From Geomonas oryzisoli (lineage in GTDB: Bacteria; Desulfobacterota; Desulfuromonadia; Geobacterales; Geobacteraceae), in the NCBI RefSeq assembly GCF_018986915.1, contig NZ_CP076723.1:1273501-1337500 (forward strand): a DNA stretch of 64,000 bases, read 5' to 3'. The first letter of the stretch is position 1. Every line of letters starts with the position of its first letter. The notes beneath the pieces were generated by a model that saw nothing but the letters and a program-made list of their open reading frames with translations, made no database searches and was not told where the DNA came from. Shown here piece by piece: positions 1-64,000 of the stretch. The position numbers and the translations under genes are program-made.

Positions 1-279
1 CCGATTCGTCTCGAAGTGAAACATGTGAGAGGCGAATCGGGTTGGGTTGTCATCCAAGGGACCCATGTGCGGGGTGGCGGGCCGTACCTGATCAATCTCT
101 GCAAAGGCGAACCGACTTCTGAAGCAAGCTGGTACAACCCTGGTGGTCACCACGCCAGTTGCGCAAAGATCATCCTCAAGAACCTCGAACCGGCCAACAG
201 GTACTACGTCAGGATGAGAACCGATGGGCCGGAAGGGCCGGGGCCGTGGTCGCAGGCTGTTTCGATCATCGTGTTGTAA
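1..279 (+). CDS. 3' end of a FN3-like domain protein (partial)
   Basis: The frame is open to the left edge, so only the last 92 residues are present; the GTG at 16 is probably internal. The tail has the pattern of the last strands of a fibronectin type III domain: a Leu-x-Pro turn, then Tyr-Tyr-Val-Arg-Met-Arg, then a Gly/Pro-rich loop and Trp-Ser-Gln-Ala. That is inferred from pattern, not a search. FN3 domains are usually extracellular binding modules, so the full protein is probably secreted or surface exposed. The gene ends about 160 bp before the IS element and nothing here gives a specific function. Confidence 0.5.
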   Translation, partial: PIRLEVKHVRGESGWVVIQGTHVRGGGPYLINLCKGEPTSEASWYNPGGHHASCAKIILKNLEPANRYYVRMRTDGPEGPGPWSQAVSIIVL

Positions 280-381
280 ACACATTTCACTTTCCTTCGC
301 TTCGGTCTGCCGGTTTTTGTGGCAGACCGGAGCTGCAGTCCCTTCTGAAAGGCAATCCCCTCCCAAAAGAGCCACCAAAAA

Positions 382-416
382 CAAATCCCCCCTGCCCCCC
401 CTTCGCAAAGGGGGGA
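382..416. repeat. REP-like hairpin, family A (copy 1)
   Basis: Core hairpin CCCCCCTTCGCAAAGGGGGG (396-415), preceded by AAATCCCCCC. The same layout recurs at 3384-3403, 8083-8107, 10004-10024 and, degenerate, near 10090-10120. All copies are intergenic, usually just after a stop codon, as expected of repetitive extragenic palindromes. Confidence 0.8.
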
Positions 417-498
417 ACTCGAGTTCTCCGGCATCACTTTGAGCTATCTTCACTTTTGAGGACACACCATATATCCTAACGAGCTAGGAGGGTGTGTC

Positions 499-798
499 AT
501 GAGATCGAATCGCAAGTACGATTCAGAGTTTAAACGAGAAGCGATCAAGTTAGTCATTGATGAAGGCCGTACCATCCGTGAGGTAGAGAGCAGCCTAGGG
601 ATCACCCATGGGGTTCTCAAAGGGTGGGTCCAGAAACATCGGGACCAACAAGATCCTGTAAAAGTTAAGCATGCATCAGTTGAAGCCGAACTGAAGCACC
701 TGCGTAAAGAGAACGAGAGGCTACTGCGCGAGCGTGAAATCCTAAAAAAAGCAGTGGCCATCTTCTCGACGGATCCGAATCGATATTCGGGTTCATAA
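499..798 (+). CDS. IS3-family transposase OrfA (copy 1)
   Basis: The 99-residue protein has an N-terminal helix-turn-helix (Tyr-Asp-x-Glu-Phe-Lys-Arg-Glu-Ala start, then Gly-Ile-Thr-x-Gly-Val-Leu-x-x-Trp) and a C-terminal leucine-zipper-like coiled coil of about residues 65-90, the normal OrfA plan. AGGAGGGTGTGTC supplies a ribosome site before ATG 499. The A7 run at 744-750 (read CTA AAA AAA GCA) is a probable -1 slippery site: the -1 frame stays open from there into OrfB, so the active transposase is expected to be an OrfAB fusion. OrfA alone normally binds the terminal repeats and regulates transposition. Confidence 0.93.
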   Translation: MRSNRKYDSEFKREAIKLVIDEGRTIREVESSLGITHGVLKGWVQKHRDQQDPVKVKHASVEAELKHLRKENERLLREREILKKAVAIFSTDPNRYSGS

Positions 799-830
799 CC
801 GAGCACCGCTCCGAATTCGGAGTTCAGGAG

Positions 831-1649
831 ATGTGCCGAGTTCTTGGAGTGACTCGGAGTTGGTACTACGCCCATGCAGCCGGCCGGGTAACCAAGCGGC
901 AGCGTGAAGACCAGGCACTGCTACCAGCTATCAAAAAAGCCTTTCACGACAGCGACAAGACGTACGGTGCAGTACGAGTAGTCAAAGAGCTGCAAAAGCA
1001 ACAAAAGTACGTCGGAAAGAACCGCGTCTGGCGCCTGATGCGTGAAAATGATCTGCGAGTGAAGACTAAGCGGCGATTCAAAGTCACCACGAACTCGGAT
1101 CACAAACGTCCTGTCGCGCCAAACCTTTTACAGCGGAATTTCTCTGCTCCAGCCCCTAATCAGGTTTGGACTGGTGACATCACGTACATCGAGACTGCCC
1201 AGGGCTGGTTGTACCTGGCAGTCGTGCTGGATCTCTTCTCCCGCCGGATCGTTGGCTGGAGCATGAGCGACCGAATGACAGACGACCTGGTTGTAACGGC
1301 TTTTGCCAATGCAGCGGTGAAGCGTCGGCCAGGAGCTGGCTTCATCTTCCACAGCGATCGCGGTTCGCAGTACTGCAGTAAGCGCTTCGGTACCACGATC
1401 AGCAAAGCTGGCGGCGTACAAAGCATGAGCGGCACCGGATGCTGCTACGACAACGCTGTGACGGAGACATTCTTCTCGACACTGAAGAGAGAATTGGTTT
1501 ACCACTGCTCCTTCAAAACCCGGCAGGAGGCGCAAAGCCGGATCTTTTGCTACATCGAAGGTTTTTACAATCGCAAGAGGCTACACTCTGCCATCGGCTA
1601 TTGCTCCCCAGAAGAGTTCGAGCAGCAGGAGTTGAAGATGGCAGCATAA
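831..1649 (+). CDS. IS3-family transposase OrfB, DDE integrase (copy 1)
   Basis: The 272 residues counted from ATG 831 contain the HTH_21-like region and an rve integrase core. DDE landmarks are visible: Trp-Thr-Gly-Asp-Ile-Thr-Tyr (first Asp), His-Ser-Asp-Arg-Gly-Ser-Gln-Tyr (second Asp), and Asp-Asn-Ala-x-x-Glu-x-Phe-Phe (Glu). The reading frame is open upstream of 831 into the A7 slippery run of orfA, and the residues encoded there (Phe-Ile-Thr-Glu-His-Arg-Ser-Glu-Phe-Gly-Val) are typical of OrfB, so translation probably starts by -1 frameshifting rather than at 831. No damage is visible. Confidence 0.93.
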   Translation: MCRVLGVTRSWYYAHAAGRVTKRQREDQALLPAIKKAFHDSDKTYGAVRVVKELQKQQKYVGKNRVWRLMRENDLRVKTKRRFKVTTNSDHKRPVAPNLLQRNFSAPAPNQVWTGDITYIETAQGWLYLAVVLDLFSRRIVGWSMSDRMTDDLVVTAFANAAVKRRPGAGFIFHSDRGSQYCSKRFGTTISKAGGVQSMSGTGCCYDNAVTETFFSTLKRELVYHCSFKTRQEAQSRIFCYIEGFYNRKRLHSAIGYCSPEEFEQQELKMAA

Positions 1650-1689
1650 GGGTTTCTAACGTGTCCTCTATTGCGAAGATAGGCCACTT

Positions 1690-2290
1690 CGTGGCGAAAT
1701 CTCTCCGAGGCGACGGCTTAACTTCAAAGTCGCGCACAAGACATTAAAACCAAAAATTCTCGCACGGAAAAGGAGCGAGATCTCTTCGAGGCGACGTCTC
1801 AACTTCAAAAAGTCGCGCACACGACATTAAAACTAAAATTCTCGCACGGAAAAGGAGCGAGATCTCTCCGAGGCGACGTCTCAACTTCAAAAAGTCGCGC
1901 ATAAAACATTAAAACCAAAATTCTCGCACGAAAAAAGAGCGAGATCTCTCCGAGGCGACGTCTTAACTCTAAAACGTCGCGCACAAAACATTAAAACCAA
2001 AATTCTCGCACGGAAAAGGAGCGAGATCTCTCCGAGGCGACGTCTCAACTCCAAACCGTCGCGCACAAGACATTAAAACCAAAGTTCTCGCACGAAAAAA
2101 GAGCGACATCTCTCCGAGGCGACGTCTCAACTCCAAAAAGTCGCGCACAAGACATTAAAACCAAAGTTCTCGCACCAAAAACGAGCGACATCTCTCCGAA
2201 GCGAGGTCTCAACTTGAAAAAGATTCGCATATCTTCTGAATACGGTACTTAAAACCTGGGAGCTGAAGTTCTCGCGCCAAAAAACGGGGG
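1690..2290. repeat. 82-bp tandem repeat array, about 6.5 copies
   Basis: The word GAGGCGACG recurs at 1707, 1788, 1870, 1952, 2034, 2116 and, degenerate, 2198, giving steps of 81 then 82 bp. Each unit carries AACTTCAAAAAGTCGCGCAC, a TTAAAACCAAAATTCTCGCAC stretch (shortened here to its recognisable parts) and a TCTCGC...GCGAGA hairpin. Substitutions are spread along the unit, so there is no repeat/spacer alternation. The array starts directly at the right border of the IS and decays into unique sequence around 2230-2290. Because 82 is not a multiple of three, it cannot encode a repeated peptide. No gene was seen between 1650 and 2410. Confidence 0.92.
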
Positions 2291-2305
2291 CCTTGGGGGC
2301 AAGTC

Positions 2306-2338
2306 TTGAATCTTGACCGTGAACTATATATAACGGTC
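2306..2338 (+). promoter_or_regulatory. Sigma-70-type promoter with overlapping inverted repeat
   Basis: TTGAAT (2306-2311), a 17-bp spacer and TATAAC (2329-2334) form a good promoter about 75 bp before the AraC-type gene. An inverted repeat GACCGT (2315-2320) / ACGGTC (2333-2338) with a 12-bp gap straddles the spacer and -10 element and could be an operator, for example for autoregulation. Confidence 0.6.
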
Positions 2339-2410
2339 GGGAAGCACGACCCAATCCCGACACACTCAGACCAGTCGCCCGTTCTTTTTGCACATCTTTG
2401 AGGTCAATAG

Positions 2411-3238
2411 ATGCAGGAGATGAAAGCCACCCATAGCTTCTGGAATGACGCCAGTGTGCCGAGCGTCGCGGTGAGGTGCACCAGGAGGAGCGCGGAGAGT
2501 TACAAGGCTCACTGCCATAGGGAGTTCTGCGTCGGCGCCGTGACGGAAGGAAAGGCGGTGATGACGGTGAGGAACGAGACCTGCGTCTTGTCGCCCGGGC
2601 TCCTGGCGGTCATCCCTCCCGAAACGGTGCACAGCTGCAATCCCCCGGAAGGGGGGTCGCGTTCCTACCAGATGGCCTTCTTCGACGCAGCGTGGTGCCG
2701 CTCGCTTCAGGAGGAACTTTTCGGCAGGCGGGGGGACTTCATACCGCCCGCGCACTTCCTGGTGGAGAACGCAGCCCTCTACGCCTCCTTCCTCCAACTC
2801 ACGGCACTTCTGGCCGACGATGCCCTTCCTTTGGAAAAGAGCGAGCGGGCGACGCAATTCGCGAGCGAGCTGTTTATCAGTACCTGCGACCGGGAACTCC
2901 CGGCTCCTGCCAAGGAGCGGGATGGGATCGTTCCTGACGTCAAGGAGTACCTGGAGCGGCGGGCAGACCTGAATATCACGCTGCAGGAACTCGCCGTCAC
3001 GTTCCGTTGCAACCCCTATCACCTGCTGCGCACTTTCAAGCAGGCGGTCGGACTCCCACCGCACGCTTTCATGCTAAACGCCCGCATCGAGAGGGCGAAA
3101 CGGCTGCTGCTCGAGGGAATGACGCCGGCCAGCGTCGCGGCGGAGACGGGGTTCGCCGATCAAAGCCACTTCCACAAGACCTTCCGGCGCCTCGTCGCCG
3201 CAACTCCCCGCCAGTTCCAGCTCAGACCGGCAAAATAA
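2411..3238 (+). CDS. AraC-family transcriptional regulator with cupin sensor
   Basis: The 275-residue protein has an N-terminal AraC-type cupin (residues about 20-150; His-Cys-His-Arg-Glu, then Ile-Pro-Pro-Glu-Thr-Val-His) and a C-terminal double helix-turn-helix (about 175-272) ending Thr-Gly-Phe-Ala-Asp-Gln-Ser-His-Phe-x-x-x-Phe-Arg-Arg. Start 2411 is chosen because GAGGT lies 6 nt upstream; the Met four codons in has its GGAG too close. The lysE-type exporter gene follows on the same strand after 240 bp, so the likely job is ligand-dependent control of that exporter, an arrangement common in bacteria. The ligand cannot be told from sequence. Confidence 0.9.
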   Translation: MQEMKATHSFWNDASVPSVAVRCTRRSAESYKAHCHREFCVGAVTEGKAVMTVRNETCVLSPGLLAVIPPETVHSCNPPEGGSRSYQMAFFDAAWCRSLQEELFGRRGDFIPPAHFLVENAALYASFLQLTALLADDALPLEKSERATQFASELFISTCDRELPAPAKERDGIVPDVKEYLERRADLNITLQELAVTFRCNPYHLLRTFKQAVGLPPHAFMLNARIERAKRLLLEGMTPASVAAETGFADQSHFHKTFRRLVAATPRQFQLRPAK

Positions 3239-3383
3239 GTCAATTTCCGACAATACTTTCCCTCCCGATCCGCGCTAACCTCGCCCAAAACATCCGGATT
3301 AGACAATCATCCGCGGCCTCGCTCCCGCTTTTGCCAAGGGGGGTGGGGGATTTGCCACTCTACCGAAAGCAAATCCCCCTAAA

Positions 3384-3403
3384 TCCCCCTTCGCAAAGGG
3401 GGA
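3384..3403. repeat. REP-like hairpin, family A (copy 2)
   Basis: CCCCCTTCGCAAAGGGGG (3385-3402) is a near-perfect hairpin preceded by AAATCCCCCTAAATC, in the 240-bp gap between the AraC and LysE genes. It could terminate or stabilise the AraC transcript, but no T-tract follows. Confidence 0.75.
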
Positions 3404-3480
3404 CTTCTACCATTGTCTCCTTGGCAAAGGGTGCGGCATTTGGCAGCGGAAGATACTAATCGGCAAAATGGGGAGGCTGC

Positions 3481-4107
3481 GTGTCAAAGTATCTTGTCGA
3501 GTTCGTAGCGCTGGCAACGGCGCATTTTCTGGCCCTGATCAGTCCGGGGCCGGACTTCTTTCTTGTCGTGGGAACTTCCGTCAGGGAGGGGGCTTCACGT
3601 GCCGCGGGGCTTTGTGCCGGTATCGCCGCGGCAAACGGCGCCTACATCCTCCTTGCCCTTACCGGCTTCGCCTTCATCAAGGAGCCCCCGCTCCTCTTCA
3701 CCGCCATCAGAACGGCCGGTGCCCTGTACCTGCTCTATCTCGGGCTCATGCTGCTGAAACCGTCGCAACGCCCGGTCGACTCACCGCTCCCGGATGACGA
3801 GAGGCCTCGCGGCACCAGCCGCCGCAGCCAGTTCGCAGCCGGCTTTCTCTCGGCCATCCTCAATCCGAAAAATGCCGTCTTCTACTTAAGCCTCTTCACC
3901 GTGATCGTGAGCCGCGATACGCCGCAGGCGATCCAGGCCTGCTACGGTTTGTGGATGGTCCTGGCCGTCTTCTTCTGGGATCTGTTGATAGCGCGCTTGG
4001 CGGGAAGCGAAAAGGTGAGAGCCCGCCTCGACCGCCACACGCACTGGATCGAAAAGTGCTCAGGAGGAGCGCTGCTCCTTCTTGGGGCGGTGCTGTTGTT
4101 GCGGTAA
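3481..4107 (+). CDS. LysE/RhtB-family amino-acid exporter
   Basis: The 208-residue inner-membrane protein has about six hydrophobic segments. Family landmarks are Ile-Ser-Pro-Gly-Pro-Asp in the first helix and Ala-Ile-Leu-Asn-Pro-Lys in the middle. Translation starts at GTG 3481 behind a strong GGGGAGG site. LysE/RhtB proteins export amino acids or related small molecules by proton antiport. The upstream AraC-type gene is the probable regulator. The exported substrate cannot be assigned. Confidence 0.9.
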   Translation: MSKYLVEFVALATAHFLALISPGPDFFLVVGTSVREGASRAAGLCAGIAAANGAYILLALTGFAFIKEPPLLFTAIRTAGALYLLYLGLMLLKPSQRPVDSPLPDDERPRGTSRRSQFAAGFLSAILNPKNAVFYLSLFTVIVSRDTPQAIQACYGLWMVLAVFFWDLLIARLAGSEKVRARLDRHTHWIEKCSGGALLLLGAVLLLR

Positions 4108-4177
4108 CTGGGACTGAATCGCGGGCTTCGTTGGCTCACATGAGCCGACGGAGCCTTTCATCTTTGAGGGGTAGCAA

Positions 4178-4207
4178 GGGGACAGGCACCTGGCGGAGCC
4201 AGTCCCC
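4178..4207. repeat. REP-like palindrome, family B (copy 1)
   Basis: GGGGACAGGCACC...GGAGCCAGTCCCC is an imperfect palindrome with GGGGAC/GTCCCC outer arms. Related copies lie at 27255-27284 (opposite orientation), 27336-27365 and 32892-32922. All are intergenic. Confidence 0.75.
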
Positions 4208-4265
4208 TCCCGTAAGCATTGCCGGCCGTCACAGCGGTAGGACGAAGGGGACCGGTGCTTAGGAG

Positions 4266-4315
4266 TTTTTAAAAGGCTTCAGCCTCGCCGTTAAAAACGG
4301 GGCTGAAGCCTTTTT
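4266..4315. terminator. Bidirectional rho-independent terminator
   Basis: AAAAGGCTTCAGCC (4271-4284) pairs with GGCTGAAGCCTTTTT (4301-4315), with T/A tracts on both sides. It sits between the converging LysE gene and the minus-strand chemoreceptor gene and can serve both. Confidence 0.85.
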
Positions 4316-4347
4316 CACGTGATGAGGGCGATAAGGGATAGAGGGGG

Positions 4348-5967
4348 CTAGGCGACTTTGAACTGGCGGACCATCTCCTGAAGCCTCACGGACATGGAGG
4401 CAAGGGCAGTCGCGGCGGCGGCGGTCTCGTCGGCACCTTTGGCCGTCGCCTGCACTATGTCGGTTATCTGAACCATGTTGGTACTGATTTCACTCGTTGT
4501 TGCGGTCTGCTCTTCGGCGGCTGTGGCAATCTGGTTCGCCTGCATCATGACGGCGTGTATCTGCTCGAGGATGGCTTCCAGGGCCTGACCGGAACGGGAT
4601 GCCTGCTGCGTCCCTCGTTCGACTTCTTTGCTCCCTTCCTCCATGGCTTGAACCGCACTCTGGGTTTCACCCTGAATGGTGCGGATCATCTCGGATATCT
4701 CCCTGGTCGCACGGGTGGTGCGCTCGGCCAGCGCCCTCACTTCGTCTGCGACGACGGCAAATCCACGTCCCTGCTCGCCTGCTCTTGCCGCCTCGATGGC
4801 TGCGTTGAGCGCGAGCAGGTTGGTCTGGTCGGCGATGTCTTCTATGGTCCCGACGATCGCACCGATCTGATCGGAGCGCTCGCCAAGCGACTCTACGGTC
4901 CTCGCGGCCCCTTGCACCCGCTCGGCAATCACTCCCATCACTGCCACTGTGGCCTCGACGACTTCTGCGCCGTCAACGGCCGCCTGGTTGGCACATTGTG
5001 CGCCTTGAGCGGCAAGGTGACAGTTTTGAGCTATGTCGTTGGAGGTCGCCGCCATCTCTTCCCCGGCGGTGGCAACGGTATTCGCCTGCGCGACGATCTC
5101 TTCGGTCCCCTGCACCATCTGCTGCGCCGTTGCCTGCAACTGCGTGGACGAGGTGGCCACCCGGGTGGCATCGCCGGAGAGATCCTGCATGATCGACTGG
5201 ACCTTCTGAACGAAACCATTGATATGATCGCTGAGCTGGCCCAACTCATCCTTGGCGTGGTAGTTGACACGCCGGGTGAGATCCCCCTCGGCGATGACGG
5301 CAATGGCGCTGCCCATCTCTTTCAGGGCACTCTTTATACCCGAGGATAAAAAGGCACAGATGCCGAGGCTGAGCAATAGGGCAATGCCCCCTGTGATCAG
5401 CATGGTGGCAATCGCAGCGGTACCTGCTTCTTGCGCGCTCTTGACCCTCAGATCCGTCCGCTTCGCGTAGTAGTCCATCAGTGCCTCGGCTGCGGCAACG
5501 TATTTCTGCCTGGCCTGCTCACCCTCACCGGCAATGGCGGCCTTGAATCCGGCCATGTCGCCCGAGGCTGCAATGGTCTTCAGTTTGTCGTTCACCTTCG
5601 CGCCGGCTGTGAGCGCGCTGTCCAACTCCGCTACCAGCTTCTTGCCGTCGGGCGTTTTGGTATTTTTTTTCAGCGCGTCGAGTGCCTTTTGGTACGCTGT
5701 GCGGTGTTCCTCCATGTGTTTAGCGATCTTATCCCGATCTGCCTGGGTTTCCGCCAGCACCAGCCCCTTCATCTCCTCGTCGACCCCCTGCAGGTTGAGC
5801 AGCACCTGTCCCGCATTGGCGGTAAGCCCGCTGATGCGGTTGACGTTGCTCAACTGGTCGGCACTGCTGTAAAGCCCTTTCATGCCGGCCCCCACGACGA
5901 TGAACAGCAGCAATGAAACGGTTCCAAAGCCAAGCAGCAACCGTTTTGCGATGGTGAAATTTGCCAT
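4348..5967 (-). CDS. Methyl-accepting chemotaxis protein
   Basis: The 539-residue transmembrane chemoreceptor starts at ATG 5967 (Met-Ala-Asn-Phe-Thr), chosen because AGGAGG lies 4 nt upstream; the longer frame adds 14 unlikely residues. Order: TM1 (about 10-32), a periplasmic helical sensor of four-helix-bundle type (33-185), TM2 (about 187-208), HAMP, then a long coiled-coil signalling domain with the conserved tip [18 protein letters not shown]. It ends Val-Arg-Gln-Phe-Lys-Val-Ala, with no CheR-docking pentapeptide. It is monocistronic and has a sigma-28-like promoter upstream, so it probably feeds a CheA encoded elsewhere. The ligand is unknown. Confidence 0.95.
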
Positions 5968-6026
5968 AAGTCCTCCTGAAGTCGCACCACATCGAAAATA
6001 TTTGCTCATAGACTGCTCAAATAACT

Positions 6027-6053
6027 ATATCGACATTTTTTGTGGGTACTTTA
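6027..6053 (-). promoter_or_regulatory. Putative sigma-28 (FliA) promoter for the chemoreceptor gene
   Basis: Read on the minus strand: TAAA, 15 nt, GTCGATAT, against the FliA consensus TAAA-N15-GCCGATAA (10 of 12 positions). The -10 end is about 60 bp from the start codon at 5967. Flagellar-sigma control would fit a chemoreceptor. Confidence 0.55.
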
Positions 6054-6238
6054 GTCTACAACATCTTCGATGTTTCGTCGGCTTGATTCAGATTCTCCCA
6101 AAGCGCAACTGCGCTTCGCGATGACTGGCGCCTTGCTGCCGGGGCATGCTATATTCGCCAGATTGAGCAATCCCGGTCAGGATTTCTCCGCGACTCTCGG
6201 GTAGGATGACCTGCGAATCGAGAGGGGACGGCAGGCAC

Positions 6239-7099
6239 ATGGACAAGGCACAGGCATATGCGGAGCGCTTCGACAGGGTGGTCCGCTACATAGAGCGGCA
6301 CCTGGACGAGCCGTTGACGGTGGAGGGACTGAGCCGGGTGGCGCATTTCTCGAAGTTCCACTTCCACCGGCAGTTCACGCTCTACACCGGCATGGGGGTG
6401 TTGGCCTTCATCCGGCAAATGCGACTGAAGCACGCCTCGCACCGGCTCTGCTACCGCCGCGAGGAGCGCATCATCGACATCGCCCTGGATGCGGGCTTCG
6501 AGAGTCCCGAGGCGTTTTCACGCGCCTTCAAGCAGGTCTTCGGCCAGTCTCCCTCCCAGTTCAGAAAATCCCCCCAATGGCAGCCCTGGAAGGAGCGCTT
6601 CCGGCCGCCGCCCATGCAAAGGAGAGAAGACATGGAAGTGAAGATCGTGGAGTTCCCGGAAACGAGGATCGCGGTGCTGCCCCACCGGGGCGCACCGGAG
6701 AAGATTGACGAGTCGGCGCTGAAGTTCATCGAGTGGCGCAAGCAGAGCGGGCTTTCGCCGGTGAAACAGGCGCTTACCTTCGGCATCGTCTACGACGACC
6801 CCGCCGTGACCGAGCCGGAGCGGTTCCGCTTCGACATCTGCGGCACGGTGCCGGAACCGGTGCCGGAGAATCCGCAGGGGGTAGGGAACGGCATCATCCC
6901 CGCCGGCCGCTGCGCCGTGGCGCGCCACCTCGGCTGCCATGACCGGATCGGCGACACGGTCTATCCGCTGTGCCGGGACTGGTTTCCCCAAAGCGGGGAG
7001 GAGCTGCGGGATTTCCCGATCTTCTTCCACTACCTGAACCTGGTTCCGGACGTCGCGGAGCACGAGCTGGTCACCGACATCTACCTGCCGCTCAAGTAG
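6239..7099 (+). CDS. AraC-type HTH regulator with GyrI-like effector domain
   Basis: An N-terminal AraC DNA-binding domain (about residues 1-110 from Met-Asp-Lys-Ala-Gln; Leu-Ser-Arg-Val-Ala-His-Phe-Ser-Lys-Phe-His-Phe-His-Arg-Gln-Phe) is followed by a GyrI/SbmC-like effector-binding domain (about 130-286; Val-Lys-Ile-Val-Glu-Phe-Pro-Glu-Thr-Arg-Ile-Ala-Val to Thr-Asp-Ile-Tyr-Leu-Pro-Leu-Lys). This Rob-like plan is common in regulators that bind hydrophobic or drug-like ligands. ATG 6239 starts the conserved part; ATG 6206 is possible but has poor spacing to its GGGTAGG. No obvious target gene adjoins it. Confidence 0.88.
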   Translation: MDKAQAYAERFDRVVRYIERHLDEPLTVEGLSRVAHFSKFHFHRQFTLYTGMGVLAFIRQMRLKHASHRLCYRREERIIDIALDAGFESPEAFSRAFKQVFGQSPSQFRKSPQWQPWKERFRPPPMQRREDMEVKIVEFPETRIAVLPHRGAPEKIDESALKFIEWRKQSGLSPVKQALTFGIVYDDPAVTEPERFRFDICGTVPEPVPENPQGVGNGIIPAGRCAVARHLGCHDRIGDTVYPLCRDWFPQSGEELRDFPIFFHYLNLVPDVAEHELVTDIYLPLK

Positions 7100-7192
7100 C
7101 AACTTTGGAAGCTGCAAGCGCAGCAAACAGGCGTCGCAAAATGAACTGGGGGTAGGTCCTATGCTTTCATGGCAAGGTCACCCACCCCCCTG

Positions 7193-7251
7193 CCCCCTCC
7201 CGTCAAGGGAGGGGGAGCCCCCCCTATCCTCCTCCCGCAAGGGGAGGGGGG
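7193..7251. repeat. Two consecutive GC-rich hairpin repeats
   Basis: CCCCCTCCC-gtcaa-GGGAGGGGG (7193-7215) is followed by CCTCCC-gcaa-GGGGAGG (about 7231-7247). They belong to the same general style of intergenic hairpins as family A. They lie in the 370-bp gap after the AraC/GyrI gene; the rest of the gap holds an AT-rich stretch near 7290-7320 that could contain the promoter of the next gene. Confidence 0.7.
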
Positions 7252-7469
7252 AGAGCGTTAACCGGACAGCAGTGGGCGTTGAACCTTTGCTGTTTACTTA
7301 TTAAAGATAATAGTGTATACGCTAACGGCAAGGCGAGAGGGAACCTGCACCTGCCGATGCATCCGCGCAATTCCCGTACGCGAAGAATCGAAGTCTATGC
7401 GGCCCGGAGCGGGCCTGCGGTTCTGCAGCCGTCGCACGCGGGGTGAGGTGGACGGCGTTGAGGGATGCC

Positions 7470-8063
7470 ATGATGCGTTCTCTGTCGTTGTCACTGTATG
7501 CCGCCCTGCACGCGGCCCTCAAGCAGGCCCACATGCTTTCCTCGGCGATCCTCGCCGGAAGCGGCGCCTGTCTCATCTATCTGCTGCACATCTACACGTC
7601 GTCTTCCCAAAGGATCGAGACGGCGGTCCTCAACCAGTCCACCATCGAGCTGGTCTACTATCTCCTGCTCCCCAGCGCCGGCTTCAGCATCGCCACCGGT
7701 GCCATCATCTGCCTCGCCGAAAACCGCGCCGTCTTCTCCTGCCATTACATGGGGACCAAGGCGATCAACGCCGGCGCCGTCGTCGTCCTGGGCGCCGTCC
7801 TTTATCTCGGGCTGGGCAAGCTCGCCGCCGCGGCCTCGGATGTGCGAGGGGTGGCGGTGGGAGGGCGGGTTTTCCAGGCTGACGACCTGTTGGCAGGAAA
7901 CAACCTCATGGCCGCCGTGCTCATGGGGACCATCCTGTTCGTGCTGTACAACGTGGTGCGTCGGCCCTGCGGTGATGCGGGGGGATGCAAGGCGTGCAGC
8001 TGCAGTGGGATCCGCTGCGACGAGGCTGATGCTTCGGTGAGCGACACTGGTGATGCGCAGTAA
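7470..8063 (+). CDS. Hypothetical multi-pass membrane protein with Cys-rich tail
   Basis: The 197-residue protein was not assigned to a family. The start at 7470 is chosen because GAGGG sits 6-7 nt upstream; a GTG at 7443 is in frame but less likely. Four hydrophobic segments are visible (roughly residues 22-42, 60-85, 98-120 and 145-165), suggesting an inner-membrane protein. The hydrophilic C-terminal tail contains five cysteines within about 20 residues (Cys-x5-Cys-x2-Cys-x-Cys-x5-Cys), which could bind metal or carry disulfides. It is followed by hairpin repeats and stands alone. Confidence 0.7.
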   Translation: MMRSLSLSLYAALHAALKQAHMLSSAILAGSGACLIYLLHIYTSSSQRIETAVLNQSTIELVYYLLLPSAGFSIATGAIICLAENRAVFSCHYMGTKAINAGAVVVLGAVLYLGLGKLAAAASDVRGVAVGGRVFQADDLLAGNNLMAAVLMGTILFVLYNVVRRPCGDAGGCKACSCSGIRCDEADASVSDTGDAQ

Positions 8064-8075
8064 CAGGTAAGGCAA

Positions 8076-8196
8076 ATCCCCCCTGGCCCCCCTTCGCAAA
8101 GGGGGGGACGTCAGGCCATGTGCAGCGCTTCGTGGCAATCTCCTTCGCTGATAAATCCACCTTCGCAGAAAATCCCCTTCGCAGAAAATCCCCTTG
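8076..8196. repeat. REP hairpin family A (copy 3) plus a 16-bp tandem repeat
   Basis: AAATCCCCCC and the hairpin CCCCCCTTCGCAAAGGGGGG (8087-8106) follow the stop codon directly. Further on, the 16-bp word CCTTCGCAGAAAATCC occurs twice in tandem (about 8159-8190) and starts a third time; it looks like expanded half-arms of the same repeat. Confidence 0.75.
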
Positions 8197-8251
8197 CACT
8201 GTCATGGGCTCCAGAGAAAGGTAAATTCCTTCGTCTGCTTGTTCCCCCCAT

Positions 8252-9151
8252 TCACTTTCGCTGCGCCACTACGAACAGCTCCAACGTGACCAGGTCGTGC
8301 ACGAGATGCATGCCTAGCCGCTCGAAGAGTTTGCCGGAGCCGTAGCCGGCATCCCAAAGGGTCCGGTCGATGTCGAAATGGGCATGGGCCTTGACGCTGC
8401 CGTCTTCCTGGGGCGCCACGATGGCGGGAAAACCCACCGGACGGGTAATATCCCTGATGGTGAGCTCGCCGATGACGGTCCCATCGGGGGCTTCGGGTGG
8501 TCCGGCGGCTTCGGGCTCCCAGCGGGTCAACCGGAATGAGGCGGTGGGGAAACGCTCGACGGCGAAGAAGTCCTCGGATTTCAGATGCCGGACCAGGAGA
8601 TCGCGCCAGTACGGATCCTGCAGGTCACGATTTTCGATGCTGGTCATGTCCAGCACGATGGAACCGGCGGCGAGTCTGCCGTTGTCCATGACCAGTTCGC
8701 CACTTCGCACGGCGATGGTGCCATGATGGCGGTTGTTCAGGTTGCGCCCGATCCATTCCAGGGTGCTCTTTTCGGTGTCGATGGTGTAGCTGCCGTCCGC
8801 GACGGCGGCACCGGGACGGGGGGCGGAGCCGGTTTCGACGGGAAGGCCGGCTGCTTTCAGGGCGGCGAGTCCGCCTTCGAGAACGGAGACATGGCGATAT
8901 CCCGCCCGGACCAGGCGATCATGCGCCACTTCGGCGGTGAGCCTGCTCCCGGTCGCGTCGTACAGGATCAGTTCGGTGTTCCGCTCGGGAACCAGCTCGG
9001 CGATGCGGTCAAGAAACACCATCTCGTAGATGCAGGCGTTATGTGCGCCTGCCAGGTGGCAAGCGGCGTAATCCTCGGGCGTCATGACGTCGATGACGAG
9101 GGCGCCGGAGGCCAACAGTTCTTTCAGTTCGGCACAGGTTGTCGTCTTCAT
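8252..9151 (-). CDS. Rhodanese-like domain fused to YceI-family domain
   Basis: About 299 residues. Residues 1-105 form a rhodanese homology domain, but the active-site loop reads Leu-Tyr-Asp-Ala-Thr-Gly-Ser-Arg: the catalytic Cys position is Asp, so sulfur transfer is unlikely. Residues about 120-298 match a YceI-type lipocalin-like fold (Tyr-x-Ile-Asp-x-x-x-Ser-x-Leu-x-Trp-x-Gly start, Asp-Met-Thr-Ser-Ile, Leu-Thr-Ile-Arg-Asp-Ile-Thr-Arg-Pro-Val), which usually binds an isoprenoid or fatty amide. No signal peptide is visible, so it is probably cytoplasmic. The second Met (9151) is favoured because the GGGGG site is 9 nt upstream, whereas Met at 9160 abuts it. Confidence 0.85.
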   Translation of the reverse strand: MKTTTCAELKELLASGALVIDVMTPEDYAACHLAGAHNACIYEMVFLDRIAELVPERNTELILYDATGSRLTAEVAHDRLVRAGYRHVSVLEGGLAALKAAGLPVETGSAPRPGAAVADGSYTIDTEKSTLEWIGRNLNNRHHGTIAVRSGELVMDNGRLAAGSIVLDMTSIENRDLQDPYWRDLLVRHLKSEDFFAVERFPTASFRLTRWEPEAAGPPEAPDGTVIGELTIRDITRPVGFPAIVAPQEDGSVKAHAHFDIDRTLWDAGYGSGKLFERLGMHLVHDLVTLELFVVAQRK

Positions 9152-9257
9152 GGTCTTCATCCCCCTTTGTTTCCAACTGCAATGACTTCAGGTGTGGATC
9201 TTTACGGTATTTTAGCACTTTGCCGGTTATACGCTCAACGTCGGCGCCCACAGCAAC

Positions 9258-9312
9258 TGAGCGATACTCAAAGGCTCAACGCAAAGGCGCAAAGGCGCGG
9301 AGACGCAAAGAC
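9258..9312. repeat. CGCAAAG-type degenerate repeat
   Basis: A run of AACGCAAAGGCGC / AAAGGCGCGGAGACGC words with a roughly 7-10 bp rhythm, in the gap upstream of cytochrome P460. The same words recur in larger form at 39754-39955. Confidence 0.65.
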
Positions 9313-9473
9313 AGGATGAACGACATAGACAATCCTGCAAACTCAAACACGGGCTGCTTTACGATACGGAACTTTTTGCTATTGTTTGCTAGGCGGCTGT
9401 GTCTGCCGGGTCCGGTTCGACTGCTCTCCTGTGTCAGGGGAAACGTTCATCATCTTGCATGAAGGAGGACGCT

Positions 9474-9968
9474 ATGAGGAAAATGTTGATGGCCTGTGTC
9501 GTAGCCCTGTCGGTAGCAGGTTCGGTCGCTGCCGCGGATCGTCCGGTAGCTCCCAACGGCATCGCGCTGTATCCCGACTACCTCTCCTGGAAGGTGATCG
9601 CTCCCTCCTACCGGGAGGACAAGGGACAGATCAGGATCATAACGGGTAACGAGACCGCGGTGGCGGCCCTGAAGGCCGGAAAAAAACCGCTTCCGGACGG
9701 GAGCGTGCTGGCCAAGGTGGCCTGGAAGGCGGAGAAACACCCGTCCTTCCCGGTGGCGACGGAACCGGACGCTTTCGTGCAGGTCGAGTTCATGGTGAAG
9801 GACGCCAGGAAGTACAAGGACACGGGCGGGTGGGGCTTCGCCCGCTTCGTCGGAAATAAGTTGCAGCCGTACGGCAAGGATGCCGGCTTCGTCGCGGAGT
9901 GCTTCGGCTGTCATACGCCGGTGGCGGGAAACGATTACCTGTTCACCAGGATGGTCAGGACGCCGTAA
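9474..9968 (+). CDS. Cytochrome P460 family protein
   Basis: The 164-residue protein begins at ATG 9474 behind AAGGAGG; a signal peptide (Met-Arg-Lys-Met-Leu-Met-Ala-Cys-Val-Val, cut near Ala-Ala-Ala-Asp) sends it to the periplasm. A single c-type heme motif Cys-Phe-Gly-Cys-His sits near the C terminus, as in cytochrome P460, and the middle holds a Lys-rich strand (Gly-Lys-Lys-Pro-Leu-Pro-Asp-Gly-Ser-Val) in the area where P460 proteins carry the heme-crosslinked Lys. Known members oxidise hydroxylamine or bind NO; in metal reducers the role is unproven. It is monocistronic and flanked by repeats. Confidence 0.88.
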   Translation: MRKMLMACVVALSVAGSVAAADRPVAPNGIALYPDYLSWKVIAPSYREDKGQIRIITGNETAVAALKAGKKPLPDGSVLAKVAWKAEKHPSFPVATEPDAFVQVEFMVKDARKYKDTGGWGFARFVGNKLQPYGKDAGFVAECFGCHTPVAGNDYLFTRMVRTP

Positions 9969-9990
9969 GGGAGCTTAGGGAACTCAAAGG

Positions 9991-10120
9991 CAAATCCCCC
10001 CTGGCCCCCCTTTGACAAGGGGGGACGCGGGGGCGGGTGCGGCGCTGCGTGGACACCATGGTGCGAGCCTCCGGCATCCAAAGAGAAATCCCCCCTGTCC
10101 CTCTTTTTACAAGGGGGACG
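9991..10120. repeat. REP family A, copies 4 and 5
   Basis: AAATCCCCCCTGGCCCCCCTTTGACAAGGGGGG-type copy at about 9991-10024 and a more degenerate one at about 10088-10119, both followed by GACGC and a G-rich tail. They occupy most of the 335-bp gap between P460 and the next gene; the rest (10150-10300) is AT-richer and probably carries that gene's promoter, but no clear hexamers were fixed. Confidence 0.75.
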
Positions 10121-10303
10121 CTGGGGCAGGGGCGGTGGGGTGTGGCAAAGGAGGCTGTGATTACTATTTCAGGAAATGATACGCGAATTTTTGTGGATAT
10201 CCGCTTAACTTGATTCGTGAATATAGGAATTTCTTGCTATGCGCGGATACGCGTGCTATAAAGCTTTCGAGTTTGAAAAAGACAAAAAAGGTCCTGTTTA
10301 AAA

Positions 10304-13021
10304 GTGGAAAACGCATCCCCTATCGCCATCGAAGCAAAGTCTGAAGTTTCAGAGGAGGCATGTTGCCTGACCTCGGCCGAGCCGGGCCGCGGCTCGCGAC
10401 TCTCCCTGAGAAACTTCATCCTCACATCGTCCCTCGCCGTTTCTTTCATAAGCTTCGCTACGGTCCTCGGCATCACCTCGCTGGTTTACCTCGACACCGT
10501 CAAACGCGGCGCCACGAGGCTCGCCTACGACCAGGCGCAGCAGTTCCGCCACTCGATTCCCCTGCTGATGGGAAAGGGGGTCACCCGACGGGAACTGCTG
10601 AGCATCTATAACACGCCCAACGGCTCCGGCGCGCTCGGAAACCACTCGGTGGAGCTCTATCGCACCGCGATCGTGGAGGCGCTCTACGGCCACGTCGAGC
10701 TTCCCCAGGACGCGGGCGTAGCGCAGGTCTTCAGAAGCGGCAGCGTCCTCGAGCGGGGCGAGGGGCGGGTGGTCGAGACGATCTTCCCCATCTTCGCTGA
10801 ACAAAGCTGCCTCCGCTGTCACGGCAACGCCCGCACCGGAATGCTCCTCGGCGCGCTCAAGGTGCGGCAGGACATCGAACCGATGCTGCGGCAGGCGCGC
10901 CTCAAACTGTTCTTTCTCTTCCTTTTGCTTTCCCCTATCCCGGTGCTGATGGCTCTCTTCATCGCCCGGCAGGTCAATGCCCGCGTCGTCCCTTCCATCA
11001 ACGAGCTCGGCGACAAGGTGATCCAGGTCAACAGCATCCGCGACCTGACCCGCCTGGAGTTTTCCGACGTGGCCCCCGGCTTCACGGAGCTGGACCGGAT
11101 CTTCGCCGAAGTGGCCAAGCTGGTGGACAAGATACGGGCGGTGTCGGTGGACAAGGAGATCCTGGAGCTCGAGATCCAGATGCTCGAGAAGTTCATCATC
11201 ACCTCGGAGGTGATCCGGGACTGGAAGGAACACGTGGCCTCGCTCCTCCTCGAGATCAACCAGGTGGTCGACGCCTACATGCTGTTTTGCATCTTCCAGG
11301 TGGACGAGGAACTCTACGACATCGAGATCTTCTGGCGCTCCCACCCCAGCGAGGCAACCAAAAAACACGTGGAGCAGGAGGTGCTGCGCAAGATCCGCCG
11401 CGAGAACGCCCGGCTCGCCGCCAGTTCGGGGCTGCAGGTGATCCACAACGTGGCATCGGACCACACGCCGCTCGCGCTGGAGCAGGGGGACCTGGAGCTG
11501 CAGACCAAGTCGCTGATCCTCGATTCCCCGCAGATCGGCGGTGTGGTCGGGATCGGGGTACAGTCCGAATCTGCCTGGAATTCGACCCGCAGCCTGGTCA
11601 TCGACAGCGTCCTGACCACGCTTTTGAACGTGATCGGCTCGATCAAGGCGATCCACAAGTACACCAAGGACCTGGAATACTACGCAACCCGCGACCCCCT
11701 CACCAATCTCTTCAACCAGCGGGTGTTCTGGGAACTGATCTCCTACGAGATCGGCCGGGCCGACCGGCACGGCTACAGCTTCGCGCTGCTCGTGATCGAC
11801 CTGGACAACTTCAAGCACATAAACGACACCTGGGGGCACGCCATCGGTGACCGCTACCTGGGAGCCTTCGCCACCGCGGTCCAGCAGGCGCTGCGCAAGG
11901 GGGACATCTTCGCCCGCTACGGCGGGGACGAATTCGTGATCCTGCTCCCCGAGGCGGACGAGGAACAGGCGGCGCTGGTTGCCGCGAGGATCAGGAACAT
12001 CACGGAGGACCTGTACGTGGCCACCCCGGATGCGGCCAAGGCCAGGGCGACCGCCTCCATAGGACTTGCCATGTTCCCGCTGCACGCGGTGACGGAGAAG
12101 GACCTGTTCCTGTTCGCGGACAACATGACCTACAAGGCGAAGGGGGAGGGGAAAAACCGGGTCAGCATCCCGACCGCCGAGGACGTGGTCGAGGTGTTCC
12201 GGATGGTCGGGGAAAAGGCGAGGATGGTGCAGGAGGCGGTGGACGGGCGCAGGGTGATGCCGTATTTCCAGCCCATCGTGGCGCTGGGACCCGGCAAGCC
12301 GGAGTGCTGCGAGGTGCTCTGCCGCATCGAGATGAACGGCGAGGTGATCGCAGCCAGCGACTTCATCGAGACTGCGGAGAGCCTCGGCATCGTGGGGAGA
12401 CTGGACGCGATCCTCCTGGAGAAGACCTTCGCCATGGTCCAGGAGCAGGGATACCAGGGAAACCTGTTCGTGAACCTCTCCCCGAAGTCTATGATCCTGA
12501 ACGAGTTCCTTCCCAACATCATCACGCTCGCGGACCGGTACCGCATCGACCGCAGCCGGGTGGTGTTCGAGCTGACCGAGCGGGAGACGGTGAAGAACCT
12601 GACCCTTCTCGAGAAGTTCGTCTATGACCTCAAATCCCAGGGGTTCAAGTTCGCAATCGACGATTTCGGCTCGGGCTTCTCCTCGTTCCAGTACATCCGG
12701 CAGTTCCCCATCGATTTCGTGAAGATCGAAGGGGTCTTCGTGAGGAACATGCTCAACGATTACCGGGATATGGCTTTCGTGAAGACGCTCGCCATCCTCG
12801 CCAAGGAGTTCAACATCAGCACCATCGCCGAGTACATCGAATCGCAGGAGATCCTGGAGGCGGTGCAGAGCGTGGGCATCGACTACGCCCAGGGGTATCA
12901 CCTCGGGTCACCTGCGCCGGAGCTCGGAAAACAAAGGCAAGCGGCAATTAACAGGGATGAAGGGGATGAAAGGGATAAAACTGAGCTATCTTCACTTTTG
13001 AGGACACACCATATATCCTAA
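10304..13021 (+). CDS. Heme-sensor (DUF3365-like) GGDEF-EAL protein, 3' end replaced by IS
   Basis: About 905 residues as read. Order: TM1 (about 39-62); a periplasmic DUF3365/Tll0287-like domain with one heme motif Cys-Leu-Arg-Cys-His (169-173); TM2 (about 202-222); a linker with coiled coil; GGDEF domain with intact Gly-Gly-Asp-Glu-Phe (540-544) and an RxxD inhibitory site (531-534); EAL domain with Glu-Val-Leu (670-672) and other catalytic landmarks (Asn-Leu-Ser-Pro, Asp-Asp-Phe-Gly-Ser-Gly, Lys-Ile-Glu) present. It can probably make and/or degrade c-di-GMP in response to redox, O2 or NO. The start is GTG 10304. The last 13 residues come from the IS at 12982; the native frame would have ended Lys-Thr-Phe-Gly-stop at 14239-14241. 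Confidence 0.92.
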   Translation: MENASPIAIEAKSEVSEEACCLTSAEPGRGSRLSLRNFILTSSLAVSFISFATVLGITSLVYLDTVKRGATRLAYDQAQQFRHSIPLLMGKGVTRRELLSIYNTPNGSGALGNHSVELYRTAIVEALYGHVELPQDAGVAQVFRSGSVLERGEGRVVETIFPIFAEQSCLRCHGNARTGMLLGALKVRQDIEPMLRQARLKLFFLFLLLSPIPVLMALFIARQVNARVVPSINELGDKVIQVNSIRDLTRLEFSDVAPGFTELDRIFAEVAKLVDKIRAVSVDKEILELEIQMLEKFIITSEVIRDWKEHVASLLLEINQVVDAYMLFCIFQVDEELYDIEIFWRSHPSEATKKHVEQEVLRKIRRENARLAASSGLQVIHNVASDHTPLALEQGDLELQTKSLILDSPQIGGVVGIGVQSESAWNSTRSLVIDSVLTTLLNVIGSIKAIHKYTKDLEYYATRDPLTNLFNQRVFWELISYEIGRADRHGYSFALLVIDLDNFKHINDTWGHAIGDRYLGAFATAVQQALRKGDIFARYGGDEFVILLPEADEEQAALVAARIRNITEDLYVATPDAAKARATASIGLAMFPLHAVTEKDLFLFADNMTYKAKGEGKNRVSIPTAEDVVEVFRMVGEKARMVQEAVDGRRVMPYFQPIVALGPGKPECCEVLCRIEMNGEVIAASDFIETAESLGIVGRLDAILLEKTFAMVQEQGYQGNLFVNLSPKSMILNEFLPNIITLADRYRIDRSRVVFELTERETVKNLTLLEKFVYDLKSQGFKFAIDDFGSGFSSFQYIRQFPIDFVKIEGVFVRNMLNDYRDMAFVKTLAILAKEFNISTIAEYIESQEILEAVQSVGIDYAQGYHLGSPAPELGKQRQAAINRDEGDERDKTELSSLLRTHHIS

Positions 13022-13040
13022 CGAGCTAGGAGGGTGTGTC

Positions 13041-13340
13041 ATGAGATCGAATCGCAAGTACGATTCAGAGTTTAAACGAGAAGCGATCAAGTTAGTCATT
13101 GATGAAGGCCGTACCATCCGTGAGGTAGAGAGCAGCCTAGGGATCACCCATGGGGTTCTCAAAGGGTGGGTCCAGAAACATCGGGACCAACAAGATCCTG
13201 TAAAAGTTAAGCATGCATCAGTTGAAGCCGAACTGAAGCACCTGCGTAAAGAGAACGAGAGGCTACTGCGCGAGCGTGAAATCCTAAAAAAAGCAGTGGC
13301 CATCTTCTCGACGGATCCGAATCGATATTCGGGTTCATAA
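13041..13340 (+). CDS. IS3-family transposase OrfA (copy 2)
   Basis: Same 99-residue sequence as the OrfA at 499-798: helix-turn-helix followed by a leucine-rich coiled coil, with the A7 slippery run at 13286-13292 for -1 frameshifting into OrfB. Expressed from inside the element; transcription entering from the GGDEF-EAL gene could also read into it. Confidence 0.93.
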   Translation: MRSNRKYDSEFKREAIKLVIDEGRTIREVESSLGITHGVLKGWVQKHRDQQDPVKVKHASVEAELKHLRKENERLLREREILKKAVAIFSTDPNRYSGS

Positions 13341-13372
13341 CCGAGCACCGCTCCGAATTCGGAGTTCAGGAG

Positions 13373-14191
13373 ATGTGCCGAGTTCTTGGAGTGACTCGGA
13401 GTTGGTACTACGCCCATGCAGCCGGCCGGGTAACCAAGCGGCAGCGTGAAGACCAGGCACTGCTACCAGCTATCAAAAAAGCCTTTCACGACAGCGACAA
13501 GACGTACGGTGCAGTACGAGTAGTCAAAGAGCTGCAAAAGCAACAAAAGTACGTCGGAAAGAACCGCGTCTGGCGCCTGATGCGTGAAAATGATCTGCGA
13601 GTGAAGACTAAGCGGCGATTCAAAGTCACCACGAACTCGGATCACAAACGTCCTGTCGCGCCAAACCTTTTACAGCGGAATTTCTCTGCTCCAGCCCCTA
13701 ATCAGGTTTGGACTGGTGACATCACGTACATCGAGACTGCCCAGGGCTGGTTGTACCTGGCAGTCGTGCTGGATCTCTTCTCCCGCCGGATCGTTGGCTG
13801 GAGCATGAGCGACCGAATGACAGACGACCTGGTTGTAACGGCTTTTGCCAATGCAGCGGTGAAGCGTCGGCCAGGAGCTGGCTTCATCTTCCACAGCGAT
13901 CGCGGTTCGCAGTACTGCAGTAAGCGCTTCGGTACCACGATCAGCAAAGCTGGCGGCGTACAAAGCATGAGCGGCACCGGATGCTGCTACGACAACGCTG
14001 TGACGGAGACATTCTTCTCGACACTGAAGAGAGAATTGGTTTACCACTGCTCCTTCAAAACCCGGCAGGAGGCGCAAAGCCGGATCTTTTGCTACATCGA
14101 AGGTTTTTACAATCGCAAGAGGCTACACTCTGCCATCGGCTATTGCTCCCCAGAAGAGTTCGAGCAGCAGGAGTTGAAGATGGCAGCATAA
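13373..14191 (+). CDS. IS3-family transposase OrfB, DDE integrase (copy 2)
   Basis: Same sequence as the OrfB at 831-1649, with all three DDE positions intact. The frame continues upstream to the slippery run, so the product is probably made as an OrfAB fusion. Confidence 0.93.
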   Translation: MCRVLGVTRSWYYAHAAGRVTKRQREDQALLPAIKKAFHDSDKTYGAVRVVKELQKQQKYVGKNRVWRLMRENDLRVKTKRRFKVTTNSDHKRPVAPNLLQRNFSAPAPNQVWTGDITYIETAQGWLYLAVVLDLFSRRIVGWSMSDRMTDDLVVTAFANAAVKRRPGAGFIFHSDRGSQYCSKRFGTTISKAGGVQSMSGTGCCYDNAVTETFFSTLKRELVYHCSFKTRQEAQSRIFCYIEGFYNRKRLHSAIGYCSPEEFEQQELKMAA

Positions 14192-14239
14192 GGGTTTCTA
14201 ACGTGTCCTCTATTGCGAAGATAGGCCAAACATTCGGAT

Positions 14240-14355
14240 AAAGCGGTTACGCAAAGTACTCGAAGTACGCGCGAAGATCGCGAAGAGAGATTTTTGTCGG
14301 TACCCTGCCGCCTGCTTGGCGTTCTTACTCCTCCGTTCTTCGCGCTACTGCTTTT
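14240..14355. repeat. Solo copy of the GCGGTTACGC hairpin element
   Basis: Begins AAAGCGGTTACGCAAAG and ends TTCTTCGCGCTACTGCTTTT, with internal GCGAAGAGAGATTTTTGTCGG matching the core of the 195-bp array at 18184-19674. The ends are inverted relative to one another. It lies immediately after the native stop of the GGDEF-EAL gene. Confidence 0.75.
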
Positions 14356-14439
14356 AAATTCTCCCAGAACCTTTTTCCTTGGCCTTTATCCCCCTCATCC
14401 CCTTCATCCCTGTGAATAATTGATTTTCTTTTGTCAGAA

Positions 14440-14475
14440 AAAGCGAACTTGCTTTACGAGTTCGCTTTCTTTGTT
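14440..14475 (+). terminator. Rho-independent terminator
   Basis: AAAGCGAACT (14440-14449) pairs with AGTTCGCTTT (14459-14468), followed by a T-rich run. It probably ends the transcript of the IS-interrupted GGDEF-EAL gene. Just upstream, CTTTATCCCCCTCATCCCC (about 14385-14403) is the inverted partner of the purine-rich stretch left of the IS. Confidence 0.8.
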
Positions 14476-14577
14476 ATCTTATCTTGTGCTTTCATTAATT
14501 GACGCCCTACAGCTCATGTCAGTCACTCAGACCGTCACCTCGTCACCCCTATCGTCACATCGACCAAAGGACCGGGA

Positions 14578-17500
14578 ATGCTCAAACGTCTGATCCTCAT
14601 CGTATGCCTCCTCGCCTCCGTTGTATCGGCACCCGCCGCCCCTCACCCTCAGAAAACACTCGTGGTAGGAAGCGAGGAGAATTTCCCTCCCTTCTCAACC
14701 GGCAATACCGACGACACCGCCGGCGGCTTCGCGGTGGAACTCTGGAAAGAGGTCGCCCACGAAGCGGGGCTCACCTACACCATCAGGGTCAGGCCGTGGG
14801 GGGAACTGCTCCAGGAGTTCAGGGAGGGTAAGGTCGACGTCCTGGTCAATATCGCCACTTCGGAGGAGCGCCACCGCTACACCGATTTCAGTGTCCCCCA
14901 CGTCACCGTCAACGGCGCCATCTTCGTGCGCAAGGGTGACTCCCGGATCAACTCGGAGGCGGACCTGGCCGGAAAGTCCATCATCGTTTTCAAATCGGAC
15001 CTGGCCCACGAGTACGCGATCTCCAAGGGATGGCAAAAACAACTGGTGCTGGTCAGTGACGCCCGGGAAGGGCTCAGGCTCCTCGCTTCGGGGAAATACG
15101 ACGCCATGCTGCTCAGCAAGCTGGCCGGGCTGCAGACGCTAAAGGAGCTGCGCATCGAGAACGTGCGGGCCCTGGACGCCAAGGCCGGCTATGCACAGAA
15201 GTTCACCTTCGGGGTGCACAAGGGAGATTCGGACCTGCTGGCCGCGCTGAACGAGGGACTGGCGGTCACCAAGGCCGACGGCGACTACGACAAGCTGTAC
15301 CAGAAGTGGTTCGGTGTCTACGAACCCAAGGAGCCGACCTTCCGGGACATGCTGAAGTACCTGCTGCCCTTCGCGCTCGCGGTCGCGTGCCTCGCCGCCT
15401 ATTTCTTCTACAGGCGCAATCGCGAGCGTAAAGCGTCCGAGGCCGCCTTGCGCGAGAGCAAGCTGCGCCTGGACACCATCCTCGACAACGTCGGCGCCTA
15501 CATCTTCATAAAGGACACCCAGTACCGCTACACCTACGCCAACCGCAAGGTCTGCGAGCTGTTCGGCACCCCCGAAGAGAAGATTCTGGGCAAGACCGAC
15601 GCCGCCTTCTTCTCGCCGGAATCGCTACGCGAGATCGTCCTCAGCGACCGGCCGGTGCTCGAGGAAGGGCTCACGGTCAAAAGGGAAGAAACCAACCTGG
15701 CGGCCGAGAACGAGCTGCCGCGCAGCTACTGGACGGTGAAGCTCCCGCTCAGGGACGAACAGGGCGCCATATACGGCCTGTGCGGCATATCGACCGACAT
15801 CACGGAACTGAAGCATCTCGAGGACGAGCTGAAGAAGAAGGGCTCCGAGCTCGAAGAACAACTCGCGGAGCGGGAGATCGCGCAGGAAGCGCTGCAGGAG
15901 CAGACGGCGCTGCTCGAGGAGCAGACCGCGATGCTGGAGGAGGAGGTCGAGGAACGCAGAAGGGCCGAGATCGCGCTCAAGCAGAGCGAGGAGACGGTCC
16001 GGCACAAGCTGAAGGCGATCCTGGAACCGGAAGGGGACATCGGCGCGCTCGAGCTCTCCGATATCATCGACACCGAAATGCTCCAATCCATGCTGGAGGA
16101 CTTCTACCGGATCACCGGGATGCTCGGGGCGGTCCTCGACGTCTCGGGCAAGGTGCTGGTCGCGGTAGGGTGGCAGGACATCTGTACCAAGTTCCACAGG
16201 GTTCATCCCGAGGCCTGCAAGAACTGCCTGGAAAGCGACACCGTTCTGACCAAGGGAGTGGCGGTGGGAACCCACAAGCTCTACCGCTGCAAGAACAACA
16301 TGTGGGACATGGTGACCCCGATCGAGGTGGGGGGGAAACATGTCGGCAACGTCTTCATCGGGCAGTTCTTCTACGAGGACGATCCGCCCGACCTGGAACT
16401 GTTCCGCGAGCAGGCCAGGCGCTACGGGTTCGACGAGAAGGAATACCTGGCCGCGCTGGACCGGGTGCCTCGCTTCACCAGGGCGATGGCGGAAGCGGGG
16501 ATGAATTTCTACGCCGAGCTCACCAAGGTCGTTTCCACGCTCAGTTTCACCTCGATCAAGCTGTCCCGGATCCTCGCCGAGCGCATCCACCTCGAGGAGC
16601 AGCTGCGGCAGTCGCAGAAGATGGAAGCGGTGGGGCAACTGGCCGGCGGCGTCGCCCACGACTTCAACAACATCCTGCAGGTGATCACCGGCTACGGCAA
16701 CATGCTCAGGATGGGCGAACGCCTGAGCACCAAGGAACAGGAATGGGTGGACCACATCCTGTCATCCGCGGAACGGGCGGCGCACCTGACCAAGGGGTTG
16801 CTGGCGTTCAGCCGCAAGCAGGTCATCCACCTGGAACCGCTGGACCTGAACGAGGTCATCGAGAACTTCAAGAAGTTCATCCTCAGGGTGATCGGGGAGG
16901 ACATCCACCTGAAGACGGTGACCTACGGGGACCGTCTCATCGTCAACGCCGACGTGGGGCAGCTCGAACAGGTGCTGATCAATCTCGCCACCAACGCCCG
17001 CGATTCCATGCCCAAAGGGGGGATGCTCACCCTCGAGACGGGGCTGCAGGCGGTGGAAGCACCGTTTGATCACGAGCTCGGGCGGGCGGAACCGGGGACC
17101 TATGCCGTGTTGACCGTATCGGACAGCGGCAGCGGCATGGACGAGGATACCCGCAAGAGGATCTTCGAGCCGTTCTATACGACCAAGGAGGTCGGCAAGG
17201 GGACCGGCCTCGGCATGGCGATCGTCTACGGCATCATCAAGCAGCATAGCGGGATCATCAACGTCTACAGCGAGCCCGGGCACGGGACCACCTTCAGGAT
17301 CTATCTGCCGGTGAAGGAGGCCGGGCCGGGCGAGGCGGATGCCGCGCCGGTGCAGGTAGAGCCACCGGTGGGCGGGAACGAAACGATCCTCTTGGCCGAG
17401 GACGATGCCGAAGTGCGCAGGCTGGTTGTTTCCATCCTCAGTCAGTACGGCTACCAGGTGATCCAGGCGGTGGACGGGCAGGACGTCGTCGAGCGGTTCG

Positions 17501-17742
17501 CGGCCAACAGGGAAAGGGTGGACATGATCCTCATGGACATGATCATGCCGAAAAAGAACGGCAAGGAGGCCTACGAGGAGATCTCGCAGCTGCAGCCGGG
17601 GGTGAAGGTGCTGTATTCGAGCGGATATACCGCGGACTTCATCCAGAACAGGGGGGTGTCGGAAGAGGGGATCGAGCTGATCATGAAGCCGGTGCAGCCG
17701 ATGGAGCTGCTGCGCAAGGTCAGGGAGATGCTGGACCGCTGA
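14578..17742 (+). CDS. Hybrid histidine kinase: SBP_bac_3, PAS, PocR, HisKA, HATPase, receiver
   Basis: 1054 residues. Order: signal peptide (1-22); periplasmic family-3 solute-binding domain (25-250; Phe-Pro-Pro-Phe-Ser and Asp-Val-Leu-Val-Asn-Ile-Ala-Thr); TM (about 262-282); PAS (295-415); coiled coil (418-480); PocR ligand domain (about 500-665) with several Cys; HisKA with phospho-His 694 (Gly-Gly-Val-Ala-His-Asp-Phe-Asn-Asn); HATPase; C-terminal receiver with Asp 987. It should sense a small solute outside and a second ligand inside and autophosphorylate. No DNA-binding output is attached and no partner gene adjoins it. Its end overlaps the converging small gene by 23 bp. Confidence 0.95.
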
Positions 17743-18091
17743 GGCGGGAGGGACGGCTGTCCGGTTCCGGGAACAAGGGGCGTCTTTGCGGCACGCTCTC
17801 CTGCTCTGCTGCGCGCCTGGCGGCGCGTGCCTTCAGCTGTTCCCTCTCTTTTTCGACCCGGGCGTCGTGAAGGCTCTCGTATCCGGTGACGCAGGTGTAA
17901 TAACAGTTTGTCGAGCCGCCGTGCAGATAGACCTGCTTAAGCCTTTCATACTGATCCATCTTTGCCTTGATCTCCCCTATCGGCATGTTCATCAGTTGCT
18001 CGTACTCGAAAGGCTGGCAGTCGCAGTCGTCGGCACGTGCCGGGCCGTACGATATCAGCAGCAGCAACGCCGACAGTGCAAGCATTTTCAT
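17720..18091 (-). CDS. Small secreted Cys-containing hypothetical protein
   Basis: The 123-residue protein has a clear signal peptide (to about Ala-Arg-Ala, residue 20), then Asp-Asp-Cys-Asp-Cys, a helix, a Cys-Tyr-Tyr-Thr-Cys pair and a charged, Arg/Glu-rich C-terminal helix. Four cysteines in the mature part suggest two disulfides. GGGAGGT precedes ATG 18091. It converges with the hybrid kinase gene. I do not recognise the family. Confidence 0.75.
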   Translation of the reverse strand: MKMLALSALLLLISYGPARADDCDCQPFEYEQLMNMPIGEIKAKMDQYERLKQVYLHGGSTNCYYTCVTGYESLHDARVEKEREQLKARAARRAAEQESVPQRRPLFPEPDSRPSRLSGPASP

Positions 18092-18183
18092 GGTGTACCT
18101 CCCATAGCGTAACGATCAACGGTTAGGATTGGCTAATGTTATCAGGCTGTGGGGGCTACGCAAGCAAAACCAGGCAAGCAAGC

Positions 18184-19674
18184 AAAAGCGGTTACGCAAA
18201 GACACGAAGTATCCGCTATGAACGCGAAGGAAAACTTTTGTCGGGAAAAACCGATCGGGTTCTCTTTGCGGTCATCGCGCATACTTTCCGTTCTTCGCGT
18301 AACCGCTTTTCAGTGAGTAAGTGGGACTGGGTTGAGCAAAAGCCGCCTCCTCACGCAAGCGAAGCGATTACGAAAGCAAAAGCGGTTACGCAAAGACACG
18401 AAGTATCCGCTATGAACGCGAAGGAAAACTTTTGTCGGGAAAAAACCGATCGGGTTCTCTTTGCGGTCATCGCGCATACTTTCCGTTCTTCGCGTAACCG
18501 CTTTTCAGTGAGTAAGTGGGACTGGGCTGAGCAAAAGCCGCCTCCTCACGCAAGCGAAGCGATTACGAAAGCAAAAGCGGTTACGCAAAGACACGAAGTA
18601 TCCGCTATGAACGCGAAGGAAAACTTTTGTCGGGAAAAAACCGATCGGGTTCTCTTTGCGGTCATCGCGCATACTTTCCATTCTTCGCGTAACCGCTTTT
18701 CAGTGAGTAAGTGGGACTGGGCTGAGCAAAAGCCGCCTCCTCACGCAAGCGAAGCGATTACGAAAGCAAAAGCGGTTACGCAAAGACACGAAGTATCCGC
18801 TATGAACGCGAAGGAAAACTTTTGTCGGGAAAAAACCGATCGGGTTCTCTTTGCGGTCATCGCGCATACTTTCCATTCTTCGCGTAACCGCTTTTCAGTG
18901 AGTAAGTGGGACTGGGCTGAGCAAAAGCCGCCTCCTCACGCAAGCGAAGCGATTACGAAAGCAAAAGCGGTTACGCAAAGACACGAAGTATCCGCTATGA
19001 ACGCGAAGGAAAACTTTTGTCGGGAAAAAACCGATCGGGTTCTCTTTGCGGTCATCGCGCATACTTTCCATTCTTCGCGTAACCGCTTTTCAGTGAGTAA
19101 GTGGGACTGGGCTGAGCAAAAGCCGCCTCCTCACGCAAGCGAAGCGATTACGAAAGCAAAAGCGGTTACGCAAAGACACGAAGTATCCGCTATGAACGCG
19201 AAGGAAAACTTTTGTCGGGAAAAAACCGATCGGGTTCTCTTTGCGGTCATCGCGCATACTTTCCATTCTTCGCGTAACCGCTTTTCAGTGAGTAAGTGGG
19301 ACTGGGCTGAGCAAAAGCCGCCTCCTCACGCAAGCGAAGCGATTACGAAAGCAAAAGCGGTTACGCAAAGACACGAAGTATCCGCTATGAACGCGAAGGA
19401 AAACTTTTGTCGGGAAAAACCGATCGGGTTCTCTTTGCGGTCATCGCGCATACTTTCCGTTCTTCGCGTAACCGCTTTTCAGTGAGTAAGTGGCACGGGC
19501 TGAGCAAAAGCCGCCTCCTCACGCAAGCGAAGCGATTACGAAAGCAAAAGCGGTTACGCAAAGACACGAAGTATCCGCTATGAACGCGAAGGAAAACTTT
19601 TGTCGGGAAAAAACCGATCAGGTTCTCTTTGCGGTCATCGCGCATACTTTCCATTCTTCGCGTAACCGCTTTGC
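18184..19674. repeat. 195-bp tandem array, eight copies of a hairpin element
   Basis: GCGGTTACGC recurs at 18188, 18382, 18577, 18772, 18967, 19162, 19357 and 19550, with steps of 194, 195 (five times) and 193 bp. Each copy is a core of about 127 bp bounded by inverted AAAAGCGGTTACGC / GCGTAACCGCTTTT, plus a linker of about 67 bp. Copies are almost identical; copies 1 and 7 share a one-base deletion, and copies 1, 2 and 7 share TTCCG instead of TTCCA, which points to recent amplification or conversion. Because 195 is a multiple of three, a false 449-codon reading frame runs through it. The whole 18092-19817 gap is otherwise empty. Confidence 0.95.
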
Positions 19675-19817
19675 ATCGTTTCTGGGTGGCAATGCCTTCG
19701 GCGAAGAGGTCGTGCTTGCCCTATCCGGCACGATATGCTATGAGCTGAATGCTTTGCGGGAATGACCGCGGCTAACGCTGAACCACGGCCGGTAACGGCG
19801 GCAATCTAAGGAACGCT

Positions 19818-20579
19818 ATGACAGAAAACAGCGACACCTTGCAGCAACTGCTCGATCAGGCGAAACAACAACAGATGTTCCTGGAAATGTTCGTCCGCTC
19901 CTGGGTCGACGACTACCGCTCGGGCGGCGGCTCCATCTGCTGCGGCAAGGGATGCCGCAACTGCTGCAGCCTCGCGGTCCACACGGGTTTCGCCGAGGCG
20001 CTGGCGGTGGCAAGACACCTGGATGAGGAACAGGGGAGAGCGGTCGAAAGATACGCCACGACGTTGCGCGACCTGGTGCAGGGGATACAGCAACTGCCGC
20101 AGTACCTGCGCCTGCACCGGGATAGCATGGGCTTTTGTCCGCTGTTGAACGCCGAGGGCGCCTGCAGCGTCTACCCGGTCCGCCCCCTGACCTGCCGCTC
20201 GCTCATCTCCACCCGCGACAGTGTCTGGTGCGGCGCCGACTTTGCCAGGATCGCGCCGGAGGAGCGGGAGGCGTTTCTCGCCGGCCTGGACCAAAAGGTG
20301 GTCTCGTTTCCGAGTCACTACGTGGCGGTGCTCCAGGAAAGCGGCAAGGAACTGGAGGAAGCGGGGGCGCAGCAGATGCGGTCGCTGCTCGGCTTTTCAC
20401 TCTACGGCAACCTCGGGGTGCTGGTGCACTTGTGCCGGGCTCATGATCTGGCCGGCGCCGCTTTGCAGGGACGCGCACAGGCCGAGCGCGTGATCGCCGA
20501 GGCCGGGTTCGATCATCCGCTTTTGGTGACGCAATCACACCAAACCACCCAAACTCCTGCAGACTTCCCCTGCAGGTGA
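19818..20579 (+). CDS. YkgJ-family cysteine-cluster protein
   Basis: The 253-residue cytoplasmic protein has a YkgJ/CxxCxxCC cluster near residues 40-50 (Cys-Cys-Gly-Lys-Gly-Cys-Arg-Asn-Cys-Cys) and further Cys in Phe-Cys-Pro-Leu, Ala-Cys-Ser-Val-Tyr-Pro-Val-Arg-Pro-Leu-Thr-Cys-Arg, the usual metal-binding set of the family (zinc or Fe-S). AAGGA lies upstream of ATG 19818. Function in the family is poorly known. Its stop overlaps the ribosome site of the next gene, so the two form an operon with the RelE-like protein. It begins right after the repeat array. Confidence 0.85.
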   Translation: MTENSDTLQQLLDQAKQQQMFLEMFVRSWVDDYRSGGGSICCGKGCRNCCSLAVHTGFAEALAVARHLDEEQGRAVERYATTLRDLVQGIQQLPQYLRLHRDSMGFCPLLNAEGACSVYPVRPLTCRSLISTRDSVWCGADFARIAPEEREAFLAGLDQKVVSFPSHYVAVLQESGKELEEAGAQQMRSLLGFSLYGNLGVLVHLCRAHDLAGAALQGRAQAERVIAEAGFDHPLLVTQSHQTTQTPADFPCR

Positions 20580-20586
20580 GGAGACC

Positions 20587-20937
20587 ATGCCTACCTTTTC
20601 CTTTTTCCCGACTCCCGGTTTCGCAGCCAAGATGGACAAGATCCAGAAGCATGACCCGCCGGGCCACCACCGGATTCTCGACGTTATCGACCGACTCCTG
20701 GACAACCCCGGCGACGCGGACGGCTGGATGCATGGGGAGTACCAGGGGAAGCTCAAAAAGTACGTCGGACGCCGCGACTACAGGCTCATCTACCACTGGT
20801 GCGAACAGTGCCGGAAGGAAGGGAAAAAGCTGGAGGATAAATGCGGTTTCTGCCGGGAGGTCGGGGACAACAGTGTGATCTTCTTCGATATCTATCACAA
20901 GAACGAGGCGAACCGGGTGAAGCACCACAGGGGGTGA
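20587..20937 (+). CDS. RelE/ParE-fold-like protein with Cys4 insertion
   Basis: 116 residues. The segment Gly-Lys-Leu-Lys-Lys-Tyr-Val-Gly-Arg-Arg-Asp-Tyr-Arg-Leu-Ile-Tyr resembles the core of RelE/ParE-type proteins, and Val-Ile-Phe-Phe-Asp-Ile-Tyr-His-Lys-Asn would be the last strand. Between them lies an insertion with Cys-Glu-Gln-Cys and, 11 residues on, Cys-Gly-Phe-Cys, a likely zinc knuckle. GAGGAG lies 6 nt before ATG 20587, overlapping the end of the YkgJ gene. No antitoxin is adjacent, so a toxin role is not established. The fold assignment is inferred from pattern. Confidence 0.65.
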   Translation: MPTFSFFPTPGFAAKMDKIQKHDPPGHHRILDVIDRLLDNPGDADGWMHGEYQGKLKKYVGRRDYRLIYHWCEQCRKEGKKLEDKCGFCREVGDNSVIFFDIYHKNEANRVKHHRG

Positions 20938-20988
20938 GGCTGACAAGGTCACCGACAGCTGACTGCAGCATCCCCGGTCACTTTTGCA

Positions 20989-23607
20989 CTACGAGGCTTT
21001 CCGCATCACTTCCCGCAACACTTTCAACGAGTAGGGCTTCTGGATGAAGCCGGCCAGGGCCTTGCCGTCAAACTTCTGCACTACGTCCTGTTCGCTGAAC
21101 CCGCTGGACATGATCACCTGCACGCTCGGGTCGAGCTGTCGCAGCTCCCGAAACGCCTCCTCGCCATCCATCCCGGGCATGGTGAGGTCGAGCAGGACGG
21201 CTTTTATATCGGGATTGTCCCGGTACACGGACAAAGCTTCTGCACCGCTTGCGGCCGTCACCGGGGTGAAGCCCAGTTCCCGCAACATGCGGGTGCCGAT
21301 GCTGCGCACGGTCTCTTCATCATCCACCAGCAGGATCTTCCCTTCTCCCCTCCAGTCATCCCGGACCGGTTCCGCTTCGACTTCTTTGGTGGCGTCGGCA
21401 GCCGGCAGCAGCACCTTGAAGGTGGTGCCCCGTCCCGGCTCGCTGTAGATCCTGATGCCACCCCGGTGCCCGCGGACGATGCCGTGCACAGCGGCGAGAC
21501 CCAGTCCGCGACCGGTGAACTTGGTGGTGAAGAAGGGGTCGAAAACCTTCTTCAGCACTTCTTCGTCCATGCCGCAGCCCGTGTCGACCACTTCCAGGAA
21601 GACATAGCGCCCCTGCGCCATGTTCTCCCCCAGGATGAGGTTCTTGACACCCTCCGGGTCCAGCGTCACTGACCCGGTACGGATGGTGATCTCTCCCTTC
21701 TGGTCCGCTATGGCCTCGGTGGCGTTTTGTACCAGGTTCATCAGTATCTGGCGCATCTGGCTCAGGTCAGCCTCTACGACGGGAAGCGGACGCGCCAGGT
21801 CGAGCTTCAGTTCCGCGTTGGGGGCGGCTCCTTTCAGCATATGGTGCAGGTCTTGGATCAGCTGGTTCAGGTCCGCCTTCTCGATGATGAACCTTCCCTT
21901 GCCGGAATAGGCCAGCATCTGCTTGGCGAGGTAGGCGGCGCGGTTCGCGGCCGTCTCTATGTTGCGCAGGTTTTCCGCGACGGGGGACGCCTCGGGAAGC
22001 TTCATCAGGGAAAGGTCGACGTTGCCGATGATCGCCATGAGGATGTTGTTGAAGTCATGGGCGATGCCGCCGGCGAGGACGCCGAGGCTTTCCATCTTCT
22101 GGGCATGCCGCAGCTGCTGTTCGTAACGAACCCGGTCCTCTTCGGCCTTCTTGCGCTCGGTGATGTCCTGGCCCACCGCCTGTACCTCGGCGAGCCTTCC
22201 CTGTTCGTCGAAGGTCCCCCTGTTGGTCCATTGATGCCAGATGACCCCGCCGTCGGGGCCGATGAAGGCGAGCTCCCTGGTCTCGGTCGGGTGCTCCGGG
22301 GTGAGATCGTCGAGTGTGTCCCGTACCGGCGCGCGGTACTCCGGAAGCAGGAAGTCGAGGACGTTGCGCCCTTGCAGTTCCGCCTGGGGCCTGCGCGCAT
22401 TTTGGGCGAGGGCGGGGTTCACGTAGGTGAGCGTGCCGTCGGGAAGGTAGGTGCAGATGAAGGCGGGGCTGTCCTCGGAGATCTTACGGTAGCGCTCCTG
22501 GCTTTCCCTCAGGGCCAGCGCCGCCCTGATGGCGCTGGTGTGGGCGCTGCGGAGCATGAAGGCGATCACGGTCAGAAGAACGCTGACGATGAGACCTGCG
22601 GCGAGGTAGCTGCGCGATTGGTTCTTGCCCTGTTCGAGGGCGAAGTTCGGGAGCGACTGGAAGGTGAAGAGCCACTCCCGGCCGAACTTTTTCACCTTGC
22701 GGCTGGCCTGGAAGTCGGGTCGGTAGTCCCTGGGGAGGTTCATCTTCCCGTCGGAGACGCTGTCGAAAAGCAGGGCGGAGGAGGTCGGCTTGCCTTCGGT
22801 GTAGATCCTGAAGCCGATGTCGTGCGGCGGCCTGGGGAAGGACGCCGACATGAAGTCCTTGATGCGGATCGGGCTGTAGGCGTACCCCACGAGTGCGTCC
22901 CTGCGCTGTTCCTGGGTGGCACTCGGCTGCATCCGGTCATAGACCGGGAGATACATCAGTACCCCTTTTTGGCGGTCCTTCTCCGTTTCCTGCACCAGGA
23001 ACACGGGGTCGGTGAGGGCCGAATCCCCGGTGTCGCAGGCCTTGGCCATGGCATCATGGCGATTGGACTCGGAGAACATGTCGTAGCCGAAGGCGCGCTG
23101 GTTGCGCCAGTCGAACGGCTCAAGGTAGACGATAGCGGTGTAGATCGGCCGCTCTCCTGCGGGCCAGATCCGGTAATTGGGGAAACCTTCCGCCCGCATG
23201 CGCCGGATGTGGCGCTCCCTGTCCTTCGGCTGCACCACTTCCGAGTAGCCCAGTCCCTGCAGCCCGGGATAGTTTTTGTCCAGGGAAAGCGACATCGCGT
23301 AGCGGTGCCATTCGTCGCGGGTGACACTGTCGCTGGCGTTGAAAAGCCCCACCGCTCCGCGCAGGACCTGCTCGTCATCGATCATCCGGCTCAGGAAACG
23401 GTCGACGATCTCGGCACTTCTGTCCTCGAAGGCGGTCTGAAAGCGGGAGGTAAGGCTGCGGTCGTACTGGCGCCAGAGGAAAAGGGTCATGGCCAGGGAC
23501 AGGGTCATGACCAGGTAGGGAAGCAGGTTGACGGCTTTGCTCCAGGGGGAAACGCCGGGAAGCGGTGCAGCGGTACCTTCTTTTTTCTGGAGGGTATCTC
23601 TGGGCAT
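20989..23607 (-). CDS. Hybrid histidine kinase: CHASE-like, PAS, HisKA, HATPase, receiver
   Basis: 872 residues. Order: TM1 (about 27-46); periplasmic CHASE-like sensor (about 75-310; Arg-Gly-Ala-Val-Gly-Leu-Phe and Gly-Leu-Gln-Gly-Leu-Gly-Tyr); TM2 (about 333-355); PAS (370-495); HisKA with Gly-Gly-Ile-Ala-His-Asp-Phe-Asn-Asn; HATPase (Gly-Arg-Gly-Leu-Gly-Leu-Ala); receiver with [10 protein letters not shown]. CHASE domains usually sense small organic ligands. Three CTGTAAAG repeats 59-88 bp upstream suggest control by a PhoB/OmpR-type regulator. It is closely related in its kinase half to the next gene, suggesting duplication. Confidence 0.94.
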
Positions 23608-23665
23608 CTATGATTCCCCGGCTCCGTTGGCAGGTGGCTTTCCCTGCTTTCGGCTGGATGATTAA

Positions 23666-23695
23666 CTTTACAGGAGCTTTACAGAAACTTTACAG
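23666..23695 (-). promoter_or_regulatory. Pho-box-like triple direct repeat (CTGTAAAG x3, 11-bp spacing)
   Basis: On the minus strand CTGTAAAG occurs three times with exact 11-bp steps (plus-strand CTTTACAG at 23666, 23677 and 23688). Eleven-bp-spaced direct repeats are the signature of PhoB/OmpR-family binding, and CTGTAAA resembles the PhoB half-site CTGTCAT. It sits 59-88 bp before the CHASE-like kinase start. Confidence 0.65.
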
Positions 23696-23751
23696 GAGTT
23701 GCGGCGGAATTCAATGCGACGGCCGACATATGCCGCCATTAATCGCAGCCG

Positions 23752-26361
23752 TTACAAAGCTTTGACCCCGAGACCGGCCCCCTTGATGACGTCGCGCAAC
23801 GAGGAGAGAGTGTAAGGTTTTTGGATCAGTCCCGCGAGTCCCTTGCCCAGGAATTTCTGCGACACCTCGTGTTCGCTGAAGCCGCTGGACATGACGACCC
23901 GGACCGCCGGATCCACCTGGCGCAGCTCGCGGAAACACTGCTCCCCATCCATGTGCGGCATGGTGAGATCCAAAAGCACCAGGACGATGTGCTCATGGCG
24001 GCGGTACATCTCCAGCGCCTCGCAGCCGTCCGCAGCGGTGATGACCTCGAAGCCGAGCTCGCGCAACAGGTCGCTGCAGGTGCTCCGGATGGTTTCCTCG
24101 TCGTCGACCAGGAGCACGACTCCCTCGCCCCGCCACAGGTCCGCTTTCGCTTCCACGACCCGCTCCGCACCCCCCTCTGCCGCTGCGGGGAGGAGCACCT
24201 TGAAGGTGGTGCCGTGGCCGGGCTCGCTGTAGACCTTGATGGCGCCCTTGTGGCTTCGGATGATGCCGAGTACCGCCGCCATGCCCAGGCCGCGGCCGGT
24301 GAACTTGGTGGTGAAGAAGGGATCGAAGATCCTGGCGAGGGTTTCCCTATTCATGCCGCAACCGGTATCGCAGACCTCGAGCGCGACGTAGGACCCTTCG
24401 GGAATCGGGTCTATGACCCAGGCATCTTTTAGGTACGCCTCCTTGCACTCCTGGCAGCCGGTTGAGACGGTGATGACGCCGTCATGGTCTCCGATGGCCT
24501 CGGAGGCGTTGATGACCAGGTTCATGACGATCTGACGGATCTGGGTCGCGTCCACCTCAATCGCCGGGAGTTCCGGGGAGAGGTTGAAGCGCAGCAGGGC
24601 CTTTTTGGAGATGGCGACCTGCAGCATGTGCCCCATTTCCTGGAGCAGGCGGTTCAGGTCGATGGACTCGATGACGAATTTGCCCTTGCCGGAGTAGGCT
24701 AGCATCTGCCGGGCCAGGTCCGCGGCCCGCACGGCGGACGCCGCGATGCGCTGCAGGTTCTCCGTTGCGGGAGATTGCGGGGGGAGCCTTAGCTGGGCCA
24801 GGTCGGCGTTGCCGATGATGGAGGTGAGGATGTTGTTGAAATCGTGGGCGATGCCGCCGGCCAGGACGCCGAGGCTTTCCAGTTTCTGGGCGTGCAGGAG
24901 CTGCTGTTCGAGCCGGATGCGCTCCTCCTCGGCCTTCTTGCGCTCCGAGATGTTGCGGGCCACACCGATTACGGCAGGTTGTCCCTGGAAATCGATGCGC
25001 CGGACCTTCACCTCCGCCGGAAAGGTGGTGCCGTCCTCGCGACGGTGCACGGTTTCGAAGATGACCGAGGAGGAAGGGGGGAAGCTGTCGATCTGGCAGG
25101 CGACCTTGCCGCCATCGTCGTTGACCGCGTCGAGGTCGCAGATCCTCTTCGCCAAGAGCTCTTCCCTGGGGTAGCCGAGCTCGCGGCAGGCCTGGTCGTT
25201 GGCGTCGAGGATCCTCCCTTCAGCATCGGCGATGTAGACGGGATCGGCCACGTTCTGGAACAGTTCCCGAAAGCGCAGTTCGCTGGCGGCTACGGCCTGC
25301 TCCGAACGGGTCCGTTCCGCGACCTCCCGTTCGAGGTCGGCGGTACGCTCGCGGACCCGGTCCTCGAGCTGCACCGACAGGGCCTTCAGCGCCTGCTGCG
25401 CCTTTTCCCGCTCCCGCAGTTCTTCCTGCAGGGATTGGGTGCGGCTGCGGACCACCTTCTTCAAGGCGTAGTTGGCGTATGCCGCGCCTGCCAGCAGCAG
25501 GGCGAGCAGCACCGCGACGCTGCCGACGATGAAGGTCCTGGTCGGGCGCCAGTGCATGTCGTCGACATAGATCCACTTCTGCAGGGCGCTGCTGCGCTCC
25601 TGTTTGCCAATCGCCGCGAGCCCCTTGTTGAGGATCCCCTGCAGTTCCGGCCAGTCCTTGCGGATCCCTATCCCCCAGCGGTATTCGAAATCGGTCTTGC
25701 CTGCCAGCTGCAGGTTGGTTATGCCCGCCTCCTGGGCATAGAAGGTGGCGTTGGCCATGTTCTCCACGTAGAAATCGACCATGCCCAGGGAGGTCTTGGC
25801 CAGGGCCGTCGACACGTCGGGAACCACTTCCAGCCTGATGTCCGGGAACCTCGTGCGCAGTATGTCGTGGGAAGCGTAATTCGATACGACGGCGACCTTT
25901 TTCCCCTTGAGGTCGGCGAGGGTGAGGTCGGTCCGCGAGCCGCTGCGGGCGAAGATGCCGCCCGGCACGGCGACCAGGGTGTCGGTGAATAGGGCGAACT
26001 TCTCGCGGTTGGGGGTCTTCACCATGGCTCCCAGGAGGTCCACCTGGTGTGCCTTGAATTTCTCCAGCACCTCGTCCCAGTTGTGCAGGTGGACGACGGT
26101 GATGGTGATGCCGAGCTTTTGTTCCAGGAGCCGGATCATGTCCGCGGCGGCGCCCTGGTACTGGCCGTTGTCGTCGAAGAACTCGATCGGTTTGAAGTCG
26201 GGGTCAGGGGCGAGTCTGATGACGGGATGACGCTGGAGCCACTGCTGCTCCTCGGCGCTCAGGTCGACGCTGGTCGCGCCCGGTTCGGCGGCGCCGGCAA
26301 CGGCTGAGAGCAGTGTCACAAGCAGCAAACAAGCTGTTACAACCAATCGGATACAAGTCAT
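23752..26361 (-). CDS. Hybrid histidine kinase: SBP_bac_3, PAS, HisKA, HATPase, receiver
   Basis: About 869 residues from ATG 26361, chosen because AAGGA lies 7 nt upstream and a signal peptide follows at once; an in-frame TTG at 26394 is less likely. Order: signal peptide; periplasmic solute-binding domain (about 35-265; Asp-Phe-Lys-Pro-Ile-Glu-Phe-Phe-Asp-Asp); TM (about 275-295); coiled coil (300-365); PAS (370-490); HisKA with His in Gly-Gly-Ile-Ala-His-Asp-Phe-Asn-Asn; HATPase; receiver with Leu-Leu-Asp-Leu-Thr-Met-Pro-His-Met-Asp. It probably senses an amino-acid-like solute. A two-repeat Pho-like box lies upstream. Confidence 0.94.
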   Translation of the reverse strand: MTCIRLVVTACLLLVTLLSAVAGAAEPGATSVDLSAEEQQWLQRHPVIRLAPDPDFKPIEFFDDNGQYQGAAADMIRLLEQKLGITITVVHLHNWDEVLEKFKAHQVDLLGAMVKTPNREKFALFTDTLVAVPGGIFARSGSRTDLTLADLKGKKVAVVSNYASHDILRTRFPDIRLEVVPDVSTALAKTSLGMVDFYVENMANATFYAQEAGITNLQLAGKTDFEYRWGIGIRKDWPELQGILNKGLAAIGKQERSSALQKWIYVDDMHWRPTRTFIVGSVAVLLALLLAGAAYANYALKKVVRSRTQSLQEELREREKAQQALKALSVQLEDRVRERTADLEREVAERTRSEQAVAASELRFRELFQNVADPVYIADAEGRILDANDQACRELGYPREELLAKRICDLDAVNDDGGKVACQIDSFPPSSSVIFETVHRREDGTTFPAEVKVRRIDFQGQPAVIGVARNISERKKAEEERIRLEQQLLHAQKLESLGVLAGGIAHDFNNILTSIIGNADLAQLRLPPQSPATENLQRIAASAVRAADLARQMLAYSGKGKFVIESIDLNRLLQEMGHMLQVAISKKALLRFNLSPELPAIEVDATQIRQIVMNLVINASEAIGDHDGVITVSTGCQECKEAYLKDAWVIDPIPEGSYVALEVCDTGCGMNRETLARIFDPFFTTKFTGRGLGMAAVLGIIRSHKGAIKVYSEPGHGTTFKVLLPAAAEGGAERVVEAKADLWRGEGVVLLVDDEETIRSTCSDLLRELGFEVITAADGCEALEMYRRHEHIVLVLLDLTMPHMDGEQCFRELRQVDPAVRVVMSSGFSEHEVSQKFLGKGLAGLIQKPYTLSSLRDVIKGAGLGVKAL

Positions 26362-26441
26362 TTCGCCATCCTTCATTGGGTGAAGACGCGTCAACTGAGC
26401 CGGGTAACAGTTAATCCCTTTTCGGCTGATACAGCTGAAAG

Positions 26442-26460
26442 CTTTACATGTGATTTACAG
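26442..26460 (-). promoter_or_regulatory. Pho-box-like direct repeat (7+4+7)
   Basis: Minus strand CTGTAAA-tcac-ATGTAAA, two 7-bp repeats 11 bp apart, the layout of a minimal Pho box. TATCAG starts about 10 bp further downstream and could be the -10. It lies 80-100 bp before the start at 26361, mirroring the box in front of the neighbouring kinase. Confidence 0.55.
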
Positions 26461-26600
26461 GTATAAAGGGGATTAAGGGGATTAAGGGGATAAAGGCAAA
26501 ACAGGGATGAAAGCAACAGAGACGATGAAGGCATACAGGGATAGAGGGGATGAAGACGATAGTTTGGAGATAAAGGCGATAATGCCGGGGTGAAAGGATT
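26461..26600. repeat. Purine-rich GGGGATTAA / GGGATAAAG degenerate repeat
   Basis: A run of AGGGGATTAAGGGGATTAAGG, GGGATGAAAG and GGAGATAAAGGCGATAA words in the 397-bp gap before the VOC gene. The same motif surrounds IS copy 2 (about 12953-12981) and appears inverted near 14385-14417. No coding signal was seen here. Confidence 0.6.
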
Positions 26601-26683
26601 TCGGGGCAACCCTGTTGCTTCAGGGCGGGGGCGCCGGCAACGACGGACGATGGCACTGTGTTCTGAACCTGCGGCTTCCGCTA

Positions 26684-26712
26684 TTGACATCGCCTGGGCC
26701 GAATCCTATCCT
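26684..26712 (+). promoter_or_regulatory. Sigma-70-type promoter of the VOC gene
   Basis: TTGACA (26684-26689), a 17-bp spacer and TATCCT (26707-26712), about 46 bp before ATG 26759. A consensus -35 with optimal spacing suggests steady expression. Confidence 0.7.
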
Positions 26713-26758
26713 GAGAGGGTCGGGCCGGTGCAAATGCCTGACAGATAGGAGGTTTATC

Positions 26759-27241
26759 ATGACAAAACCCATTCCGGAAGGATTTCGCAGTGTCACACCG
26801 ATGTTCATGTTCAAGGACTGCCGCAGGGCGATCGATTTTTACAGGAACGCCTTCGGCGCAATTGAGAGATACGCCATGCCGGGACCGGACGGGGAGGGAA
26901 TCATGCACGCCGAACTCCTGGTCGGTGACTCGATCATCATGATGGGGGACGAGTACCCCGGCGAAAACTGCAAGAGCGCGGAAACCCTGGGAAGCTCCCC
27001 GATCAGCTTCTATCTCTACGTGGAGAACGTCGACGCGGCCTTCAGACGCGCGCTGGAAGCGGGAGCCATCGAGAAGATGGAGGTCCAGGAGATGTTCTGG
27101 GGAGACCGTGCCGGAGCGCTGCAGGATCCCTTCGGCTACAGCTGGATGCTGGCGACCCACACCAGGGACTTGAGCCCGGAAGAGATCAGGGAAGGCGCCA
27201 AAAAGGCTTTCGCACAGATGCCCAAGGAAATAAAGTCGTAA
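26759..27241 (+). CDS. PhnB-like VOC (glyoxalase-fold) family protein
   Basis: The 160-residue protein starts at ATG 26759 behind TAGGAGGT. Paired beta-alpha-beta-beta-beta units are visible: Val-Thr-Pro-Met-Phe-Met-Phe-Lys-Asp-Cys-x-x-Ala-Ile-Asp-Phe-Tyr at the N terminus and Val-Asp-Ala-Ala-Phe-x-x-Ala-Leu-Glu-Ala-Gly later, then Asp-Pro-Phe-Gly-Tyr-Ser-Trp. This is the PhnB/YdhR-like branch of the vicinal-oxygen-chelate superfamily; members bind small molecules or metals and most are uncharacterised. Cytoplasmic. It is monocistronic, with family B hairpins downstream. Confidence 0.88.
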   Translation: MTKPIPEGFRSVTPMFMFKDCRRAIDFYRNAFGAIERYAMPGPDGEGIMHAELLVGDSIIMMGDEYPGENCKSAETLGSSPISFYLYVENVDAAFRRALEAGAIEKMEVQEMFWGDRAGALQDPFGYSWMLATHTRDLSPEEIREGAKKAFAQMPKEIKS

Positions 27242-27254
27242 CGGGGATGGCAGA

Positions 27255-27365
27255 AGGGACTGGCTCCGTCAGGTGCCAGTCCCTCTAAGCGGAACGCTCC
27301 TTTCAGCTACGCCTGTAAGGGGACGTAAGGGTAAGGGGGACAGGCACCTGGCGGAGCCAGTCCCC
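27255..27365. repeat. REP-like palindromes, family B, two copies in opposite orientation
   Basis: GGGACTGGCTCCGTCAGGTG...GTCCC (27255-27284) and GGGGACAGGCACC...GTCCCC (27336-27365) are the same repeat in opposite orientation, separated by about 50 bp; a large cruciform could form. They may also terminate the VOC transcript. Confidence 0.75.
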
Positions 27366-27387
27366 TCCACGGGAAAGGTCGACCATC

Positions 27388-27693
27388 ATGAAGAGCATGT
27401 TACGCATCATCGCCATCACCGCGCTCATGGGAGCGCAACTGGCCGGCGCCGAAACGGAGTGGTACGTAGGGGACCAACAGTGCCGGCCACCGAAGAATGA
27501 CGGCACTTATTCGGCGCCCTACGACGCCAAGGAGCACCCCGGCGAGTTCCCGACCTTCCCCGGCGCGGACAAGCCGGGATGGTTCTGCAGCTATCAGCGG
27601 GAGGACGGGGTCCTGGTCCAGCACGGCAACAGCCTGACGCCGCAGCAGCAGTGGCTGGCGGTCTGGGCGGCCGGAGCCAACGACATGAATTGA
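27388..27693 (+). CDS. Small secreted hypothetical protein
   Basis: The 101-residue protein has a signal peptide (Met-Lys-Ser-Met-Leu-Arg-Ile to Ala-Gly-Ala, about 21 residues) and a short mature part rich in aromatic residues, with two Cys (Gln-Gln-Cys-Arg-Pro and Trp-Phe-Cys-Ser-Tyr) that could form one disulfide. AAAGGT precedes ATG 27388 at somewhat long spacing. It starts 22 bp after a family B hairpin and is 38 bp from the SDR gene, so the two may be co-transcribed. Family not recognised. Confidence 0.7.
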   Translation: MKSMLRIIAITALMGAQLAGAETEWYVGDQQCRPPKNDGTYSAPYDAKEHPGEFPTFPGADKPGWFCSYQREDGVLVQHGNSLTPQQQWLAVWAAGANDMN

Positions 27694-27731
27694 GAGCAGG
27701 AGGACAGTAGGCCTCAACGAGGAGGTCCGCC

Positions 27732-28577
27732 ATGAAAGACCTGGAAGGATACGTCATATTGATTACCGGGGCGACCGACGGTCTGGGTGCAAAGGTCGCC
27801 ACCGATTTCGCCGCCCTGGGGGCGACGCTGTTGTTGCACGGCAGGGATCCTGAGAAAGGACGCCGGGTGGTCGATGCCATCAAAGACACCACCGGCAGCG
27901 ACCGGCTGCACTACTACAACGCGGACCTCTCTTCGCTTGCCGCGGTGGAGGCCTTGGCCGATTCCATTGCCGCCGACTGGCGCGGACTGGACGTCCTGAT
28001 CAACAACGCGGGGTTGGGGGCAGGGCCGGAACCGAAGCGGCGCGAGCTGAGCGCCGACGGTTTCGAGCTCCGCTTCGCGGTCAACTACCTGGCGCCGTTT
28101 CTGCTCACCTACCGGCTGTTGCCGCTGCTGCGCCGTCGGGCCGAAGAGGTCGGCGCAGCCAGGGTGGTCAACGTGGCCTCGGTCGCACAGCAGGAGCTGG
28201 ACTTCCAGGACGTGATGCTGGAGCACGGCTATGACGGCATGCGCGCCTACGCCCAGAGCAAGCTGGCGCTGATCATGTTCAGCTTCGACCTGGCGCACGA
28301 GCTGGCGGAAAGCGGCATCACCGTCAACGCGCTTCATCCTGCCTCGCTGATGGACACCAAGATGGTGCGGGAGTGGTTTGGTTCGGCGCGGACTACGGTC
28401 GAGGAGGGGGCGCGCTACCTGGAGCGGCTGGCGGTGGACGACGAGCTGCAGGGGAGGACCGGGCTCTATTTCGACCAGGGGAGGGCGACGCGGGCGGACG
28501 ATCAGGCGTACGACGAGGAGGCGCGGCGCAGGCTCAGGGAATCGAGCCTGAAGTGGATCAGCCGGCCGCACCCTTGA
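27732..28577 (+). CDS. Short-chain dehydrogenase/reductase
   Basis: The 281-residue protein has the SDR landmarks: Thr-Gly-Ala-Thr-Asp-Gly-Leu-Gly cofactor loop (residues about 12-19), Asn-Asn-Ala-Gly, catalytic Ser in Asn-Val-Ala-Ser-Val-Ala, and Tyr-Ala-Gln-Ser-Lys (Tyr-x-x-x-Lys). It is like the retinol-dehydrogenase/light-dependent-protochlorophyllide-reductase-like SDR group. Cofactor preference is probably NADP(H), judged only from the Gly-Arg after the second strand. Strong GAGGAGG site before ATG. The substrate is unknown. Confidence 0.92.
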   Translation: MKDLEGYVILITGATDGLGAKVATDFAALGATLLLHGRDPEKGRRVVDAIKDTTGSDRLHYYNADLSSLAAVEALADSIAADWRGLDVLINNAGLGAGPEPKRRELSADGFELRFAVNYLAPFLLTYRLLPLLRRRAEEVGAARVVNVASVAQQELDFQDVMLEHGYDGMRAYAQSKLALIMFSFDLAHELAESGITVNALHPASLMDTKMVREWFGSARTTVEEGARYLERLAVDDELQGRTGLYFDQGRATRADDQAYDEEARRRLRESSLKWISRPHP

Positions 28578-28616
28578 GCAAAAGGCTGACGCTCCGGCAT
28601 CTGTCTGCTCCCTGCG

Positions 28617-29054
28617 TCACAACTCCTTCCTCGATCCGGCCGGCGAAAACCTCACCGCGACGATCCGGATCAAGGCCAGGGAAAGCACCAGCGCGATGGT
28701 CATGGCGACCTCCTGCCAGTCGATGTCCTTGTACCAGAACGCCATTACCTCGGTGAGCACGGTGACGATCACGGTGTCGATGATGTAGGTCACCTTCACC
28801 CGTCCTTCCGTGGAATACGCCAGCGCGGTGCGCAGCACCTCGATGATGGCGAGCACGGTCAGCAGGTCCACCATGATCTGCTTAGACGCGCCGTGGAAGT
28901 CCTCTTGGAAAACCAGGCGCAGGTCGTAGACGGTGCACCCGACGCCGGCCACGATGGCCAGCAGGATGGCGATGATCAGCAGGCACAACACCGCGCGTGC
29001 GGACATCTCGTAGAACCGGTTCAGCTTCAGATCGACGCTGTTTTCTCTCCACAT
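28617..29054 (-). CDS. psiE: PsiE-family membrane protein
   Basis: About 145 residues with four hydrophobic segments (residues about 21-45, 60-78, 88-105 and 115-135) and the PsiE-type pattern around Val-Asp-Leu-Leu-Thr-Val-Leu-Ala-Ile-Ile-Glu-Val-Leu-Arg. In E. coli psiE is induced by phosphate starvation; its function is unknown. ATG 29054 is preferred over the adjacent TTG 29057. No well-spaced Pho box was found upstream (two CTGTwAm words are 13 bp apart), so phosphate control is not shown here. Confidence 0.8.
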   Translation of the reverse strand: MWRENSVDLKLNRFYEMSARAVLCLLIIAILLAIVAGVGCTVYDLRLVFQEDFHGASKQIMVDLLTVLAIIEVLRTALAYSTEGRVKVTYIIDTVIVTVLTEVMAFWYKDIDWQEVAMTIALVLSLALIRIVAVRFSPAGSRKEL

Positions 29055-29124
29055 CAATCAATTCTCCTCTGTTATGTTTGCGGCAAACTTAACAGAGGAA
29101 CGTTACAGGCTGTTGAGCGCATTT

Positions 29125-29631
29125 CTACAATTGCGTGACATCCCCTTCTTCCTGCAGTTCGGCCAGCCGCGCCAAAAGCTTTGCGGTATCGGGAAAACCG
29201 CGCTGGATATAGCGGATGACGCCCGTCTTGTCGATGACGAAGGTGGCGCGGCCGGCGCCGTAGAGTTTCTGAACATTTCCCTTATCATCGGCCAGCAGGG
29301 GGAAGGAGATGTCGTGCTCCCCGGCGAAATCCAGGTGTGTCGCCAACGCGTCGCTGCTCACGCCCAGGACCTGGGCGTCCTGCTTCTCAAAAAGCGGCAA
29401 CTCCTTTTGAAAAGCCTGCATCTCGCTGGTTCAAACCGGGGTGAAATCGGCGTAGTAAAAGGCGAGCAGCACGTGTTTCTTTCCCGCGTAATCGGCAAGA
29501 CTTACCGGCCCCTTGGTTGACTCCGCCTCGAACTGCGGCGCCTGTTCGTCCACCCTCGGCAGCCGCGAGCCCATGCTCCCAATGGCGGCGAGCGCCGAGG
29601 TTGCCATACTTCCCAAAATCGATCGTCTCAT
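29125..29631 (-). CDS. Selenocysteine-containing peroxiredoxin (BCP/PrxQ-like), UGA read as Sec
   Basis: An in-frame TGA (29433-29431) divides two conserved halves that together make a normal 168-residue AhpC/TSA peroxiredoxin. The TGA stands exactly at the peroxidatic Cys: Ala-Asp-Phe-Thr-Pro-Val-(UGA)-Thr-Ser-Glu, residue 67. Downstream, Val-Leu-Gly-Val-Ser-Ser-Asp and Phe-Pro-Leu-Leu-Ala-Asp-Asp-Lys-Gly are intact. No Cys occurs anywhere else, so it would act as a 1-Sec enzyme without a resolving Cys. The start is ATG 29631 with GGAGG 10 nt upstream; the N-terminal Arg-Arg and hydrophobic stretch look like a secretion or Tat-like signal. It reduces peroxides. Selenoprotein peroxiredoxins are known in delta-proteobacteria. 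Confidence 0.85.
29394..29419 (-). ncRNA. Candidate bacterial SECIS stem-loop in the peroxiredoxin mRNA
   Basis: Starting 15 nt from the U of the UGA: GC-A-GGC pairs with GCCGC around a 15-nt loop rich in A and G. Bacterial SECIS elements lie inside the reading frame at this distance and need a small apical stem-loop for SelB. The pairing is short, so this is a candidate only. Confidence 0.4.
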
Positions 29632-29661
29632 CTGAAAAATCCTCCCCGTGAAATGTCGGAC

Positions 29662-29683
29662 GGCGCGCCGGCAACGGCGCGCC
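29662..29683. terminator. Perfect GC palindrome, GGCGCGCCG-gcaa-CGGCGCGCC
   Basis: A perfect 9-bp stem with a GCAA tetraloop on the plus strand, between the PEP-CTERM gene and the peroxiredoxin start, both minus strand. It could act as terminator or processing hairpin between them; there is no T-tract on the minus strand. Confidence 0.5.
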
Positions 29684-29769
29684 ACCACGCGAGTGTACCA
29701 GAAAACACAAAAAAACCAGCTTCCCGGGCGGGACACTGGCTGAAAACAGCTTCAGTTTCGTTGCGACGG

Positions 29770-30351
29770 TCATCTCTGCGCGCGTTTCCTGCGCCACCAG
29801 GTGGCCCCGCACATCCCGGCAAAGCCTGCCGCCATCATCATCGCCGTTGCGGGCTCGGGGACGGGAGGGGGATCGCATTTCACGGAGACGGTCCAGGTTC
29901 CATCGTTGAAATTCCGGCCGAAGCCCGCACCGTTCATGCCGATGTCATAGGAGCCGTCGGGGGAGTTCTCGGAATAGACGGTGTTCCCGGTACCGTCGGG
30001 GGTGTTGGCGAGCCAGATCCACCAGCCGACCGGCGTTCCGTCAGACTTCAGGCCGTCGAAGATCTGCAGCTCGGAATAGCCCGCGCTGGTCATATTCATG
30101 GTCTGGTAGCCGTCCGACATGATGAAGGTGATCATCTCCGAGCTCTGGTTGTCGGCGAAGCCCCGCTCGCCGAAGCTTAAGGGATGGTCGGTAAGCAGCG
30201 AGATGGTGACGTGGTCGGTCGGGGTGTAGGCGGTGCCCTCGAACCAGTCGAAGGGAAGACCGACGTATTCGTAATCGTAGATATGGGCCTGCGAGGTTAC
30301 CGGCAGAAACAACAGCATCAGCACTGCGGCGGCGAGAATCCTGGTCCTCAT
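29770..30351 (-). CDS. PEP-CTERM sorting-domain protein
   Basis: The 193-residue exported protein has a signal peptide (cut near Ser-Gln-Ala-His, residue 22) and a C-terminal PEP-CTERM tripartite signal: Val-Pro-Glu-Pro-Ala, a hydrophobic helix, then Trp-Trp-Arg-Arg-Lys-Arg. Such proteins are processed by an exosortase and usually belong to biofilm or envelope matrix. The exosortase is not in this window. AAAGGAGG lies just before ATG 30351. The middle domain is not recognised; it is rich in Gly, Asp and aromatic residues, as in beta-sandwich surface proteins. Confidence 0.9.
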   Translation of the reverse strand: MRTRILAAAVLMLLFLPVTSQAHIYDYEYVGLPFDWFEGTAYTPTDHVTISLLTDHPLSFGERGFADNQSSEMITFIMSDGYQTMNMTSAGYSELQIFDGLKSDGTPVGWWIWLANTPDGTGNTVYSENSPDGSYDIGMNGAGFGRNFNDGTWTVSVKCDPPPVPEPATAMMMAAGFAGMCGATWWRRKRAQR

Positions 30352-30502
30352 CGATTGACCTCCTTTGCTGCTGTCAGTCGTGCACCGATACTCTGATTAT
30401 ATTTTCCTCATAAAATTCAGGCAACGGCTAAGGTATTAAACGGCTGTCGGGGGGGCGTTAATAAGAGAGGGAGGGCGATGATGGGGCGCCGGTCAAACCC
30501 AG

Positions 30503-30650
30503 AAGCGGTTGCGCGAAGTACGCGGAGTATCCGCGAAACGCGCAGAGAGAAACCTTGTTGATAAACTGCAAAAAAACTGAAGCATTAAAATCCGATTGGC
30601 CTTCTTCGTGTCCTTCGCGCATACGTCGCGTTCTTCGCGTAACCGCTTTT
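30503..30650. repeat. Solo copy of the GCGGTTACGC hairpin element
   Basis: Starts GAAGCGGTTGCGCGAAG and ends TTCTTCGCGTAACCGCTTTT, the same termini as the units of the 18184-19674 array, with a diverged middle. It fills half of the 302-bp gap and ends 4 bp before the stop of the next minus-strand gene, so its long stem may terminate that transcript. Confidence 0.75.
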
Positions 30651-30653
30651 GAG

Positions 30654-32078
30654 TTACTTCAAGTCCTTGAGTGCCAATGTGGCGGCGTGGTAGCCGCACA
30701 TGCCGTGCACGCCTCCGCCGGGGGGCGTCCCGGAGGAACAGAGGTAGACGCCGGGAAGCGGGGTGCGATACGGCGCCAGGAGCGTGGGGCGGGCCAGGAA
30801 CTGGCGCAGGTCCTGTACCCCGCCGTTGATGTCCCCTCCAATGATGTTGGCATTGTATCTTTCATACTGCAGACAGTTGCGGGTGTGGCGCGCAAGGATG
30901 AGGTCCCGGAATCCAGGCGCGAAGCGCTCAAGCTGGGATTCGATGCGGTCGGTCATGTCGACGGTGGAACCGTGGGGGACATGGCAGTAGGCCCAGGCGA
31001 TCTGTTTTCCCCGCGGCGCGCGCGAGGGGTCCACCAGGGTGGGCTGCGCCACCAGCACGAAGGGGCGCTCGGGGTGTATCCCCTGCCAGATCTCCGCCTC
31101 GCCGCGGGCGACCTCGTCCTCGGTTCCGCCGACGTGCACGGTGGCGGAGCGGCGACAGCCGGCAGCGGTCCAGGGAATCGGCCCGTCCAGGGCCCAGTCG
31201 ATCTTGAAGACGCCGGGGCCGTAGCGGTAGTGCTGCAGCGTGCGCCTGTAACCGGACGGGAGTCGATCTGCGGCGATCACCTCCAACTGGCGCGCGGTGA
31301 CGTCGAGCAGGATGATGCGGGCGGCGGGGAGGTCGGCCAGACTTTTGATGTGGCAACCGGTGACGATCTCGCCCCCGAGCGAGGTGAGGTAGGAGGCCAG
31401 GGCGGCGGCGATGCTCCGCGAGCCCCCCTTGGCGACCGGCCAGCCTGCGGTATGGCCGAGCGTCCCGAGGATCAGGCCGAAGGCGCCGGAAAGCGGACGC
31501 TGCAACGGCAGGAAGGCGTGAGCGGACATGCCGGCGAAGAGGGCGCGGCCGGGGGCATCCTTGAAGGCAAGCCGGGCCAGCAGTTGGGCTGGGAGGAGCC
31601 CTTTCATGCCGAAAAGCGCGAAGGGGACCGGGTGCCGGGGAACGTGCAGGGGCGCCAGCAGGTCCGGGGCGAGGTCGTCCCAGCGCTCGACCAGCGGTGC
31701 GAACAGCCGGCGGTAGGAATGGCCGTCCTTCCCCAGAAGGGATGCGGTCTGTTCGAGGTCCCGGTACAGCAGGGCGGCCTCGCCGCCGGGAAGTGCGTGG
31801 GCGAGCTGCACTTCCGGGTACAGCCATTCCAGGCCGTATTCGGAGAGGGGAATCGATTTGAAGAAGGGGGAGGCGACACCGAGGGGATGGATGGCGGAGC
31901 AGACGTCGTGCAGGAATCCGGGGAGGGTGAGCTCTTCGCTGCGGGTCCCTCCGCCGATGCTGGCGGCACCCTCGACGACGGTGACCGAGAGGCCGGCCCT
32001 GGCCAGCGTCACGGCGGCGGCCAGGCCGTTCGGCCCGGAGCCCACCACCACGGCATCCATGTCGCTTCCCTTGGGCAT
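30654..32078 (-). CDS. NAD(P)/FAD-dependent oxidoreductase, phytoene-desaturase-like
   Basis: About 474 residues. The N-terminal Rossmann motif is Val-Val-Gly-Ser-Gly-Pro-Asn-Gly-Leu-Ala-Ala-Ala, followed by Val-Val-Glu-Gly at the end of beta-2 (FAD binding). The C terminus has Tyr-Leu-Cys-Ser-Ser-Gly-Thr-Pro-Pro-Gly-Gly-Gly-Val-His-Gly-Met, typical of the CrtI/pyridine nucleotide-disulfide oxidoreductase group found in many non-carotenogenic bacteria. Start: Met at 32078 has GAGGA 8 nt upstream; Met 32060 with AAGGGA is also plausible. No carotenoid genes adjoin it. The substrate is unknown. Confidence 0.88.
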   Translation of the reverse strand: MPKGSDMDAVVVGSGPNGLAAAVTLARAGLSVTVVEGAASIGGGTRSEELTLPGFLHDVCSAIHPLGVASPFFKSIPLSEYGLEWLYPEVQLAHALPGGEAALLYRDLEQTASLLGKDGHSYRRLFAPLVERWDDLAPDLLAPLHVPRHPVPFALFGMKGLLPAQLLARLAFKDAPGRALFAGMSAHAFLPLQRPLSGAFGLILGTLGHTAGWPVAKGGSRSIAAALASYLTSLGGEIVTGCHIKSLADLPAARIILLDVTARQLEVIAADRLPSGYRRTLQHYRYGPGVFKIDWALDGPIPWTAAGCRRSATVHVGGTEDEVARGEAEIWQGIHPERPFVLVAQPTLVDPSRAPRGKQIAWAYCHVPHGSTVDMTDRIESQLERFAPGFRDLILARHTRNCLQYERYNANIIGGDINGGVQDLRQFLARPTLLAPYRTPLPGVYLCSSGTPPGGGVHGMCGYHAATLALKDLK

Positions 32079-32281
32079 ATCGGCATCCTCATTCATTCAG
32101 AATCGAAAAACACGAGGTTCAAGTCTAGCAAACCGAAAACTATTGGCCACGGAGAAATTCTGAGGAAATCTGAGAGAAGCACGAGACGTTACAAAGGCGT
32201 CCAGTCGGGAGCAGATTCGGGGGGGACACGAGGAAGGCAGGAGAGACAAAAGAGTATTCCTGGAAGATCTTATTGAGGATC

Positions 32282-32316
32282 CCGGCCGCCCCTTTTGGCG
32301 AATCAGGGGCGGCCGG
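32282..32316. terminator. GC-rich perfect hairpin, probable terminator
   Basis: CCGGCCGCCCC (32282-32292) pairs perfectly with GGGGCGGCCGG (32306-32316) around a 13-nt loop. It sits just past the stop of the minus-strand MoaD-like gene. The rest of the 272-bp gap before the oxidoreductase start shows no gene. Confidence 0.65.
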
Positions 32317-32350
32317 CTCATCGAAAATCTCAGGTGCGGGGGGGCAACTC

Positions 32351-32647
32351 CTACTTGGCCGGGGCGTGGCGGATGCCAAGCATCATGCGGCCGGGGCCGG
32401 GGACGCCGGTGGGAACGAAGGCTACCTGGTCGCCGGGATGCACTTCATGATCCAGGCTGTAGGCCTTGTGGTTCACGAAAACGGCCTCGATCTTCTCCAT
32501 GGGAAGACCAAGGTCGCGGGCGATGGCCTCCGCGGGACAGCCCTCGTCGGGAACCGCCACCTCGGCCTGGGAAGGAAGACCGTGGTCTTTCCTGAAGGTG
32601 TGCAGCAGGCCGAACATCCTTACCGTCGTGTTTGCTTTTGAAGACAT
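32351..32647 (-). CDS. MoaD/ThiS-like beta-grasp protein
   Basis: The 98-residue protein fits the MoaD/ThiS ubiquitin-like plan: Val-Arg-Met-Phe-Gly-Leu-Leu first strand, Ala-Ile-Ala-Arg-Asp-Leu-Gly-Leu-Pro-Met-Glu-Lys-Ile-Glu-Ala-Val-Phe-Val-Asn, and His-Pro-Gly-Asp-Gln-Val-Ala-Phe-Val-Pro. It does not end in Gly-Gly: the tail reads Met-Met-Leu-Gly-Ile-Arg-His-Ala-Pro-Ala-Lys, so a sulfur-carrier role would need processing or is lost. GAGAGGAG precedes ATG 32647. A palindrome upstream suggests repressor control. Confidence 0.8.
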   Translation of the reverse strand: MSSKANTTVRMFGLLHTFRKDHGLPSQAEVAVPDEGCPAEAIARDLGLPMEKIEAVFVNHKAYSLDHEVHPGDQVAFVPTGVPGPGRMMLGIRHAPAK

Positions 32648-32743
32648 GACTTACTCCTCTCTTTGTTGTGACATTGCGGGCGGGTGCTTCACCTTTTCAT
32701 GTTGCAACTGCCGGGAGTGAGGCATCTGTCCTTGGTTATCGAA

Positions 32744-32753
32744 CGAACGTTCG
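32744..32753 (-). promoter_or_regulatory. CGAACGTTCG palindrome, possible TetR-type operator
   Basis: A perfect 10-bp palindrome inside ATCGAACGAACGTTCGGTAA, about 100 bp before the MoaD-like gene and next to an AT-rich stretch (32755-32785) that could hold its promoter. TetR-family operators often use this kind of AACG/CGTT symmetry. No regulator gene is next to it. Confidence 0.4.
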
Positions 32754-32891
32754 GTAAAAAAGTTTACAGTATAAATTGATTAATGGGAAGCAGGGAATGA
32801 TGGGAAAAATGGGAGGCATGGGGGGATGATTGGAAAGGAGGGGACGGGGTAACGGGTGGAGGAGCTGACGCTCAGGGACGGCCGGAGCGAA

Positions 32892-32922
32892 GGGGACAGG
32901 CACCTATCGGAGCCAGTCCCCC
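32892..32922. repeat. REP-like palindrome, family B (copy 4)
   Basis: GGGGACAGGCACCTATCGG followed by AGCCAGTCCCCC, just downstream of the minus-strand FAD/Fe-S gene, with TTTT beside it. Apart from this and the operator-like palindrome, the 298-bp gap is empty. Confidence 0.7.
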
Positions 32923-32945
32923 TTTTGTGCTCCTTGGTGCGGCTG

Positions 32946-35843
32946 TCAGTGATGACGGTTCAGGGCGAGCAGAAGCAACTCGGCCAGGTGCAGGGGCTTG
33001 CGCTTGGTCGCCTGCAATATCTGGGTACGACAACTGAAACCGTCGGCTACGATGTAGTCGCCGCAGCCGGCCTGCCTCACTACCGGGAGGAGCCCCATCT
33101 CACCGATGCGCATGGAGATGTCGTACTTTCCCTTCTCGAATCCGAAGGAACCCGCCATGCCGCAACACCCCTGCTGCGGCTCGACTACCGTTAGCCCCAT
33201 CTGCCGGAACAGTTCATGGGCGGCCTCCGGGTTCAACAGCGCTTTCTGGTGACAGTGGGCCTGGTACACGATGCTCCCGGAAAGCTTCGGCGGGGTCAGG
33301 CTCTCCCTCTTCATGAATTCCGAGAGGGTTACGGTGAGGCTGGTGACCCTCTTGCCGTCTTCGTGCTGCGGGTAGAGTTCGGACAGCTCGTCCCGGAACA
33401 CGGCGGCGCTGCTCGGCTCCAGGATGAGTACCGGGATGCCCTGGCGCACGTAGGGACTCAAGAGCTGCACGGCCTTGAGGATCTTCTTCCTGGCGTAGTC
33501 GAGCATGCCGTAGTCGATGGGGGGGCGCACCGCGGGGGGGCGCTTTTTCGGCACGATCACCTGGTAGCCGTAACGGGTCAGCACCTCGAAGGCGGCTTTC
33601 AGGGTCTCGGGAAAGAAGCAGTCGTTGAAGATGTCGGGGTAGAGGACGACGCGGCGCCCTTCGCTATGACCGCCATGCTTGCCGCTTTTGTACCAGGAGG
33701 TGAAGGTTTCGTCGGCGAAACGAGGCATGCTGCGCTGTCGGGCGATGCCGCCCAGGGCCTTGGTGATGTCGCGCAGCACCGGGGTCTGTCCCGCCAGGTT
33801 GGCGAGGGCCGGCACCCTGGCGCCGAGCGAGCCCCAGATGCCGAAGAGCCCCATGGAGTAGGCGGGGAGCGGACGGAGCCGGTGGCGGTAATGGTGGTGC
33901 AGAAACTCGGCCTTGTAGGTGGCCATGTCGACGTTGACCGGGCAGTCGGTCTTGCACCCCTTGCAGGATAGGCAGAATTCCAGGGATTCCAGCACCTCCT
34001 TGCTGTGCCAGCCGTCAGCCACGAAGTCGCCGCGGAACATCTCGAAGAGGAGGTGCGCCCGCCCCCGGGTGGTGTGCTTCTCCTCCAGGGTGGCCAGAAA
34101 GCTCGGGCACATGAAGGCGTCGTGGGTGCGGCGGCACTTGCCCACGCCGACGCAGCGCAGGATCGCACGCGGGAAACTGCCGTCGTCGTTGGGGAAGCGG
34201 AAACGGGTCTCCGGCTGCCAGGGGTTGTACTCGGGCCCCAGCCGCAGGTTCTGGTCGGGACGGAAGGGCTCCACGACCTTGCCGGGATTCATCTTCCACT
34301 CCGGGTCCCAGAGCTCCTTGAAACGCCGGAACGCCTCCAAAAGCTCGGGGCCGTACATCTTTTCCAGGTACATCGCCTTGGACTGGCCGTCGCCGTGCTC
34401 GGCGGAGAAGGAACCGCCGTAACGAACCACGAGGTCGGTGGCCTTGTCCAGGAAGGCCAGGTAGTTCTGCACCCCCTGGTGCGTGAACAGGTCGAAGGAG
34501 ATGCGGCAGTGGATGCAGCCGTCGCCGAAGTGTCCGTAGAGCGAGGCGATCAGGCCGTGTTCCTTCAAAAGGGCATGGAAATCGCGCAGGTAGGAGCCTA
34601 CCTTGTCGGGAGGCACGGCGGCGTCCTCCCATCCCGGCCAGCCCAGCGGCACGCCGGGGACGTTGGCGGTGGCACCGAGACCCGATTCCCGCACCTCCCA
34701 GACCATCTTCTCCTCCTTCTTGTCGGTAAATAGCTTCATGGAGGGCGGGTCGTGCCGTTTGCCGATCTTCTTCATGGCCTGGCGCGCCTTGCGGTCGGAC
34801 TCTTCCTTGGTATCGCCGCCGAACTCGGCGAGGAGCCACCCGTTGCCCTTGGGGAGGAGCTCGACGTCCTCGGGGTGGAGTTTCTTCTTCTTCATGAACT
34901 TGATGAGGAGCTCGTCCAGCCCTTCCAGGCCGACCGGCTCGAACTCCATGAGGGCGCCGATGTCGTCGGCGGCGCTGTAGACGTCGGGGTAGCCCAGCAC
35001 CAAAAGCGTGCGCGCGGGGGGGCTGTGCACCAGGCGTACGGTTGCCTCCAGTACGGTGATGCAGGTCCCCTCGGTCCCGACCAGGGCGCGCGCCACGTTG
35101 AAATCGTTCTCCGGCAGGAGGTCGTCCAGGTTGAAGCCGGAGACGCGGCGCGGGATCTTCGGATAACGGCGCCGGATGTCCCTGGCATAGCGGTCGCGGA
35201 TCTCGCGCAGACCGGCGTAGATCTCGCCCCGCCTGCCGCCCGCGGCGATGATCCTGGTCAGTTCGTCTTCGCTGGTGGGGCCCACGGTCATGCGCACGCC
35301 GTCGTAGGTGACGACGTCTAGCTCGAGCACGTTGTCGGCGGTGCGCCCCGCCATCACCGAGTGGATGCCGCAGGAGTTGTTGCCGATCATGCCGCCGAAG
35401 GTGTTGTGGTCGTGGGTGGCGGGGTCGGGGCCGTAGGTCAGGTGGAATTTCTCGGTCTCGTCGCGCAACTGGTCCAGGACCACGCCGGGCTGCACGCGGG
35501 CGATCCTTTTTTGCGGGTCGATCTCAAGGATGCCGCGCAGGTACTTGGAGTGGTCGATGACCACGGCAACGTTGCAGGTCTGGCCGCACAGGGCGGTGCC
35601 GCCGCCGCGGGAGACCACCGGTACTCCGTGCCTGCGGCAGACTTCCAGGGTCTTGACGACGGCGTCGGTGGTCTTGGGGAGCACCACGCCGATCGGTACC
35701 TGCCGGTAGTTGGAGGCATCGGTCGCGTAGAGGGCGCGGCTGGTGCTGTCGAAACGGACTTCGCCATCCACCTCGGCGCGCAGGTCTGCCTCGAGCGCCT
35801 TCGCGTTCACCACTGCGCTTTCCTTTCTTTCTGCTTCGCTCAT
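32946..35843 (-). CDS. FAD-linked oxidase fused to Fe-S/CCG-domain oxidoreductase
   Basis: 965 residues. N-terminal half: FAD_binding_4 (Val-Ser-Arg-Gly-Gly-Gly-Thr-Ala-Leu-Cys-Gly-Gln and Gly-Asn-Asn-Ser-Cys-Gly) and FAD-oxidase C-terminal domain (Gly-His-Phe-Gly-Asp-Gly-Cys-Ile-His). C-terminal half: Fe-S cluster ligands (Cys-Val-Gly-Val-Gly-Lys-Cys...Met-Cys-Pro-Ser, then Cys-Leu-Ser-Cys-Lys-Gly-Cys-Lys-Thr-Asp-Cys-Pro) and a CCG domain (Gln-Gly-Cys-Cys-Gly-Met-Ala-Gly-Ser-Phe-Gly). This is the GlcD/DLD-GlpC fusion type that oxidises 2-hydroxy acids (lactate, 2-hydroxyglutarate) and passes electrons to quinone or cytochromes. It is 19 bp behind the enolase-type gene, so an operon. Confidence 0.93.
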   Translation of the reverse strand: MSEAERKESAVVNAKALEADLRAEVDGEVRFDSTSRALYATDASNYRQVPIGVVLPKTTDAVVKTLEVCRRHGVPVVSRGGGTALCGQTCNVAVVIDHSKYLRGILEIDPQKRIARVQPGVVLDQLRDETEKFHLTYGPDPATHDHNTFGGMIGNNSCGIHSVMAGRTADNVLELDVVTYDGVRMTVGPTSEDELTRIIAAGGRRGEIYAGLREIRDRYARDIRRRYPKIPRRVSGFNLDDLLPENDFNVARALVGTEGTCITVLEATVRLVHSPPARTLLVLGYPDVYSAADDIGALMEFEPVGLEGLDELLIKFMKKKKLHPEDVELLPKGNGWLLAEFGGDTKEESDRKARQAMKKIGKRHDPPSMKLFTDKKEEKMVWEVRESGLGATANVPGVPLGWPGWEDAAVPPDKVGSYLRDFHALLKEHGLIASLYGHFGDGCIHCRISFDLFTHQGVQNYLAFLDKATDLVVRYGGSFSAEHGDGQSKAMYLEKMYGPELLEAFRRFKELWDPEWKMNPGKVVEPFRPDQNLRLGPEYNPWQPETRFRFPNDDGSFPRAILRCVGVGKCRRTHDAFMCPSFLATLEEKHTTRGRAHLLFEMFRGDFVADGWHSKEVLESLEFCLSCKGCKTDCPVNVDMATYKAEFLHHHYRHRLRPLPAYSMGLFGIWGSLGARVPALANLAGQTPVLRDITKALGGIARQRSMPRFADETFTSWYKSGKHGGHSEGRRVVLYPDIFNDCFFPETLKAAFEVLTRYGYQVIVPKKRPPAVRPPIDYGMLDYARKKILKAVQLLSPYVRQGIPVLILEPSSAAVFRDELSELYPQHEDGKRVTSLTVTLSEFMKRESLTPPKLSGSIVYQAHCHQKALLNPEAAHELFRQMGLTVVEPQQGCCGMAGSFGFEKGKYDISMRIGEMGLLPVVRQAGCGDYIVADGFSCRTQILQATKRKPLHLAELLLLALNRHH

Positions 35844-35862
35844 CGTTCCTCCTGTGTGGCTG

Positions 35863-36951
35863 TCAAATCAGGAACCTCTCGGCCTCCGCCATCCGGAGCG
35901 TAAGACCGTGACCGGGGCGCTCCAGGTCGGGTGCGAGCGTGCCGTGCCACGGCTCGGTGACCCCCTCGAAAAGCATCCGCTCGATGCGGACATGGTCGTG
36001 GAAATATTCGAGGTGACGGATCGGGGGGGCGGCGCAGCAAAGATGCAGGTGCAGCGCGGGGGCGCAGTGGGACGACATGGGGATGTCCCAGGCGCTGCAT
36101 AAAGCGGCGGCCTCCATGAACCCGGTCACCCCGCAGCGGGTGGCGTCTGCCTGGAGCACGTCGACGCAGTCGCCCCGCAACAGGTCCAGGAAGTAGCGGA
36201 GGTTGAAACCGTACTCCCCGGAGGAGATCTCCATCCCCTCCGGCGCAAGGTCGCGCAGCAGGCGCAGCCCCTCCCGGTCCCGGTGCGGCACCGGCTCCTC
36301 GAACCAGGAAACCCCCTGGGCGGCAAAGCCCGCCGCCAGGGCGAGGGCCTGCTTGCGTGAGTAGCCTCCGTTGGCGTCCACCATGAGCTCCGCCTCCGGC
36401 CCGATCGCCTGCCGGGCCGCCCTGACCCGTTCGGGGTCCGCCTTGGCATCGCGCCCAACCTTCATCTTGACCCGCGGAATCCCCTGTCCCACCCAGCCGG
36501 AGAGCTGCCGCTGCAGCTTGTCGACCGGGTACGAGGTGAAGCCGCCGCTGCCGTAGACCGGCACCCGCTCGCGCGACTCGCCCAGCAGGGAGACCAGCGG
36601 CACCCCGAGCAGCCGGGCCTTCAGGTCCCACAGGGCGGCGTCGAGTGCCGAGACCGCCAGCATGCCGATACCGGATTCGCCCAGGTTGCGCAGGGCGCCG
36701 GTCAGCACCACCCAGCATGCAGCGATATCCAGCGCGTTGCGCCCGCGCAGCAGGTCGGCCAGCTTGTCCTTGATCAGGGTAGCCGCGGCGGGGGTTGCGT
36801 AACTGTAGCCGAAGCCCTTCTCTCCACCGGAGTAGAGGTGGGTCGCGACCATGACCGTATCCTCCCACCGGTAGGTTCCGTCGGATTCGCGCTCCTCGGT
36901 GGGGATGCGATAGCACTGCACCTCGATCCGTTCCACGCTGGCCTGTTTCAT
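35863..36951 (-). CDS. Enolase-superfamily enzyme (mandelate racemase/muconate lactonizing type)
   Basis: About 362 residues from ATG 36951 (AGGAAAC site; a longer start at 36993 has none). N-terminal capping domain, then the barrel with Val-Lys-Met-Lys-Val-Gly (KxK base pair), metal ligands Val-Asp-Ala-Asn-Gly-Gly, Phe-Glu-Glu-Pro and Ser-Gly-Glu-Tyr, and a later Ser-His-Cys-Ala-Pro-Ala-Leu-His supplying the His partner. KxK plus a late His points to the mandelate racemase subgroup, often acid-sugar dehydratases, but specificity cannot be read. The neighbours (glucoamylase-like enzyme, 2-hydroxy-acid oxidase) fit a sugar-acid route. Confidence 0.88.
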   Translation of the reverse strand: MKQASVERIEVQCYRIPTEERESDGTYRWEDTVMVATHLYSGGEKGFGYSYATPAAATLIKDKLADLLRGRNALDIAACWVVLTGALRNLGESGIGMLAVSALDAALWDLKARLLGVPLVSLLGESRERVPVYGSGGFTSYPVDKLQRQLSGWVGQGIPRVKMKVGRDAKADPERVRAARQAIGPEAELMVDANGGYSRKQALALAAGFAAQGVSWFEEPVPHRDREGLRLLRDLAPEGMEISSGEYGFNLRYFLDLLRGDCVDVLQADATRCGVTGFMEAAALCSAWDIPMSSHCAPALHLHLCCAAPPIRHLEYFHDHVRIERMLFEGVTEPWHGTLAPDLERPGHGLTLRMAEAERFLI

Positions 36952-37024
36952 GCCGTTTCCTCCGCTGTCGTGCTTTCTGTGCCCTGGCCGCACCGCGAGC
37001 TCCTGTTCACCTCACACGGCGCCT

Positions 37025-39634
37025 TCACCGCCGTGGTTCCGCCTGGAGCCGCCAGTCGTACTCCGCGTACTCGATGGCGAACGATTCCGGGTGCTCCCTG
37101 ATCTCCCGGGCCGTCCTGTCGTCAGTGTAGTCGGCCACGAAGACCGCGACGTCGTGCGCCGTCCGGCCCGGGGCGTCGAACCACTTGAAGATGCGCGGCA
37201 GCACGAGTTTCCTGGTGGCGAGGTCGAGCCGCGCTTGATGCGCGAGGTAGTGCCGCACGGCTTCGGTGAGGTCGGCATCGAGGGTGTCCGGGGCGAGCAC
37301 GGTAAGAGGAGGGGACGAGACGGTACCGGTATAAACCGCGAAGAGGACTCGGGCGTCGCTCGGGCGCAGGGAGCGGCGCAGACGCGGGTCGCCGGGGGGA
37401 AGCGGCGGCAGGAGCCACCCCGGTGCGGGGCGGTTGCCGCGCAGGATGCCGTGCAGGATCGCCTCCGCGCTGAACTCCTCCCTGCCGATGCGGCACCCCG
37501 CCTTGCGGTAGAACTTGGGCACCTCTTTCACCGATACCTGCAGCTTGAGCAAAAGGACGGCGTGGAGCACCACGAGGCTGTGCAGGTTGCACCAGAAGCT
37601 CACCTTTTCGGGGGTCTCCTTCAGGTCGTCCAGGTCGAAGCTCTCCAGCGATGCCAGGGCCTGTGCGAGCCGCTCCCGCATCCCGGCGGCGGCGAGCCTT
37701 GGGTAGTCGGGATGCCCCTCCCCGGCGTAACCGCGTGCCACCTCGGACAGCAGGGCCGCCAGATCCTCCGGGGTGGCGGGGGCAGGGCCATGGGGCGCTA
37801 CCGGCAGGATCAACTCGGTCGAGGTGGGCTTGCGCAGTTCATCGGCCCTCGCGTTGGCGAGCGAGGTGGCGGCGACGATGTAGGCCTCGTGGCTGAACGC
37901 CTGCGGGAAGTTCCCCAGCTGTTCCTGCCACACGGGATCGTACTCCTCGGCCAGGAGGTGCAGGTGTCCCCCCACCTGGTCCACCCGTCCCAGAAGAAGG
38001 TCCGCCTCCTCGATCTCACCCTGTTTGGCGAGGTTGGTGATCAGCCAGAGCGTGCAGGCGAGGAAGGTGCCGTCGCGCCCGGGCAAACCGTCGTCGGCGC
38101 GGTAGCGGTACAGGAAGCCGTCCTCGGCGAGGTCCATGCGCAGCGCCTCCACCGTGGCGAGCATGCGGGGATGGTCGAAGGGGATGAAGTCGCTGATCGA
38201 CATGAGGAGCGAGCTGCCGTCCAGCGTGTCGGAGTCGTAGCACATGGTGAAGGCCTGCCGTGCCTCGCTCCAGCCGCGCGAGTGCACCTCGCGTTCGATG
38301 TCGCCGCGCGCTGAATCCCACCCGTCGCCCGGTGGCAGCCCCAGGTGCCGGGCGATGCGCAGGCCGCGGTCCAGGGTGACCCAGCACATCACCTTGGAGT
38401 GGACGTAGTGCCGCGGCTCGCCGCGTATCTCCCAGATGCTCCAGTCGGCCTCGCGCCAGTGGTCCCGCGCGAAGTCACACATGAGGCGCAGCCCCTGCCA
38501 CATCTGGGGGGCGCTGTCGCGGTTGCGGCTGAGCGCGAGGTGGGCCGCGATCAGGACATGGCCGTAGATGCTGAACTGCTTCTGGTTGGAGGCCTGGTTG
38601 CCGATGCGCACCGGGCGGGAGCCACGGTATCCCTCAAGCTGCGGCAGCTCCCACTCGTGCAGGTCGCCGGAGCCGTCCATGCGGTACATCACCTGCAGCT
38701 CGTTGCGTCTGCTCTTCAGGATCACCTCTTCAAGCCAGCCCAGGTAGCTCTGCACCTCGTCGAAGTGCCCGACCTCGAAGAGCGCGGTGAGCGCCATGGC
38801 GGTGTCGCGAACCCAGGAGTAGCGGTAGTCCCAGTTGCGCACCCCGCCGATCGTCTCGGGGAGCGACGTGGTGGCCGCCGCGGCCATGGTTCCCTGCGGC
38901 TCGAAGCAGAGGAGCTTCAGCACCAAAAGGGAGCGGGTCACCGGGACCCGGTGCGGGCCGAGCTCGTTGAAAAAGCCGGTGCCGCTTTTGTGCAGCCAGT
39001 CGCGCCAGAAGGAGAGGGTTTGCACCAGGAGGTGTTCGGCGCGTCCTTCGGCGAGCGGATCGGGCTCTTTGGCCCCGAAGTGCAGCCTGAGCACCGCCCG
39101 TTCCCCCTCCCGCAGTTCCCAGGTCCCTTCGGCGTCACCGCCGCTGACGGCGAGGGCGCCGGTGCAGGAGAGGGCGAGCACGTTGTCGCCGCCGCGGGCG
39201 ACCACGCCGCGTCCGGGGTGCAGGGTGAGCTCCGGAGTGACGCGGCCGTAGTCGAACCTGGGGGAGAAGCGGACCCGGAGCCTGATGCGCCCGCTGTCGA
39301 CCTTGATGAGGCGCAGCAGCACGAAGTCGCGCAGGCCGTCCTTTCCCTTGGGCTCGGGGAGGGTGAGGAAGTCGGTGAGGGTGCAGCTGCCGTTTCTGGT
39401 GCGGAAGTGTGCGGTGAGGACGTTACTGTCGTCGAGATAGGAAAGGGTGGAATCCCATTCCCCTTCGGGGGTGATCGAGAAGGTGCCGCCCCGCTCATGG
39501 TCGAGGAGGGCGGCGAAGACGCTGGGGGAGTCGAGGTGCGGCAGGCAGAGCCAGTCGATGGCGCCGTTGCGCCCGACCAGGGCTACCGACTGGAGGTTGC
39601 CGATTATGCCGTAATCGCTGATGCTGTTGGTCAT
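37025..39634 (-). CDS. GH15 glucoamylase/trehalase-like protein with C-terminal DUF547-like domain
   Basis: About 869 residues from ATG 39634 (AGGGG 6 nt upstream; the longer frame to 39718 lacks a site). Residues 1-600 are a GH15 hydrolase: Gly-Asn-Leu-Gln-Ser-Val-Ala-Leu-Val, Asp-Tyr-Arg-Tyr-Ser-Trp-Val-Arg-Asp, the general-acid region Trp-Glu-Ile-Arg-Gly-Glu-Pro-Arg-His-Tyr, and Gly-Asn-Phe-Pro-Gln-Ala-Phe-Ser-His. Residues about 640-830 resemble DUF547 (Val-Ser-Phe-Trp-Cys-Asn-Leu-His-Ser; Ser-Ser-Pro-Pro-Leu). No signal peptide, so it probably acts on intracellular glucans or trehalose. First gene of the run with the enolase-type and FAD/Fe-S genes, 73 bp from the next. The fusion is unusual. 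Confidence 0.88.
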   Translation of the reverse strand: MTNSISDYGIIGNLQSVALVGRNGAIDWLCLPHLDSPSVFAALLDHERGGTFSITPEGEWDSTLSYLDDSNVLTAHFRTRNGSCTLTDFLTLPEPKGKDGLRDFVLLRLIKVDSGRIRLRVRFSPRFDYGRVTPELTLHPGRGVVARGGDNVLALSCTGALAVSGGDAEGTWELREGERAVLRLHFGAKEPDPLAEGRAEHLLVQTLSFWRDWLHKSGTGFFNELGPHRVPVTRSLLVLKLLCFEPQGTMAAAATTSLPETIGGVRNWDYRYSWVRDTAMALTALFEVGHFDEVQSYLGWLEEVILKSRRNELQVMYRMDGSGDLHEWELPQLEGYRGSRPVRIGNQASNQKQFSIYGHVLIAAHLALSRNRDSAPQMWQGLRLMCDFARDHWREADWSIWEIRGEPRHYVHSKVMCWVTLDRGLRIARHLGLPPGDGWDSARGDIEREVHSRGWSEARQAFTMCYDSDTLDGSSLLMSISDFIPFDHPRMLATVEALRMDLAEDGFLYRYRADDGLPGRDGTFLACTLWLITNLAKQGEIEEADLLLGRVDQVGGHLHLLAEEYDPVWQEQLGNFPQAFSHEAYIVAATSLANARADELRKPTSTELILPVAPHGPAPATPEDLAALLSEVARGYAGEGHPDYPRLAAAGMRERLAQALASLESFDLDDLKETPEKVSFWCNLHSLVVLHAVLLLKLQVSVKEVPKFYRKAGCRIGREEFSAEAILHGILRGNRPAPGWLLPPLPPGDPRLRRSLRPSDARVLFAVYTGTVSSPPLTVLAPDTLDADLTEAVRHYLAHQARLDLATRKLVLPRIFKWFDAPGRTAHDVAVFVADYTDDRTAREIREHPESFAIEYAEYDWRLQAEPRR

Positions 39635-39753
39635 CTCTCGCCCCTTGGCACTCATGTGTGCCCCGGCTGTTGCAGGCACATTGGTGGAGTATAACGGAGT
39701 AAAATTAAAAATCACCAATTTAACTGCGCGCGCCGGAGTCTCATGTGAAAACC

Positions 39754-39955
39754 AAAAGCTTCAACGCGAAGACGCAGAGGGACGGAGACAAAACCCAAAA
39801 GCTTCAACGCGAAGACGCAGAGGCGCGGAGACAAAAAACCAAAAGCTTCAACGCAAAGACACAGGGGCGCGGAGACGCTAGAAAAACCTTTAAAAGCTTT
39901 TGAATGGTCTACCCCTTGCGCCTCTGCGGCTCCGCGCCTTTGCGTTAAGGGTTTA
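39754..39955. repeat. AACGCAAAG-type repeat, three direct units and one inverted
   Basis: AAAAGCTTCAACGC recurs at 39754, 39797 and 39841 (43-44 bp steps), each followed by AAGACGCAGAGG...CGGAGAC. The stretch CCTCTGCGGCTCCGCGCC (about 39919-39936) and TTGCGTTAAGGG is the inverted partner, so the whole region can fold as one long imperfect hairpin. It lies in the 413-bp divergent gap between the GH15 gene and the response regulator. Confidence 0.75.
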
Positions 39956-39976
39956 CCCCCTATCAACGCATAATCG

Positions 39977-40004
39977 TTGACATCCCACTCGGAGTCGTTA
40001 AATA
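39977..40004 (+). promoter_or_regulatory. Sigma-70-type promoter of the response-regulator/kinase operon
   Basis: TTGACA (39977-39982), a 16-bp spacer and TAAATA (39999-40004), about 44 bp before ATG 40048. No 11-bp-spaced CTGTAAA repeats are seen here, so self-control through a Pho-type box is not supported. Confidence 0.65.
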
Positions 40005-40047
40005 TGCTGCTGTCCGCAATTCACATGAGAGACGAAAGGAACCCCGC

Positions 40048-40728
40048 ATGCCGACGGTACTGGTGATAGAGGATGAAAGGGACCTGGCCGAACTGGTGGC
40101 CTTCCACCTGGAACAGGAGGGATACAACTGCCTGATCGCCGGCGACGGCAACTCCGGCCTCAACGAGGCTCGCCGCCACCGCCCCGACCTGATCCTGCTC
40201 GACCTGATGCTCCCGGGTATGCTGGGAACCGAGGTCTGCCGCCTGCTCAAGGGAGGGGAGCAGACCAGCTCCATCCCGGTTATCATGCTCACGGCGAAAG
40301 GGGAGGAGATCGACCGGGTGGTCGGTTTCGAGATGGGCGCGGACGACTACGTGGTGAAACCGTTCTCCACCCGCGAACTGATGCTCAGGGTGCGCGCCGT
40401 GCTGCGCCGCAGCAGCGAACAGGCGCCCAAGTCCACGCAGCTCACGCTGGGCTCGCTCCACATCGACACCGAGGGACACCGGGTGGAGGTGGCGGGCGAG
40501 GAGGTGCAACTCACCTCCACAGAATTCAAGCTCCTCATGAACCTCGCCGAGCGGCTGGGGAGGGTGCAGAGCCGGGAGATACTGCTGCAGAACGTCTGGG
40601 GCTACAACTACCTGGGCGACACCCGCACCGTCGACACCCACATGACCCGCCTGCGCACGAAGCTCGGGGCGGCCGGCGAGATGATCAAGACCGTGCGCGG
40701 CTTCGGCTACAAGCTGGAGGAGGCATGA
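40048..40728 (+). CDS. PhoB/OmpR-family response regulator
   Basis: 226 residues. Receiver domain (1-120) with acidic pocket Glu8-Asp9, phospho-acceptor Asp52 (Leu-Leu-Asp-Leu-Met-Leu-Pro-Gly) and Lys in Val-Val-Lys-Pro-Phe; winged-helix DNA-binding domain (about 128-226) ending Thr-His-Met-Thr-Arg-Leu-Arg-Thr-Lys-Leu-Gly and Val-Arg-Gly-Phe-Gly-Tyr-Lys-Leu, the PhoB/OmpR pattern. AAAGGA precedes ATG. It overlaps the kinase gene by 4 bp. It could be the protein that reads the Pho-type boxes at 23.7 and 26.4 kb, but PhoB is not proven: no pst or phoU genes are nearby. Confidence 0.93.
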   Translation: MPTVLVIEDERDLAELVAFHLEQEGYNCLIAGDGNSGLNEARRHRPDLILLDLMLPGMLGTEVCRLLKGGEQTSSIPVIMLTAKGEEIDRVVGFEMGADDYVVKPFSTRELMLRVRAVLRRSSEQAPKSTQLTLGSLHIDTEGHRVEVAGEEVQLTSTEFKLLMNLAERLGRVQSREILLQNVWGYNYLGDTRTVDTHMTRLRTKLGAAGEMIKTVRGFGYKLEEA

Positions 40729-42476
40729 AAGGGAGCTTCCGCTGGAAGCTGATGGCCTCCTACCTGGCCCTGGTGCTCTTCCTGGGCGCCGGACTCTACC
40801 TCTACCTCTCCGGGAGCCTCGAGCGCTCCATGACCAGGGACACCCGGGAACACCTCCAGGACCAGGCGCGCGTGGCGTCGCTCATGGCGCTCAAGGAGAT
40901 CCGCGACCTCGACCGCGACGCGCCGGTCCTGACCGCATCCCTGGCCAAGGCGATCCGCTCCCGCGTCACGGTGATCGCAAGGGACGGGCGCGTGGCGGCC
41001 GATTCCGGGCTCGAGTCCTCCCAGTGGTCGAAGCTTGAGAACCACGGACACCGCCCCGAGGTGATGGCGGCGTTGCGGGAAGGAATCGGCAGCGCGGTGC
41101 GCTACTCCGCGACCCTGCACACCGACATGCTCTACGTGGCCGCCTCCTTCGGTGACCAGGGGGTGATCCGCCTGGCGCTGCCGCTCTCCGAGCTGGAGGC
41201 GGCCAAGGCACGCCTGAGAAAGAGCCTGGGGGCGACCCTGGCGGTGGCGCTTTTCGCCTCTTTGCTCTTCTCCTATTTCCTCTCCAACATCAACTCCAGA
41301 AAGCTCACCAAGCTCGCCGCCGGCGCGAACCGCATCGGACACGGCGAGTTCGGTACCCGGATCGCCATCAGCAGCAACGACGAGCTGGGCGAACTGGCGC
41401 GGGTCATGAACGAGATGTCGGGCAAAATCAGGCAGCAGCTGGAGCAGATCTCCTCGGAGAAGGGGCGCCTGGACGCGATCCTCGAGGGGATGGGGGAGGG
41501 GGTCATGGTGACCGACCAGGATGCGGTGGTGACCCTGGTGAACCCCGCCTTCCGCGCCCTGTTCGGCACGGCGGAGCAGGTGCAGGGGCGCCCGCTTCTG
41601 GAGATCAGCCGGCATCCGGACCTGTACGCCGCCTGCCGCGAGGTCCTCGCCGAGCGCCGGGAGCGGCACCAGGAGATCTCGCTCCCCGGCGGCAGGGAAA
41701 CCCTGGTGCACTGGGTGCCGCTGCTCGACGAGGGGGAACTCTCCGGCGCGGTGGCGGTCTTCCACGACATCAGCGCACTGAAGCGGGTCGAGCGGATCCG
41801 CCGCGACTTCGTGGCCAACGTCTCGCACGAGCTGAGAACACCGGTCACGGTGATCAAGGGGTACGCCGAGACACTCCTCTCGGGTGCCCTGGCGCACGAC
41901 CCGGCGCGGGGCGAGCGCTTCCTGCAGATCATCCTGAACCACGCCGAGCGGCTCTCCGGCCTGGTGCGCGACCTACTGGCGCTCTCCGAGCTCGAAAGCG
42001 GGGAGGTGGGGCTCAAGCCGGAAAAGATCGCGGTGGCGGACGCGGCGCGGCACGCCCTGCTCCTCGTGGCGCAGCGCGGCGAGGAAAAAAAGATCGGGCT
42101 TTCCTACCTGGACGACGGGGAGGGGCTGCAGGTGCAGGCGGACCGCGCCCGGCTGGAGCAGGTGCTCATCAACCTCCTGGACAACGCCATCAAGTACAGC
42201 GAGGCGGGGGGGAAGGTGGAACTCTCCGCCAGGCCCGAGGGGGCGCTGGTGCGGATATCGGTGCGCGACAGCGGCATCGGCATCCCGGAAAAGGATCTGC
42301 CGCGCCTGTTCGAGCGCTTCTACCGGGTGGACGAGGCGAGAAGCCGCGACAACGGCGGCACCGGTCTCGGCCTCTCCATCGTGAAGCACATCGTGCAGGC
42401 CCACGGCGGCACGGTGCGGGTGGAGAGCGAGCCGGGGCAGGGTTCCGTGTTCAGCTTCACCCTCCCGGCGGCCTGA
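40725..42476 (+). CDS. PhoR-like sensor histidine kinase (HAMP-PAS)
   Basis: 583 residues, start ATG overlapping the regulator stop (ATGA). Order: TM1 (about 9-29), periplasmic domain of about 130 residues with Val-Thr-Val-Ile-Ala-Arg-Asp-Gly-Arg-Val, TM2 (about 166-186), HAMP, PAS (245-345), HisKA with Val-Ser-His-Glu-Leu-Arg-Thr-Pro, HATPase (Asn-x-x-x-Asn-Ala-Ile-Lys-Tyr; Gly-Gly-Thr-Gly-Leu-Gly-Leu-Ser-Ile). This is the PhoR-type layout. It phosphorylates the preceding regulator. The operon is followed by the ATPase/TrkA genes after 131 bp with a promoter of their own, which hints at but does not prove a link to cation homeostasis. Confidence 0.93.
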   Translation: MKGSFRWKLMASYLALVLFLGAGLYLYLSGSLERSMTRDTREHLQDQARVASLMALKEIRDLDRDAPVLTASLAKAIRSRVTVIARDGRVAADSGLESSQWSKLENHGHRPEVMAALREGIGSAVRYSATLHTDMLYVAASFGDQGVIRLALPLSELEAAKARLRKSLGATLAVALFASLLFSYFLSNINSRKLTKLAAGANRIGHGEFGTRIAISSNDELGELARVMNEMSGKIRQQLEQISSEKGRLDAILEGMGEGVMVTDQDAVVTLVNPAFRALFGTAEQVQGRPLLEISRHPDLYAACREVLAERRERHQEISLPGGRETLVHWVPLLDEGELSGAVAVFHDISALKRVERIRRDFVANVSHELRTPVTVIKGYAETLLSGALAHDPARGERFLQIILNHAERLSGLVRDLLALSELESGEVGLKPEKIAVADAARHALLLVAQRGEEKKIGLSYLDDGEGLQVQADRARLEQVLINLLDNAIKYSEAGGKVELSARPEGALVRISVRDSGIGIPEKDLPRLFERFYRVDEARSRDNGGTGLGLSIVKHIVQAHGGTVRVESEPGQGSVFSFTLPAA

Positions 42477-42508
42477 CCGCGTCCCTGCACCTTCCCATGA
42501 GTCCCGGT

Positions 42509-42536
42509 TTGACTCCTTTCTAATTGCCATTACAGT
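42509..42536 (+). promoter_or_regulatory. Sigma-70-type promoter of the ATPase/TrkA operon
   Basis: TTGACT (42509-42514), a 16-bp spacer and TACAGT (42531-42536), about 72 bp before the ATPase start. Read-through from the kinase gene is also possible, as no terminator is visible between. Confidence 0.55.
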
Positions 42537-42607
42537 TGAAGCGTCCGGTTTGTGCTGACATGTCCCTGTGATTTCGGCCCGCAACCCGCGGTGGCCGGCG
42601 CGTGACC

Positions 42608-45436
42608 ATGAACGCCCCTTACGACCCGCTTCCCGACAACCTCCCCTGGCACGAGCTCCCTGTGTCGGAACTCTATGCCGCCCTGGGGACTTCCGCCGCC
42701 GGGCTCTCCTCGTCCGAGGCCGCGGCGCGGCTCAACCGCTTCGGCCCCAACACCATCCGCGCCGCCGCGGGGAAACCCCTCTACCTGAAGCTGCTCGCCG
42801 ACTTCAGCCACCCGATGGCGCTCCTGCTCTGGGGGGGCGGTGCCATGGCCTACCTCGGCGGCACCCCGCAGCTCGCCTGTGCCATCTGGTCGGTCATCTT
42901 CATCAACGCGCTCTTTTCCTTCTGGCAGGAGTACCGCGCCGAGCAGGCGGTCGAGGCGCTTAAGAGGCTCCTGCCGGCCCAGGCGACCGTGCTGCGCGAC
43001 GGGGTGGAGCGGCAGGTCCCGGCGCAGGAGCTGGTTCCGGGCGACCTGGTGCGGGTCAATCCCGGCGACCGCATCTGCGCCGACGCGAGGGTGGTCTCCG
43101 AGTGGGACCTGCGCGTGGACCAGTCCACCCTCTCCGGAGAGGCCCACCCCGCCAGGAAGACCGCCGACCCGCTCACCGGGCAGCCCCTTTCCCGGACCGA
43201 ACTCCCCAACCTCGTCTTCGCCGGCACCTCCGCCGTCGCCGGGACCGGCTCCGCCGTGGTCTGCGCCACCGGGATGCGCACCGAGTTCGGCCGCATCGCC
43301 CACCTCGCCACCGCCACCTCGGAAACCCCTTCGCCGCTGCAGCTCGAGATCGACCGGATGACCCGGGTGGTCACCGCGCTGGCCCTGGCCGTCGGCACGC
43401 TGTTCTTCGTGCTCTCGGTGGCGGTGCTGGAGCGCGAGCTGCACATGGGCTTCATCTTCGCGGTCGGCATGGTGGTCGCCTTCGTGCCGGAAGGTCTGCT
43501 CCCCACGGTCTCCCTGGCCCTCGCCATGGCCGTGCAGAGGATGGCGCAGCGAAACGCCCTGGTGAAGAAACTATCCTCGGTGGAGGCGCTTGGCTGCTGC
43601 ACCGTGATCTGCACCGACAAGACCGGGACGCTCACCCAGAACGAGATGACCGTGCGTGAAATCTGGGTGGACGGCGCCGCGCAGGAGGTCTCCGGCGTCG
43701 GTTACGCCCCCCGCGGCAAGATCGGGGCGGGCGGCGCCCCTTCCACCGGGGTTGCCCGCCTGCTCACCGCCGCAGCCCTGTGCAACGACGCGCGCCTGGT
43801 GCAACCCACGGGGGCGTCCGAGCCGTGGCGCATCATCGGCGACCCCACCGAGGGGGCGCTCATCGTGGCCGCGTCGAAGGGCGGGGTCGATGCCGAGGCT
43901 CAGGGGACGCTGCTCCCCCGGCTGCGCGAGATCCCCTTCGACTCGGTGCGCAAGAGGATGACCAGTGTGCACCGCGAGGGGGAGGGGGAGACAGCCTTCG
44001 TGAAGGGTGCGCCGGCCGAGGTGGCGGCCCTGTGCGCCGCGCAGATCCGGGACGGGGCGACGATCCCCCTGGAGCCTTCCCTGTTGCGGGAGGTGCTCGG
44101 GCAGGTGGACGCCTACGCGCGCCAGGGGTACCGCGTGCTGGCCATCGCCGAGCGGAGCCTGCCGCGGGACATGGCGGAGTACACGGCGCAGAGCGTGGAG
44201 CGGGAGCTCACCCTGCTGGGGCTCGTGGCGATGAACGATCCCCCCCGGCCCGAGGTGGCGAGCGCGGTGCAGAAGTGCAAAAGCGCCGGGATCAGGGTGG
44301 TCATGGTGACCGGCGACTACGGCCTCACCGCCGAGAGCGTGGCGCGGCGCATCGGTGTCCTCAACCCGGAGGACCCCTGCCGCGTGGTGAGCGGCGCCGA
44401 ACTCGACGCCATGGACGCCGACGCACTGGACGAGGCACTCACCGGAGAGGTGATCTTCGCCCGCGTCTCCCCCGAGCACAAGCTGCGCGTGGTGAGCGCG
44501 CTGCAGCGAAAGGGAGAGATCGTGGCGGTGACCGGCGACGGCGTCAACGACGCGCCAGCCCTGAAAAAGGCCGACATCGGCGTGGCCATGGGGCTCTCCG
44601 GGACCGACGTCGCCAAGGAGGCGGCCGACATGATCCTGCTCGACGACAACTTCGCCTCCATCGTCAACACCATCGAGGAGGGGCGCGCCGTCTACGCCAA
44701 CATCAGGAAGTTCGTCACCTACATCTTCACCAGCAACATGGCCGAGGCGTGGCCCTTCATCCTGCAGATCACGCTCAACGTGCCCCTTGCCCTCACCGTG
44801 ATGCAGGTGCTCGCCATCGACCTCGGGGCCGACATCCTCCCGGCCCTCGCCCTCGGCACCGAGCCCCCCGAGCCGGGGATCATGGAGCGCCCGCCGCGCC
44901 CCCGCAGCGAGCGGCTGGTGAACCGGGCGCTGCTGGTGCGGGCCCTGGTCTGGCTCGGGTCGCTGATGGCGCTTTGCTGCCTGTTCGGCTTCTTCCTCGT
45001 CTACCGGGAGTACGGCTACCCTGACCTGCGCCACCTGCCGCGTCTCGATCTCGTCCCCTACCAAGAGCGCCTGCTCTCCGCCGACGGCAGGGTCTATATC
45101 CTGGCCGGCACCATGTTCTTCGCGGGCGTGATCGGGGCACAGGCGGGAAACGCCTACTGCTGCCGCAGCGAGCGGTTCTCCGTGTTGCGCATCGGCCTTT
45201 TCGGCAACCGCTTCCTCGTGGCGGGCATCGCGTTCCAGCTTCTGTTCTGTCTCGCCCTCATCTACCTTCCCCCGCTGCAGCGCCTCTTCGAGGTGGCGCC
45301 CCTGCCCCCACGCTTCTGGGGGGTGATCGCCTGTTACCCCGTGCTGATCCTCCTCGCCGAGGAGGGGCGCAAACGGTGGCTAACGAGCAGGGAGGCGCGG
45401 CGCACGGCTGCGGGAACACCCGGAGGTGCAACATGA
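42608..45436 (+). CDS. P2-type cation-transporting ATPase (Na+/K+- or Ca2+-type)
   Basis: 942 residues. Actuator loop Ser-Thr-Leu-Ser-Gly-Glu (TGE-type), phosphorylation motif Asp337-Lys-Thr-Gly-Thr-Leu-Thr, hinge Thr-Gly-Asp-Gly-Val-Asn-Asp-Ala-Pro, TM4 motif Val-Pro-Glu-Gly-Leu-Leu (from 293) and TM6 motif Ile-Asp-Leu-Gly-Ala-Asp (from 737). The last resembles Ile-Asp-Leu-Gly-Thr-Asp of Na,K/H,K-ATPases, so P2C-like Na+/K+ transport is the favoured reading; Ca2+ is possible. ATG 42608 is used; GTG 42602 is in frame, and neither has a strong ribosome site. It overlaps the first TrkA gene by 4 bp, so ATPase and RCK proteins are translationally coupled. Confidence 0.92.
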   Translation: MNAPYDPLPDNLPWHELPVSELYAALGTSAAGLSSSEAAARLNRFGPNTIRAAAGKPLYLKLLADFSHPMALLLWGGGAMAYLGGTPQLACAIWSVIFINALFSFWQEYRAEQAVEALKRLLPAQATVLRDGVERQVPAQELVPGDLVRVNPGDRICADARVVSEWDLRVDQSTLSGEAHPARKTADPLTGQPLSRTELPNLVFAGTSAVAGTGSAVVCATGMRTEFGRIAHLATATSETPSPLQLEIDRMTRVVTALALAVGTLFFVLSVAVLERELHMGFIFAVGMVVAFVPEGLLPTVSLALAMAVQRMAQRNALVKKLSSVEALGCCTVICTDKTGTLTQNEMTVREIWVDGAAQEVSGVGYAPRGKIGAGGAPSTGVARLLTAAALCNDARLVQPTGASEPWRIIGDPTEGALIVAASKGGVDAEAQGTLLPRLREIPFDSVRKRMTSVHREGEGETAFVKGAPAEVAALCAAQIRDGATIPLEPSLLREVLGQVDAYARQGYRVLAIAERSLPRDMAEYTAQSVERELTLLGLVAMNDPPRPEVASAVQKCKSAGIRVVMVTGDYGLTAESVARRIGVLNPEDPCRVVSGAELDAMDADALDEALTGEVIFARVSPEHKLRVVSALQRKGEIVAVTGDGVNDAPALKKADIGVAMGLSGTDVAKEAADMILLDDNFASIVNTIEEGRAVYANIRKFVTYIFTSNMAEAWPFILQITLNVPLALTVMQVLAIDLGADILPALALGTEPPEPGIMERPPRPRSERLVNRALLVRALVWLGSLMALCCLFGFFLVYREYGYPDLRHLPRLDLVPYQERLLSADGRVYILAGTMFFAGVIGAQAGNAYCCRSERFSVLRIGLFGNRFLVAGIAFQLLFCLALIYLPPLQRLFEVAPLPPRFWGVIACYPVLILLAEEGRKRWLTSREARRTAAGTPGGAT

Positions 45437-46083
45437 AAGTGATAGTGATCGGCTGCGGCAGGCTCGGCAGCGCGCTCGCCGAGGCGCTGTCCCGGCGCGG
45501 CGTGGAGGTGGCGGTGGTGGACCGGGACGAGGCGGCATTCGAGCGGCTTTCCCCCTCGTTCAACGGGATCCGGGTGGCCGGGATGGGGTTCGACCACGAG
45601 GTACTGCTGCACGCCGGGATCGAGGGCGCCGACGCGGTGGCCGCGCTCACGGCGAGCGACGAGGTGAACGCGGTGAGCGCGCGGGCGGCCAGGCTTGTGT
45701 TCAAGGTGCCCCGGGTGGTGGCCAGGCTCTACGAGCCGGGGAAGGCCGAGGCGTACCGGCGCCTGGGGATTCCCACCATCTCGCACGTCACCTGGGGGGT
45801 GGGGCGCATCGTCGAGCTTTTATGCTATTCGCCGGTGGAACAGGTGCAGAGCCTGGGGGGAGGGGAGGTGGAACTGGTGCGGGTCGATCTCCCCCCCCTT
45901 CTCGCCGGCCGCAGCGTCCAGGAACTGACCCTCATCGGGGAGATCCAGGTGGTCGCGGTCGCCAGGCAGGGGCGGACCCTGATCCCGACGCCGGGGACCC
46001 TGTTCCAGCAGGGAGACCAGGTTTACCTAGCCCTGCTCACCTCGTCTGCGGAGCGGCTGAAGCACCTGCTCGGCCTGCCATAG
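45433..46083 (+). CDS. TrkA/KtrA-type RCK protein 1
   Basis: 216 residues starting at the ATG that overlaps the ATPase stop, with GGAGGTGC upstream. RCK_N Rossmann domain with Gly-Cys-Gly-Arg-Leu-Gly, then Val-Val-Asp-Arg-Asp at the end of beta-2; RCK_C from about 135 (Gly-Arg-Ser-Val-Gln-Glu-Leu-Thr-Leu). Such proteins bind NAD(H), ATP/ADP or c-di-AMP and gate Trk/Ktr potassium channels. No Trk/Ktr membrane subunit is nearby; its partner by position is the P2 ATPase. Cytoplasmic. Confidence 0.9.
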   Translation: MKVIVIGCGRLGSALAEALSRRGVEVAVVDRDEAAFERLSPSFNGIRVAGMGFDHEVLLHAGIEGADAVAALTASDEVNAVSARAARLVFKVPRVVARLYEPGKAEAYRRLGIPTISHVTWGVGRIVELLCYSPVEQVQSLGGGEVELVRVDLPPLLAGRSVQELTLIGEIQVVAVARQGRTLIPTPGTLFQQGDQVYLALLTSSAERLKHLLGLP

Positions 46084-46092
46084 GAGGACGCC

Positions 46093-46767
46093 ATGGTCGT
46101 GATCATCGTGGGGGGAGGCAAGGTGGGGGCGCACCTGGCCCGGCTCTTGTCCCGGGGGGGGAGGAGCATCCGGCTCATCGAGGAGGGGCGCGGGCGTTGT
46201 GCTGAGCTTTGCGCCGCGCTGGGCGGGGTGCAGGTGGTGGCCGGCAGCGGCTGCGACCCGCGCATCCTGGAACAGGCGGGGGTGCGCGAGGCGGACGCGG
46301 TGGCGGCGGTGACCGGCTCGGACGAGGCGAACCTGGTGGTGGCGGGGCTCGCCCGCGCCGAGTTCGGGGTGCGGCGCGTCATCGCGCGGGTGAACGATCC
46401 CAACAACCTCTGGCTGTTCACCCCGAAGCTCGGGGTGGACGTGGCGCTGAACCAGGCCGACCTCCTCTCCCACCTGATCGCCGAGGAGATGTCGCTGGGC
46501 GAGATGATGACGTTGCTCAAGCTGAGAAAGGGGGAATACTCGCTGGTGGAGGAGAAGGTGCACCCCCACTCCGGTGCGGCGGGGCAGCCCATCGCGGCGC
46601 TCCCGCTGCCGGCCGAGTGCGTGATCGCCGCGGTGATCCGGGGGGGGAAGCTGATCGTGCCGCGCGGGAAGCTGGTGCTCGAGCCGGGGGACGAGGTGCT
46701 GGCCCTGGTGCACGCCCGCGAGATGCGCATGCTCTCGGCGCTGTTGGGGGCGCCGCAGGAGGGCTAG
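46093..46767 (+). CDS. TrkA/KtrA-type RCK protein 2
   Basis: 224 residues, 9 bp behind the first RCK gene with AGGAGG in the gap. RCK_N with Val-Gly-Gly-Gly-Lys-Val-Gly-Ala-His-Leu-Ala, an extra loop through Leu-Leu-Ser-His-Leu-Ile-Ala-Glu-Glu-Met-Ser-Leu, and RCK_C (Gly-Gln-Pro-Ile-Ala-Ala-Leu-Pro-Leu-Pro). It is a diverged paralogue of the previous protein; the two could form a heteromeric ring, as the two RCK halves of full-length TrkA do. Last gene of the operon; its 3' end overlaps the converging kinase gene by 4 bp. Confidence 0.9.
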   Translation: MVVIIVGGGKVGAHLARLLSRGGRSIRLIEEGRGRCAELCAALGGVQVVAGSGCDPRILEQAGVREADAVAAVTGSDEANLVVAGLARAEFGVRRVIARVNDPNNLWLFTPKLGVDVALNQADLLSHLIAEEMSLGEMMTLLKLRKGEYSLVEEKVHPHSGAAGQPIAALPLPAECVIAAVIRGGKLIVPRGKLVLEPGDEVLALVHAREMRMLSALLGAPQEG

Positions 46768-49700
46768 CGCACGGGGAGGACGCCCCCCAGCACGCGCGCG
46801 ATCTCCCGCACCGTGTAGGGTTTCTCCAGGGTGGCGCGGAAGCCGTGCTTTTTGTAGTCGGACATGATCGGATCGTTGGAGTAGCCGCTGGACACGATCA
46901 GGCGGGCGTCCGGGTCCAGTTCCAGGATCTGCTGCGCCGCCTCCTTTCCCCCCATCCCGCCCGGGATGGTGAGGTCCATGATCACCGCGTCGTAGCGCTC
47001 CCCCTGCTCCCGCGCCGCCCGGTACAGTGCCACGGCCTCGGCGCCGTCGCAGCAGGCGGTGGCATTGTAGCCGAGCTGGACCAGCATGGCGCAGGCGAGA
47101 TCGCGGATCAGTTCCTCGTCGTCCATCACCACCACGCTCCCCCCTCCGGCGGGACTCGCGCCCGGTTCCTGCTCCCGGACCAGCTCCGCGGCACCCTCTC
47201 CCAGCGAAGGGAGGTAGATGGTGAAGGCGGTGCCCCGTCCCGGGGTGGAGTCGACCAGGATCAGCCCGCCGTGCCGGGTGACGATGGAGTGGGTAGAGGC
47301 GAGGCCGAGGCCGGTGCCGCTGGCCTTGGTGGTGAAGTAGGGGTCGAAGATCTTCTTCAGGTCGCTCTCCGAGATGCCGCACCCCTCGTCCCTGAAGTCC
47401 AGCCGCACGTAGTGTCCAGGCGCGAGCCCCAGCCTGTTCTCCGGCTCCAGGAGCTCGTTTCTACCGGTTATGGTCATGGTGCCGCCGCCGGGCATGGCGT
47501 GCACCGCGTTGATGATGATGTTGTTGAAGGCCTGGTTCAGCTGCCCTTCGTCCGCCTCGACGAGGTCGAGCGTGTCCGGTATCTCGATCCTCCCCTTGAC
47601 GTTGGTCCCCCGCAGCACCAGGGAGAGCGATTCGCCGGCCAACTGCTTCACCGAGAAGACCTTCTTGATGGGCTGCCCGCCGCGGGCGAAGGTGAGGAGC
47701 TGCCCCGCCAGTTCCGCCGCCCTCTGGCACGCCTTCTCCGCCTTGTTGAGCGGCCCCTTCGCCTTGTGCGCCTGCTCCAGCACCATCTGGGCGAAACTTA
47801 TGTTCCCCACGATGCCGGTGAGGATGTTGTTGAAGTCGTGGGCGATGCCGCCGGCCAGGACCCCCAGGCTCTCCAGCTTCTGCATGTTGAGCATCTGGGC
47901 CTCGATGCGCTTGTTCTCGCGGTCCAGGCGTTTCTCCTCGGTGATGTCCTGCACCATCACCAGCAGGTGCGACCTCTCCTCGACATGGAATCGGCTCAGG
48001 TAGCTGCGCAGGGTGAGCTCCTTGCCGAATGTCGATTGCAGTTCCCGCTCGAGGGCCCGCGGCGTGCCGTCGGCTAGAACCAGCCCCGCCTGCTCCAGCA
48101 TCCCCCCCTCCCCGCGCCAGGAGGGGAGTTGCTTGAAGTTCTGCCCCAGCAACTCGGCCACGCTCCCCCCGATGATGTCGGCCGCCGCCTGGTTCGCCCT
48201 GATGCAGTTGCCGCTGTCACCGTCGAAAACGATGATCCCCATCGGGGACTGGGCCAAGAGCGTCTCCACCAGCATGAGTGCCTTGCCGCGCGCCTGCTCC
48301 GCCTCGATCCGGTCGGTGATGTCGGAGATGATCCCCACCAGGGCCCTGAGCGAGCCGTCCGGCGCCTCGAGCCTCCTGCCGGAGAGGTAGCCCCAGAAGT
48401 GCCCGCCGCTGCCGCTCAGGTAGTGGCGCTCGGTGCTGGCGTGACTGACCTCGCCGGTCATGAGGCGACGCATCAGTTCGCTCCCCGTCTCCAACTGGTC
48501 CGGGTTGAGATGGCTCGTGTAGCTGGAGCCGATCAGCTGTTCCATGCTGCAGCCGAACATCTCGGCCATGCGGTTGTTGGCGAAGCGGATGATCCCTTGC
48601 GGGTCCACCATGACGATGCCGGCCTGCAGGGTCTCGAAGGTCACCCGCAGTTGCTGCTCGCTCTCCTTGAGGGCCGCCTCGGCCGCCTTGCGCTCGCCGA
48701 TTTCGGCCTGGAGCACGCTGTTGAGCTGCCGGAACTTCATGACGATGACACAGAGGATCGCGATCACGGCGGCGCAGATGAGCAGCGCGCCCAAAAGGAA
48801 CCGGTAGTTTCCGCCGGGTCGGGGATCGTAGATGATGCCCGAGGGATCGAACCCTTCCGGGAGCATCCCCATGCCGGAGAAGGTGTCGGCGATGTGGCGC
48901 CAGCGGGTGGGGCTTTGGTAGCCCAGCTCCACCAGGGTGGGCTGGATCAGCGATTCCATCTGGTTCGCCTCGAACAGGAGCCAGTCGCGGCTGCGCTCGC
49001 GGGAGTACTTGGCGAGGATGAGGTCGGCGATCTCCTCCTTGTGGGACAGCGCGTAGCGCCACCCCTTGAGGGTCGCCTCCCGGAAGGCCTTGACCAGGGC
49101 GGGGCGGGAGGTGATGGTGGCGCGGGTGGTGAAGAAGTTGTCGCCGTAGAAGTCGATGCCGTAGGTGAGCGGGGAGAAGGCGAGGTAGGGTTCGCCCGCC
49201 TGCTCCAGGATGTAGGGTTCGTTGAAGCTGTAGGCCATCATGACGTCGGCCTTGCCGGCGATGAGGTCGCGGGCGTCGCCGCGATGCTCCACCTTGGCGA
49301 TGTCCTTCTCCTCGATGGCGTTCTTCTTGAGCAGGGCGAGCATGTCGCCGTGCTGGTTGGAGTACATGAAGCGGCGGCCCTTCATGTCGGCCACCTTCTG
49401 GATGCCGGTCTTGCGCGGGGTGAGCAGGATGGCGGGGGAATGCTGGAAGATCTGACCCAGCACCACGAGGTCGTCGCCGTGGGCCCGGTGCAGCAACAGC
49501 GCCGAGGTCCCCACGCCGAAATCGGCGCGCCCGGAGGTCACCGCGTTCTCGACCTCGACGTCGGGTCCCCCCTCGCGTATGGCGACGTCGAGCCCCGCGT
49601 CGCGGTAGAACCCCTTGTCGAGGGCGGCGTAGTAGCCGGCGAACTGGAAGTGGTGCAGCCACTTGAGCTGGAGGGTGACGCGCTCGTTGGCCAGGGCGGG

Positions 49701-49778
49701 GTGCACGAGCGCCAGGGATAATGCCAGGGTGAGCAGGGCGGCCCACCCCTTGTGCCTTGCACGTTGGGCAGGTCTCAT
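46764..49778 (-). CDS. Hybrid histidine kinase: NMT1/THI5-like SBP, two PAS, HisKA, HATPase, receiver
   Basis: About 1004 residues from ATG 49778 (GAGGA 7 nt upstream). Order: signal peptide; NMT1/THI5-like binding domain (about 30-310; Leu-Lys-Trp-Leu-His-His-Phe-Gln-Phe-Ala-Gly-Tyr-Tyr-Ala-Ala, typical of pyrimidine or taurine-type SBPs); TM (about 330-350); PAS (370-490); PAS (500-620); HisKA with Gly-Gly-Ile-Ala-His-Asp-Phe-Asn-Asn; HATPase; receiver with Val-Ile-Met-Asp-Leu-Thr-Ile-Pro-Gly-Gly. It should sense a thiamine-precursor-like, nitrogen- or sulfur-containing solute. Its SBP family differs from that of the other SBP kinases here. Confidence 0.93.
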   Translation of the reverse strand: MRPAQRARHKGWAALLTLALSLALVHPALANERVTLQLKWLHHFQFAGYYAALDKGFYRDAGLDVAIREGGPDVEVENAVTSGRADFGVGTSALLLHRAHGDDLVVLGQIFQHSPAILLTPRKTGIQKVADMKGRRFMYSNQHGDMLALLKKNAIEEKDIAKVEHRGDARDLIAGKADVMMAYSFNEPYILEQAGEPYLAFSPLTYGIDFYGDNFFTTRATITSRPALVKAFREATLKGWRYALSHKEEIADLILAKYSRERSRDWLLFEANQMESLIQPTLVELGYQSPTRWRHIADTFSGMGMLPEGFDPSGIIYDPRPGGNYRFLLGALLICAAVIAILCVIVMKFRQLNSVLQAEIGERKAAEAALKESEQQLRVTFETLQAGIVMVDPQGIIRFANNRMAEMFGCSMEQLIGSSYTSHLNPDQLETGSELMRRLMTGEVSHASTERHYLSGSGGHFWGYLSGRRLEAPDGSLRALVGIISDITDRIEAEQARGKALMLVETLLAQSPMGIIVFDGDSGNCIRANQAAADIIGGSVAELLGQNFKQLPSWRGEGGMLEQAGLVLADGTPRALERELQSTFGKELTLRSYLSRFHVEERSHLLVMVQDITEEKRLDRENKRIEAQMLNMQKLESLGVLAGGIAHDFNNILTGIVGNISFAQMVLEQAHKAKGPLNKAEKACQRAAELAGQLLTFARGGQPIKKVFSVKQLAGESLSLVLRGTNVKGRIEIPDTLDLVEADEGQLNQAFNNIIINAVHAMPGGGTMTITGRNELLEPENRLGLAPGHYVRLDFRDEGCGISESDLKKIFDPYFTTKASGTGLGLASTHSIVTRHGGLILVDSTPGRGTAFTIYLPSLGEGAAELVREQEPGASPAGGGSVVVMDDEELIRDLACAMLVQLGYNATACCDGAEAVALYRAAREQGERYDAVIMDLTIPGGMGGKEAAQQILELDPDARLIVSSGYSNDPIMSDYKKHGFRATLEKPYTVREIARVLGGVLPVR

Positions 49779-49830
49779 GGTGCGGTCCTCGTCGAGCACG
49801 GAAGCGGTCGTTGGCGCATTGGGCGTGCCA

Positions 49831-50223
49831 TCAGGGGGTATTGCAGTAGTCGGCCAGGTAGCCGCGGATGCGATCTACGTCGTCCTGGTCCTGGTCGGGT
49901 TCTTCGCGCATCAACTCCATCAGGAGCGCGATGCAGCCGCTGCCGTCCACGTCGTGGTCCACGAACTTCACGCCCAGCAGCTTGTCGTTAACGTGCACCA
50001 CCTCGCTCCAGATCTGCAGCGGGGGGCGAAGGTCGGGGTCTGCGTCGAGATGGATGCGCAAGAGGCAGCCGGTCCCGCCAGGAAGAGCCGTGGTGCGGCG
50101 CAGGTGGAGCAGGGCGCCGTTGAAGGAGATGTTTTCCAGGATGCCGCTGAGGCTCTCGCCGTGGTGTACCAACTCTATCTTCTTCGTCGATGGTGCCCGA
50201 TAAAACTGTCGCAGCTCTGTCAT
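49831..50223 (-). CDS. PilZ-domain c-di-GMP-binding protein
   Basis: The 130-residue protein has both PilZ signatures: Arg-Gln-Phe-Tyr-Arg (RxxxR, residues 5-9) and Asn-Ile-Ser-Phe-Asn-Gly (D/NxSxxG, residues about 32-37), so it should bind c-di-GMP. A single-domain cytoplasmic adaptor; partner unknown. AAAGGT precedes ATG 50223 at long spacing. It lies 52 bp upstream of the SBP hybrid kinase on the same strand, so the two may be co-transcribed, linking that kinase to c-di-GMP. Confidence 0.88.
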   Translation of the reverse strand: MTELRQFYRAPSTKKIELVHHGESLSGILENISFNGALLHLRRTTALPGGTGCLLRIHLDADPDLRPPLQIWSEVVHVNDKLLGVKFVDHDVDGSGCIALLMELMREEPDQDQDDVDRIRGYLADYCNTP

Positions 50224-50483
50224 AGGGTGCAGACCTTTGGCAAACAGGATGAAGTGCGTGGTTTCATCATCGGAAAGAACGCTCCAGCTCTTGAGAACTT
50301 TTCGCGGGAGTCACTTTCGGCATCTGTGAGAGCTTCGGGTACAACAACCGGCTGGATGTGGGGTGCTATTATGCCATGCGTTGGAGTTTTTTAGCTATCG
50401 TATTTTTATGTAACGCGGGCCAGCGACTCTTTCTTTCCCCCTTCGTCTCCATTCTCCCTGATGAAGAACTCCGGCAATAGTCC

Positions 50484-50512
50484 TTGAAACCGGTGCTGTC
50501 GTTTTGTATAAC
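50484..50512 (+). promoter_or_regulatory. Strong sigma-70-type promoter before DUF1294 gene
   Basis: TTGAAA (50484-50489), a 17-bp spacer and TATAAC (50507-50512). It leaves a leader of about 140 nt before ATG 50657, containing GGAGC...GGCTCC (about 50537-50553). The rest of the 433-bp gap from 50224 shows no convincing gene. Confidence 0.65.
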
Positions 50513-50656
50513 TAGCGCGGCCTGTCTGTCTCTTATGGAGCGAGGCTGGCTCCTCTTTGTTCCCCACTTGGTCCGACGCAACTACTTCGGACGCCTTATG
50601 ACAACCGATCGAAAACGGCGCCGTCGCAGCCGCGGCCGTCGCCGGGAGCACCGTCT

Positions 50657-51034
50657 ATGGGATACCTCGAGACACGGGAACACCAAAAGCCCCCCTCCTA
50701 CCTGTGGGGTCCCTCCTTTATGCTGCTGCTCGTTGCCCTGGCCGGTCTGGACCTTATCCCGGTACCGCTTCTCTGCGCCTACCTGCTGACGAGCCTGGCC
50801 GCCTTTTTGTTGTACGCCTTCGACAAGAGTGCCGCCGTGCGGGGAGCGCGCAGGATCTCCGAGCGCACCCTGCACCTGGCCGGGCTGTGCGGCGGGTGGC
50901 CGGGCGCGCTCCTGGCGCAACGCGCGCTGCACCACAAGTCGCAAAAACGATCCTTCCAACTGGTGTTCCGCTTCACGGTGCTGGTCAACTCCGCGGCGGT
51001 CGCCCTTTACGCCTTCGGGCGGTGGGACGGGTGA
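50657..51034 (+). CDS. DUF1294 family membrane protein
   Basis: The 125-residue protein has three hydrophobic segments (about 18-36, 40-55 and 104-120) and the DUF1294 core: Tyr-Ala-Phe-Asp-Lys-Ser-Ala-Ala-x-x-Gly-Ala-Arg-Arg-Ile-Ser-Glu-x-Thr-Leu-His-Leu-x-Gly-Leu-x-Gly-Gly-Trp-Pro-Gly-Ala and His-Lys-Ser-x-Lys. In many bacteria this domain is fused to an N-terminal cold-shock domain; here it stands alone, and no cold-shock remnant is visible upstream. GGGAG precedes ATG. Function unknown. Confidence 0.85.
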   Translation: MGYLETREHQKPPSYLWGPSFMLLLVALAGLDLIPVPLLCAYLLTSLAAFLLYAFDKSAAVRGARRISERTLHLAGLCGGWPGALLAQRALHHKSQKRSFQLVFRFTVLVNSAAVALYAFGRWDG

Positions 51035-51296
51035 ACCTGCCGTCTGCCGTTTCACCCGGCGCCGCCGGTCTTCCGATCAGATCCACTTCCGCTTTCCCAT
51101 CTCTGTCTCATTTCAGCCCCTTGCATGCAACAATTTGCAGGCTACACTCATAGCGCCTCACCTTTTCTCATTCATTGCCGCAGGCAAAGTTTGAAATTTG
51201 TTCTTGTGAACTCTTTGGCGGATTTTCTGCCAATGCGGACACTGTCTGTTAAGTGAAGCTAACCTTTAAACAGGGCGGTGGAAGCAATCTGAAGAA

Positions 51297-51314
51297 ATTT
51301 GACTTCCGTCAAAT
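51297..51314 (+). promoter_or_regulatory. FNR/NnrR/HcpR-type palindrome upstream of nitrite reductase
   Basis: ATTTGAC-ttcc-GTCAAAT, a perfect 7-4-7 palindrome 113 bp before the octaheme gene. TTGAC-N4-GTCAA is the half-site layout of CRP/FNR-superfamily nitrogen-oxide regulators. The remainder of the 392-bp gap (51035-51426) is AT-richer and empty. Confidence 0.7.
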
Positions 51315-51426
51315 ATTTTCCCGACCACTTCGTGCATGAATGAGGCGTGTTTTTGCGGGGCCAGGCTATGAGGATGTAATCGGTGCAATAGGCCGGAAAC
51401 CCATACACTACTGAAGGAGGAAAACG

Positions 51427-53025
51427 ATGCTCAAGAAAAATGTGGCTGTGACTGCGGCAATCGCCGGGGCGATCGCGCTCTTGTCGATCCCCGCCCTGAC
51501 AACCGCGGCGAAGACCAAGCCGGTGCAGCTCGCCAACGACGGCAGGGCCAAGTGCTACGACTGTCACGACGAGGTGAAGGCGCTCAAGGAAGGGTCCAAG
51601 CACGCGAAGCTCTCCTGCAAGGTGTGCCACGACAAGCTGGACGCCCACATGAGCGACCCGGAGAAGAACAAGCCGGTCACCGTCATCGACCAGGCGCTGT
51701 GCGGCAAGTGCCACAAGGCACAGTACGACAGCTTCTTCGAGGTGAACTACGAGGCCCCGGCCAGGAAGGAGAAAGGGAGCCCGACCGGGCGCTCGCCGAT
51801 GCAGGACAAGCTCCTGGCCGGCCACGGCTTCACCTTCGAGCACGATGAGCCGCGCGGCCATGCCTTCATGGTCATCGACCAGTTCGCCGTGGACCGCTTC
51901 CAGGGCGGCCGCTTCCAGTTCAAGAAGGGGTGGCAGGGGGTGACCTCCACCGGCAAGACCTGGGACGTCCTGACCGATACCGGCAAGAAACTCCCGGAAA
52001 CCGCCATGGCCGGCAACCCGACCTGCATCCAGTGCAAGACCTCCGACCACCTGCTGAAATGGAAGTTCATGGGTGACAAGGATCCCAAGGCGAAGTGGGA
52101 CCGTACCTCGAACATCGTCGACGTGGCGAAGGACACCAACAACCCGCTGGGCTGCGTACACTGTCACGACCCGCACGGTACCCAGCCGCGCGTGGTGCGC
52201 GACGCGCTGATTCAGGCCATCGAGAAGGACCCCAAGGGGAACATCTTCGCCAAAAACGGCGCCACCGACCTGAAGGTGATCGACTTCCGCGGCTTCAGGA
52301 AGATCGGCATCATGCAAAAGACCGACTCCAGGATGATGTGCGCCCAGTGCCACGTGGAGTACAACTGCAACGCCGGCACCCAGTGGAGCGACGGCAAGCC
52401 GGTGAAGTACGACGACCTGCGCACCAACCACTTCCCGCTCAAGAACTCGCTGCAGCTTTTAAAGCACTACCAGGAGCTGAACTTCTTCGACTTCAAGCAT
52501 GCGATCACCGGCGCGCGCCTGATCAAGTTCCAGCACCCGGAGACCGAGACCTACGCGGGAAGCGTCCACGACAAGGCGGGTGTTCAGTGCCACCAGTGCC
52601 ACATGCCGCAGCACAAGGGTAAGGACGGCAAGAAGTTCTCCACCCACGGCGTGATCCGTCCCAAGAACCACGTCAAGGAAGCCTGCCTTGGCTGCCACCC
52701 CAAAGACAGCGTGGCCAAGAAGTCTTACGAGATCGATGCGGTGCAGAACTACGTGAAGGGCAAGATGCGCAAGGCCGAGTACTGGCTCGGGCAGCTGATC
52801 GACACCTACGCCGCGGCGCAGCGCATGGGGGTTGCCCCGACCGTCCTGGACGAGGCGCGCGCGAAACATGAAGAGGCGCACGTCTTGTGGGAATACTGGA
52901 CCGCAGAGAACTCGGACGGCTTCCACAACCCGGACCTCGCCCGCGAGTCCCTGACCGGCTCCATCGCCGCCTCCAAGGCGGGCGTCAAGATCCTCACCGA
53001 CGCCATGGCGGTAGCCAAGAAGTAA
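51427..53025 (+). CDS. Octaheme c-type cytochrome, nitrite reductase (NrfA/ONR type)
   Basis: 532 residues with signal peptide (cut near Thr-Thr-Ala-Ala, about 27). Eight hemes: CxxCH at 43, 64, 92, 243, 305, 388 and 420, plus Cys200-Ile-Gln-Cys-Lys204, the Lys-ligated catalytic heme of NrfA and octaheme nitrite reductases. As in those enzymes the CxxCK is the fourth motif; other active-site residues fit: Tyr312 in His-Val-Glu-Tyr-Asn-Cys and His370 in His-Pro-Glu. It should reduce nitrite (and hydroxylamine) to ammonium with six electrons in the periplasm. AAGGAGG before ATG; a palindrome upstream and a terminator downstream make a single-gene unit. No NrfH adjoins it. Confidence 0.93.
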   Translation: MLKKNVAVTAAIAGAIALLSIPALTTAAKTKPVQLANDGRAKCYDCHDEVKALKEGSKHAKLSCKVCHDKLDAHMSDPEKNKPVTVIDQALCGKCHKAQYDSFFEVNYEAPARKEKGSPTGRSPMQDKLLAGHGFTFEHDEPRGHAFMVIDQFAVDRFQGGRFQFKKGWQGVTSTGKTWDVLTDTGKKLPETAMAGNPTCIQCKTSDHLLKWKFMGDKDPKAKWDRTSNIVDVAKDTNNPLGCVHCHDPHGTQPRVVRDALIQAIEKDPKGNIFAKNGATDLKVIDFRGFRKIGIMQKTDSRMMCAQCHVEYNCNAGTQWSDGKPVKYDDLRTNHFPLKNSLQLLKHYQELNFFDFKHAITGARLIKFQHPETETYAGSVHDKAGVQCHQCHMPQHKGKDGKKFSTHGVIRPKNHVKEACLGCHPKDSVAKKSYEIDAVQNYVKGKMRKAEYWLGQLIDTYAAAQRMGVAPTVLDEARAKHEEAHVLWEYWTAENSDGFHNPDLARESLTGSIAASKAGVKILTDAMAVAKK

Positions 53026-53064
53026 GAGCCCAGAAATAGCGGCGCCCGCGACCGCTGCACACAC

Positions 53065-53102
53065 AAAAAGCCCCGTCTCCCTCATGGAGACGGGGCTTTT
53101 TT
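53065..53102 (+). terminator. Rho-independent terminator of the octaheme gene
   Basis: AAAAAGCCCCGTCTCC pairs perfectly with GGAGACGGGGCTTTTT around CTCAT, followed by T residues. Textbook strength, possibly bidirectional. Confidence 0.95.
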
Positions 53103-53241
53103 CGTTTTTCCCGGTTCAGGTCGTGCAGACGCAGTCACAGCGGAGTTCTTGTTTCACACAGGTGCGCGGCTGCACTGGCAGAACCGACTGTCTTTTTTGT
53201 CTTATTAAAACAAAATAATCCATAAAATGTAAACAGAACAT

Positions 53242-53268
53242 TCAAGGATCAGGATGAGGCTCCGATAA
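53242..53268 (+). promoter_or_regulatory. Putative sigma-28 (FliA) promoter of the chemosensory cluster
   Basis: TCAA (53242-53245), 15 nt, TCCGATAA (53261-53268), against TAAA-N15-GCCGATAA (10 of 12). It is about 67 bp before the CheR-like start, in an AT-rich stretch. Confidence 0.55.
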
Positions 53269-53334
53269 AGGTCACAAATGGGAGTTCTGGAAGTGGTCGT
53301 TTCGCTAACCGCCTGTTATTGTCAGGAGTGTTCT

Positions 53335-53943
53335 ATGGCTTTCACGTTCTTTATGCGGGACCAGCCCACACTGGAGTACGCGGCCGACCACATGATCGGC
53401 TACGCGATGGGCCGAAGCCGCATCAAGATCTGGGATGCCGGCTGCGCCCTGGGGCAGGAAACCTATACCATAGCCATGATCTTCGCCCAGAAGATGAACT
53501 CCTTCGGCTTCAAGAACCTGCGCATCGACGCCACCGACTACGACAGTGCCAACAACTTCGGCGAGGTGGTCAAGGCGGCCACCTATCCCTACGAAGAACT
53601 GCAACGCACCCCCTCCGAACTTTTCCAGAAGTATTTCGAACCTGCGGACCAGCCCGGCCAGTTCCGGGTGGTGCAGCTTTTGCGCGACCGGGTCAACTTC
53701 CAGTACCACGACCTCCTCTCGCTGAAAGCGCCCGGCGGCGACTACTGCCTGGTGGTGTGCAAGAACGTGCTGCTCCATTTCCAGTACCGGGAGCGGGTCG
53801 AGGTCTTCAGGATGTTCCACGAAGCCCTCGCCCCCGGCGGCTACCTCGCCACCGAAAATACCCAGAAACTCCCCCAGGAGATCGCCCATCTCTTCGAACA
53901 GGTGGTGCCCGACGCCCAGCTGTTCAAAAAGATCGGCGGCTAG
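53335..53943 (+). CDS. CheR-like protein methyltransferase lacking the N-terminal domain
   Basis: The 202-residue protein starts at ATG 53335 (AGGAG 7 nt upstream). It opens directly at the Phe-Thr-x-Phe-Met-Arg-Asp that begins the CheR methyltransferase core, then Ile-Trp-Asp-Ala-Gly-Cys-Ala-Leu-Gly-Gln-Glu-Thr-Tyr (SAM-binding; Gln replaces the usual Glu) and Val-Val-Cys-Lys-Asn-Val-Leu-Leu-His-Phe. The N-terminal helical domain of typical CheR is missing, so it is about 70 residues short. It probably methylates the chemoreceptor two genes on. First gene of the cluster; 3 bp from the next. Confidence 0.88.
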   Translation: MAFTFFMRDQPTLEYAADHMIGYAMGRSRIKIWDAGCALGQETYTIAMIFAQKMNSFGFKNLRIDATDYDSANNFGEVVKAATYPYEELQRTPSELFQKYFEPADQPGQFRVVQLLRDRVNFQYHDLLSLKAPGGDYCLVVCKNVLLHFQYRERVEVFRMFHEALAPGGYLATENTQKLPQEIAHLFEQVVPDAQLFKKIGG

Positions 53944-53946
53944 GCC

Positions 53947-54543
53947 ATGAAGATCGTGCCCCTGAAGAAGAGCCCTGCGACCTACAGCTGCAACTCGTAC
54001 CTCATCCTCGGGGACTGGAACCGGATCGAAGACGTCAATACCCTGATCGACCCCGGGGTTGACGATTTCATCCTGGCCGAGATCCGGGAACTCTCGACAG
54101 GGTTCGGCAAGGAACCGGTGCAGCAGGTGGTGCTCACCCACAACCACTTCGACCACACGGCCGGCGTTGCTGCTCTCAAGGAGGCCTTCGGCTGCAGGGT
54201 TTTCGCCTACGACAACGGTCGTTTGGTCGACGAGACGCTGCACGACCGGCAGTTCATCAAAGCCGGCGACGACTTCCTCGAGGTGCTGCACACCCCCGGC
54301 CACTCGGGCGACTCGGTATGTCTGTACGCCCCCTCGCTGCAGGTGCTCTTCTCCGGCGACACCCAGGTCCGGGTGCTGGCCGCGGGAGGGAGCTACTGCC
54401 CGGCGTATGTTGAGGCGCTCAAGAGGCTGTGCACGCTTAAGATCCAGAGCGTTTACTCCGGCCATGACCAACCCGTGTTGCACGGCGCACGCGAGATGTT
54501 GCAGCAGAGCCTGGACTTCGTGCTCTCTGCGCAGATCAGGTGA
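53947..54543 (+). CDS. Metallo-beta-lactamase-fold protein in chemosensory operon
   Basis: 198 residues with metal ligands Thr-His-Asn-His-Phe-Asp-His (HxHxDH), His-Thr-Pro-Gly-His-Ser-Gly-Asp, Phe-Ser-Gly-Asp-Thr and a terminal Gly-His-Asp-Gln. This is a full MBL set for a dinuclear zinc or iron site. Hydrolase (glyoxalase-II-like) is one reading; but MBL-fold diiron proteins such as ODP act as O2 or redox sensors in chemotaxis systems, and its place between CheR-like and chemoreceptor genes favours a sensor role here. That is inference. Cytoplasmic; no signal peptide. Confidence 0.85.
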   Translation: MKIVPLKKSPATYSCNSYLILGDWNRIEDVNTLIDPGVDDFILAEIRELSTGFGKEPVQQVVLTHNHFDHTAGVAALKEAFGCRVFAYDNGRLVDETLHDRQFIKAGDDFLEVLHTPGHSGDSVCLYAPSLQVLFSGDTQVRVLAAGGSYCPAYVEALKRLCTLKIQSVYSGHDQPVLHGAREMLQQSLDFVLSAQIR

Positions 54544-54617
54544 AACGGCAGGTTGATAGATACAGATCGGCTCGGACTGCGGACAACTGTTCAATAACGT
54601 GAGGCAAGGAGGCAGGT

Positions 54618-57600
54618 ATGAAGTGGTTTTATGATTTGAAGCTGGGTGCGAAGCTGATGACCGGATTTATCGCGGTCGCCATCGTAGCAGGGGTGGTCGG
54701 GTATTTCGGCATCAGGGAGATTCATGTAATCGAGGCCGCCGACAACAAATTGTACGAGAAGGTCACCATTCCCATCGCGCAGTTGCAGGACATCTCCACC
54801 TCCTTCCAGAGGATGCGGGTGAACCTTCGTGACATGATGGACACGACCGGGGCTGAGCAGCAGGAGAAGATGGGCCGGATCGTGAAGTTCCGCGAGGACA
54901 TCAACACCGCCGCAGCCGAGTTTGAGAAGACCATCATGACCGACGAGGGGCGCAAACTCTTCGCGGAATTCAAACGGACCCGCGGGGTCTATGGCCCGTT
55001 GGTGGACCAGATGATCGCGCTGGCGAAGGCCGGCAAGATTTCCGAGGCCCAGGCGATCATGAGGGGGGCGGGAAGCAAGGCCTCCCGTGAGGAGCAAAAT
55101 TCCATCGAGGCCCTGGTGGACGCCAAGCTCAAGCAGGCGAAACTGACCGCCGCGGGTAACGAAGAGGTGGCCAAGACGGCTACCACCACCATGCTGATAC
55201 TGATCGCCGTCGGCGCGCTGCTCGCCATCGGCTTGGGGCTCTTCATCACCAGGATCGTGCAGCGCCAGCTGGGCGCCGATCCCAAGGAGGTGGGCGAGGT
55301 GGCCAACCGCGTGGCGGCCGGTGACATGAGCGTCGCCATCGAGGTGAACGCCAAGCACGGCGACAGCGTCATGGCAGCCATGCAGAAGATGGTCGAGTCC
55401 ATCAAGGCCCTGGTCGCGGATGCCAACATGCTCTCCGACGCGGCCATCGCAGGGAAGCTCGCCACCCGTGCCGACGCCTCCAAGCACCAGGGCGACTTCC
55501 AGAAGGTGGTGGCCGGTGTCAACGATACCCTGGACGCGGTGATCGGCCCCCTGAACGTGGCTGCCGAGTACGTGGACCGTATCTCCAAGGGTGATGTGCC
55601 GCCCAGGATCACCGACAGCTACAACGGCGATTTCAACGAGATCAAGAACAACCTGAACGTCTGCATCGATGCCGTGAATGCGCTAGTTGCCGACGCGGGC
55701 ATGCTGTCGCAGGCTGCGGTGGACGGCAAGCTCGCCACCCGCGCCGACGCCACCAGGCACCAGGGCGACTTCAAAAAGATCGTCACCGGTGTTAACGACA
55801 CCCTGGACGCGGTGATCGGGCCGCTGAACGTGGCGGCCGAGTACGTCGACCGCATCTCGAAGGGGGACATCCCCCCCAGGATCACCGACAGCTACAACGG
55901 CGACTTCAACGAGATCAAGAACAACCTGAACGTCTGCATCGACACCCTGGAAGCCCTGATCGCGGACATGAACAACATGTCGACCCAGCACGACCTGGGC
56001 GACATCGACGTGCAGATCGCCGCGGCGAACTACCAGGGTGTCTACCGGCAGATGGCGGCAGGCGTCAACAACATGGTCAACGGCCACATCTCCGTGAAGA
56101 AGAAGGCGATGGCCTGTATCGCCGAGTTCGGCCGCGGCAACTTCGAGGCGGAGCTGGAGCAGTTCCCGGGCAAGAAGGCCTTCATCAACAACACCATCGA
56201 GCAGGTGCGCGACAACCTGAAGGCGCTTATCGCCGACGCGGACATGCTGGTGCAGGCGGCGGTTGCGGGGAAACTCGCCACCCGCGCCGACGCCTCCAAG
56301 CACCAGGGGGACTTCCGGAAGATCGTCGCCGGCGTGAACGAGACCCTGGATGCGGTGATCGGCCCCTTGAACGTGGCCGCCGAGTACGTGGACCGCATCT
56401 CCAAGGGGGACATCCCGCCGCGCATCACCGACAACTACAACGGCGACTTCAACGAGATCAAGCTGAACCTGAACAACTGCATCGACATCATGAACAACCT
56501 CCTCATGGAGGCGGACAAGGTGGTCAAGGCGGCGGCCGACGGGCAGCTTGACCAGCGCGCCAACCCCGATCTCTTCGTCGGCGGCTGGAAGGAACTGGTG
56601 GTGGGTGTCAACAACATCGTCACCAACATCGTGAACCCGCTCATGGTGACCGCGGACTACGTGGACAAGGTCGCCAAGGGGGTCATCCCGCCCGCCATCG
56701 TCACCGAGTACAAGGGGCAGTACAACATCATCAAGGACAACCTGAACGCGGTGGTCAAGATGATGAACGAGCTCCTCGAGCAGACCGACATCATCATCAA
56801 GGCCGCGGCTGACGGCGAGCTGGACAAGCGTGCCGACGCCTCCCTCTTCGTGGGGGGGTGGAACAAACTGGTCTCCGGCGTCAACGACACGGTGACCAAC
56901 ATCGTGAACCCGCTCATGGTGACCGCGGACTACGTGGACCGCATCGCCAAAGGTGACATGCCGCCGACCATCGTCACCGAGTACAAGGGGCAATACAACC
57001 TGATCAAGACCAACCTGAACGTGCTGATCGAAGCGATCAACAAGATCACCGATGCGGCCAAGGAGGTCTCCAACGGCAACCTGATGGTCTCCCTGAAGGA
57101 GCGCAGCGCCCAGGACGAGTTGATCCACGCGCTCTCTGCCATGGTCGGCAAGATCACCGAGGTGGTCACCGAGGTCAAGGTGGCGGCGGACAACGTCGCT
57201 TCCGGCAGCGTCCAGCTCTCCGCCAACGCCCAGTCCATGTCGCAGGGCGCCTCCCAGCAGGCGGCCGCTGCCGAAGAGGCTTCCTCCTCCATGGAGGAGA
57301 TGAGCGCCAACATCAGGCAGAACGCCGACAACGCACAGCAGACCGAGAAGATCGCGGTGAAGTCGGCCGATGATGCCAAGGAAGGTGGCAAGGCGGTGGC
57401 CGAGACCGTGCAGGCCATGAAGGACATCGCCGGCAAGATCTCCATCATCGAGGAGATCGCGCGTCAGACCAACATGCTGGCCCTGAACGCGGCCATCGAG
57501 GCGGCCCGCGCCGGGGAGCACGGCAAGGGCTTCGCGGTGGTGGCTTCCGAAGTGAGAAAGCTCGCCGAACGGAGCCAGGTGGCCGCGGGCGAGATCTCCG

Positions 57601-58046
57601 AGCTGTCGATAACCAGTGTCGAGGTCGCCGAGCGGGCCGGGGAGATGCTCTCCGCCATCCTGCCCGATATCCAGAAGACCGCCGAGCTGGTGCAGGAGAT
57701 CAACGCCTCCAGCAAGGAGCAGGATACCGGCGCCCAGCAGATCAACAAGGCGATCCAGCAACTGGACCAGGTGATCCAGCAGAACGCATCGGCCAGCGAG
57801 GAGATGGCATCGACCGCCGAGGAACTCTCCTCGCAGTCGGAGCAGCTGCAGTCGACCATCTCCTTCTTCAGGGTCGACATGGCGGCGCGCGAGCACCGCG
57901 GAGCACCAAAGCAGCTGACCAAGTCGGTCTCCAAAAACGAGGTGAAGCAGCTGAAGCAGAGGTCGGCCGCACCGGCCAAGAAGGCCATGGGACACGACCT
58001 GGTCCTGGCCGATACGGACGGCGACAGCGACTTCGAGAGGTTCTAA
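54618..58046 (+). CDS. Poly-HAMP methyl-accepting chemotaxis protein
   Basis: 1142 residues. TM1 (about 12-32), periplasmic helical sensor (33-185), TM2 (about 187-208), then six modules of 90-91 residues starting at residues 268, 359, 450, 540, 631 and 722, each resembling a HAMP pair (Gly-Lys-Leu-Ala-Thr-Arg-Ala-Asp ... Ile-Ser-Lys-Gly-Asp ... Glu-Ile-Lys-Asn-Asn-Leu-Asn). The signalling domain (about 815-1090) has the tip [17 protein letters not shown]. It ends with a flexible Lys-rich tail and Asp-Phe-Glu-Arg-Phe, possibly a CheR tether. Modules 1, 2 and 4 are nearly identical, suggesting recent duplication. AAGGAGG before ATG. Confidence 0.95.
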
Positions 58047-58057
58047 CAGCAAGGCAC

Positions 58058-58080
58058 GGGGCGGCCCGCAGGGCCGCCCC
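58058..58080 (+). other. Perfect hairpin between chemoreceptor and STAS genes
   Basis: GGGGCGGCCC-gca-GGGCCGCCCC, a 10-bp stem with a 3-nt loop and no T-tract, 11 bp after the chemoreceptor stop. It could lower downstream expression or protect the upstream mRNA rather than fully terminate. Confidence 0.6.
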
Positions 58081-58095
58081 CAAAGGTGAGGACGT

Positions 58096-58458
58096 ATGGA
58101 CGCGGCAGACGTGAAGGTTTCCAAGAAGAAGGAGCGCACCCTGGTCACCTTCTCCGGGGAGATGACCATAGCCAACGTGGGAGAACTCAGGCTGAGCCTT
58201 TTGCAGGCTTTTGCCGTGGGCAAGCCGGTGGAACTCTCCCTGGCGGGTCTCACCGGCATCGACGTGACCGGGTTGCAGCTTCTGTGCAGCTGCCACAGGA
58301 CGTCGGTCGACAAGGGGGTCCCCTGCACGGTTACCGGCCGCAACGAGGTACTGGCGGCCATGGCGGAAACGGCGGGGATGCCACGGTTCAAAGGATGCGC
58401 CGAGGACGTGGCGCAGACGTGCATGTGGCGGGTCGAGACTGAGAGGGCGACGCCATGA
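58096..58458 (+). CDS. STAS-domain protein (anti-anti-sigma-like)
   Basis: The 120-residue single-domain protein fits STAS: Thr-Leu-Val-Thr-Phe-Ser-Gly-Glu-Met-Thr-Ile-Ala-Asn-Val-Gly-Glu-Leu, then Val-Glu-Leu-Ser-Leu-Ala-Gly-Leu-Thr-Gly-Ile-Asp-Val-Thr-Gly-Leu-Gln-Leu-Leu. The usual phospho-acceptor motif Asp-Ser-Ser-Gly reads Asp-Val-Thr-Gly, so Thr may substitute. Such proteins switch partners with anti-sigma kinases. It overlaps CheA by 4 bp, which suggests STAS and CheA work together. GTGAGGA precedes ATG. Confidence 0.85.
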   Translation: MDAADVKVSKKKERTLVTFSGEMTIANVGELRLSLLQAFAVGKPVELSLAGLTGIDVTGLQLLCSCHRTSVDKGVPCTVTGRNEVLAAMAETAGMPRFKGCAEDVAQTCMWRVETERATP

Positions 58459-60566
58459 GTGATGCTTTTGCCCAGGCGTTCAAGGACGAGGCCAGGGAGC
58501 TTTTGGCGGATCTGGAAGAGGCGCTGCTCGAGATGGAGGAGAACCCGGCAGACCTCGGCCTCGTAGGCCGGGTGTTCCGGACCATGCATACCATCAAGGG
58601 ATCCGGGGCCATGTTCGGCTTCGACGATATCGCCTCGTTCACCCATAATGTGGAGACGGTGTACGACCTGGTGCGCAACGGCGAACTGGCGGTGAGCAAG
58701 GAACTGGTCAACCTGAGCCTTGCGGCGCGGGACCGCATCCTCGCCATGCTGGAGGCTGCCGAAGGGGGGGCACCGGCGGATGCGCAGCAAAACGAAGAGG
58801 TGATCCGGGGCTTCCGTGCCCTGGTGCCCGGGCAGGAGGTGGGCGGGCACCCGCAGACCGCGCCGGATGCGCCGGAAGAGGATGCCGACCGGTCGGCACC
58901 CATGGTCACCTACCGGATCCGCTTCAAGCCGGAAGCCGGCGTATTCGCCAGCGGCGTTAATCCCTTGAGCCTATTGCGCGAGCTGCAGGACCTGGGGCCA
59001 TGCCATATCGTCGCCAACACCTGCGAGATGCAGACTCTGGACGCGCTCGACCCGGAGCTCTGCTACCTGTACTGGGACATCATCCTCAGTACCAGCGCGG
59101 GGAGAGAGGCGGTCGACGACGTTTTCATCTTCGTGGTCGATTCCTGCGAGCTGAGTATTACGGTCGTGGACGACGGCATGGCCGATGATGTCGGCGGCGG
59201 TTACAAGAAACTTGGCGAGATCCTGATCGAGCGCGGCGATCTGACACAGCAGCAGATGGACGAACTGCTGGGCAGACAGAAGAAATTCGGTGAGTTGGCG
59301 GTGGAGGCGGGGCTGGTCAATGCCGCCTCCATCACCTCGGCACTGGTCGAACAGCAGCACGTAAAAGAGATGCGCCAGGAGCGGCAGACCCAGACCCAGA
59401 CCCAGGAGGCCGCCTCCAGCATCCGGGTCAGCGCCGACAAGCTGGACCTTTTGGTGAACCTGGTGGGCGAGCTGGTCACGGTGCAGGCCCGCCTTTCCCT
59501 GGTGGCCCAGGAACTGAAGCGCCATGCCGAGCTGGTTTCGGTGGCCGAGGAGGTGGAGCGGCTCACCAACGATCTCAGGGACAACGCCCTCGACATCAGG
59601 ATGCTCCCCATCGGCGCCACCTTCTCCAAGTTCAAGCGGCTGGTCCGCGACCTTTCCGCCGAGCTGGGCAAGGAGATCGAGCTCACCACTGAGGGTGCCG
59701 ACACCGAGCTCGACAAGACCGTGATCGAGAAGCTGAACGATCCCCTGGTGCACATCATCCGCAACAGCATCGACCACGGCGTGGAGACGCCGGAGGCCCG
59801 TCTGGCCAAGGGGAAACAAAGGACCGGCAGCCTCCACCTCGCCGCGGTGCACTCAGGCGACAGCGTGCTGATAACCATTCGCGACGACGGGGCCGGGCTG
59901 AACGTCGACGCGATCCGGGCCAAGGCGATAGAGCGCAAGATCATCCCCGCCGGCGCGGAGCTGTCCGACCGGGAGGTCTGGCAGCTCATCTTCGCCCCCG
60001 GCTTTTCGACGGCGGCCAAGGTCACCAGCGTCTCGGGGCGCGGCGTCGGCATGGACGTGGTCAAACAGGCCATCGAGGGGCTGCGCGGCAGCATCGACGT
60101 GAAGAGCGAGCCGGACCGGGGCACCAGCATCACGCTGAAGATCCCGCTTACCCTGGCCATCATCGAGAGCCTACTGGTGCAGATCGGCAAGGACCGCTTC
60201 GTCATGCCCCTGGCCATGGTGGACGAGTGCATCCTGCTCACCGAGAAGGAGATCGAGCAGGGGCACGGACGCGACATACTGCTCGTGCGCGAGAAGCTGG
60301 TCCCCTACGTGCCGCTCAGAAAGATGTTCCACATCGAAGGGAAGGGACCCGCGATCCAGCAGGTGGTGATCTGCCAGTTGGAGGGGAAACGGGTGGGGCT
60401 CGTGGTGGACTGGGTGATCGGCGAGCACCAGACGGTGATCAAGTCCCTGGGGCGGATGTACCAGCAGGTTGAGGGGATGTCCGGCGCCACCATCCTGGGT
60501 GACGGTTCGGTGGCCCTCATCCTCGACGTCCCGGCCATCTTCAAGGCGGCAGAAGGTGCGGCCTGA
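58455..60566 (+). CDS. cheA: CheA-type chemotaxis histidine kinase with MshEN-like insert
   Basis: 703 residues. Hpt domain (1-105) with phospho-His45 (Thr-Met-His-Thr-Ile-Lys-Gly-Ser-Gly); a domain at 148-240; then two consecutive 24-residue motifs at 252-275 and 277-300 (Lys-Leu-Gly-Glu-Ile-Leu-Ile-Glu-Arg-Gly... and Lys-Phe-Gly-Glu-Leu-Ala-Val-Glu-Ala-Gly...) matching the MshEN c-di-GMP pattern; dimerisation helices (320-380); HATPase (Asn-Asp-Pro-Leu-Val-His-Ile-Ile-Arg-Asn-Ser; Gly-Arg-Gly-Val-Gly-Met-Asp-Val-Val); C-terminal CheW-like domain (about 565-700). It autophosphorylates under chemoreceptor control. No CheY, CheB or CheW gene is present. Confidence 0.94.
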   Translation: MSDAFAQAFKDEARELLADLEEALLEMEENPADLGLVGRVFRTMHTIKGSGAMFGFDDIASFTHNVETVYDLVRNGELAVSKELVNLSLAARDRILAMLEAAEGGAPADAQQNEEVIRGFRALVPGQEVGGHPQTAPDAPEEDADRSAPMVTYRIRFKPEAGVFASGVNPLSLLRELQDLGPCHIVANTCEMQTLDALDPELCYLYWDIILSTSAGREAVDDVFIFVVDSCELSITVVDDGMADDVGGGYKKLGEILIERGDLTQQQMDELLGRQKKFGELAVEAGLVNAASITSALVEQQHVKEMRQERQTQTQTQEAASSIRVSADKLDLLVNLVGELVTVQARLSLVAQELKRHAELVSVAEEVERLTNDLRDNALDIRMLPIGATFSKFKRLVRDLSAELGKEIELTTEGADTELDKTVIEKLNDPLVHIIRNSIDHGVETPEARLAKGKQRTGSLHLAAVHSGDSVLITIRDDGAGLNVDAIRAKAIERKIIPAGAELSDREVWQLIFAPGFSTAAKVTSVSGRGVGMDVVKQAIEGLRGSIDVKSEPDRGTSITLKIPLTLAIIESLLVQIGKDRFVMPLAMVDECILLTEKEIEQGHGRDILLVREKLVPYVPLRKMFHIEGKGPAIQQVVICQLEGKRVGLVVDWVIGEHQTVIKSLGRMYQQVEGMSGATILGDGSVALILDVPAIFKAAEGAA

Positions 60567-60701
60567 CGGCGGAGAGCCCAGGAGATTGGAGTACTTGCGG
60601 CTGGACAAATCAACGGGTGTCGGTGTACTATGGGCGGCATTCTTGTGTGCATGCTCCCGGTTTTCCCCAGTGTCCAGGCAAATCTTTTCTGGAGTCTCTG
60701 C

Positions 60702-63700
60702 GTGAAGCGCATTACCGGACCTCTTTTGATCCTGCTTGCCGTGCTCTGGCTCGGTTTGCTCGACCTCCCCTGTTCCCCCGCCTGCGCCGCCCAGCAGACG
60801 GTGCGCGTCGCCGCGTTCAACTTCTACCCCGGTATCTTCAAGGCCAAGGACGGCAGCATCCAAGGCTTCTACGTCGACACCCTCGCCGAGATCGCGCGCC
60901 GGGAGGGATGGCGCATCCAGTACGTCTACGGCGACTGGACCGACGGCATTTCCCGCATCAAAAACGGTGAAGTGGACCTGTTGACCAGCGTGGCCTGGAC
61001 CAGTGAACGGACCCAGTTCCTCGACTACGGGAAGGTGCCGCTGCTCACCGTCTGGGGTGAGCTCTACGTCCCGCGCAAGGCGAACCTTAACAGCATCAAG
61101 GGTGTCGAGGGGAAGCGGGTCGGCGTGATGAAGCGGGACTTCAACGGCGCGAGCTTCCGCAACATGGTGGAGAAGTTCGGCATCAACTGCCGCTTCGTGG
61201 AATACGGCAACTTCGAGGAGATCTTCCAGGCGGTCGCTGCCGGGCGGGTCGACGCCGGCGTGGTGAACAACACCTTCGGCGCCGCCAAGCAGTACCAGTA
61301 CGGACTGGTCTCCTCCGGCATCATCTTCAACCCCTTCGACATCTTCCTCGCCACCGGCAAGGGGCGCAACCCGCAACTCATCGCCACCCTGGACCGCTAC
61401 CTGGAAGGCTGGCGCGGTACCGAGGATTCCCCCTACCACAAGGCCCTGGAGCGCTGGTCCCACGGCGCCGCCGCCTCTCTCCACGTCGTGCCCCCCTGGC
61501 TGGCCCCGACCCTGGCCGGGTTGGTGCTGTTTCTGGCCGGCGCCGGCGTCTTCATCGTGCTGCTGCGCATCCAGGTGCGGAAGAACACCGCCGAGCTCGT
61601 CCAGCAGGCGGCGGACCGCAAGCTCATCGAAGAGACTCTCTTTTTCATCAACGAATGCGGCGCCAGGTATCGTGCCGACGAGCTCCTCTACGGCATCAAC
61701 CGTTACCTCGCCGGCGCCCTCGATGTCGACTACGCCTTCGTGGCCCAGCTCACCCAGGATGGGCGCTCCGCCCGGACCCACGGCTTTTACACCAGGTCGG
61801 GAGGGGGAAGCGACATCACCTACCGCCTGGTCGGCACCCCCTGTGACAACGTGATGGGGAAAAGCGTCTGCGTCTACCCCCAGGGTGTCACGGCGCTGTT
61901 CCCCGAAGATGACATCCTGCGTGACATGGAGGTGGACGGGTACGCCGCGGTGCCGCTTTGGGACGCCCAGGGGGCGGGGATCGGCCTGCTCGGTGTCATG
62001 AGCCGCACGCCGCTGCACAATCCCGCACTGATCGAGACGCTGCTCGGTATCGCCAGTTCCCGTGCCGCTCAGGAACTGGAGGCGATGAACCATCTCGCCG
62101 TGCTGGACCTCAAGAAGTTCGCCATGGACAACATGAAGGACGCAGCGTACTGGATCCGTCCCGACGGCACGATCAGCGACGTCAACGGAGCCGCATGCGC
62201 CATGCTGGGGTATAGCGAGGATGAGTTCCGCTCCATGTGGATCGGGCAGTTGCGCCCCGGGTGCGACGAGGAGTGCTGGCGGCAAACCTGGGAGTCGCTC
62301 AAGGAACAGGGAAGTCTCCAGTTCGAGGCGACGCACCTCTCCCGCGACGGCCGCCTGGTGCCGGTCGAGATCACGGCAAATTACTTCAGCTATGCCGGGA
62401 CCGAGTACGACTATGCCGTCGTGCGCGACATCACCGAGCGCAAGAAGATGGAGGAGACGCTCGAGCACCGGCTGGCCGTGCTCACCGACCCGATGGTGCA
62501 CTTGGAAGCGGTCAGGATGGAGGATCTCTTCGACCTGGATGAACTGCAGGGGATCCAGGATGCCTTCGCGCAGGCTTCGGGCGTCGCCTCGATCATCACC
62601 GATGCTGCCGGGCGGCCGGTCACCCGTCCGAGCAACTTCAGTTACCTGTGCAGCGAGATCGTCCGCAAGACCGAGCGCGGCCTTGCCAACTGCATGCGCT
62701 CCAGCAGTTATCTCGGCAACCTCAGTCAAGGAGGCCTCGGGATGCAGCCCTGCCTGAGTGCCGGGTTGTGGGACGGCTGCGCTACCATCACCGTCGGTGG
62801 GCGTCACGTCGGCAACTGGCTCGTGGGTCAGGTGCTGGACGAGGACGCGGACCTGGATCGGATGACCGCTTACGCCGACGAGATCGGGGTCGATCGCACC
62901 GCTTACAGGGAGGCGCTCGGCAAGGTGAACCGGATGTCCCGGGAGCAGTTCAGGAAGGTCTGCGAGGCGCTGCACCAGATCGCCGGCCAGCTTTCCCGCA
63001 TGGCCGTGCAGAACGTGCAACAGGCGCAGCACATCTCGGAGAGGAAGCGCACCGAAGAGCGACTGCTGGAGTACCTGAAGGTGATCGAGTGCTCCCGCGA
63101 CCTCGTCTGCGTACTCGACCGCGACTACCGTTACCGCATGGTCAACGGCGCATTCCTGCGCTACCGCAACCTGACCACGGAGCAGGTGGTGGGGCGGACC
63201 GTGGCCGAGGTCGTCGGAGAGGAGCATTTCGCCCAGATAAAGCACCACCTGGACGCCTGCCTGGCCGGGCAGTCGGTACGTTTAGAGATGGAGCAGGCAT
63301 TCCCGGAACGCGGGGTCCGCGCGGTGACGGTGACCTATACCCCGGTCGAGGACCAGGGGGGCAACACCAGGATCGCCTGCGTGATCAGCGACCAGACCGA
63401 CAAGAAGCACCTCGAGGAGCAGCTCAGGCAGTCCCAGAAGATGGAGGCGGTCGGGCACCTCGCCGGTGGGATCGCCCACGACTTCAACAACATCCTCACC
63501 GTCATCGTGGGATACGGCAACTTCCTCGGGATGGACGGTTCGCTCTCCCAGCACCAGCACGAGCAGGTGGACCAGATCATCGCCGCCGCCGAGCGCGGCT
63601 CGCAACTCACCCGCGGGCTGCTCACCTTCAGCCGGAAGCAGGTCATGAACCCGCGCATCCTGGACCTGAACGCGCTGGTGGCGCAGGTGCAGACGTTCCT

Positions 63701-64000
63701 GCTGCGCATCATCGGGGAGGACATCGAGCTAAAGTTCAACCCGGCACAGGAGCAGTTGAACGTCTATGCCGACGCAAGCCAACTGGAACAGGTCCTGATG
63801 AACCTTGCCACCAACGCCCGTGACGCCATGCCCGACGGGGGGATGCTCACCATCCAGACCGGCTGGCAGCAGGTGGACGAGGCATACGCCAGGTCCCAGG
63901 GGTACGGCGATCCGGGACGGTACGCCTGCATCATCGTGTCCGATTCGGGCAGCGGTATGGACCGGGCCACGCGCGAGAGGATCTTCGAGCCCTTCTTCTC
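60702..64000 (+). CDS. Hybrid-type histidine kinase: SBP_bac_3, GAF-like, PAS, PocR, PAS, HisKA, HATPase (partial)
   Basis: The frame is open from GTG 60702 (GGAG 8 nt upstream) to the window end; about 1100 residues are visible. Order: signal peptide (Ala-Cys-Ala-Ala, about 29); family-3 solute-binding domain (35-255); TM (about 268-290); GAF-like region (310-465); PAS (470-575); PocR (about 600-770); PAS (790-900); HisKA with Gly-Gly-Ile-Ala-His-Asp-Phe-Asn-Asn; HATPase cut off at Ile-Phe-Glu-Pro-Phe-Phe. A receiver may follow outside. Same architecture as the kinase at 14578-17742, with an extra GAF/PAS. It is 135 bp behind CheA; no shared transcript is evident. Confidence 0.93.
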   Translation, partial: MKRITGPLLILLAVLWLGLLDLPCSPACAAQQTVRVAAFNFYPGIFKAKDGSIQGFYVDTLAEIARREGWRIQYVYGDWTDGISRIKNGEVDLLTSVAWTSERTQFLDYGKVPLLTVWGELYVPRKANLNSIKGVEGKRVGVMKRDFNGASFRNMVEKFGINCRFVEYGNFEEIFQAVAAGRVDAGVVNNTFGAAKQYQYGLVSSGIIFNPFDIFLATGKGRNPQLIATLDRYLEGWRGTEDSPYHKALERWSHGAAASLHVVPPWLAPTLAGLVLFLAGAGVFIVLLRIQVRKNTAELVQQAADRKLIEETLFFINECGARYRADELLYGINRYLAGALDVDYAFVAQLTQDGRSARTHGFYTRSGGGSDITYRLVGTPCDNVMGKSVCVYPQGVTALFPEDDILRDMEVDGYAAVPLWDAQGAGIGLLGVMSRTPLHNPALIETLLGIASSRAAQELEAMNHLAVLDLKKFAMDNMKDAAYWIRPDGTISDVNGAACAMLGYSEDEFRSMWIGQLRPGCDEECWRQTWESLKEQGSLQFEATHLSRDGRLVPVEITANYFSYAGTEYDYAVVRDITERKKMEETLEHRLAVLTDPMVHLEAVRMEDLFDLDELQGIQDAFAQASGVASIITDAAGRPVTRPSNFSYLCSEIVRKTERGLANCMRSSSYLGNLSQGGLGMQPCLSAGLWDGCATITVGGRHVGNWLVGQVLDEDADLDRMTAYADEIGVDRTAYREALGKVNRMSREQFRKVCEALHQIAGQLSRMAVQNVQQAQHISERKRTEERLLEYLKVIECSRDLVCVLDRDYRYRMVNGAFLRYRNLTTEQVVGRTVAEVVGEEHFAQIKHHLDACLAGQSVRLEMEQAFPERGVRAVTVTYTPVEDQGGNTRIACVISDQTDKKHLEEQLRQSQKMEAVGHLAGGIAHDFNNILTVIVGYGNFLGMDGSLSQHQHEQVDQIIAAAERGSQLTRGLLTFSRKQVMNPRILDLNALVAQVQTFLLRIIGEDIELKFNPAQEQLNVYADASQLEQVLMNLATNARDAMPDGGMLTIQTGWQQVDEAYARSQGYGDPGRYACIIVSDSGSGMDRATRERIFEPFF

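Follow-up and report, generated by a model that had tools for sequence, protein, structure and literature searches.

Does the TGA that interrupts a peroxiredoxin reading frame in the soil bacterium Geomonas oryzisoli end the gene, or is it a codon for selenocysteine (Sec) at the active site? The window, i.e. the whole stretch of 64,000 nucleotides that was analysed, is part of a 4.85 Mb genome assembled in one contig (G000:C1), and in it two minus-strand frames of the same phase are parted only by this TGA, exactly at the coordinates first proposed for them. Read as one gene (29631–29125, minus strand), the sequence begins with an ATG at 29631 and ends with a TAG stop at 29127–29125; the single in-frame TGA lies at 29433–29431 and the rest of the frame is open. 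If the TGA is counted as one residue, translation gives a protein of 168 amino acids that carries Sec67 in the motif FYYADFTPV-U-TSE and has no Cys at all, in agreement with the original prediction. The TGA is at the position of the catalytic Cys, and that the joined product is a peroxiredoxin was confirmed by a match to the Pfam domain AhpC-TSA (PF00578), which covers residues 27–142, runs across the TGA and scores 117.4 bits (cut-off 26). The gene is under purifying selection on both sides of the TGA, with a pooled dN/dS of 0.127 before and 0.190 after it (28 pairs from eight Geomonas orthologues), and the eight Geomonas copies contain no further stops in frame. The reading favoured here, with high confidence, is that of a functional selenoprotein, a peroxiredoxin with a peroxidatic Sec whose UGA would be decoded by SelB and tRNA-Sec with the aid of a hairpin.

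Decoding of this kind depends on a dedicated machinery, and the genome contains all four of the components (selA, selB, selC and selD) that had been proposed as a check, so that neither selB nor tRNA-Sec is lacking. SelA (600.7 bits), SelB (393.5 bits) and SelD (360.6 bits) score above their cut-offs, and tRNA-Sec reaches 74.9 bits (gathering score 47), with a UCA anticodon according to ARAGORN. The tRNA-Sec model gave eleven matches, eight of them with loci; the UCA anticodon occurs in only one of these (L009), the other seven being ordinary tRNAs. The SelD gene is itself whole only with an in-frame TGA read through, which points independently to the decoding of UGA in this genome. Across the family, SelB is above cut-off in 43 of 48 genomes, including 18/18 carriers of the gene, and the same holds for 22 of 23 further carrier genomes of the phylum; in G389, a 260-contig draft that carries the gene (L119), no SelB was found at E 1e-50.

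Peroxiredoxin matches of some kind occur in all 48 family genomes, and a clear orthologue is present in 15. Eight of these are from the same genus, the window genome included, and share 79–99% identity, while the other seven (two of them also from the genus) lie at 52–59%. Three more family genomes have a member of a sister clade at 36–41%, and the peroxidatic codon is TGA in every one of the 18 carriers. The gene is found in 10 of the 19 genomes of the genus and is thus accessory, which the Sec machinery is not. Among titled genomes the nearest relatives are from Geomonas, with 86% protein identity in G. diazotrophica Red69. The titled-genome collection yielded 51 loci, 23 of which belong to the core clade or its sister and have TGA without exception (23/23); the remaining 28, from many phyla, read as BCP/PrxQ type and have Cys (27) or Phe (one). 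A sample of 395 genomes from the phylum gave 29 top matches (121–274 bits), all with a TGA, which is at the peroxidatic codon in each of the 26 whose sequence was read, and the next match, at 117.4 bits, is a Cys protein; some of the weaker matches below these 29 have a TGA or another stop. The suggested comparison of homologues for Cys or UGA at this site thus shows UGA kept in the family, titled-genome and phylum sets.

Several loci of this survey need separate mention. Two or three TGA codons are present in each of L025, L027, L028 and L029, and were rejected as signs of a second Sec, the extra TGA being the terminal stop; an extra TGA of L027 (G022, near 1983–1989) stands directly behind the presumed GTG start, the position of which is uncertain, and was likewise set aside. 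One core member (L061) is on a 6.9-kb contig titled Nitrospirota, where transfer or a mis-binned contig is possible. A further peroxiredoxin-like frame, L140 in G086, also contains a TGA in phase (DFTPVUAGE) and may have a leader; it sits on a long branch outside the core and sister clades and is perhaps another Sec lineage. An origin from viruses or plasmids was dismissed, one scan of viral contigs giving no relative and every one of the 378 matching plasmid records having less than 60% identity.

Gene callers treat the TGA as a stop, and the eight best database matches start at the ATG after it, as would be expected if it were a real one, arising from a sequencing error, in a pseudogene, or between two distinct products, one from the N-terminal part and one from the C-terminal part with its start at the ATG at 29421. 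This is extremely improbable, since the TGA occupies the same codon in the 18 family carriers and the 23 clade loci of titled records, dN/dS stays low after it with the frame free of other stops in Geomonas, and the predicted fold spans it. Reading of the UGA as Trp, Cys or another residue instead of Sec might be suspected from four database proteins with Trp at the site, but is very improbable, given that the Sec machinery is complete, that L009 alone among the eight tRNA-Sec model loci has the UCA anticodon, and that the site is the catalytic Cys of other peroxiredoxins; from the protein records, the Trp entries are best taken as gene calls in which UGA was read as Trp. The selenoprotein reading, which is consistent with a conserved in-frame UGA at the redox position and with the presence of SelA, SelB, SelD and tRNA-Sec, implies that SelB and tRNA-Sec would insert Sec67 at the UGA, helped by the hairpin just downstream.

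This hairpin (13 pairs in the MFE fold) lies 16–49 nt after the UGA, at 29415–29382 on the minus strand, with arms at 29415–29403 and 29394–29382 and the loop AGUUGCCG at 29402–29395. It corresponds to the short stem-loop noticed earlier and is a putative bacterial SECIS element. Its folding energy in the window is ordinary (z -1.63 against dinucleotide shuffles), and equally stable folds arise in 17% of 1000 synonymous recodings. Conservation was assessed in 22 core orthologues, left from 31 loci after the identical 57-nt rows L052, L065 and L068 had been dropped (28 distinct) and six sister-clade loci set aside. Standard pairs make up 90.9% of the stem cells, against 33–63% when the stem is slid by 1–3 columns. 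Changes on both sides occur in ten stem cells, a figure that none of 500 shuffles attains, and a single shuffle attains the observed covariation score. The number of pairs changed on both sides (three) is reached by 62/500 shuffles and that of further pair types (ten) by 397/500. Ten of the stem pairs are retained by RNAalifold, and one of these shows a compensated change. In a codon-preserving null for 22 of the 31 loci, with the codon usage of four window genes applied to all, 11 sequences (10 core, 1 sister) have at most 2.6% of recodings as stable as the natural one, and in four (L057, L058, L077 and L087) about half are as stable.

The clearest sign for a conserved hairpin appears to be the choice of codons. 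The stem codons Ala GCT, Phe TTT, Gln CAA and Phe TTT make up 3%, 8%, 8% and 8% of the codons for their amino acid in four window genes, and are present in 87%, 96%, 78% and 91%, respectively, of 23 core orthologues (L065 and L068 omitted as near-copies). Outside the stem, all 23 orthologues use TTC for the Phe that precedes the UGA by four codons, and CAG is the codon in each of the 17 with Gln at the fifth codon behind it. The bSECIS rule, as worded in passages of PMC13188914, asks for a hairpin with a G in the first two loop positions and 16–37 nt from UGA to loop. The window hairpin agrees with it (loop 28 nt from the UGA, with G as its second base) and is at the place expected for a bacterial SECIS, in support of the original prediction, but the rule discriminates poorly: among the core sequences 17 of 29 conform, among the sister sequences 4 of 23, and so do 1080/3744 control positions. 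Because controls pass so often the rule adds little, and it was dropped as a decisive test. No match to Rfam was obtained in the window at gathering scores.

Nothing in these proteins could serve as a resolving Cys. None of the 52 distinct Sec loci scored has a Cys outside the N-terminal leader, as the predicted 1-Sec enzyme would require, and leader Cys residues (one each in five loci) are at least 57 residues before the Sec; L116, which is additional to the 52, has one Cys, also in the leader. The protein therefore falls outside the typical and atypical 2-Cys peroxiredoxins and PrxQ forms with a resolving Cys, while domain, fold and the catalytic Thr/Ser and Arg place it within the peroxiredoxin superfamily. 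In an alignment of 17 rows Thr64 and Arg128 never vary, and each of the 30 core members has Thr or Ser at the third residue before the Sec. The Pro of the PxxxTxxU motif, however, is replaced in 30/30 core members by Tyr, Phe or Ile (Tyr60 in the window protein) and is kept in 23/23 sister members. A structure model (mean pLDDT 84, below 50 for residues 1–21) matches 5enu (Foldseek E 1.9e-15), Aquifex AhpC2, Bcp1, LsfA and AhpE, among others, Bcp1 (3drn) being the best solved relative by sequence. AhpE (1xvw), LsfA (7kuu) and Bcp1 resemble the window protein in fold but use Cys and have about 30–37% identity to it in structural alignments.

The 1-Cys peroxiredoxins AhpE and LsfA work with a single catalytic residue. 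By analogy, the selenolate of Sec67, together with Thr64 and Arg128, would most likely reduce H2O2, organic peroxides or peroxynitrite, passing through a selenenic acid, and, like AhpE, would depend for its recycling on an outside thiol or redoxin in place of an internal resolving Cys; with one Sec and no Cys, a peroxidase with an outside reductant is the most likely enzyme. The lost motif Pro in all core members, and a Cys lineage nested in the sister clade that also has no catalytic Thr (see below), might instead indicate a selenoprotein that is no longer a peroxidase, e.g. a sensor of peroxide, a reductase acting on other oxidants, or a protein that handles selenium or metals. This is considered unlikely, as Thr64 and Arg128 are invariant, the Thr/Ser before the Sec is retained throughout the core, and the fold matches active peroxiredoxins.

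Selenium-containing peroxiredoxins are a known kind. One of them, 'Prx, TxxU' (PF00578/COG1225), was first described from Eubacterium acidaminophilum. As the original prediction stated, they extend to this group of bacteria: text from PMC1794560 counts 12 Sec-peroxiredoxins, one of them in Geobacter metallireducens, and excerpts of PMC1914089 and PMC1242214 give Geobacter selenoproteins, including one of G. sulfurreducens that resembles a Pirellula peroxiredoxin. For 'Prx, TxxU', portions of PMC13188914 and PMC9312934 name WP_011365628.1 as reference, with the motifs TxxU and PxxxTxxU. The window protein shares with it the AhpC-TSA fold, Sec at the peroxidatic position and T-x-x-U; compared with the published description of WP_011365628.1 in those portions, the core clade differs in having neither the Pro of PxxxTxxU nor Cys, and in many cases a leader. 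The clade is thus an unusual variant of the kind, to judge by its sequences, with no Cys form among the core members found, no resolving Cys and the motif Pro replaced. In the main texts of the open literature, no account was found of a Sec-peroxiredoxin clade with leaders and without Cys; the clade may be counted there under the general name Prx, and the portions of PMC13188914 covered here do not mention signal peptide, periplasm, secreted or export.

The NCBIfam families PrxU (NF040737) and Prx-SUH (NF045827) are related thiol or selenol peroxidases, but the window protein is well below their cut-offs, with 55.1 bits (270) and 13.9 bits (298), respectively. Geobacteraceae also contain a second, cytosolic-looking Sec-peroxiredoxin of BCP/PrxQ type, with NTPGU at the active site, in the same genus (L103, L104 and L105) and the same family (L106 and L107). 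It differs from the window protein in the motif YPKDNTPGU and the lack of a visible leader (L103–L105), and its four tree rows are placed among Cys BCPs, indicating a separate origin. The window genome has the Cys form of this type (L109), and the Sec and Cys BCP forms are close in the tree. Another of its peroxiredoxins (L108, G000:C1:3064600-3066000) has a leader-like N terminus and the typical FTFVCPTE form.

In protein databases the family is mostly represented by stubs that begin after the UGA. Among 5.8 billion proteins searched, 849 match at E 1e-5, and in the best 120 of these the top eight, at 73–83% identity, are pieces of 93–100 residues that start at the first ATG after the UGA. 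A profile search (1828 matches at E 1e-20, 7999 candidates scored) added 92 new proteins among the best 120; 33 of these matches are short pieces beginning MQAFQ or MEGHQ, and the 59 longer ones have Cys (54, and by eye also P0158) or Trp (four). Because gene calls take the first ATG behind the UGA as the start, the family is largely hidden in these databases. Among the best 120 matches of each search, which needs shared words and is no proof of absence, there is no full-length core-clade protein with Cys.

Two quick trees, with SH-aLRT supports only, were made from a chosen part of the material (P0010–P0061, 23 BCP-type loci and 20 of the 92 new profile matches; P0030, P0031 and P0037, without a readable motif, left out of both). 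In the 131-row tree a branch with support 90 splits off the core Sec group, the sister Sec group has 100 and the two are joined at 84; the four Sec BCP rows sit among Cys BCPs, so that two origins or losses are needed. In the 152-row tree, the only one with L116, the core clade contains no Cys row, its members being 30 Sec rows and a single Trp record, with a support of only 5 for its own node and 86 for both clades together; the sister clade also has one Trp record. Nested in the sister clade, at support 100, is a Cys group of six rows (IANAFGPNC), which rules out that the whole clade is confined to Sec. These database proteins, P0135 and its group, are leader-bearing relatives with Cys at the Sec site and Gly for the catalytic Thr.

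The only Cys lineage seen is thus in the sister clade and has no catalytic Thr, as if the active site could not run on sulphur. Tentatively, and at a little short of even chances, the core may represent a distinct, selenium-dependent class of the cell envelope, with no exchange of Sec for Cys, an aromatic or aliphatic residue for the motif Pro and all non-leader Cys gone, acting only as a 1-Sec enzyme with a redox partner in the envelope. A clade with no Cys member found and an altered motif would make the question of why selenium is used instead of sulphur directly testable by a one-residue swap.

Many clade members carry signal peptides, and the likely place of the enzyme would therefore be the cell envelope, where it would be a candidate selenoenzyme of bacteria that reduce metals. 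In the window protein the leader, a possible signal peptide or membrane anchor, comprises residues 1–21 (29569–29631, minus strand), the part with pLDDT below 50, and has two basic residues followed by an uncharged stretch up to Arg23. Over the best 12 residues its hydropathy is 1.54. Among 22 hand-chosen leaders the eight from Geobacteraceae have values of 1.54–1.75, against 1.93–3.40 in the 14 others, which look like ordinary signal peptides, and two cytosolic peroxiredoxins of the window genome, taken as controls, have 0.82 and 0.55. The secretion-like N terminus of the original prediction is therefore plain in many relatives and weak in Geomonas. Export is probable for the clade; for Geomonas, where the leader is only moderately hydrophobic, it is likely at most and uncertain. 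That the Geomonas leader no longer exports an ancestrally exported enzyme, leaving it in the cytoplasm or on the inner membrane, is somewhat doubtful but a serious alternative: the low hydropathy of the Geobacteraceae leaders, and a Lys and a Glu within the hydrophobic stretch of L058 and L060, fit with it, while the two basic residues, the lack of charge before Arg23 and a hydropathy above both controls point to export.

The eight Geomonas copies have in common, by eye, three elements upstream of the gene that suggest a transcript of its own. These are, in window coordinates and on the minus strand, a terminator-like inverted repeat with a T run (29709–29739) between the gene and its upstream neighbour, a possible extended -10 promoter element (29692–29700), invariant as TGGTACACT in 8/8 copies, and a likely ribosome binding site GGGGAGG (29641–29647), with GGAGG invariant before the ATG. 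A consensus scan listed neither the repeat nor TGGTACACT. Within 4-kb flanks of 24 loci, a comparison that took ORFs of both strands and in which several clusters are antisense frames, no neighbour was common across lineages as a conserved operon or redox partner, and sharing was seen within lineages only. In Geomonas, and only there, the gene is kept beside an upstream PEP-CTERM gene, common to the copies, and mostly a PsiE gene downstream. In the window these minus-strand neighbours are the PEP-CTERM protein at 29773–30351 and the PsiE-family membrane protein at 28620–29045.
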